In this document: positions 1-33,273 of the stretch, in pieces
Layout: each line of letters starts with the position of its first letter
How positions within the stretch are numbered: the stretch's first letter is position 1
Source: Acidobacteriota bacterium
GTDB taxonomy: Bacteria; Actinomycetota; Acidimicrobiia; Acidimicrobiales; CADCSY01
Reading direction: 5' to 3'
Length of the DNA stretch: 33,273 nt
Assembly (NCBI GenBank): GCA_019510095.1
Contig: JAEKLB010000064.1
Coordinates: 1 to 33,273 of the forward strand
Translations under genes and position numbers: made by a program
The notes under the pieces: generated by a model
Told to the model about the DNA's origin: nothing
What the model saw: the letters and a program-made list of their open reading frames with translations, nothing else
Database searches by the model: none

Positions 1-743
1 ACAACGCGATGACCACCGTCTTCGCCTACTCCTGGGACGTGACGCCCGAGGAGTACCGCAGGGCGACGGAGGTCACGTACCTCGGGCAGGTCCACGGCAC
101 GCTCGCCGCGCTGCGTCGGATGCGACCCCGAGACCAGGGGACGGTGTGCAACGTCGGCTCGGCATTGGCGTTCCGGGCGATCCCCCTGCAGGCCGCCTAC
201 TGCGGTGCCAAGTTCGCCGCAAGGGGCTTCACCGAAGCAGTCCGGGCCGAGCTGCGCCACGACGGCAGCCACGTACAGATCACCACCGTCCACCTCCCTG
301 CGGTCGACACCCCCCAGTTCGGTTGGTGCCGGAGCCGGCTGCCGAAGCACCCCCAACCGGTGCCGCCCACCTACGCGCCCGAGGTCGCCGCCGAGGCCAT
401 CGTCGCCGCCTCGCTCCGGCCCCGGCGCCAGAAGGTGCTCGGCGGCTTCAACCACCTCGTCGTCGCCGCGAGCAAGGTCGCACCGGGGATCCTCGACCAC
501 TACGTCGCTCGCACCACCGTTGCCGCCCAGCAGGCAGCATTCGACGCCTCGCCCGATCGCCCCGACAACTTGTGGGCGCCGGTCGACGGCGAGGGTGGCG
601 CCGACCGCGGCGCGCGGGGGATCTTCGCCGACCAGGAAGGCGGCATGGCCAACCGGCGATGGTTGGCCAGCGTTCCCGCTCTCGTTGCCGAGGTCGGCCA
701 CGCCGCGTTCGACCGCCTGCGGGAAGTCGCCGGCCGGCCATGA
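1..743 (+). CDS. SDR family oxidoreductase, 5' end cut by the window
   Basis: C-terminal part of a classical short-chain dehydrogenase/reductase, a soluble NAD(P)-dependent oxidoreductase. The reading frame is open from base 1, and the first full codons read N-A-M, matching the end of the NNAG motif of classical SDRs. The true start and the TGxxxGxG nucleotide-binding motif therefore lie upstream of the window. Visible catalytic elements are NVGSA (serine) and the YxxxK pair in AAYCGAKFAARGF. The last 100 residues or so carry a long tail without recognisable motifs. The stop codon overlaps the qcrB start (ATGA), which suggests translational coupling with cytochrome b. That is an unusual partner, and the substrate cannot be told from sequence. 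Family is secure, specificity unknown. Confidence 0.85.
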   Translation, partial: NAMTTVFAYSWDVTPEEYRRATEVTYLGQVHGTLAALRRMRPRDQGTVCNVGSALAFRAIPLQAAYCGAKFAARGFTEAVRAELRHDGSHVQITTVHLPAVDTPQFGWCRSRLPKHPQPVPPTYAPEVAAEAIVAASLRPRRQKVLGGFNHLVVAASKVAPGILDHYVARTTVAAQQAAFDASPDRPDNLWAPVDGEGGADRGARGIFADQEGGMANRRWLASVPALVAEVGHAAFDRLREVAGRP

Positions 744-2236
744 TCGGCCGAGTCGGCCGATGGCTCGACGACCGTCTGGGGCTGGCCCGTTTCACGCGAT
801 CCGCGCTCGACAAGATCTTCCCCGACCACTGGTCGTTCATGTTGGGGGAGATCGCCTTCTACTCCTTCGCGGTGCTCGTGATCACTGGTGTCTTCCTCAC
901 CTTCTTCTTCGATCCGAGCTTGAAGGATGCGACCTACCACGGCCGTTACCTGCCGCTGCACGGGGTGCACATGTCGGCCGCCTACGCGTCGGCGGTGCAC
1001 CTCAGCTTCGATGTCCGGGCCGGGCTGCTGATGCGCCAGATGCACCATTGGGCGGCACTCGTCTTCCTCGGCGCCATCGTGTTGCACCTGTGCCGGGTGT
1101 TCTTCACCGGCGCGTTCAGGCGCCCCCGCGAGCTGAACTGGGTCGTCGGGGTGACGTTGCTGGCGTTGGCGATGGCGAACGGCTTCGCCGGCTACTCGCT
1201 GCCCGATGACCTGCTGTCGGGGACCGGCCTGCGGATCATGTACTCGATCGTGTTGTCGATCCCCCTCGCCGGGACGTGGCTGGCGTTCGCCATCTTCGGC
1301 GGCGAGTTCCCGTCCGACCACATCATCTCCCGGCTCTACGTCATCCACATCCTGCTCGTGCCGGCACTCATCGCCGGCCTCCTTTCGGTGCACCTGGCCG
1401 TCCTGTGGCACCAGAAGCACACCCAGTTCCCCGGCCGGGGTCGCACGAACGACAACGTCGTCGGCTCCCACCTGTGGCCCACCTACGCGGCCCGGTCGGT
1501 CGGCCTGCTGGCGATCGTGGCCGCGGTGATCGCCTTGGCCGGGGGGTTGGCCCAGATCAACCCGATCTGGCTCTACGGCCCGTTCCACCCGGCCTCGGTC
1601 ACCACCGCCGCCCAACCCGACTGGTACGTCGGATGGCTCGAGGGCGCGCTGCGCCTGTTCCCGCCGTGGCGGATCACGGTGTTCGGCTACACCGTGCCCG
1701 AGGTGTTCTGGCCCGGGATCGTGCTGCCCGGCATCACCTTCGGGTTGCTGTACGTGTGGCCCTTCCTCGAGGGGCGCGTCACTGGCGACGACCGCCGGGA
1801 GCACCATCTGCTCGACCGCCCGCGGAACCGGCCGGTCCGCACCGCGCTCGGGGTGAGCACGCTGGCGTTCTACCTGACGTTGTTCGTGGCCGGCTCGCAG
1901 GACATCCTGGCCCAGAAGGCTGGCGTCTCGATCGCGCCCGTGACCCGCACCTTGCAGGTGCTCGTCTTCGCCCTGCCCCTCGCCGCCGGGCTGCTGGCGT
2001 GGCGCGTCGCTCGTGACCTGCACGCGGCGGACCCCGACCACGAGCGCGGCGACCAACGCACATGGCCCACGGAGCGGCGGCCTGCCAGACCCGCGGCCAC
2101 GCCGGCGGCCGCCCGCACCAGCACCGGAGCACCGATCGCGACAGTCGCCAAGGCCAGTGCCACCGGGTTCCTCGCGGGGGTGGTCACCACCGTCGCCGCC
2201 CTCGTCGCCGGCTGGCGATCACGCCGGCACCGCTGA
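740..2236 (+). CDS. qcrB: Cytochrome bc1 complex cytochrome b subunit (QcrB)
   Basis: Membrane cytochrome b of the menaquinol:cytochrome c oxidoreductase; it carries hemes bL and bH and the quinol sites. 498 residues. Heme-ligand pairs are visible as H102 with H116 (MHHW to LHLCR) and H203 with H218, with the spacings expected for cytochrome b. The Qo-site motif reads PDWY at about 293-296, the actinobacterial variant of PEWY. A hydrophilic, Ala/Pro/Arg-rich segment follows the last core helices, and the C-terminus has one more hydrophobic stretch. The ATG at 740 overlaps the SDR stop by 4 bp; the same frame is open further upstream but there it only shadows the SDR gene. Rieske and cytochrome c genes lie on the other strand 4.5-6 kb away, and the 3' end overlaps ctaG tail to tail. 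Confidence 0.95.
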   Translation: MIGRVGRWLDDRLGLARFTRSALDKIFPDHWSFMLGEIAFYSFAVLVITGVFLTFFFDPSLKDATYHGRYLPLHGVHMSAAYASAVHLSFDVRAGLLMRQMHHWAALVFLGAIVLHLCRVFFTGAFRRPRELNWVVGVTLLALAMANGFAGYSLPDDLLSGTGLRIMYSIVLSIPLAGTWLAFAIFGGEFPSDHIISRLYVIHILLVPALIAGLLSVHLAVLWHQKHTQFPGRGRTNDNVVGSHLWPTYAARSVGLLAIVAAVIALAGGLAQINPIWLYGPFHPASVTTAAQPDWYVGWLEGALRLFPPWRITVFGYTVPEVFWPGIVLPGITFGLLYVWPFLEGRVTGDDRREHHLLDRPRNRPVRTALGVSTLAFYLTLFVAGSQDILAQKAGVSIAPVTRTLQVLVFALPLAAGLLAWRVARDLHAADPDHERGDQRTWPTERRPARPAATPAAARTSTGAPIATVAKASATGFLAGVVTTVAALVAGWRSRRHR

Positions 2237-2983
2237 CGGTTGCTCGTCGGAGGCCAACCATCCGGCGAAGAGCACGACGGCGGCGAGCACGTAGGTGAGT
2301 CCCATGCCCGACCACATGAGGACGCCGGCGAGCTGCTGGTCGTGGAGGTCGCCGTACGCCGGGTACCAGGGTCGAGGCGCCAGCAGCAGACCAGCCCCGA
2401 GGGCGGTGCCCGGGAAGCCGGCGACGAACACAGCCAGGGCGCCGCCGCCGGAGCGGCGCCCACCGGCGACCGACCAGAAGAAGACCACCGCCGTGGCGGT
2501 GAACGTGAGGTGCTCGAGCCCGTGGACGAGGGTGTGGCGCACGGCGGCGTCGTAGAGCACCGGCAGGTGCCAGGCCCACAGGACCGCGCCTTGTCCCCCA
2601 GCGGCGACGAGCGTCCAACCCAGCCAGTGGTGGTCATGCATCCGTCGCGCCCGCCGCCAGAGGTCGAGGCCGGGGCGCCGGATCTTCGGCGGAAGGGCCC
2701 AGAGCATGGTCGGCAGCGGCGCGCCGGCGGCCAACAGCGGCGCCGCCCCGCCCCACAGGAGGAGGTGCTGGACCATGTGGCCAGCCAGCGACCGGTGGGC
2801 AACGCCGTCGAGGGCAGTCGTGGAAAGCCAGACGATGACGAGCCCGGCGGCGAACGACCTCGGCTGCCACGGTGCCGGTCGCCATCGCCGGAGCCCGAGG
2901 CCGTAGAGCACTGCGCCCCCGCCGGCGGCCACCACGGCGAGGTCGGGTAGGCCAGGCGCCACGAGCAGCGTCGCGGTCAGCAC
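2219..2983 (-). CDS. ctaG: CtaG-type cytochrome c oxidase assembly membrane protein
   Basis: Polytopic membrane protein of the Caa3_CtaG family (Bacillus CtaG type, not Cox11), needed for assembly or copper loading of caa3 oxidase. 254 residues from a GTG at 2983, which overlaps the preceding gene by 7 bp (GTGCTGA). Family-like features are HMVQHLLLWGGAAPLLAAG and WAWHLPVLYDAAVRHT followed by LVHGLEHLTF, a set of histidines in transmembrane helices, and about seven hydrophobic segments. It is the last gene of the minus-strand respiratory block, and its stop lies inside the qcrB 3' end. The frame is open further upstream, but that part is Arg/Pro-rich shadow sequence, so the GTG was chosen. 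Confidence 0.85.
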   Translation of the reverse strand: MLTATLLVAPGLPDLAVVAAGGGAVLYGLGLRRWRPAPWQPRSFAAGLVIVWLSTTALDGVAHRSLAGHMVQHLLLWGGAAPLLAAGAPLPTMLWALPPKIRRPGLDLWRRARRMHDHHWLGWTLVAAGGQGAVLWAWHLPVLYDAAVRHTLVHGLEHLTFTATAVVFFWSVAGGRRSGGGALAVFVAGFPGTALGAGLLLAPRPWYPAYGDLHDQQLAGVLMWSGMGLTYVLAAVVLFAGWLASDEQPSAVPA

Positions 2984-3315
2984 CGGTGGACCAGGGCGAC
3001 GTACGACCCTTCGCCGATGATCAGGAGCAGGTTGAGAGCACCTACGAGCAGCCCGAGACGGCCGAGGAACCGGAGCCGGGCAGGACGATCGGTGCCGTCG
3101 TCGTCGGCAGCGGGCAGCCGGGCGAACGACCACGCGCCCGCCAGGGCGATCAGGACGACAGCAGCGCACGCCGCCGTGATGGCGTGCATGGCCCAGATCG
3201 TGGCCGGGCGCACGCACGCCTCGCGGGCGAGCGAGGCCTCGGCCACGAGATGGACGAGCCAGGCCGGGATGCCGGCCATGGCCGCCCACCAGGCACGGGT
3301 CGATCCCGGCGTCAT
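2977..3315 (-). CDS. Small membrane protein of the cytochrome oxidase cluster, function unknown
   Basis: 112-residue protein with about three hydrophobic segments: one near residues 8-26 containing IPAWLVHLV, one around 40-65, and one near 85-105. The pattern W..A..GIP.W..H followed by a conserved-looking AC and W..H resembles small unnamed membrane proteins often found beside ctaE in caa3 clusters; I know no established function. The ATG at 3315 overlaps the ctaE stop (ATGA), and the stop overlaps the ctaG start, so it is embedded in a translationally coupled row. A role in oxidase assembly or as a minor subunit is inferred from position only. Confidence 0.75.
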   Translation of the reverse strand: MTPGSTRAWWAAMAGIPAWLVHLVAEASLAREACVRPATIWAMHAITAACAAVVLIALAGAWSFARLPAADDDGTDRPARLRFLGRLGLLVGALNLLLIIGEGSYVALVHRC

Positions 3316-3898
3316 CGCCAGTGGGGGGAGAGGTAGGCGACGGGGAACACGAACAGCCACACCGCGTCGACGAAGTGCCAGTACATGGCGAATGCCGTCA
3401 AGGTGAGGTGCCGCTCGGGGCTGAGCTTGCCGAGCCACGCCTTCAGCTGGACGACGGCGTTCATGGCGACGCCGACCACCACGTGCGCGGTGTGGAGGCC
3501 GACCAGCGTGTAGAAGGCCGAGCCGTAGGCGTTGTCGCGCCAGCCGAAGCGCAGATCGGCGAAGTCCTTGGCGGTCGCGGCCAGGAACGCCAGTCCCATC
3601 AGACCACTGAGGAGGAGGGCAGCTCGCACGACGCCCTGGCGGTCGCGGCGGATGGCGCGCTCGGCCGCCAGCATCGGCACGCTCGAACCCCACAGCACGA
3701 AGCTGAACGGAAGGGCGATGGTGAGGTCGGGTGGGGCGATCCCGCCTTGCGGCCAGGTGCCCGACGACGCCCGGAGGAACAGGTAGCTGGCGATGAGAAT
3801 GGCGAAGATCGTTGCTTCGGTGGCGATGAGCGTCGCCACGCCCCACCATGCCGCCGGGCGAGTCGAGCGGTTGTCGGTCCGGACCAGGGTCGCCGTGG

Positions 3899-3902
<4 letters not shown>
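3312..3902 (-). CDS. ctaE: Cytochrome c oxidase subunit III
   Basis: Subunit III of the heme-copper oxidase, 196 residues, the usual length of the short bacterial form with five helices. Recognisable features are TEATIFAILIASYLF in the first helix, GLHTAHVVVG around 135-144, and the C-terminal signature YWHFVDAVWLFVFP at about 174-187. It supports stability of subunit I and proton uptake. The ATG at 3902 overlaps the ctaD stop by 4 bp (ATGA), and its own stop overlaps the next gene in the same way. Confidence 0.93.
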
Positions 3903-5808
<1,906 letters not shown>

Positions 5809-5809
<1 letters not shown>

Positions 5810-6714
5810 CAGCGCAGGCCGCGGAGGTAGGCGACGATGGCGTCGAGCTGGGCACGGGAGAGGGGCACCGCTGGCATGAGGGCCCCTCGCTTGAGCGACT
5901 GCGGGTCGGTGATCCATGCCCGGAGCTCAGCCGCAGTGTTGTCGACGGTGTCGCCGGCGAGGGTCTGCCGGCTGGCGAGATGGGTCAGGTCGGGACCCTT
6001 CGTGCCGACCGCCTCGGTGCCGCGCACGGTGTGGCATCCCGCGCACGCCGACTGCTCGAACACCGTGCGGCCGGTGGCGTCGAGCGCGCCTGCCCGCTGG
6101 CCTGCCAACCAGGTCTCGAAGCGGGCCGGGGATTCGGCCACCAGCAGGAAGTGCATCTTGGCATGCTCGAGGCCGCAGTACTCCGCGCACAGACCCTGGT
6201 ACACACCTGCCTGGCGCACGGTGAAGCGCAGGTCGTTGTGTTGGCCGGGGATCAGGTCGACCTTCCCGGCCAGGTCGGGAAGCCAGAACGAGTGGGTGAC
6301 GTTGTCGGAGTCGAGCCCGATGTCGAGGGGCCGGCCGACCGGCACATGGATCTCGTTCGCGGTCACGACCCCGGTGCCCGGGTAACGAACGTCCCACCAC
6401 CAGCGCCGGCCGACGACCTCGACGCGGAGCTCGTCGGGCTTCCTGATCCGAAGGTGGGCGGTGGCGTCGACGGTGGCAACGGCGACGACCAGGAGCACGA
6501 CGACGGGGAGGGCGACGCCGCCGGCGGCGATCCACCAGTCGTCACCCAGTGACGAGGGCCCGGGCCGGCGCACCAGGGCGACGACCACGAGACCGACGAC
6601 GACGATCACCACGACGACGGCCAGCCCGAGCAGCAACCACCAGACCCCCACCAGGCGGTGGCTCTCGGAGCCGTCGCCGTGCAGGATGGACGGGCCGGCG
6701 GCGGCGAGGAGCAT
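5809..6714 (-). CDS. ctaC: Cytochrome c oxidase subunit II with fused cytochrome c domain
   Basis: Subunit II, 301 residues. Two transmembrane helices (about 23-48 and 60-82) anchor a cupredoxin domain with a complete CuA site: H141, then C176, E178, C180, H184 and M187 in CAEYCGLEHAKM. A cytochrome c domain follows, with CAGCH at 224-228 and a probable axial methionine M280 (GALMP). This is the caa3 arrangement, in which electrons pass from the fused heme c to CuA. There is no lipobox; the N-terminal hydrophobic stretch is short. The ATG at 6714 overlaps the qcrA stop (TGATG); a GTG one codon upstream is possible. It sits between qcrA and ctaD in one row. Confidence 0.95.
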
Positions 6715-7544
6715 CACCGGGTCCAGAACCCCGGGCCGACGGGTGTGGGGAAGTCGCCGGTGGCGCGGAGCACGCCGTCGCTGCCGATGCGGATCGGCAG
6801 CTGCGGAAGGGGTGAGGCGGCGGGACCGAACACCGGCTCGGCCCCGTGCAGCACGTCGAAGGCCGACTGGTGGCAGGGGCACAGGAGCTGATGCAGCTCG
6901 GCCTGGTACAGGCCGACCGGGCAACCGGCATGGGTGCAGACCTTCGAGTACACGATCAGCCCGTCAGGCGACCAGGTCTCGCGTCCCGGAGCCGGTTCGA
7001 GGAGCTCGACCGGCACCCGCATGAGCACTGCCTGCCCATCGGCGGCGTCGACGTGGCCTTCGGGGAACACGGTGAGCAGTCCATCGGTGGGGACGTCGTC
7101 GGCGCGCACCGGTGTCCCGTCCTCGGTCACGACACGAAGGCCGTCGCGCCACGGTGTGTGGTTCAAGGCCGCGCCCGGCTTGGGGCCCAGCGATCGGAGC
7201 GGGAAGAGGGCGGCCAGGCCGAGCGCGCCGGCGGCCAGAGCGAGGCCTCGCCACAGCAGAGTGCGTCGTTCGAGGACCTGGTCGCGGTCGAAGGCCGCCT
7301 CAGCTGCGATCCGCTCCCGTTCGGAGTTCGCCAGGGCGTGGCGGGACTCGGCGAAGGTGCCCTGGTGGAGCAGCTTGTTGGCCCAGGCGACCAGAGCGAA
7401 GCCGATGGCAGCAAAGGCGGTCGCCAGCAGCAGGCCTTCCAGCTGGGTCTGGCCCCCCTGCCAGTACACGGCACCGAGGGCGAGGCCGGCGGCGGCCGCC
7501 GCGCAGAAGGCGGTGAAGGCGATCAGCTCCCAGCGGCGGCTCAC
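6714..7544 (-). CDS. qcrA: Rieske iron-sulfur subunit of the cytochrome bc1 complex (QcrA)
   Basis: 276 residues from a GTG at 7544 that overlaps the qcrC stop (GTGA). Three hydrophobic helices (about 8-28, 36-56, 97-117) precede the Rieske domain, the actinobacterial QcrA plan with extra N-terminal helices. The 2Fe-2S ligands are C203 and H205 (KVCTHAGC) and C222 and H225 (CPCHQSAFD), with C208 and C224 forming the expected disulfide. It takes an electron from quinol at the Qo site of QcrB and passes it to QcrC. Longer upstream frames are Arg/Gly-rich shadow sequence and were rejected. Confidence 0.93.
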   Translation of the reverse strand: MSRRWELIAFTAFCAAAAAGLALGAVYWQGGQTQLEGLLLATAFAAIGFALVAWANKLLHQGTFAESRHALANSERERIAAEAAFDRDQVLERRTLLWRGLALAAGALGLAALFPLRSLGPKPGAALNHTPWRDGLRVVTEDGTPVRADDVPTDGLLTVFPEGHVDAADGQAVLMRVPVELLEPAPGRETWSPDGLIVYSKVCTHAGCPVGLYQAELHQLLCPCHQSAFDVLHGAEPVFGPAASPLPQLPIRIGSDGVLRATGDFPTPVGPGFWTR

Positions 7545-8302
7545 GACCGCTCGCCGATCCAACGGGTGGCGGCGAGCAGGATGGGCAACGCCACGCCGAG
7601 CGCGATCAGGCCTTCGGCGAAGGGCCCGAGATGCCAGAGCGGGTTCCCGCCAGGGTCCTTGCTGTGGTCGAGCTCGTTGACGTAGGCGACAACGTCGGCG
7701 ACCTGGCGGTCTGACAGGGCCGCTTGCCCAAAGGCCGGCATGTTGCCCGACCCCGCCCGGATGACGGCGGCGACCTCGATGCGGGATGCCGCATGGATGC
7801 TCGGCGCCTCGCGCTCGAAGAGGGCCCCACCTTCGCCCGACCAGGCGTGGCATGCGGCGCAGTCGAGCCGGTAGAGCTCGCCGCCAGCGGCGACGTCGGC
7901 GCGGGGGCTCACCTCGGGGATGGTGGGGCCGGTGTCGCCGGTGAGGCGGGCAACCTCATCGACGAGGGCGGCGATGGTGGCCGGCGAGTATGCCGGCGCC
8001 GCCCGTCTCGGCGTGGCGCGCGCATCGGCGAGGGGCATGCGGCCACTGGCCAGCTGGAAGTACACCGACGCTCGGCCGACGCCGCGCAGGGTCGGGGCCA
8101 GCTCGGTGCCTTGTCCGGCGGTGCCATGGCAGTACGAGCAGTCGGCCCGAAACAGCTGGCCGGCGCCGTCCCCGGCACCTGGGGCGGCCGCGCTGCGGCT
8201 GGGCGCGTTGACGACCAGAGCGAAGGCGAGGGCAGCGATGCCTGCGGCGAGCCCTCCGACCCGGGACGCGGGTCGGGGGCGAGAGCGCGGCGCCACCCTC
8301 AC
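7541..8302 (-). CDS. qcrC: Diheme cytochrome c subunit of the bc1 complex (QcrC)
   Basis: 253 residues with an N-terminal signal or anchor helix (about 15-33), two cytochrome c domains with CSYCH at 55-59 and CAACH at 148-152, probable axial methionines M89 (GRMP) and M188 (GNMP), and a C-terminal transmembrane helix (about 228-247). This is the actinobacterial QcrC layout. The GTG at 8302 is preceded by GGCGGGTAGGG; a second GTG two codons later is equally possible. The start lies 11 bp after the GH15 stop, so the respiratory block may be read through from the genes upstream. It is coupled to qcrA by GTGA. Confidence 0.92.
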   Translation of the reverse strand: MRVAPRSRPRPASRVGGLAAGIAALAFALVVNAPSRSAAAPGAGDGAGQLFRADCSYCHGTAGQGTELAPTLRGVGRASVYFQLASGRMPLADARATPRRAAPAYSPATIAALVDEVARLTGDTGPTIPEVSPRADVAAGGELYRLDCAACHAWSGEGGALFEREAPSIHAASRIEVAAVIRAGSGNMPAFGQAALSDRQVADVVAYVNELDHSKDPGGNPLWHLGPFAEGLIALGVALPILLAATRWIGERS

Positions 8303-8313
8303 TAGGCGCGGCC

Positions 8314-10140
8314 CTACCCGCCTTCGTGTTCGGCCAACGCCACCGCGGCGGCGATGTGCGACAGGTGGCTCAGTCCCTGGGGGAAGTTGCCGAGCTGACA
8401 GCTGGTTGCCGGATCCACCTCCTCGGCAAACAGACCGAGGTCGTTGGCTGCGGCCACGGCCCGGTCGAACACGTCGCTGGCCTCGGCCTGCCGGCCTTGG
8501 TGGGCCAGGGTCTCGGCGAGCCAGAACGTGCAGGCCACAAACGCGCCTTCGGTGCCGGGCAGCCGGTCGTCGCTGCGGTAGCGCCGGGTGAAGCCACGGT
8601 CGTCGAGATCCTCGCGGATCGCGTCGACGGTGCGGACCATCCGCTCGTCCTTCCAGGGGACGAAGTCGTAGGTCGGCAACAGCAACGCCGAGGCGTCGAC
8701 CTCCTCGCTCCCGAAGGACTGGACGAACACACCTCGCTTGTCGCTGACGCCCTGCTGCTCGATCGCCTTCCGGATGGCCGTCGCTGCTCGCTGCCACCGG
8801 CGAACCGGCGCCTTGCGAAGGCACTCCTCGGCCAGCTGCAGTCCTCGCCGGATCGCCACCCAGCACATGACCTTGGAATGGACGAAGTGCTGCGGGTGGT
8901 CCCGCATCTCCCAGATGCCGCAGTCGGGCTCCCGCCAGAGGTCGACGGCCCGGTCGACCAGGCTGACCAGGAACCGCCAGTAGTCGTCGTCGGGCGATTC
9001 GCCCCGCTGATGCCAGCGCCACGCCAGATCGAGCAGATAGCCGAAGGAATCGAGCTGGAGCTGGTTGGCGGCTGCGTTGCCGATGCGCACGGGCCGGGCG
9101 CCGTCATAGCCATCGAGGTCGAGCTCGAGCTCCGGGAGACGACGCTCGCCCCCGACCCCGTACATGATCTGGAGGGACTCGGCGCTGCCCGCTGCCGTTC
9201 GCTCGATGAACCGGCGGAAGCCGTCGGCCTCGTCGGTGCAGCCGAGCTCGGTCAACGAGCGGACCGTGAACTGGGAGTCGCGGATCCAGCTGTAGCGGTA
9301 GTCCCAGTTCCTGCTACCGCCGGGAGACTCCGGCAACGACGTCGTGGGCGCGGCGACCACGGCGCCGGTCGGAGCGTGCACCAGCGCCTTGAGCACCAAG
9401 GCTGACCGCCGCGCTTCGGGGCCGTAGCGGCCGTGCAGCATGACCTTCGAGGCAAACCCTTGCCACCAGCTGATCGTCTCCTCGAGTCGCTGGTCGAGCT
9501 CCTCGTCCGACGGCGGCACCGGCACCTTGGGGTCGAGCGTCTCTGGTTTGGCGTAGACGATCGACAATCGCCGTCGCTCACCTGCCTGGACGGCGAAGTG
9601 GCCGACGAGATCGTGCAGATCGACGATCTCGAAGTCGATGTCGCCGCTGACCAGCAAGGCGTCGTTGCCCCCGACGGCGCTGTGCGATCGCGGCCCATGG
9701 CGACGGATCCAGGGCCGGACGCCCCCGTAGTCGAACCTCGGCGACACCGTGGCACGGAGCTCGACGCGGCCGCGGACGCCTTCCGCGACGCGCAGCAGTT
9801 GGCGGTGGGGCGACTGCGCTCCGCCGGCACGCATGGTGAAGCAGTCGAAGACGCGGGCTTCGCCGCCCTCGGCCTCGATCGTGGTGACGAGCACCAGCGT
9901 GTCGTCCATGTAGGCACGCGACACGATGCTGTGGTCGTCCGTCGCCGGCGCGAGCTCACAGAAGCCGCCGCGGTCCCAATCCAGCAACCGACCGAAGTCG
10001 CTGGCGCTGTCGAACCGGGGTTGGCAGCACCAGTCGATCGACCCACGCCGGGAGATCAACGCCGCGCTGTGACAATCCGCGATCAGCGCGTAGTCGCTGA
10101 TGAGGGGATAGGGGCTGTCACTCGCGTCTCGGCCTCCCAC
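8314..10140 (-). CDS. Glycoside hydrolase family 15 protein (glucoamylase/trehalase-like)
   Basis: 608 residues. An N-terminal beta-sandwich region begins with ISDYALIADCHSAALISR and GSIDW, typical of bacterial GH15 proteins. The (alpha/alpha)6 catalytic barrel follows, with RNWDYRYSWIRD at 277-288, the general-acid glutamate E411 in GIWEMRD, and the general-base region FAEEVDP at 571-577 followed by QLGNFPQGLSH. There is no signal peptide, so it is probably cytoplasmic. Known actinobacterial members act on trehalose, maltose or malto-oligosaccharides; the substrate here is not determinable. The start is a GTG. It lies 28 bp after the ClC gene and 11 bp before qcrC on the same strand. Confidence 0.92.
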   Translation of the reverse strand: MGGRDASDSPYPLISDYALIADCHSAALISRRGSIDWCCQPRFDSASDFGRLLDWDRGGFCELAPATDDHSIVSRAYMDDTLVLVTTIEAEGGEARVFDCFTMRAGGAQSPHRQLLRVAEGVRGRVELRATVSPRFDYGGVRPWIRRHGPRSHSAVGGNDALLVSGDIDFEIVDLHDLVGHFAVQAGERRRLSIVYAKPETLDPKVPVPPSDEELDQRLEETISWWQGFASKVMLHGRYGPEARRSALVLKALVHAPTGAVVAAPTTSLPESPGGSRNWDYRYSWIRDSQFTVRSLTELGCTDEADGFRRFIERTAAGSAESLQIMYGVGGERRLPELELDLDGYDGARPVRIGNAAANQLQLDSFGYLLDLAWRWHQRGESPDDDYWRFLVSLVDRAVDLWREPDCGIWEMRDHPQHFVHSKVMCWVAIRRGLQLAEECLRKAPVRRWQRAATAIRKAIEQQGVSDKRGVFVQSFGSEEVDASALLLPTYDFVPWKDERMVRTVDAIREDLDDRGFTRRYRSDDRLPGTEGAFVACTFWLAETLAHQGRQAEASDVFDRAVAAANDLGLFAEEVDPATSCQLGNFPQGLSHLSHIAAAVALAEHEGG

Positions 10141-10168
10141 GTCAGTGCTCTACCCGTCTGCCCCACGA

Positions 10169-11893
10169 CTACGTCCTTTCATCCCCTTCCGTCCGCCCGA
10201 GGATCTCGTCGAGGCGGAGCACCTCGTCGGTCGTGATCACACCGACGAATGCTCCATGGTCGATGACGGGGATCAGGTCGACATCGGCGCGTTCCATCGC
10301 GACGAGCGCGTCACGCAACTCGGCGTCGGGCGAGACGGTCGGGAAGTCGTGGCGCATGTGCTTGCCAACGGTGGCGACCGGCCAGAGGTCGCGGTCGACG
10401 GCGATCGCCTCGTCGATCCGCATCACGCCCAGGTAGTCGCTTCCCTCGAGCACGGGCACCACCTGGCGGCGGTTGCCGAGAAGGTGGTGCCGGACGAACT
10501 CGTCGATGGTCGTGTCCGGCGGGACGGTGGCGACGTCGGTGACGAGCACGGCGCGCAACGGCAGGGCGAACCGGCGCTCGAGATGACCGGCCCGGGCGCC
10601 CTCCTGGTAGGGCGAGGCCGACGACTTCCCCATGAACAGCTGCGCCACCATGGACGCGATGACGCCAGGCACGATGAAGCCGGGCCGCCCGGTCGCCTCG
10701 GCCACGAACATGACCCCGGCGAGGGGCACTCGGTAGCCCGCACCGAGGAACGCGGACACGCCGACCAGTGGGAAGAAGCTCACGGATGAGGTCCCGAACA
10801 GGCCGCCGACCACGCGGCCGAGGAGAGCGCCTTCCACCACGAGAGGGATGAAGAGCCCGCCGACCCCTCCCCCTCCGAGGGTCAGCAGCGTGGCCAGCGC
10901 CCGCAGGATGAGGAGGAGAAGCACCAGTGCGATCGCACGGCGGGGCTGGAGGGCCCAGGCGAGGTTGTCGTAGCCGGCCCCGAAGGTCAGGACTCGGTCG
11001 AATGCCAGCCACGAGACCAGGCCGAGCACGGCAAGGCCGGCACCGGCGCAGAGGGCTCGCGGGATCGGACTGCTCTCGGCGGCGATGGCCTTCGTCCGCT
11101 GCATGGCTTGGGTGAAGACGCGGGCGCCGATCCCGCAGCACACGCCGAGGATGGCGGCACCGCCGAGATCCCGGAGGTTGAACGGCGGCGCCCCGCTGAC
11201 GGTGAACAGCGGTGCGGTGCCCACCAGGGCGACGAAGGTGACGTACGACGTGGCGGCCGCGATGCCCGCAGGAAGCAGCATCCGGCGAGCGAAGTCCTCC
11301 TGATACGGCACCTCGAGCGCGAACACCAACCCGGTGGCGGGCGCCTTGAAGATCGCCGCCACGCCGGCGGCAGCCCCGCACACCAGCAGCATCTTGGCGT
11401 CCTGCCGGGAGAACAATCGCGACAACCGGTGCTGGAGAGCGGAGCCCACGGCCGAGCCGAGGTAGATCGACGGGCCCTCATAGCCCAGCGCGCCACCGAG
11501 ACCGAGCGTCGCGATGCTGGCGAGGAGCCGCGCCGGAACCGGCCGGATGGGCAGGCGCTTTCCCTCATCATGGAAGTTCTTGATGTACTCGTCGGCTGTC
11601 GCCGGGCCACCGCCGCCCAGGTGACGAAGGATCAACGCGGCGAGCAGCAAGCCGAGCGATGGGCCCGCGATCTGTACGCCGACGGGCGCATCCCGCAGGT
11701 GATCGACGAGCTGGTCGCGCGTGATCCATTCGAACAACGCCACGCCGGCTCCGGTCACCAGCCCGGTGACGGCGGCGAGCACCACCGTCTCCCGAGTTCG
11801 ACGGCCCAAGGCAGCGAGCCGCGCCGAATGCAGGCGGAGTCGCGCGCGTTCCGGCAGTCGATGGCGCCCAGCGGGAGAAGGGCCTTCGATCAT
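10169..11893 (-). CDS. ClC family chloride channel/transporter with C-terminal CBS pair
   Basis: 574 residues from the ATG at 11893; a GTG at 11971 in the same frame is an alternative, and neither has a convincing Shine-Dalgarno site. The ClC core shows GYEGPSIYLG (gating glutamate E139), GLVFALEVPY and the anion-site motif GGVGGLFIPL. The position of the proton glutamate E203 of E. coli ClC-ec1 reads valine (V195), as in several eukaryotic channels. Two CBS domains follow (TDVATVPPDTTIDEF and FPTVSPDAELRDAL, each ending with a GV[MI] strand), probably sensing adenine nucleotides. It would move chloride across the cytoplasmic membrane. The next gene, GH15, is 28 bp downstream. Confidence 0.9.
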   Translation of the reverse strand: MIEGPSPAGRHRLPERARLRLHSARLAALGRRTRETVVLAAVTGLVTGAGVALFEWITRDQLVDHLRDAPVGVQIAGPSLGLLLAALILRHLGGGGPATADEYIKNFHDEGKRLPIRPVPARLLASIATLGLGGALGYEGPSIYLGSAVGSALQHRLSRLFSRQDAKMLLVCGAAAGVAAIFKAPATGLVFALEVPYQEDFARRMLLPAGIAAATSYVTFVALVGTAPLFTVSGAPPFNLRDLGGAAILGVCCGIGARVFTQAMQRTKAIAAESSPIPRALCAGAGLAVLGLVSWLAFDRVLTFGAGYDNLAWALQPRRAIALVLLLLILRALATLLTLGGGGVGGLFIPLVVEGALLGRVVGGLFGTSSVSFFPLVGVSAFLGAGYRVPLAGVMFVAEATGRPGFIVPGVIASMVAQLFMGKSSASPYQEGARAGHLERRFALPLRAVLVTDVATVPPDTTIDEFVRHHLLGNRRQVVPVLEGSDYLGVMRIDEAIAVDRDLWPVATVGKHMRHDFPTVSPDAELRDALVAMERADVDLIPVIDHGAFVGVITTDEVLRLDEILGRTEGDERT

Positions 11894-12055
11894 GGCTCCT
11901 GCGGCCGCCGTTCCCGGGACTCCTCCGCGATGTGAGGCACACCGGCAACCTAGAGCGAACTCGCCGGCCACCGTTCCTGGGTCATGGACAGCCCTTGGTG
12001 CGTCATGACGGAGGACGAGCGTGCTGGTCGCCTCGTCCCGATGTTGCGGGACCTG

Positions 12056-12160
12056 CTAGGCGATGCCGAGCCAGTGCTTGAGCCGGGCCCAGATCCCGTG
12101 CACTCCGGATCGTGACGGTCGCTTTGGTATGGGACGACGTCTGTGGGCAGCGTTTGTCAT
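12056..12160 (-). CDS. Candidate small protein of 34 residues, function unknown
   Basis: Short ORF of 35 codons including a TAG stop. Its ATG at 12160 is preceded by an almost ideal Shine-Dalgarno sequence, AGAAGGAG, with 5 nt of spacing. The predicted peptide starts MTNAAHRRRPIPKR, is strongly basic, and ends in an amphipathic stretch GIWARLKHWLGIA that could lie on a membrane. I do not recognise a family. It sits between the 110-residue membrane protein and the ClC gene on the same strand. The ribosome binding site and composition support translation; length alone would not. Confidence 0.55.
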   Translation of the reverse strand: MTNAAHRRRPIPKRPSRSGVHGIWARLKHWLGIA

Positions 12161-12226
12161 TCGAGCTCCTTCTGAACGGTGCAGCTGTCAACCTTCGCCG
12201 CGCCCAGACAGCCGCGATCCATCGCG

Positions 12227-12559
12227 CTAGGCGGCTGGCGCGACGGCATCGCTCCCGTCGTCCACGGCAACGGTGCGTCCCACGGCCGAAGGCGGCGCGT
12301 CGGCAGCAACGGCCGACGAGGCGGTGGCCGCCGCCCGAGGTGCCTCCCCGGGGTGGGAGAAGTCCTGGCGCGACAGGGGGAGCAGAGCGCCGAAGTACCA
12401 ACCGCCGAAGAGCGTTGGCAGGCTGGCGACCCCCGCGGCGGTGGACCATGACTGACCAGTGGCCCGAGCCAGGAGAGCGATGGCGGCGAAGACGCCCACC
12501 ATGCCCGCGGCGGCCCAAGCGATCACTCGTCGTTGCTCGGATCGTGGATTCGATGGCAT
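12227..12559 (-). CDS. Small membrane protein, function unknown
   Basis: 110 residues. The ATG at 12559 was chosen over upstream frame extensions because AAGGAGG lies 6 nt before it (12566-12572 on the minus strand). The N-terminus is short and basic, followed by two hydrophobic helices (VIAWAAAGMVGVFAAIALL and a second around SLPTLFGGWYFGALLPL) and an Ala/Ser/Asp-rich hydrophilic tail. No family recognised. It lies downstream of marR on the same strand, so it may be a target or partner of that regulator; this is inference from position. Confidence 0.7.
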   Translation of the reverse strand: MPSNPRSEQRRVIAWAAAGMVGVFAAIALLARATGQSWSTAAGVASLPTLFGGWYFGALLPLSRQDFSHPGEAPRAAATASSAVAADAPPSAVGRTVAVDDGSDAVAPAA

Positions 12560-12599
12560 GCAGAGCCTCCTTGGCTCGGTATGGGTTTCGGGGAGCCGA

Positions 12600-12647
12600 T
12601 CAACCTGGCTCAGCGCGCTCCGCGTCGTAGTAGGGCCAGCCACTCAC
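12600..12647 (-). CDS. Possible 15-codon ORF coupled to marR
   Basis: A GTG at 12647 overlaps the marR stop (GTGA) and has GGGAGG 7 nt upstream. It encodes 15 residues (MSGWPYYDAERAEPG) before TGA. The ribosome binding site and coupling are suggestive, but 15 codons can arise by chance in GC-rich DNA, so this is only a candidate. Confidence 0.2.
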   Translation of the reverse strand: MSGWPYYDAERAEPG

Positions 12648-13129
12648 TGCCGCACCTCCCGCGAGCCAAGCACCACGGCGCATTCCTCGAGTGAAGAGGC
12701 GAGCTCGGCACGGCGTGCCGCGTCGAGGTCTGCGAATCGCTCGGCCAGCACCCGACGCCGCCAGAGCGTGACATCGCGCACAACGGCCTCCCCTTGTCGG
12801 GTCAGCGACAGGGTCACCACGCGACGGTCGCCGACGGAGGCCTGGCGGGCCAGCAGGCCGTCCCGCACGAGTCGGTCGCACATGCGTGTCAGGGACGAGG
12901 GCGCGACGCCGACGAGGCGGGCGAGCGTCGTGGCCGGCACGGGGCCGTGCCGGACGATCATGGTGAGCGCACGAAATTGCGTCAGGGTCACGGGGACGCC
13001 AGCCGCGACCAACGAGGCGTCGGCGATCCCGACGAACTCCCAGAGCGCGTCCAACGCTGCGTCGGTGAGTCCGTCTGGGGCCGCCAGGCCTCCCCGCTTC
13101 GTGGGAGTCGAGGCCGGTGCCCGTTCCAT
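12644..13129 (-). CDS. MarR family transcriptional regulator
   Basis: 161-residue winged-helix repressor or activator. The core reads TLTQFRALTMIVRHGPVPA, then the recognition-helix region VGVAPSSLTRMCDRLVRDGL and the wing with DRRVVTLSLTRQG, which carries the family's conserved DRR. Flanking helices would form the dimer. The ATG at 13129 has no clear Shine-Dalgarno site. A perfect inverted repeat lies 14 bp upstream and probably serves autoregulation. The ligand is unknown. Genes following on the same strand (110- and 34-residue proteins, ClC) are the obvious candidate targets. Confidence 0.9.
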   Translation of the reverse strand: MERAPASTPTKRGGLAAPDGLTDAALDALWEFVGIADASLVAAGVPVTLTQFRALTMIVRHGPVPATTLARLVGVAPSSLTRMCDRLVRDGLLARQASVGDRRVVTLSLTRQGEAVVRDVTLWRRRVLAERFADLDAARRAELASSLEECAVVLGSREVRQ

Positions 13130-13142
13130 TGGTTCTTAGGCT

Positions 13143-13159
13143 AGCACAACAGTTGTGCT
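13143..13159. promoter_or_regulatory. Perfect 17-bp palindrome, probable MarR operator
   Basis: AGCACAAC-A-GTTGTGCT, 8-bp arms around one base, ending 14 bp before the marR ATG. On the minus strand it fills a 17-nt spacer between a weak -35-like TTGTAG (13166-13161) and a -10-like TAGCCT (13143-13138). The predicted transcription start would fall within a few bases of the ATG, suggesting a leaderless mRNA. Size and position fit a MarR dimer site. The promoter assignment is weak; the palindrome is directly visible. Confidence 0.6.
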
Positions 13160-13196
13160 TCTACAATGAAGCCGGGATCATGACTCGTCGGCTCAC

Positions 13197-13880
13197 TCAT
13201 TGCTCGGGCTGGAACCGATAGCCCATGCCGGCCTCGGTGATGAAGTAGCGGGGCCTGGCGCGGTCGGGTTCGAGCTTCCGGCGGATGGCGGCCATGTGGA
13301 CTCGCAGGTACGGCGTCTCCGTCTCGTACGCCGGCCCCCAGACGTCCTGGAGGAGCTGGCGTTGGCTGACCAGACGGCCGGGATTGCGGACGAGGGTCTC
13401 GACGATGCCCCACTCGGTTGGGGTGAGTCGGATCTCAGTTCCCGTCGGCGTCGATGCCCGCTTGGCTCGGAGGTCGAGGGTGAAGTTGCTCGTCACGATC
13501 ACCGGCTCGTCGAGACCGGGCGTCGCCCGTCGTAGCACGACCCGGAGCCGGGCCAGCAGCTCGTCGAAGCCGAACGGCTTGGTGATGTAGTCGTCGGCGC
13601 CGGCGTCGAGCGCTTCGACCTTGGTGGCTTCGGCGTGACGGGCAGAGAGCACGATCACGGGCGCACTCGACCAGGATCGGAGGCCCCGGAGCACTTCCAG
13701 CCCACCGATGCCGGGCAACCCAAGGTCCAGCACGACCGCATCGGGATGAGCGCGGGCGGCGATCTCCAAGCCCGCCTCACCGGTCTCGGCCGTCTCCACG
13801 TCATAGCCGCGGGCCCGAAGACTGATCCCGAGTGCCCGGACGAACGGGCCCTCGTCGTCCACGATCAAGACAGTGGTCAT
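13197..13880 (-). CDS. kdpE: KdpE response regulator
   Basis: OmpR/PhoB-type regulator of the kdp operon, 227 residues. Receiver domain: acidic pocket in VLIVDDE, phospho-acceptor D52 in LDLGLPG, and the conserved lysine in DDYITKPFGFDELLAR. The winged-helix DNA-binding domain contains LTPTEWGIVETLVRNPGRLV and ends with YRFQPEQ. The ATG at 13880 overlaps the kdpD stop (ATGA). It is the last gene of the kdp row, so it should be autoregulated with the operon if transcription starts upstream of kdpF. Confidence 0.96.
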   Translation of the reverse strand: MTTVLIVDDEGPFVRALGISLRARGYDVETAETGEAGLEIAARAHPDAVVLDLGLPGIGGLEVLRGLRSWSSAPVIVLSARHAEATKVEALDAGADDYITKPFGFDELLARLRVVLRRATPGLDEPVIVTSNFTLDLRAKRASTPTGTEIRLTPTEWGIVETLVRNPGRLVSQRQLLQDVWGPAYETETPYLRVHMAAIRRKLEPDRARPRYFITEAGMGYRFQPEQ

Positions 13881-16285
13881 CCCTCGGCGCTCCGCAGGGA
13901 CACGATCATCGTGCAGCCACCGCCAGGAGTGTCCTCGACGGTGAGCTCGCCGTCCATGGCCTCGACGAACCCCTTGGCCACCGCCAGGCCCAGTCCAACA
14001 CCCGTGCCGTTGGGATTGTCACCAAGGCGCTGGAACGGGAGAAACACGTGCTCCCGCGCTTCGAACGGGATGCCGGCGCCGCGGTCGACCACGTGCAGAT
14101 CGACGCGCTGGCCATCGCGGGCCGCTTGCACGGCAACGGTGCTGTCGCCGGGCGAGAACGCGAGTGCATTGGCGAGGAGGTTGGCGATGACCCGTTCGAG
14201 GAGGGCAAGGTCGGCTTTCACCTGGGGGAGCGTCTGGTCGACTTGGACGTCGACCCGGCTGCTGTCGGGCAGGCTGGCCACGGCGAGCCCGACGACCTCT
14301 TCGAGGTCGACCGGCGTGAGGAGCACGTTGACCGCGCCGGTCTGCAGGCGGCTCATATCGAGGAGGTTGCCGACGAGCGTGTTGAGACGGTCGGTCTCGC
14401 CGTTGATGGTCTCCAACAGTTCGAGCTGGAGGGAAGGCTCGAGGGTCACGTCATCAGCGAGGAGGCTGGTCGCCGCCGTCTTGATGGCTGCGAGGGGTGT
14501 GCGGAGATCGTGGCTGACCGCAGCGAGCAGCGCGGTCCGGAGCTCGTTGGTCTTGGCCAGGGCCTCAGCCGACGCAGCCTCGGTCCGGAGCCGGCGGCTC
14601 ACGAGGGCGACGGAGAGCTGGGTGGCATAGGCGGCGAGGAGCTCGCGGTCCTCGGTCGCCGTCCACCCTTGACGTGCGGGCCGCATGATCGCAGCGCCCT
14701 CGAGACGGAAGGTCACGATGAGGTCGTCAACGAGACGCGTGACGGGGTCGCGCTCGCCGAGCACGAGGCCGGCGATGCGGGCCAACGACTGTGCTTCGAT
14801 GCGGGCGCGTGCGGCCTCGTGCCGTCGACGGCTGGCGAGGTCGACGAGCGTGCTGATGACGCCGGCGACCACGATGAAGGCGAACAGGGCGAGGGAGTCC
14901 CGGCTGTTGGCGATGGTGAACGTGTGGAACGGCGGCGTGAAGTACCAGTTCAGGAGGGCGAAGCCGAGCAGGCAAGCGATGGCGGCGGGCCAGATGCCGC
15001 CGGTGGTGGCGACGGCGACCACCAGGAGCAGGTAGCAGAGGAGTGCGTTCTGAAGGCCGAGGGAACCGCGGATGCGGGTCAGCGCGACGGTCAACAGTGG
15101 CGGGCCGCCGACGGCCAGCATGAACCCAGCGATCCGCCGGCTTCGATCGAGCGGCGCGAGCCGGCGCCAGAGCGGACCGCCTGTCCGGTACTGCCGGGGC
15201 ACCGAGGGTTCCTCGTCATTGGAGATGACATGGACGTCGATGGCGCCGCCCGACTGGCGCACGACGCTATTGATGACCGAGCCCCGGAACAGCTCGGTGA
15301 GCCGGCTGCGATGGCTGGCGCCGAGCACGATCTGGGTGGCGTTCTCCGCCCGCGCCACCTGCACCAAGGCGGCGGCCACGTCGCTGCCGGGAACCTGGTG
15401 GAACCGACCGCCGAGCTCTTCGAGCAGCGCCCGCTGGGCGTCGAGACCGCTGGGGCGCTCGCCCGCGAGACCGTCGCTCGGCTGGACGTGGACCCCGACG
15501 AGCTCGCCCTTGGTCCGCATCGCCATGCGCGCTGCTCGCCGAACCAGCGCGTCGCCGCTCGGTGCACCGGTGAGCGCGACGACGACGCGCTCCTTCGTCT
15601 GCCAGGGCTGGGCGATGCCGTGGCGCTCCCGATAGTCCTGGAGGGACTCGTCGACCCGGTCGGCGACCCACAACAGGGCCAGCTCGCGCAGGGCGGCAAG
15701 GTTGCCGATCCGGAAGTAGTTGGCCAGGGCGGCGTCGATCTTCGCCGGGTCGTAGATGTTGCCGTGGGCCATGCGCCGCCGCAGCGCCTCGGGGCTCATG
15801 TCGACCAACTCGATCTGGTCGGCGGCGCGCACCACCGCGTCGGGGACCGTTTCGCGCTGCTCGACGCCGGTGATCTGACGGACGACGTCGTTCAAGGATT
15901 CGAGGTGCTGGATGTTGACCGTGGTGATGACGCTGATGCCGGCGTCGAGGAGGGCCTCGATGTCCTGCCAGCGCTTGGTGTTGCCGGCGCCGGGAACGTT
16001 GGAATGGGCCAGCTCGTCCACGAGGGCGACTTCGGGCCGCCTGGCGAGGAGGGCGTCGAGGTCCATCTCCTCGAATACCTGATCGCGGTAGGTGATGGCC
16101 TGGCGGGGAACGACTTCGAGGTCGCGGAGCTGGCTCGATGTCTTGGGCCGGCCGTGCGTTTCGACGTAGCCGACGACGACGTCGGTGCCCCGCTCCTTGC
16201 GGCGCCAGCCCTCATCGAGCATGGCAAAGGTCTTGCCGACACCGGGCGCGGCGCCCAGGTAGACCCGAAGGATGCCGCGCGCCAC
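13877..16285 (-). CDS. kdpD: KdpD sensor histidine kinase
   Basis: 802-residue membrane sensor for potassium limitation. Domains in order: KdpD N-terminal domain with Walker A GAAPGVGKT (11-19) and ALVDELAHSN; a universal-stress-like domain (about 228-350); four transmembrane helices of the DUF4118 region (about 375-475) containing NWYFTPPFHTFTIANSRDS; a GAF-like linker; HisKA with AAVSHDLRTPLAAIKTAA (phospho-histidine near residue 590); and an ATPase domain with GVGLGLAVAKGF. It should phosphorylate KdpE. The GTG at 16285 was chosen because it opens the canonical N-terminus ARGILRVYLGAAPGVGKT and has GGGAGG upstream. Six bases separate it from kdpC. Confidence 0.96.
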   Translation of the reverse strand: MARGILRVYLGAAPGVGKTFAMLDEGWRRKERGTDVVVGYVETHGRPKTSSQLRDLEVVPRQAITYRDQVFEEMDLDALLARRPEVALVDELAHSNVPGAGNTKRWQDIEALLDAGISVITTVNIQHLESLNDVVRQITGVEQRETVPDAVVRAADQIELVDMSPEALRRRMAHGNIYDPAKIDAALANYFRIGNLAALRELALLWVADRVDESLQDYRERHGIAQPWQTKERVVVALTGAPSGDALVRRAARMAMRTKGELVGVHVQPSDGLAGERPSGLDAQRALLEELGGRFHQVPGSDVAAALVQVARAENATQIVLGASHRSRLTELFRGSVINSVVRQSGGAIDVHVISNDEEPSVPRQYRTGGPLWRRLAPLDRSRRIAGFMLAVGGPPLLTVALTRIRGSLGLQNALLCYLLLVVAVATTGGIWPAAIACLLGFALLNWYFTPPFHTFTIANSRDSLALFAFIVVAGVISTLVDLASRRRHEAARARIEAQSLARIAGLVLGERDPVTRLVDDLIVTFRLEGAAIMRPARQGWTATEDRELLAAYATQLSVALVSRRLRTEAASAEALAKTNELRTALLAAVSHDLRTPLAAIKTAATSLLADDVTLEPSLQLELLETINGETDRLNTLVGNLLDMSRLQTGAVNVLLTPVDLEEVVGLAVASLPDSSRVDVQVDQTLPQVKADLALLERVIANLLANALAFSPGDSTVAVQAARDGQRVDLHVVDRGAGIPFEAREHVFLPFQRLGDNPNGTGVGLGLAVAKGFVEAMDGELTVEDTPGGGCTMIVSLRSAEG

Positions 16286-16291
16286 GCCGAC

Positions 16292-16863
16292 CTACCTCCC
16301 CCGGTCGAGATCGAGGTTGAGCGCCAGCACGTTCACCACCTTCTCACCCAGGAAGCCCCATTGCCGGTCTTGGGTGTGGCGGGTGACGGCAGCGAGGACA
16401 TCGTGCAGCGGCCAGCCCCGGGCAGTCGCGACCCGCGTCGCTTGGAGGCGGGCGTTGGCGACCGAGATGCCGGAATCGAGACCGGAGGCCGAGGCGGTGA
16501 CGGCGTCGACGGGAACCTCGATGCCTACCGCAACGCCGTTGTCGTCGCGGTAGGCGGCGATGCGCCCCTTGATGGTCTTCAAGAGGTCGGGGTTCGACGG
16601 TCCCAGGTTCGATGCGCCCGACGCCAGGCCGTCATAACCCTCACCCGCAGCCGAGGGTCGCGGATGGAAGTACTTGACCCCCGTGAAGCCCTGGCCAAGG
16701 AGCGAAGAGCCGACCGGCTTGCCGCTGACCTCAACCAATGAGCCGTTGGCCCGGTGCTTGAAGGCGATCTGGCTGACACCGGTGACCAGCAACGGGTAGG
16801 CGATGCCGGTCAGGACGGTGAGGACCACGGTCATGAGCAGGGCGGGCAGGAGCTGGCGTCGCA

Positions 16864-16864
<1 letters not shown>
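16292..16864 (-). CDS. kdpC: Potassium-transporting ATPase subunit C
   Basis: 190 residues. One N-terminal transmembrane helix (LLPALLMTVVLTVLTGIAYPL) precedes a soluble domain with the family features YFHPRPSA, SGASNLGPSNP and WGFLGEKVVNVLALNLDL at the C-terminus. KdpC stabilises the KdpFABC complex and raises its affinity for ATP. The start overlaps the kdpB stop (TGATG). Length and motifs are normal. Confidence 0.95.
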
Positions 16865-18932
<2,068 letters not shown>

Positions 18933-18933
<1 letters not shown>

Positions 18934-20648
18934 CAGTACCTCCCGATCAGGTGCTCGGTGATCGGGCCCAAGGCGACCACGGGGAAGTAGGTGAGGCCGA
19001 CGACGATGACGATCACGCCGACGAGCAATCCGGCGAAGAGCGGCGTGCCGGTGGGGAACGTGCCTGCCGAAGCAGGCACCGGCTGCTTTCGTCCCAGGGA
19101 GCCGGCGATGGCCAAGGCGGGGATCATGAGGAAGAACCGGCCCACCAGCATCGCGATCCCTCCGGTCGTGTTGAACCAGTTGGTGTTGCCGGCCAGGCCG
19201 CCGAATGCCGAGCCGTTGTTGTTGCCCTGGGAGGTGAAGGCGTAGACCATCTCGGTCAAGCCGTGCGGTCCGTGATTGGCGAGCGAATGCAGCGGTGTCG
19301 TCATCACGATCGACGCCCCGGCGAAGGCGAGGATCACAAGCGGCACGGCTAGCAGATAGATGACGACCAGCTTCATCTCGGCCGCTTGGATCTTCTTGCC
19401 GAGGTACTCCGGTGTCCGCCCGACCATGAGGCCGGCGATGAACACGGCCGTGAGGGCGAAGATCAACATGCCGTAGAGGCCAGAGCCGGTGCCGCCAGGG
19501 GTGACCTCACCGAGCATGATGTTGACCAACGGAACGGCGCCACCGATCGGCGTCATGCTGTCGTGGGCGCAGTTGATCGACCCGGTCGAGGTGCCAGTGG
19601 TGCTGTCGGCGAACAGGCCGCAGCCGACCGCGCCGAACCGCGACTCCTTCCCCTCCATGTTCCCGCCGGACTGGAGTGCAGTGACCTTCTGGTCGGCGCC
19701 CAGGGCGGTCAGCCTCGGACTGCCCCTCGCTTCCATCGGCATGGCGATCAGGGCGCCCACGAGCCAGAGGCCCACCATGGCGGCGAGCACCACGTAGCCC
19801 TGCTTGCGGTCACCGGCGAGCTTGCCGAAGGTGAACGGCAGCGCGAAGGGGATGGCCAGGATCATCCAGAGGATGAACACGTTCGTGATGGGGTTGGGGT
19901 TCTCGAACGGGTGGGCGGCGTTGGCGTTGTAGGGGCCGCCCCCGTTCTGCCCGACGTTCTTGATCGCCTCCTGGCTGGCGATGGCGCCGCCGGGGATCGA
20001 TTGGTGCCGGCCCTCGACGGTGGTCACCACCTTGGTGGCGTGGAAGTTCTGCACCACGCCCTGGCTGACGAGGACCATGGCGCCGGCGAAGGCCAGAGGC
20101 AAGAGCACCCGGGTGGTCGTCCGGGTGAGGTCGGCCCAGAAGTTCCCGAGTGTGTCGGACCGTCGCCGGAGCAGGCCCCGGATCAAGGCCACCGCGACCC
20201 CAGCGCCAGCGGCGGCCGACACGAAGTTGTGCAACACCAGCCCGGCCATCTGGGTGAGGTAGGTCATCGTCGACTCACCTGCGTAGTTCTGCCAGTTGGT
20301 GTTGGTGAGGAAGCTCACCGCCGTGTTGAACGACAGCGCCGAAGGGACGCCGACGAGATGGTCGGGGTTGAGCGGCAGGTGCTGCTGCAGCCGCAGCTGG
20401 AGGTACAAGACGATGACGGACACGGCGCTGAACGCCAGGAGCGAGTAGGCGTAGATGTTCCACCGCTGCTCCCGGTCAGGGTCGACCCGGCAGATGCGAT
20501 AGATGACCCGCTCCACTGGAAGGAAGAGCCGGTCACCCGGCGCCTTGCCGCCGCCGTAGACGCGCGCCATGTAGGAGCCGAGCAGGGGCGTCGAGATCGC
20601 CAGGGCGGAGATCAGGAAGCCCAGCTGCAACCACGCCGCGGTCGTCAC
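18933..20648 (-). CDS. kdpA: Potassium-transporting ATPase subunit A (potassium-binding)
   Basis: 571-residue membrane protein of the superfamily of K+ transporters; provides the selectivity filter and the tunnel to KdpB. Recognisable regions are [65 protein letters not shown] and [17 protein letters not shown], which carry the filter loops. The GTG start at 20648 overlaps the kdpF stop (GTGA). About ten hydrophobic segments, normal length. Confidence 0.97.
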
Positions 20649-20734
20649 AGCTTCTCCGGGAACACCAGGGCGTAGATCAGGTACGCGGCGACGAGCACAG
20701 CGAGAACAAGGCCGATCGCATCATCTGCGCTCAT
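20645..20734 (-). CDS. kdpF: KdpF, small subunit of the potassium ATPase
   Basis: 29-residue single-helix membrane peptide, MSADDAIGLVLAVLVAAYLI followed by YALVFPEKL. The C-terminal Y-ALVFPE pattern is typical of KdpF (LIxPExF). It stabilises the KdpABC complex. The ATG at 20734 overlaps the stop of the tiny ORF upstream (ATGA), and the stop overlaps kdpA. Confidence 0.9.
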   Translation of the reverse strand: MSADDAIGLVLAVLVAAYLIYALVFPEKL

Positions 20735-20835
20735 GCCTGGTCGTCCGGACCGATGATGTGGTCGCACGCCCGCACGAGCAGCCCGGCGACGGCGAAGAAC
20801 CCCACGATGACGGCGAGGTAGAGCAGGTCTGCCAT
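20731..20835 (-). CDS. 34-residue membrane peptide upstream of kdpF, unnamed
   Basis: ORF of 35 codons with ATG at 20835. It encodes a single hydrophobic helix, MADLLYLAVIVGFFAVAGLL, then VRACDHIIGPDDQA, a positive-inside tail with one cysteine. The stop overlaps the kdpF ATG (ATGA), so it is coupled into the kdp row as its first gene. Similar tiny ORFs before kdpF occur in other actinobacterial kdp operons as far as I recall, but I know no assigned function. It could be an extra small subunit of KdpFABC or a partner of KdpD. Confidence 0.7.
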   Translation of the reverse strand: MADLLYLAVIVGFFAVAGLLVRACDHIIGPDDQA

Positions 20836-20986
20836 GCCGCCGTTGTACGCCCGCCATCGGCCGCGATCAGCAGTCTTGACGGAACCCGAACACGCGAGCC
20901 CGAATTCTTAGCGGGTCCTTTGCGCGCCGCGTAGAGATTGCGTCAAGGCCATTCCGCCGGCCCGACGGGCGCGGTAGAACGAGCAC
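20836..20986. promoter_or_regulatory. Divergent intergenic region between the kdp row and the KdpD-like gene
   Basis: 151 bp that must hold both promoters. It contains an inverted repeat CTTGACG (20875-20881) and CGTCAAG (20941-20947), 59 bp apart. On the + strand, TAGAAC (20975-20980) lies 6 nt before the ATG at 20987, the position of a -10 box for a leaderless transcript. On the minus strand, TACAAC lies 6 nt before the ATG at 20835 in the same manner. No strong -35 boxes are seen. KdpE is expected to bind here by analogy with other kdp operons; its site cannot be named from sequence. Confidence 0.5.
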
Positions 20987-21718
20987 ATGCCACGTCGCAC
21001 GACGGTCGAGGACATCGGCATCCCGCTCGGAGCGCTCGGCGCCCTCGCGGTCTCGGGCGCCCTGGTCGGCGTGCGCGGCGAGATCCAGCCCGAGGTCACC
21101 GCCCTCGCCCTCGCCGTCGTCGTGGCCTTGGCCGGGAGACTGGCCGGCCGCGGCGCCGGCATCAGCGCCGCGCTGATGGCGGCCGCCAGCTTCGACTTCA
21201 TGCACACCCAGCCCTACCTCTCCTTGAAGATCGCCAACTCGACGGACGCGCTCACCACCGTGCTGCTCCTCCTCGTCGGCATCGTCGTCGGGGACCTTGC
21301 CTCGCGGGCCGGCCGCGACCGCCGCCGCGCCCACGCATTGCGGTCTGACCCGGTCGGCATCAGCCGCGTACTCGAGGTGGCCCGAGGCACCAGCCCCGAA
21401 GACGTCGAGGCGTCCGTGCGGGCGGAGCTTCTCGGCCTGCTCCAGCTCCGCGACTGCTGGTTCACGCCAGACGAAGTGCGTCTCCCGGTGATCGGACCGT
21501 GGGGAGAGCTCGACCTACCGCACAAGCGGTTCGTGCGCGACGGCTTCGAGCTCCCGCTCGACGGCGTCGCCATTGACGTCACCGCCTACGGACGCCGATA
21601 CGGCTACCTCGTGTGCCAACCCGAATCAGGCGTCGGCGTCACCATCGAGCGGCGCCGGGTCGCCGCCGAGCTGGGCAACGTGCTCGGCCTGGCGCTGGGA
21701 GCCAGCGCGGCTGCCTGA
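20987..21718 (+). CDS. KdpD-like membrane sensor without kinase domain
   Basis: 243 residues. The N-terminal half has hydrophobic helices of the DUF4118 type. FDFMHTQPYLSLKIANSTDA followed by LTTVLLLLVGIVVGDLASR parallels the KdpD segment encoded at about 14,850-14,950 on the other strand (WYFTPPFHTFTIANSRDS, then a helix ending in VDLASRRR). The C-terminal half (about 125-240) looks like a small GAF-like sensory domain ending in an alpha helix. No HisKA, ATPase, Walker A or universal-stress domain is present. It is transcribed away from the kdp row. It may tune KdpD by pairing or sense the same signal; this is inference. The reading frame is intact, so it does not look like a decayed kdpD. 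Confidence 0.75.
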   Translation: MPRRTTVEDIGIPLGALGALAVSGALVGVRGEIQPEVTALALAVVVALAGRLAGRGAGISAALMAAASFDFMHTQPYLSLKIANSTDALTTVLLLLVGIVVGDLASRAGRDRRRAHALRSDPVGISRVLEVARGTSPEDVEASVRAELLGLLQLRDCWFTPDEVRLPVIGPWGELDLPHKRFVRDGFELPLDGVAIDVTAYGRRYGYLVCQPESGVGVTIERRRVAAELGNVLGLALGASAAA

Positions 21719-21795
21719 GTCTCACGCGCCCAAGCTCCGCCGCGTCGCCGGAGCACGCCGGCGCACCGCCCGTGCCGGAGAACTAAGAAAGGCTT

Positions 21796-21824
21796 TTCAC
21801 TTCTGGCCGCCGACGTGCTAGTCA
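21796..21824 (+). promoter_or_regulatory. Weak candidate promoter for the amidohydrolase pair
   Basis: TTCACT (21796-21801) and TAGTCA (21819-21824) with 17-nt spacing, about 28 bp before the amidohydrolase ATG. Each box matches the sigma-70 consensus at only three or four positions, so this is a tentative call. Confidence 0.25.
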
Positions 21825-21851
21825 TGGTGGTCTAGCCAAAGGGGGGCTCGG

Positions 21852-23021
21852 ATGCGCCAGTACCAGTACGTGTCGACCGACTCGCACCTCGAGCAGCCGC
21901 CGGAGCAGTGGCGGCCGTACGTCGACAAGGAGTTCCAGGACTGGGTGCCGAGGACCATCACCCTCGACAACGGTGGCCAGGGCCTGTACTTCCCGACCGA
22001 GGGCGACGGCGGCGACCCGTCGGGCGCCGGCGCCACTGTCGTGCCGCTCGGCCTCCAGTACGTGAGCACCGTCGGGGGCGACACCGCCAAGGTGGCGGCC
22101 AACCGCTGGAAGACGGCCGGGCCGACCGGGCACCGCTACCGCCACGCCGACGGCACACCGCTGCTGGGCTGCGGCACGGGTGCCGAGCGCATCGCCGAGA
22201 TGGACGTCGACGGCATCGATGCCGACGTGCTGTTCCCGGCCGTGTTCGGTGGCCGTGCGCTCAAGGACGTGCCCCGAGAGGCGCACGTCGCCCTCTGCCG
22301 TGGCTACAACGACTGGCTCTCGCAGGACTACACGGCCGCGGACCCCGATCGGCTCTGGGGCCTCGCCCTCGTGCCGCCGCAGGTCGAGGACGCCATCGAG
22401 GAGATGACCCGCGTGAAGGGGATGCCCGGCATCTACGCGGTGGCGGGCTGGCCCGTGGTCGACAAGGACGACGACCGCTTCTGGCAGGCAGCACTCGACC
22501 TGGACATGCCGCTCACGACCCACGGTGCCGGCGCGGCGCCGAGCGGGGTGGCGTGGCCGCCCGCCGACAAGGCGGAAAACATGCCCGTCGGTGCGTCCCG
22601 AGGCACCGTAGGCACCCAGCTCATCCTCTCGGGCGTGCTCGACCGCCTCCCCGAGCTCCACTTCTTCTTCGCCGAGACCGGGATCGGCTGGCTGCCGTTC
22701 ACCTACCAGGTGCTCGACGACCTCCACGAGCGCCACAACCTGTGGAGCGACGCCACGCTCACCAAGGCGCCGAGCGACTACTTCAAGAAGCACTTCCACT
22801 GGAGCTTCATGGTCGACCGCCTCGGCATCGAGCGCCGGCACGAGATCGGGCTCAGCCAGATCATGTGGTCGACCGACTTCCCGCACATGAACACCGACTG
22901 GCCCGAGTCGCGCAAGGTCATCGACGAGGAGTTCGTGGGCATTCCGGAGGCCGACGTCAATGCGATCGTGCGCGACAACGCGCTCGACTACTTCAAGGTC
23001 CGTGAGGTGGCGGCGGCATGA
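21852..23021 (+). CDS. Amidohydrolase-2 family protein, apparently active
   Basis: 389-residue TIM-barrel hydrolase or decarboxylase of the ACMSD-related amidohydrolase-2 family. Probable metal and catalytic residues are all present: D10 and H12 (STDSHLE), H224 (TTHGAG), E275 (FFAETGIGW), and D342 with H345 (STDFPH). AAAGGGGGG at 21838-21846 gives a strong ribosome binding site 5 nt before the ATG. Members act on carboxylates, lactones or aromatic acids; the substrate here is unknown. The stop overlaps the start of a paralogue (ATGA), so the two proteins are probably made together. Confidence 0.88.
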   Translation: MRQYQYVSTDSHLEQPPEQWRPYVDKEFQDWVPRTITLDNGGQGLYFPTEGDGGDPSGAGATVVPLGLQYVSTVGGDTAKVAANRWKTAGPTGHRYRHADGTPLLGCGTGAERIAEMDVDGIDADVLFPAVFGGRALKDVPREAHVALCRGYNDWLSQDYTAADPDRLWGLALVPPQVEDAIEEMTRVKGMPGIYAVAGWPVVDKDDDRFWQAALDLDMPLTTHGAGAAPSGVAWPPADKAENMPVGASRGTVGTQLILSGVLDRLPELHFFFAETGIGWLPFTYQVLDDLHERHNLWSDATLTKAPSDYFKKHFHWSFMVDRLGIERRHEIGLSQIMWSTDFPHMNTDWPESRKVIDEEFVGIPEADVNAIVRDNALDYFKVREVAAA

Positions 23022-24019
23022 CGAGCTACAACGCGATCTCCGCGTCCTCCCACCTCGAGGTCGGGAGCGACGTGTGGCGTGACCACGTGGCGGCCGAGCA
23101 CCGCGACGCGGTCCCGGCGATCGACCTCCGCGCCGACGCCGCGCCCTCCGGGGGCGACCCGCAGGCGCGCCTGGCCGAGATGGACCGCGATGGTGTCGAC
23201 GCCGAGGTGCTGTTCCCCGCCGCCATCGGGAGCCGGAGCTTCTCCTCGATCGAGTCCGAGGCCCAGATGGCAGCCACCCGTGGCTACAACGACTGGCTGT
23301 CGGAGGAGTTCTGCAGCGCGGCGCCAGACCGCCTCCTCGGCGTCGCCCTCCTGCCGGCCACGCGCGTACAGGACGCCGTCGACGAGATCACCCGGCTGAA
23401 GTCGATGCCTGGCATCCGCGCCGTGATCCTCCAGCAGTGGCCCAACGGCAGCGGGGCGCCCATCCCGGCCGACGACCGGTTCTGGGAGGCTGCAGTCGAC
23501 CTCGACATGCCGCTCGTGGCCTGGCGGACCTTCGGCGGCGGCTCGGCGGCGGCGCCGCGGCCGCCGAGCACACCGCCACCCATGCCGCTGGCCCTGACGC
23601 TCTGCACCGGCTCGTGCACCACGCAGAGCCAGCTCATCTACGACGGCGTGTTCGACCGCTTCCCGTCGCTGCAGATCCTCTTCGCCGGCCTGGGCGCGGG
23701 CTGGGTCCTGAACCAGATCGAGCAGGCCGACGACATGTTCCGTCGGCATCGCTTCTGGGGTGGCTATGCCGCCGACCAGACCCAGGCGAACTACTTCCCC
23801 AAGCACTGTAAGTGGACGTTCACCCGCGATGCCCTCGGCGTCAGCCAGCGCCACGAGATCGGCCTCGACAACGTGCTGTGGTCGAGCAACTTCCCGCACG
23901 AGGACAACGACTTCCCGGAGTCGCGCCAGCAGCTCGACAAGCAGCTGGCGGGCCTCCCGGCCGACGAGGCCCGCGCCCTGGCGGCCGGCAACGCCGTCAA
24001 CTTCTTCCGCCTGTCCTAG
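23018..24019 (+). CDS. Amidohydrolase-2 paralogue lacking catalytic residues
   Basis: 333 residues, clearly homologous to the preceding protein along its length (for example RGYNDWLS, DEITRLKSMPGI, DRFWEAAVDLDMPL, RHEIGL, NFPHEDNDFPESR). The likely active-site positions are changed: D10 to S10 (SASSHLE), H224 to W169 (LVAWRT), E275 to G224 (LFAGLGAGW), and D342 to N291 (SSNFPH). Only the histidine after the first position and the PH histidine remain. A Pro-rich insert replaces the loop around 175-190. The frame is intact and coupled by ATGA to its partner. It may be a regulatory or structural subunit of a heteromer, or have a metal-independent role. Confidence 0.85.
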   Translation: MTSYNAISASSHLEVGSDVWRDHVAAEHRDAVPAIDLRADAAPSGGDPQARLAEMDRDGVDAEVLFPAAIGSRSFSSIESEAQMAATRGYNDWLSEEFCSAAPDRLLGVALLPATRVQDAVDEITRLKSMPGIRAVILQQWPNGSGAPIPADDRFWEAAVDLDMPLVAWRTFGGGSAAAPRPPSTPPPMPLALTLCTGSCTTQSQLIYDGVFDRFPSLQILFAGLGAGWVLNQIEQADDMFRRHRFWGGYAADQTQANYFPKHCKWTFTRDALGVSQRHEIGLDNVLWSSNFPHEDNDFPESRQQLDKQLAGLPADEARALAAGNAVNFFRLS

Positions 24020-24059
24020 CGGGCGGCCATTGCAACTGGTAGCGCGGTCACAACGTAGA

Positions 24060-24085
24060 AGGGGTGCCGCCGTAGCGGCACCCCT
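24060..24085. terminator. Hairpin between convergent genes, probable bidirectional terminator
   Basis: Perfect 11-bp inverted repeat AGGGGTGCCGC / GCGGCACCCCT with a CGTA loop, between the amidohydrolase stop (24019, + strand) and the VOC stop (24150, minus strand). No T-run follows, which is common for actinobacterial terminators. Position and stem strength support the call. Confidence 0.7.
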
Positions 24086-24149
24086 CTGACCTGCTGGCGA
24101 TCGTCACCCGTCCTTGGAGACCGGCGTTTACCGCGTTCCTGTCTTCGCT

Positions 24150-24560
24150 CTATGACGCGTTTCGCTGCAACAGCTCGATGGTGTTGCCCTCGGGGTCTTC
24201 GATGAAGGCCACGAGCGAGTCCCCAAAGCTGGTCGGCGGCATCTGGACCCTTCCGCCGGCTTCCTCCACCCCGACGACCGCCCCGCGCACGTCTTCGACG
24301 TAGATGGCCATGTAGCGGATCCCGGTCGCCGAGGTGTTGCCGCCTCGCGGGTTGACGGCCTCCGGCACCTTGTCGAACCCAGCCAGCTTGATGTGACCGA
24401 CGCCCACGGCGAAGGTCCACGTGTGGGCACCCCGGGAGGGGAAATGCCGCTCATCGGTGAGCGGAAAGCCGAGGAAGTCGCGATAGAAGGCGACGAGCTT
24501 CTCGGGATCTCGGGCGGTGAGCCCCACGTCCAGTGCCGGATCGACCATCTTGAGAGCCAT
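24150..24560 (-). CDS. VOC superfamily protein (glyoxalase/dioxygenase fold), copy 1
   Basis: 136-residue single-unit VOC protein with two beta-alpha-beta-beta-beta modules: GLTARDPEKLVAFYRDFLGF in the first and RYMAIYVEDV to DPEGNTIELLQ in the second. The C-terminal glutamate of the metal site is present (IELL), but the usual N-terminal strand histidine is not obvious, so metal binding is uncertain. The substrate is unknown. It is a tandem duplicate of the next gene upstream. Spacing of 41 bp suggests co-transcription. Confidence 0.85.
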   Translation of the reverse strand: MALKMVDPALDVGLTARDPEKLVAFYRDFLGFPLTDERHFPSRGAHTWTFAVGVGHIKLAGFDKVPEAVNPRGGNTSATGIRYMAIYVEDVRGAVVGVEEAGGRVQMPPTSFGDSLVAFIEDPEGNTIELLQRNAS

Positions 24561-24601
24561 CGTCGGACCCTACCAACGGCATCTCCGGTCCTGCCTCGGC
24601 T

Positions 24602-25009
24602 CTACTCGCCCGGCTGCAACAGCTCGATGCAGTTGCCTTCGGGATCTTCGATGAAGACCACGAGCGAGGTCCCGTACTCGGCCAGCGGCCGCTGAATCCT
24701 TCCGCCCGCCTCCTCCAACCCGACGATCGCCTCGCGCGCGTCTTCGACGAACAGGGTGATGTAGCGGATGCCGGTCGCCGAGGTGTTGCCGCCTGGCGGG
24801 TTGGCGGCCGCCGGCACCTTGTCGAACCCAAGCACCTTGAGGTGGTCGACGCCCACGGCGAAGTACCACATGTGGGCCCCCGGGGCGGGGAAGTGCCGCT
24901 CATCGGTGAGCGGCAAGCCGAGGAAGTCGCGGTAGAACGCGACGAGCCGCTCGGGATCTCGGGCGGTGATCCCGAAGTCCACTGATTGTTTGGCGAGCCT
25001 TAGTGCCAT
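24602..25009 (-). CDS. VOC superfamily protein, copy 2
   Basis: 135-residue paralogue of the downstream VOC gene. Long identical stretches include LVAFYRDFLG, PLTDERHFP, NTSATGIRY and DPEGN-IELLQ. Differences cluster in residues 1-12, around 48-58 and around 105-113, which may change ligand preference. The ATG at 25009 was chosen because the sequence before it is also conserved with the other copy. No recognised function beyond the fold. Confidence 0.85.
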   Translation of the reverse strand: MALRLAKQSVDFGITARDPERLVAFYRDFLGLPLTDERHFPAPGAHMWYFAVGVDHLKVLGFDKVPAAANPPGGNTSATGIRYITLFVEDAREAIVGLEEAGGRIQRPLAEYGTSLVVFIEDPEGNCIELLQPGE

Positions 25010-25039
25010 GGTTGGACGCTACTCATGGCATCTCCAACC
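25010..25039. promoter_or_regulatory. Inverted repeat just upstream of VOC copy 2
   Basis: GGTTGGA (25010-25016) and TCCAACC (25033-25039), 7-bp perfect arms with a 16-bp spacer, abutting the VOC copy 2 ATG. The matching region of copy 1 is degenerate in the arms. Could be an operator or a hairpin in the mRNA leader; could also be chance. Confidence 0.3.
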
Positions 25040-25081
25040 CGCCGGGCATGGAATTCCGCCAAGCAGTAGGTCGGGGGTCTG

Positions 25082-26215
25082 TCATGACCCGTGTCCGATC
25101 CGTAGCGACGGGCGTGGCCGAAGGCCCTGGTTGACGAGGGCGAATGACGCCAGTGGGCGGACGCCGGCCACCGTGGCAGTCACGACGTAGCCGCCTCGGA
25201 GCCCATTGGGGGTGAAGGTCGGTGCCACCGCGATGCCATTCGGGTTCGTGGTGATGGTGGCGGCGGTTCCGCTGCCGGCGAACCGCCCCGTCGGTCCGCC
25301 GGTGGGGGCGTGGAAGGTGACGACGGCGCCGGCCACCCGGTTCTTGTCGCTGTCGGTGACGATGACGGCGAGCGGGACCGTGAACGGGGTGCCGGCCGGC
25401 GCGGACTGCCGGGCGCCGGCGCCGGCCGCGATGGCGTACGGCGCGCCGGCGAGGTTGGTGAGTTGGAACATCGCGGTGCCGGTCATCCCGCTGGTGGTGG
25501 CAGACGCGGTGTAGCTCCCGGTCGTGGTGTTGGCGGTCAATGCCGGGCTAGTTGCCTCGCCCGCGCTGTTCGTCACGGCGTTCGCCACGGGAGCACCGGC
25601 CACGAACGTCGCTGTTGCTCCGTTCTTGGCCGCGATGGTGAACGTGACGGTCGCGCCGGCGATGGGCCCGCCCTGCGCGTCGGTCAATCGGGTGCGGAGC
25701 GGGCTGTCGAAGACCGCGCCCACGGGAGCCGACTGGCGAGTGCCACCCGTGGCCGCGATCGCGGCGACGACACCCGCTGCCGTGTTGGTGAGGGAGAACG
25801 ACACCGAGCCGTACACCGAGGTGGCGACGACCGCGTAGCTGCCAGAGCTGTCGTTGGCGGTGAACGCCGGAGCGACCGCCACACCCGACGAGCTCGTGCC
25901 AACGGTGGCGGCCGTGGTCCCGGTGGACGAGAAGATGCCGGTGGGGCCACCGGTTGGCGCTGTGAAGGTGACGCTCACGCCCGCGGCGCTCGTCGTGAGG
26001 GGGCAGCCGCTGCTGCTCTGCAACGCAACGGCGAGGTCGGTCAGGAACGGCGTCGTGATCTTGGTGGTCTGGGGGGTCCCGGCGCTGACCACCATCTGAT
26101 CAGGCGAGTTCGGGGTCGGGCACGTCACCGCGCCAACCGGGCCAGCGATGATGGCGACCGTCGAAAGCGTCAGCGCCGACCAACCCGCGGCAAGTGTTCG
26201 GATCCGCATGTTCAC
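25082..26215 (-). CDS. Secreted protein with three Ig-like (invasin/Big-1-like) domains
   Basis: 377 residues from a GTG at 26215 that overlaps the permease stop (GTGA); an ATG two codons later (26209) is also possible. A signal peptide is evident: basic RIR, a hydrophobic core around LSTVAIIAGPVG, and a likely cleavage after AVT or GAV. Three repeats of about 105 residues follow, with the pattern GxxQSAP-x-G-x-xF, VTFxAPTGGPTGxF and G-x-AVAP-x-FT-x-N. These resemble bacterial Ig-like adhesin domains. There is no sorting signal or C-terminal helix, so the protein is probably released or held by the cell envelope non-covalently. It follows a MacB-type permease gene, suggesting it is exported with, or works beside, that system. 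Confidence 0.8.
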   Translation of the reverse strand: MNMRIRTLAAGWSALTLSTVAIIAGPVGAVTCPTPNSPDQMVVSAGTPQTTKITTPFLTDLAVALQSSSGCPLTTSAAGVSVTFTAPTGGPTGIFSSTGTTAATVGTSSSGVAVAPAFTANDSSGSYAVVATSVYGSVSFSLTNTAAGVVAAIAATGGTRQSAPVGAVFDSPLRTRLTDAQGGPIAGATVTFTIAAKNGATATFVAGAPVANAVTNSAGEATSPALTANTTTGSYTASATTSGMTGTAMFQLTNLAGAPYAIAAGAGARQSAPAGTPFTVPLAVIVTDSDKNRVAGAVVTFHAPTGGPTGRFAGSGTAATITTNPNGIAVAPTFTPNGLRGGYVVTATVAGVRPLASFALVNQGLRPRPSLRIGHGS

Positions 26216-27396
26216 ACCGTCCTCAATGCGTCGGTGGGCGATAGACGAGCAGCGCGCAGCGCCGGCAACAGCCCGGCGACGGCACCGATAGCCAGGGCGG
26301 CGCCCAACCCACCCGCCCAGGCGAGGGTGGGGACCGCGATGGCCCAGTGCTTGGTGCTGGCGTAGACGGCGGTGGCCGCCACGCCCAGTCCGACACCGGT
26401 CGCGCCGCCGGCGACGGACAACAGCACCGCTTCGGACAGGAACTGGGCGCGGATCTGGCCCTTCGTGGCGCCCAGCGCCCGGCGCAGCCCGATCTCGGAG
26501 CGCCGTTCGAGCACGGAGATGACCATGATGTTCGCGACCCCCACACCGCCGACGAGCAACGCGACCGCCCCCAGGCCGAGGAACAGACCCGTCAGCGCGC
26601 CCTTCGCCTGTGCACGCGCGACGAGAGCGTCGGACGGTTTGCTGACCTTGACGCCGTCGGGATGCGCCGGGTTGGCGGTCGCGCCGAGGACGTCGTGCAC
26701 GGCCGCGGTCTGATCGGTGACCGATCGGACGTAGATCTCGGTGGGGTGACCGTCGAAACTCAGGTAGGTCGCCGCCGCGGGGTAGCCGACGAGGATCGAG
26801 GCGTCGATCTGGGGGACGAGCACAGCTGGCTCGAGGATGCCGACGACGTAGAACCACCGGTGCTCGATCCAGATGCGCTCACCGGGCAGGACCAGGTCGA
26901 TCCCGAGCCGCTGGGCCGCCGCCGCGCCGAGTACGCAGACCGGTTTCGTGGCAGTAGCGGCGTTCAGCCAGCGACCCTCGGCGACCGTGGTGCCCACCGT
27001 GGGCAGCAGGTTGAGGGCGGCGGCCTGGACGTCGAGGGCGTTGGTGTGGATGCTCGGGATCAACGGGCTGCGGTAGGCGTTCACGTCCACCCTCCCCGTA
27101 TCGGCCACGGCGGTGACGGGTGCGACACGCCGGATCATCGCGGGGGCGGCGAGCGGGAGCTCTTGGTTGCGTCCGAGGACGGTGGTGCCATTGGCGACGG
27201 TGAGCAGGTTGGTGCCGAGCTTGTCGATCTCGGCGAGCAGCCCGGCCTGCGACGACGCCGACAGGCCCAACACCGCCACCATGGCGGCCACCCCGATGGC
27301 GATGCCAAGGGCCGACAGCGCAGCGCGCACGCGGCGCGTCCGGACGCCGACGCTCGCGACGCGAGCCATGTCACCGAACCGGAGCCGAGCCGGCAT
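26212..27396 (-). CDS. MacB/FtsX-type ABC transporter permease
   Basis: 394 residues. The ATG at 27396 is favoured over a GTG at 27414 because GAGG lies 5 nt before it (27402-27405). Layout is MacB-like: a first helix (about 25-50, VRAALSALGIAIGVAAMVAVLG), a large extracytoplasmic MacB_PCD domain, then three helices (LGAVALLVGGVGVANIMVIS and two near the C-terminus). The conserved coupling segment ERRSEIGLRRALGATKGQI follows the second helix. Such permeases act as mechanotransmitters, driving export of periplasmic substrates rather than transporting across the inner membrane. Seven bases follow the ATPase stop. Confidence 0.9.
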   Translation of the reverse strand: MPARLRFGDMARVASVGVRTRRVRAALSALGIAIGVAAMVAVLGLSASSQAGLLAEIDKLGTNLLTVANGTTVLGRNQELPLAAPAMIRRVAPVTAVADTGRVDVNAYRSPLIPSIHTNALDVQAAALNLLPTVGTTVAEGRWLNAATATKPVCVLGAAAAQRLGIDLVLPGERIWIEHRWFYVVGILEPAVLVPQIDASILVGYPAAATYLSFDGHPTEIYVRSVTDQTAAVHDVLGATANPAHPDGVKVSKPSDALVARAQAKGALTGLFLGLGAVALLVGGVGVANIMVISVLERRSEIGLRRALGATKGQIRAQFLSEAVLLSVAGGATGVGLGVAATAVYASTKHWAIAVPTLAWAGGLGAALAIGAVAGLLPALRAARLSPTDALRTV

Positions 27397-27403
27397 GAGC
27401 ACC

Positions 27404-28081
27404 TCAGCGCTCACCGACGATGCTCCCGTCGAGGATCTCGATGCGCCGCGGGAAGCAGGCGGCCACGTCGTGGTCGTGGGTGATCACGACGATCGTGGCG
27501 CCGTCGTCGTTGAGCTCCTCCAGCATGGCCACGATGGCGGCGCCAGAGCTGCTATCGAGGTTGCCGGTCGGCTCGTCGGCCAGCACGATCGCCGGCCGCC
27601 CGGCGAGTGCCCGGGCGATGGCCACCCGTTGGCGCTCCCCGCCGGAGATCTTGGTGGGGCGGTGCTGGGTGCGGTGGCCGAGCCCGACCCGGTCGAGCGC
27701 CTCGGCGGCGCGTTGCTGGCGCTCCCACCGGGGCACGCCCGCGTACAGCAGGCCTTCGGCGACATTGTCCAGCACGCTCTCGTGCTCGGAGAGGAAGAAC
27801 TGCTGGAACACGAACCCGATCCGCGTCGCTCGCAGCGCCGACAGCTGGCGGTCCTCGAGTCCGGCGATGTCGATCCCGGTGACCCGGACGGTGCCCGACG
27901 TCGGCCGGTCGAGGGTGCCCATGATCGACAGCAGCGTCGACTTGCCCGACCCGGATGGGCCGACCACGGCGACCAGCTCCCCCTCCTCGATCGCGAGGTT
28001 CACCGCGTGGAGCACCTCCAGCGGCGGGTCGCCTGGGTAGGTCTTGGTGACATGGTCGAGCTCGAGGACAGGCGGGGTCAC
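27404..28081 (-). CDS. MacB-type ABC transporter ATP-binding protein
   Basis: 225-residue ATPase of the LolD/MacB group. Walker A GPSGSGKST (41-49), Q-loop FVFQQFFL, signature KISGGERQR (144-152), Walker B AIVLADE (164-170) and H-loop H202 (THDHD) are all present. The GTG at 28081 overlaps the adaptor stop (GTGA). It should pair with the permease encoded just downstream. Confidence 0.93.
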   Translation of the reverse strand: MTPPVLELDHVTKTYPGDPPLEVLHAVNLAIEEGELVAVVGPSGSGKSTLLSIMGTLDRPTSGTVRVTGIDIAGLEDRQLSALRATRIGFVFQQFFLSEHESVLDNVAEGLLYAGVPRWERQQRAAEALDRVGLGHRTQHRPTKISGGERQRVAIARALAGRPAIVLADEPTGNLDSSSGAAIVAMLEELNDDGATIVVITHDHDVAACFPRRIEILDGSIVGER

Positions 28082-29517
28082 GACGCCACGACCACCCGCT
28101 GGCCAGCCGCCAACCCGGGCCCGTCGACCTGGACCAGCCCGGACTGGTCGTCGAAGATCCCGGTCGTCACGCCGACCAGCTCGTGGGTGCCGCCGGGCGC
28201 GGCCACCTCGACTGCGTAGCCGCCGCCGGCGAGGGCCAGCAGCGCAGTGGTCGGCACGGCGAGCACCTGGTGCGCCGCGTTGTTGGTGATGTTCACCGTG
28301 ACCGGTGCCTGATCCAGCGATCCAGCCGGCGACGCTTTGGTGAGGGTGACCACCACGTTCAGCGTGGCCGAGGTGTTGTCGTTGCCACGACCAGGCGGCG
28401 TCGTGTCGGTGGCCACCGTGCCGACCGCGGTGATCGTCCCGTCGACGGTCGTCCCGTCGGGGAGGTTGACCGACACCGGGTTGCCGACCTTGACCCGCGA
28501 CGTCTGGCCGACCGGTAGGGCCACGTTCACCACGGGCGTGGTCGAGGTGACGTCCAGCACCGGCTGGCCGCCACCGACCGTGGTGCCGACCAGCGGGTGG
28601 ACCGTGGTCACGCGCACTGCCGTCGGCCCGAAGACCACCGAGCCGAGGGCCAACGTCCCTGTCCGGGGAACACCGAGCGATGCCTGGAGACGGCGGATGG
28701 CAGCAGTCGTCGCGCCAGAGAAGACGTCCGACGCCTTCAGGCGGGGGCCGAAGCCGAGCCGGACGAGCGCGTAGTTCAACGCCGCGACGTCGGCGCCGCG
28801 CGACATGCCACGGACGAACGCCCGCCACGGGATGACCGACCCCGGCAGCAGCGCTACCGGCCGGCCGTCCACAGACCACAGCGACTGCCCGGGTTGGACC
28901 ACCTGGCCCACGCCCGGTAGCACGGTGTACTTCGACGTCGGGTAGTACGCCGTGGCGGCAGCCCGGGCCGTCGCCAGCGCGGCCTGGGCGTTGGTCAACG
29001 CCAACTGGGCCGCGGCGACGTTGTCCTCATCCGTGGTCACCTTCTGCTGGTCGGCATCCACCGCCTCCTGGGTGGACGCGACATCCGCCGTGTCGTCCGA
29101 ACACAGCGTCGACGGGCTCGCCGCGGCGGCGTCACCCTCGCAGTCGTTCGCCTGCTTCTGCTGCGCGGCAGTCAGGGTCGCTTGATCGGCCTGGAGCTGC
29201 GCGGTGTCCGATGCGAGCGTCGCCTGCGCCTGGGACAGGTCGAGTCTTGCCAGAGCGACCGACTGCTGGGCCTGGCTGACGTCCTGGGGCCCGGTGCCCG
29301 CCGGCTGCACGATCGTGTACGGCCGAGCAAACCCAACCGTCCCGCTGACGGGTGTGGTCTCGGCCAGGTCGGTGAGCTGCACCGTGGCCGTCGTGACGGC
29401 GTTCGACCCCACCCCATGTTGCGAAGCGGGCCCCGTCGTCAACCTCGTCGTCACAGTCGCGCCGACCGCGATGATCGCGACGGCAATCCCCGCCGCCGTG
29501 ACCCGCCTTCGGGTCAT
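28078..29517 (-). CDS. HlyD/MacA-like periplasmic adaptor with peptidoglycan-binding domain
   Basis: 479 residues. One N-terminal helix (about 8-25), then a beta-barrel/lipoyl start (LAETTPVSGTV), a long alpha-helical hairpin (about 78-190) with C126 and C139 near its tip, the second lipoyl half (YTVLPGVGQVVQPGQSL), an inserted PG_binding_1 domain (about 238-284, RGADVAALNYALVRLGFG to AAIRRLQASLG), and a C-terminal barrel and membrane-proximal domain (about 300-479). MacA-like adaptors link a MacB permease to an exit duct. Here the peptidoglycan-binding insert suggests docking on the cell wall, sensible in a bacterium without TolC. Coupled by ATGA and GTGA to its neighbours. Confidence 0.88.
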   Translation of the reverse strand: MTRRRVTAAGIAVAIIAVGATVTTRLTTGPASQHGVGSNAVTTATVQLTDLAETTPVSGTVGFARPYTIVQPAGTGPQDVSQAQQSVALARLDLSQAQATLASDTAQLQADQATLTAAQQKQANDCEGDAAAASPSTLCSDDTADVASTQEAVDADQQKVTTDEDNVAAAQLALTNAQAALATARAAATAYYPTSKYTVLPGVGQVVQPGQSLWSVDGRPVALLPGSVIPWRAFVRGMSRGADVAALNYALVRLGFGPRLKASDVFSGATTAAIRRLQASLGVPRTGTLALGSVVFGPTAVRVTTVHPLVGTTVGGGQPVLDVTSTTPVVNVALPVGQTSRVKVGNPVSVNLPDGTTVDGTITAVGTVATDTTPPGRGNDNTSATLNVVVTLTKASPAGSLDQAPVTVNITNNAAHQVLAVPTTALLALAGGGYAVEVAAPGGTHELVGVTTGIFDDQSGLVQVDGPGLAAGQRVVVAS

Positions 29518-30092
29518 CCGCCGAGGCCGCCGGCCGAAGGCATCTGTGACTTGCAGGCGTCCATCGCCGATCGCAGCTGCGGTGAGTCCCCATCACCGGC
29601 GATGTGCACTTCCTCGCCCGAGAACGTGGGGTCAGCGAAGTCGGGCACGCCGTGGGCGCGGATGCACTTGGCCCAGTCGAGCCAAAGCTGCTGCTGGGCG
29701 GGCGTGAGCGACGTGCCGCTCTCTCCCCACCCCCCCGGCACCTGCGCATCGCAAGTCTCCGACGCGGACTGGAAGGCGGGCGAGTTCGGGTCGACGCCCT
29801 GCGTACGGAACCCGTAGCCACCACTGGGGGTCGCGACCGGATCGTGGAAGTTCGCCACCCCGTGGCTGCGCATGCACTTCGAGTACGCCTGGGCCTTCTC
29901 GAGCGGTGTCGTGGGAACAGAGGAGGTCTCCCCGTCTGGGGCGATGGTCGTGGTCTGGGCCGCTGCGACGGTGGGGACGGTCGGCGACGCGGACCCGCCT
30001 CCGCAGCCCGCGACCGCGACCCAGAACACAACGGTCACGGCGGGCCACCCCTTCGACGAACGCAATCCTCGGGCTGGCTTGCTGGAGATCAT
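29514..30092 (-). CDS. Lipoprotein with two Cys-His repeats, function unknown
   Basis: 192 residues. A signal peptide ends in the lipobox VAGC (C30), so it is probably anchored to the outer face of the membrane. After a Thr/Pro-rich linker come two repeats of about 47-50 residues, each starting KC[MI]R[SA]HGV followed by [ND]F.DP and closing with a cysteine (C73 to C114; C143 to C180). The paired cysteines may form disulfides, and the histidines might bind a metal or heme; neither is shown. It is the first gene of the export row and overlaps the adaptor by ATGA. I have seen similar unnamed proteins beside adaptor genes in actinobacteria but know no function. Confidence 0.82.
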   Translation of the reverse strand: MISSKPARGLRSSKGWPAVTVVFWVAVAGCGGGSASPTVPTVAAAQTTTIAPDGETSSVPTTPLEKAQAYSKCMRSHGVANFHDPVATPSGGYGFRTQGVDPNSPAFQSASETCDAQVPGGWGESGTSLTPAQQQLWLDWAKCIRAHGVPDFADPTFSGEEVHIAGDGDSPQLRSAMDACKSQMPSAGGLGG

Positions 30093-30116
30093 GGGTGAAT
30101 CAAGGCAGCAGCGGCG

Positions 30117-30146
30117 TTGTCAGCACGTATGTGGTTTTCGATACGT
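30117..30146. promoter_or_regulatory. Inverted repeat and candidate promoter between lipoprotein and response regulator genes
   Basis: ACGTAT (30125-30130) and ATACGT (30141-30146) form perfect 6-bp arms with a 10-bp spacer in the 86-bp divergent region. TTGTCA (30117-30122) and GATACG (30140-30145), 17 nt apart, could be a + strand promoter overlapping the right arm. A dimeric OmpR-type regulator could use this site to control both directions. The repeat is visible; the function is inferred. Confidence 0.4.
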
Positions 30147-30187
30147 CGGCAATATCCGCCGGCTCGTAGCATCGGCGCATTCGGGTT

Positions 30188-30850
30188 TTGATCGTTGAGG
30201 ACGAGCCCTACATGGCTGACGCCATACGCGACGGCCTGCGCCTGGAAGCGATAGCGGCCGACGTCGCGGGCGATGGCGACGCCGCACTGGAGCTGCTGCG
30301 CGTCAACGGCTACGACATCGCCGTCCTCGACCGCGACGTGCCCGGGCCCACCGGTGACGAGATCGCCAAGCACATCGTCGCCTCCGGCAGCGGGATGCCG
30401 ATCCTCATGCTCACCGCCGCCGACCGGCTCGACGACAAGGCCTCCGGATTCGGGCTCGGCGCCGACGACTACCTCACGAAGCCGTTCGAGCTCCAAGAGC
30501 TGGTCCTGCGCCTCCGCGCCCTCGACCGCCGTCGGGCCCGGAACCGGCCACCGGTGCGGGAGATCGCCGGCCTGCGCCTCGACCCGTTCCGCCGCGAGGT
30601 CTTCCGCGACGACCGCTACGTCGCGCTGACCCGCAAGCAGTTCGCGGTGCTCGAGGTCCTCGTCGCCGCCGAAGGCGGTGTCGTCAGCGCCGAGGAGCTC
30701 CTGGAGCGGGCGTGGGACGAGAACGCCAACCCGTTCACCAACGCCGTACGCATCACCGTTTCGGCGCTGCGCAAGCGCCTCGGCGACCCCTCGATCATCG
30801 CCACCGTGCCCGGCGTCGGCTACCGCATCAGCAGCGAGCCCGATGGGTAG
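30188..30850 (+). CDS. OmpR family response regulator
   Basis: 220 residues from a TTG at 30188. Receiver domain: acidic pair in IVEDE, phospho-acceptor aspartate in AVLDRDVPGPTGDE, and lysine in DDYLTKPFELQELVLR. The winged-helix domain has LTRKQFAVLEVLVAAEGGVVS and ends VGYRISSEPDG. The usual first strand would begin three codons earlier at an ATT (30179-30181), giving RVLIVEDE; no ATG, GTG or TTG lies between that point and an in-frame TAG at 30167. The start is thus uncertain. It overlaps the kinase gene by 8 bp and is divergent from the export row. Confidence 0.92.
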   Translation: MIVEDEPYMADAIRDGLRLEAIAADVAGDGDAALELLRVNGYDIAVLDRDVPGPTGDEIAKHIVASGSGMPILMLTAADRLDDKASGFGLGADDYLTKPFELQELVLRLRALDRRRARNRPPVREIAGLRLDPFRREVFRDDRYVALTRKQFAVLEVLVAAEGGVVSAEELLERAWDENANPFTNAVRITVSALRKRLGDPSIIATVPGVGYRISSEPDG

Positions 30851-32012
30851 GCCGACGGCGCAGGTGGGGCGCCGCTCTCGTGGCCTCAGCGTCCGGCTCA
30901 AGCTCACCCTCAGCTATGCCGCCGCCGTCGTGGTCGCCGGCGCGTTGATCCTGGCCACGGTGTGGGTCTTCATCCTGCGCTACGTCCCCGACCCCACGCT
31001 GGCCGGCCGGCGGCCGCGCGTCCCGGGCGGCACCATTCTCATCACCGGCCCCAGCCGTCGGGCCCTGCTCGACGCGTTCGTGCCCAAGATCGAGCTTGTC
31101 GTCGTGATCCTGCTCCTGTTCGGTCTCGTGGGCGGCTGGCTCCTGGCCGGCCGCATGCTGACGCCGCTGAACCGCATCACGGACGCCACGCGCATCGTCG
31201 CCGACGGGACGTACTCCCACCGGATCCGCCTCGAGGGTCGTCGGGACGAGCTTCGCGACCTCGCCGACGCCTTCGACACCATGCTCGCCCGACTCGAGGC
31301 CCACGTCGCCGAGCAACAGCGATTTGCCGCCAACGCCTCGCACGAGCTGCGCACGCCGCTGGCGATCACGCAGGCCTTGCTCGAGGTGGCCCGCAAGGAT
31401 CCGGATCGCGATGCCGCCGAGCTCGTCGAGCGCCTCCACCACGTCAATGCCCGTGCGATCGACCTCACCGAGGCCCTCCTCCTCCTCAGCCGGGCCGAAC
31501 AGCGGTCGTTCACGCGCCAGCACGTCGACCTGTCCCTCGTCGCGGAGGAGGCCGCCGAGACGCTCCTGCCCCTCGCCGAGAAGCTCGGCGTCACCATCGA
31601 GGCCGCCGGCGACGTTGCCCCCACCATGGGCTCCCACGCGCTGCTGCTCCAGCTGACGACCAACCTCGTGCACAACGCGATCGTCCACAACCTGCCGGCC
31701 CACGGCGCGGTGTGGGTCACGACCAGCATGCAGCCCGACGGAGTGGAGCTCAGGGTCGAGAACACCGGCGACCAGCTCACTCGATCGTTCGTGGCCACGC
31801 TCGCCGAGCCGTTCCTCCGCGGCACCACCCGCGTGCGCACCGACCACGCTGGCGTCGGCCTCGGCCTGGCCATCGTCGAGCGCATCACCGACGCCCACGA
31901 CGGCAACCTCACCCTCGCCCCCCGGGCCACCGGAGGGCTCAGCGTCACGGTGCAGCTGCCAGCTGCGCCAGCAACGCAGAGGGCCGGCCCCCTGACGGGA
32001 AACCGGCCCTGA
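30843..32012 (+). CDS. Sensor histidine kinase
   Basis: 389 residues from the ATG at 30843. Two transmembrane helices (about 24-46 and 83-103) flank a short extracytoplasmic loop of about 35 residues. HAMP domain about 103-155, HisKA with H167 (NASHELRTPLAITQALLEV), and an ATPase domain with QLTTNLVHNAIVHN and GVGLGLAIVERI. The small loop suggests sensing within the membrane or through a partner protein, as in kinases paired with ABC exporters. It should phosphorylate the regulator encoded just upstream. Its last codons overlap a terminator-like hairpin. Confidence 0.93.
   Translation: MGRPTAQVGRRSRGLSVRLKLTLSYAAAVVVAGALILATVWVFILRYVPDPTLAGRRPRVPGGTILITGPSRRALLDAFVPKIELVVVILLLFGLVGGWLLAGRMLTPLNRITDATRIVADGTYSHRIRLEGRRDELRDLADAFDTMLARLEAHVAEQQRFAANASHELRTPLAITQALLEVARKDPDRDAAELVERLHHVNARAIDLTEALLLLSRAEQRSFTRQHVDLSLVAEEAAETLLPLAEKLGVTIEAAGDVAPTMGSHALLLQLTTNLVHNAIVHNLPAHGAVWVTTSMQPDGVELRVENTGDQLTRSFVATLAEPFLRGTTRVRTDHAGVGLGLAIVERITDAHDGNLTLAPRATGGLSVTVQLPAAPATQRAGPLTGNRP
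31980..32010 (+). terminator. Terminator-like hairpin ending at the kinase stop codon
   Basis: AGGGCCGG (31980-31987) pairs with CCGGCCCT (32003-32010) across a 15-nt loop; the last T of the right arm is the first base of the TGA stop. No T-run follows. The stem lies at the end of the two-component operon and before an unrelated gene. Confidence 0.5.
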
Positions 32013-32271
32013 ACTGCACTTCAGATGGTGGCGGAGCCCGATACTCGCGTTAGCTCCAACCGATCGGACCTCGGCGCCCGTGGAAGCCGCGCTGCTGCTC
32101 CCACCGGCAGTTCGAGCTATCTAGCGGAGGGGCGCATCTCCCCCGGGCCGCCGGTAGCCTGACGTCGACATCCTCTTGGGAGAGTCGCCTCGCTTGGGCA
32201 GGACGGCCGTAACGGCCTCATGTCGCCCCGTGCAGGTTCGACGCCTCGACCGAGCGACTCCGAGGAGCCCC

Positions 32272-33273
32272 GTGGCCACCGCACCTCTCTCCCCTTCGGC
32301 GAGCCGTCGCGGCCCGTCCGCGGCCCTCGCGGTCGGGATCCTCAGCACCTATCCACCCACTGCCTGTGGGCTCGCGACCTTCAGCGCCGCGCTCGCTTCC
32401 GGTCTCGGAGCGGTCGGCGCCGTCGCCAGGGTCGTACGCATCGCCGACGGCGCGGTCTCCCCACGGCCGGAGGTGGTCGGCGAGCTCGTCAACGGATCGG
32501 CGGGCTCGCTCGAGGCGGCCGCTGAGCTGCTCGACCAGTGCGACGTAGCAGTGGTCCAGCACGAATACGGCGTCTACGGAGGCACGGACGGGGACGAGGT
32601 ACTGCAGGTCATGGGTCAGCTCCATGTCCCGACGATCGTGGTCGCCCACACGATCCTCCGCGATCCCACGCCCCACCAACGGTCCGTGCTCGTGGAGGTG
32701 GTCGCCACCGCCGACCAAGTCGTCGTCATGTCAGAGTCCGCTCGGGATCGGCTGTGCGCCACCTTCGACGTCGACGCCAGGAAGATCACGACGGTGCCGC
32801 ACGGCGCAGCCGTCCCCGCCGTGGCCCGACCGGGGCGAAACGGCCGCCCCAGGCTCCTCACCTGGGGTCTCCTCGGCCCTGGGAAGGGCATCGAGCGGGT
32901 GATCGATGCCCTGCCGTCGCTGAAGGACCTCCAGCCCCGACCCACGTACCTCGTCGCCGGCCAGACCCATCCCAAGGTCCTCGCCGCCGACGGCGAGTCC
33001 TATCGCAACGCCCGCATCGAGCAGGCCTGGCGAAACGGCGTCGCCGGGTCAGTGTGCTTCGACGCCGAGTATCGAGACGTGGCGTCGTTGACCGCGTTGA
33101 TCCAATCCGCCGACGTGGTGGTGTTGCCCTACGACTCGTCCGACCAGGTCACGTCCGGTGTCCTCGTCGATGCCATCGCCGCCGGCCGACCAGTCGTCGC
33201 CACGGCCTTCCCGCACGCCACGGAGCTCCTCGCCAGCGGGGCCGGGATCATCGTCGACCACGACGATCCCGAC
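32272..33273 (+). CDS. GT4-type (GT-B fold) glycosyltransferase, 3' end cut by the window
   Basis: Open frame of 334 codons from a GTG at 32272 to the window end. GAGGAG lies 4 nt before the GTG. The N-terminal Rossmann domain begins VGILSTYPPTACGLATFSAA, a typical acceptor-domain start of GT4 enzymes, with VVQHEYGVYGG around 90-100 and IVVAHTI. The donor domain begins near RLLTWGLLGPGKGIERVI; the segment DVVVLPYDSSDQVTSGVLVD to AIAAGRPVVAT contains the region that contacts the sugar nucleotide. It probably transfers a hexose from a nucleotide sugar to an unknown acceptor. The sequence before it (32013-32271) shows no other gene that I can support. Confidence 0.9.
   Translation, partial: MATAPLSPSASRRGPSAALAVGILSTYPPTACGLATFSAALASGLGAVGAVARVVRIADGAVSPRPEVVGELVNGSAGSLEAAAELLDQCDVAVVQHEYGVYGGTDGDEVLQVMGQLHVPTIVVAHTILRDPTPHQRSVLVEVVATADQVVVMSESARDRLCATFDVDARKITTVPHGAAVPAVARPGRNGRPRLLTWGLLGPGKGIERVIDALPSLKDLQPRPTYLVAGQTHPKVLAADGESYRNARIEQAWRNGVAGSVCFDAEYRDVASLTALIQSADVVVLPYDSSDQVTSGVLVDAIAAGRPVVATAFPHATELLASGAGIIVDHDDPD

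Follow-up and report, generated by a model that had tools for sequence, protein, structure and literature searches.

Two PF04909 amidohydrolase genes lie in tandem on the forward strand of the window, the 33,273-nucleotide stretch of DNA analysed here. P1 (21852..23021, +) encodes a 389-aa protein that carries six of six metal ligands and is the putative catalytic subunit, and P2 (23018..24019, +) encodes a 333-aa paralogue in which four of the six are gone, the putative pseudo-subunit. The P1 stop and the P2 start share an ATGA (23018..23021, +), a 4-bp overlap that fits translational coupling. Within the terminal part of P1, a Shine-Dalgarno-like GAGGTGG (23004..23010, +) can be read 7 nt ahead of the P2 start codon, and a purine-rich, Shine-Dalgarno-like AAGGGGGGC (21839..21847, +) precedes the start of P1. 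Coordinates, frames and the ATGA overlap proved exact on rechecking. Both proteins scored above the PF04909 (Amidohydro_2) gathering score of 26.4 bits (P1, 69.2 bits, 6.5e-19; P2, 91.7 bits, 9.4e-26), while no NCBIfam model matched either. Their alignment gave 42% identity over 284 aa, and the genome search 46%, confirming the description of the pair in the first-pass annotation as two overlapping paralogues.

The surroundings of P1-P2 form no obvious pathway: upstream of P1 lie kdp potassium-transport genes and a DUF4118 protein, and downstream, on the opposite strand, two glyoxalase-fold proteins. The DUF4118 gene (20987-21718, +) encodes a 243-aa protein whose sole domain is a KdpD-type DUF4118 membrane domain, and it is divergent from the kdp operon, which includes a full KdpD. 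The glyoxalase/VOC-fold genes (24150-24560 and 24602-25009, both on the reverse strand) are closely similar tandem paralogues, convergent to P1-P2. No Rieske ferredoxin or flavin reductase is encoded adjacent to the pair or in its operon; the sole Rieske protein of the window (6714-7853) is QcrA-like and sits beside cytochrome oxidase genes. A scan for promoters and terminators found none, and a viral scan gave no match.

P1 contains the complete ligand set D10, H12, H224, E275, D342 and H345, the equivalents of the AibH2 dinuclear site (D25, H27, H211, E265, D337 and H340; PMC7782822). At the same six sites P2 has S10, H12, W169, G224, N291 and H294, so that only H12 and H294, the counterparts of P1 H12 and H345, are kept. 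The codons bear out each of the four replacements originally proposed: S10 is TCC (23045..23047, +) where P1 D10 is GAC, W169 is TGG (23522..23524, +) where H224 is CAC, G224 is GGC (23687..23689, +) where E275 is GAG, and N291 is AAC (23888..23890, +) where D342 is GAC. With about eight nucleotide differences spread over four separate codons, sequencing error was ruled out as their source. In a 50-member family alignment that includes P1 and P2, all 48 other members have D/H/H/E/D/H at these sites. P2 nevertheless retains 34 of the 38 other near-invariant positions covered, against four of six ligands lost (Fisher p 0.007), and its ligand loss exceeds chance drift.

The search was widened to 146 homologous family ORFs from all loci and 25 PF04909 matches from the same genome. 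Among the other complete homologues (about 140, plus the paralogues of this genome), none had lost any of the six ligands; incomplete sets occurred only in truncated ORFs, and every ORF spanning the sites had all six. The possibility, raised in the first-pass annotation as a potential refutation, that the P2 residues are normal for a different catalytic subfamily was thereby ruled out within the 146 family ORFs and the 25 own-genome matches, as they recurred in no subfamily examined. The claim that P2 is a pseudoenzyme, resting on the loss of four metal ligands seen in no other complete homologue examined, is thus well supported at the level of sequence comparison.

P2 is also 62 residues shorter than P1 between P33 and the column of P1 R113/P2 R51, after strand 1. 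In the P1 model the corresponding insert (residues 34-112; 21951..22187, +) folds into strands and a helix, and according to the alignment and predicted secondary structure it is reduced to 17 residues in P2. Before the P-S-x-Y motif, P2 carries Q254 at a site occupied by R or K in 37 of 48 relatives. Mapped by offset and not structurally, this region would correspond to the AibH1 residues that touch AibH2. Charge swapping between the equivalents of AibH2 D342 and AibH1 K282 was considered and rejected, the alignment columns showing no clear covariation.

By sequence profile the closest solved structures were PtmU3 (6e-67) and DitZ (4e-59), followed by the AibH2/SfbO group and decarboxylases. 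P2 was predicted as a complete TIM barrel of the family (pLDDT 89, pTM 0.90), a prediction that leans on the family alignment, and its model matched DitZ (Z 30.2), PtmU3 (29.6) and the AibH1H2 chains (about 27) best. In two trees P1 and P2 fell into one small clade (support 98/91 and 100/98) with L037, from the Actinomycetes MAG ZJ3.bin39, and L116/L121, from another MAG of the class. Branching order inside this clade is poorly supported; P2 is placed, weakly, outside P1 plus L037/L116/L121, and trees with P1 and P2 as sisters are statistically acceptable (p-AU 0.387). A recent tandem duplication is therefore unsupported, and gene conversion was likewise set aside, because windowed identities rise only mildly in mid-gene.

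A single metagenome-assembled genome is the only one known to carry the P1-P2 pair. About 1,700 genome searches, whose draws overlapped and took in 11 members of its family, yielded no orthologue of P2, and neither did 115 confirmed loci from the named genome collection, which leaves conservation of the pair unproven; among the plasmid matches listed, only relatives of 27-32% appeared. The closest homologues (L037, L116 and L121) have all ligands intact and are not in tandem, suggesting that P1-type proteins generally need no such partner. The genome itself has 25 PF04909 matches in 2.9 Mb. The right end of its contig C137 (L147/L151) encodes the C-terminal 72 residues of a third P1-clade member, closely resembling L116/L121 (DFPHVQCDWP); the same genome thus also has an intact-looking relative.

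P1 has the six ligands of AibH2/PtmU3-type dinuclear oxygenases, whereas P2, with two, lacks this signature. An acidic residue two positions after the last His has been tied to the second metal (PMC7782822); this position is D or E in dinuclear relatives (AibH2 D342, PtmU3 E313) and N347 in P1, with A or Q in the nearest P1 relatives. We therefore call P1 PtmU3/AibH2-like and stop short of classing it as a proven dinuclear oxygenase. Among own-genome PF04909 matches covering the site, the acidic residue is present except in P1 and the C137 fragment. P1 is probably a metal enzyme of the PtmU3/DitZ/AibH2 branch and would act as a (di)metal oxygenase on a small acid or CoA ester. Genes for CoA-transferase III adjoin L116 and L121, and PtmU3 acts on CoA-ligated substrates (PMC7782822), which together hint at acyl-CoA substrates. 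At L122 and L123, genes of the L116/L121 type abut or overlap genes for CoA-transferase III, among which one encodes a double-domain protein.

Eleven other tandem PF04909 pairs were present in the fetched loci (L016, L021, L058, L060, L065, L067, L068, L098 and L125, and also L019 and L091), and all their complete members keep the six ligands. In nine of the eleven, the position two residues after the last His is D or E in exactly one member and G, V or T in its partner, the same difference that separates AibH2 from AibH1; several of the eleven pairs are mutually related, so the nine are not independent events. These residues suggest that asymmetric pairs are common in PF04909 and that asymmetric heteromers are perhaps widespread.

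A rival reading takes P2 for a disappearing duplicate, its activity lost recently and its frame open by chance. Such decay would agree with its occurrence in one genome only, and an open frame is weak evidence in DNA this rich in GC: neutral simulations left the frame free of stops in 1-49% of runs, depending on settings, and we discarded the stop-codon simulation as proof of selection. Other measures point the opposite way. Tajima relative-rate tests with 20 outgroups revealed no faster evolution of P2 (lowest p 0.075), and its branch length was 0.81, compared with 1.19 for P1. Retention of the consensus, ligands excluded, rose with conservation class as 0.17/0.38/0.57/0.82 in P2 and 0.23/0.34/0.55/0.84 in P1. 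GC by codon position was 0.685, 0.502 and 0.946 in P2 and 0.686, 0.452 and 0.946 in P1, whereas GC-biased neutral simulations with large change drove GC2 to 0.55-0.64. The changes are not randomly distributed: seven or eight nucleotides differ in the ligand codons, compared with four changes across the 38 other conserved sites. Selection acting on P2 is supported by these data, and decay is improbable. In agreement with the first-pass annotation, P2 does not behave as a decaying duplicate: relative rates are equal, site-by-site constraint resembles that of P1, GC3 is 0.946 in both genes, the frame is intact, and the protein is predicted as a complete barrel.

P2 could instead act alone, as a ligand-binding homo-oligomer or a metal-independent enzyme that reuses the barrel. 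It has preserved the fold and the majority of conserved positions, certain PF04909 members reportedly work without a cofactor (PMC10811679), and the P2 branch arose no later than the lineages of L037 and L116/L121, leaving time for a new role. However, W169 is expected to occupy the metal site, and together with the loss of the 62-residue insert this points to a pocket that has closed up instead of being remodelled. The metal-independent relative LigI reportedly uses an aspartate as general base at the strand-8 position where P2 has N291, and the gene overlap ties P2 to P1. A stand-alone function is on balance unlikely, with a minor but real chance of being correct. Another possibility is that each protein has a function of its own, the two genes being co-transcribed to serve one pathway, and that P2 affects P1 only indirectly, perhaps by buffering a substrate or as a regulator. 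Related genomes contain many tandem PF04909 genes, not all of which need encode complexes; yet the intact ligands in both members of the other tandem pairs make P2 different in kind, and its sibling fold makes mixed oligomers likely, which leaves independence quite improbable.

As P2 is otherwise as conserved as P1 despite its ligand loss, it is probably a non-catalytic partner subunit. We favour, with somewhat better than even confidence, a model in which P1 is the metal enzyme, PtmU3/AibH2-like, and P2 its pseudo-subunit, folded and in all likelihood devoid of metal. P2 would be made in step with P1 through the overlapping genes and would take the place of one protomer in an ancestral oligomer. 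Itself non-catalytic, it would play the AibH1 part for P1: from its side of the subunit interface it would support the conformation of the P1 pocket and metal loop (strand 8, D342-x-x-H345), the role proposed for AibH1 toward AibH2. The coupled genes, the ligand loss, the constraint on P2 and its predicted fold are results of this analysis, whereas a P1-P2 complex, its proposed role and the suggested P1 reaction are inferred.

The closest precedent for P1-P2 is AibH1H2, the 2-aminoisobutyrate hydroxylase of Rhodococcus wratislaviensis (PDB 6M1W, 8FUL-8FUO). Two PF04909 proteins, each required in vivo, make up this heterotetramer; AibH1 is non-catalytic and carries a mononuclear site, and activity is lost in a host missing either AibH1 or AibH2 (PMC7782822, PMC10401708). 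The AibH2 metal loop contacts AibH1 at the interface (review, PMC12141560). In both systems adjacent PF04909 paralogues are found, one with a six-ligand site and the other non-catalytic or, for P2, apparently so; in P1-P2 the ATGA overlap fits co-translation and the ligand loss marks the putative non-catalytic member. This precedent, together with translational coupling, makes a P1-P2 heteromer plausible; the first-pass annotation proposed that it would be obligate. The systems also differ. AibH1 and AibH2 are 28% identical, P1 and P2 42-46%; AibH1 has five ligands and one metal, important for its folding, while P2 has two ligands, too few of its own to build even a mononuclear site, and is expected to be metal-free; AibH1H2 has the redox genes AibF/AibG, and no such genes adjoin P1-P2; and the position of AibH2 D342 is N347 in P1. 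The ligand counts, P1 N347, P2 Q254 and the missing adjacent ferredoxin or reductase call for caution in equating P1-P2 with AibH1H2.

PF04909 comprises more than 100,000 proteins, mostly uncharacterised (PMC10811679), and the role of AibH1 in its one known heteromer has been called elusive in the literature. With a partner unable to hold metal, what the second subunit does structurally could be told apart from anything its metal does. Should the members of tandem pairs usually form heteromers, expression of single genes from them would often yield dead or insoluble protein. Tentatively, P2 may be an entirely metal-free partner of an oxygenase-type PF04909 enzyme, the two having evolved apart from AibH1H2. 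Taken with the many tandem pairs in which a single member has the residue linked to a dinuclear site, asymmetric heteromers would then be a recurring PF04909 architecture and not one curiosity.

Among other known systems, PtmU3 (PDB 6OMP) and DitZ (PDB 8UYR) share the ligand set of P1 and are nearest to P2 by fold. PtmU3 has been reported without an auxiliary subunit and has the acid E313 where P1 has N347. To our knowledge, no pseudo-partner exists for PtmU3 or DitZ. The use of a catalytically dead paralogue as a required partner, as proposed here for P2, is established in prozyme-type activators such as trypanosome AdoMetDC/prozyme and the deoxyhypusine synthase pair (PMC5201418, PMC3663545). 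These pairs are eukaryotic and unrelated to P1-P2 in fold and chemistry, the analogy being one of mechanism only. The proposed P1-P2 design has one close known precedent, AibH1H2, to which a metal-free pseudo-subunit would add a new aspect.
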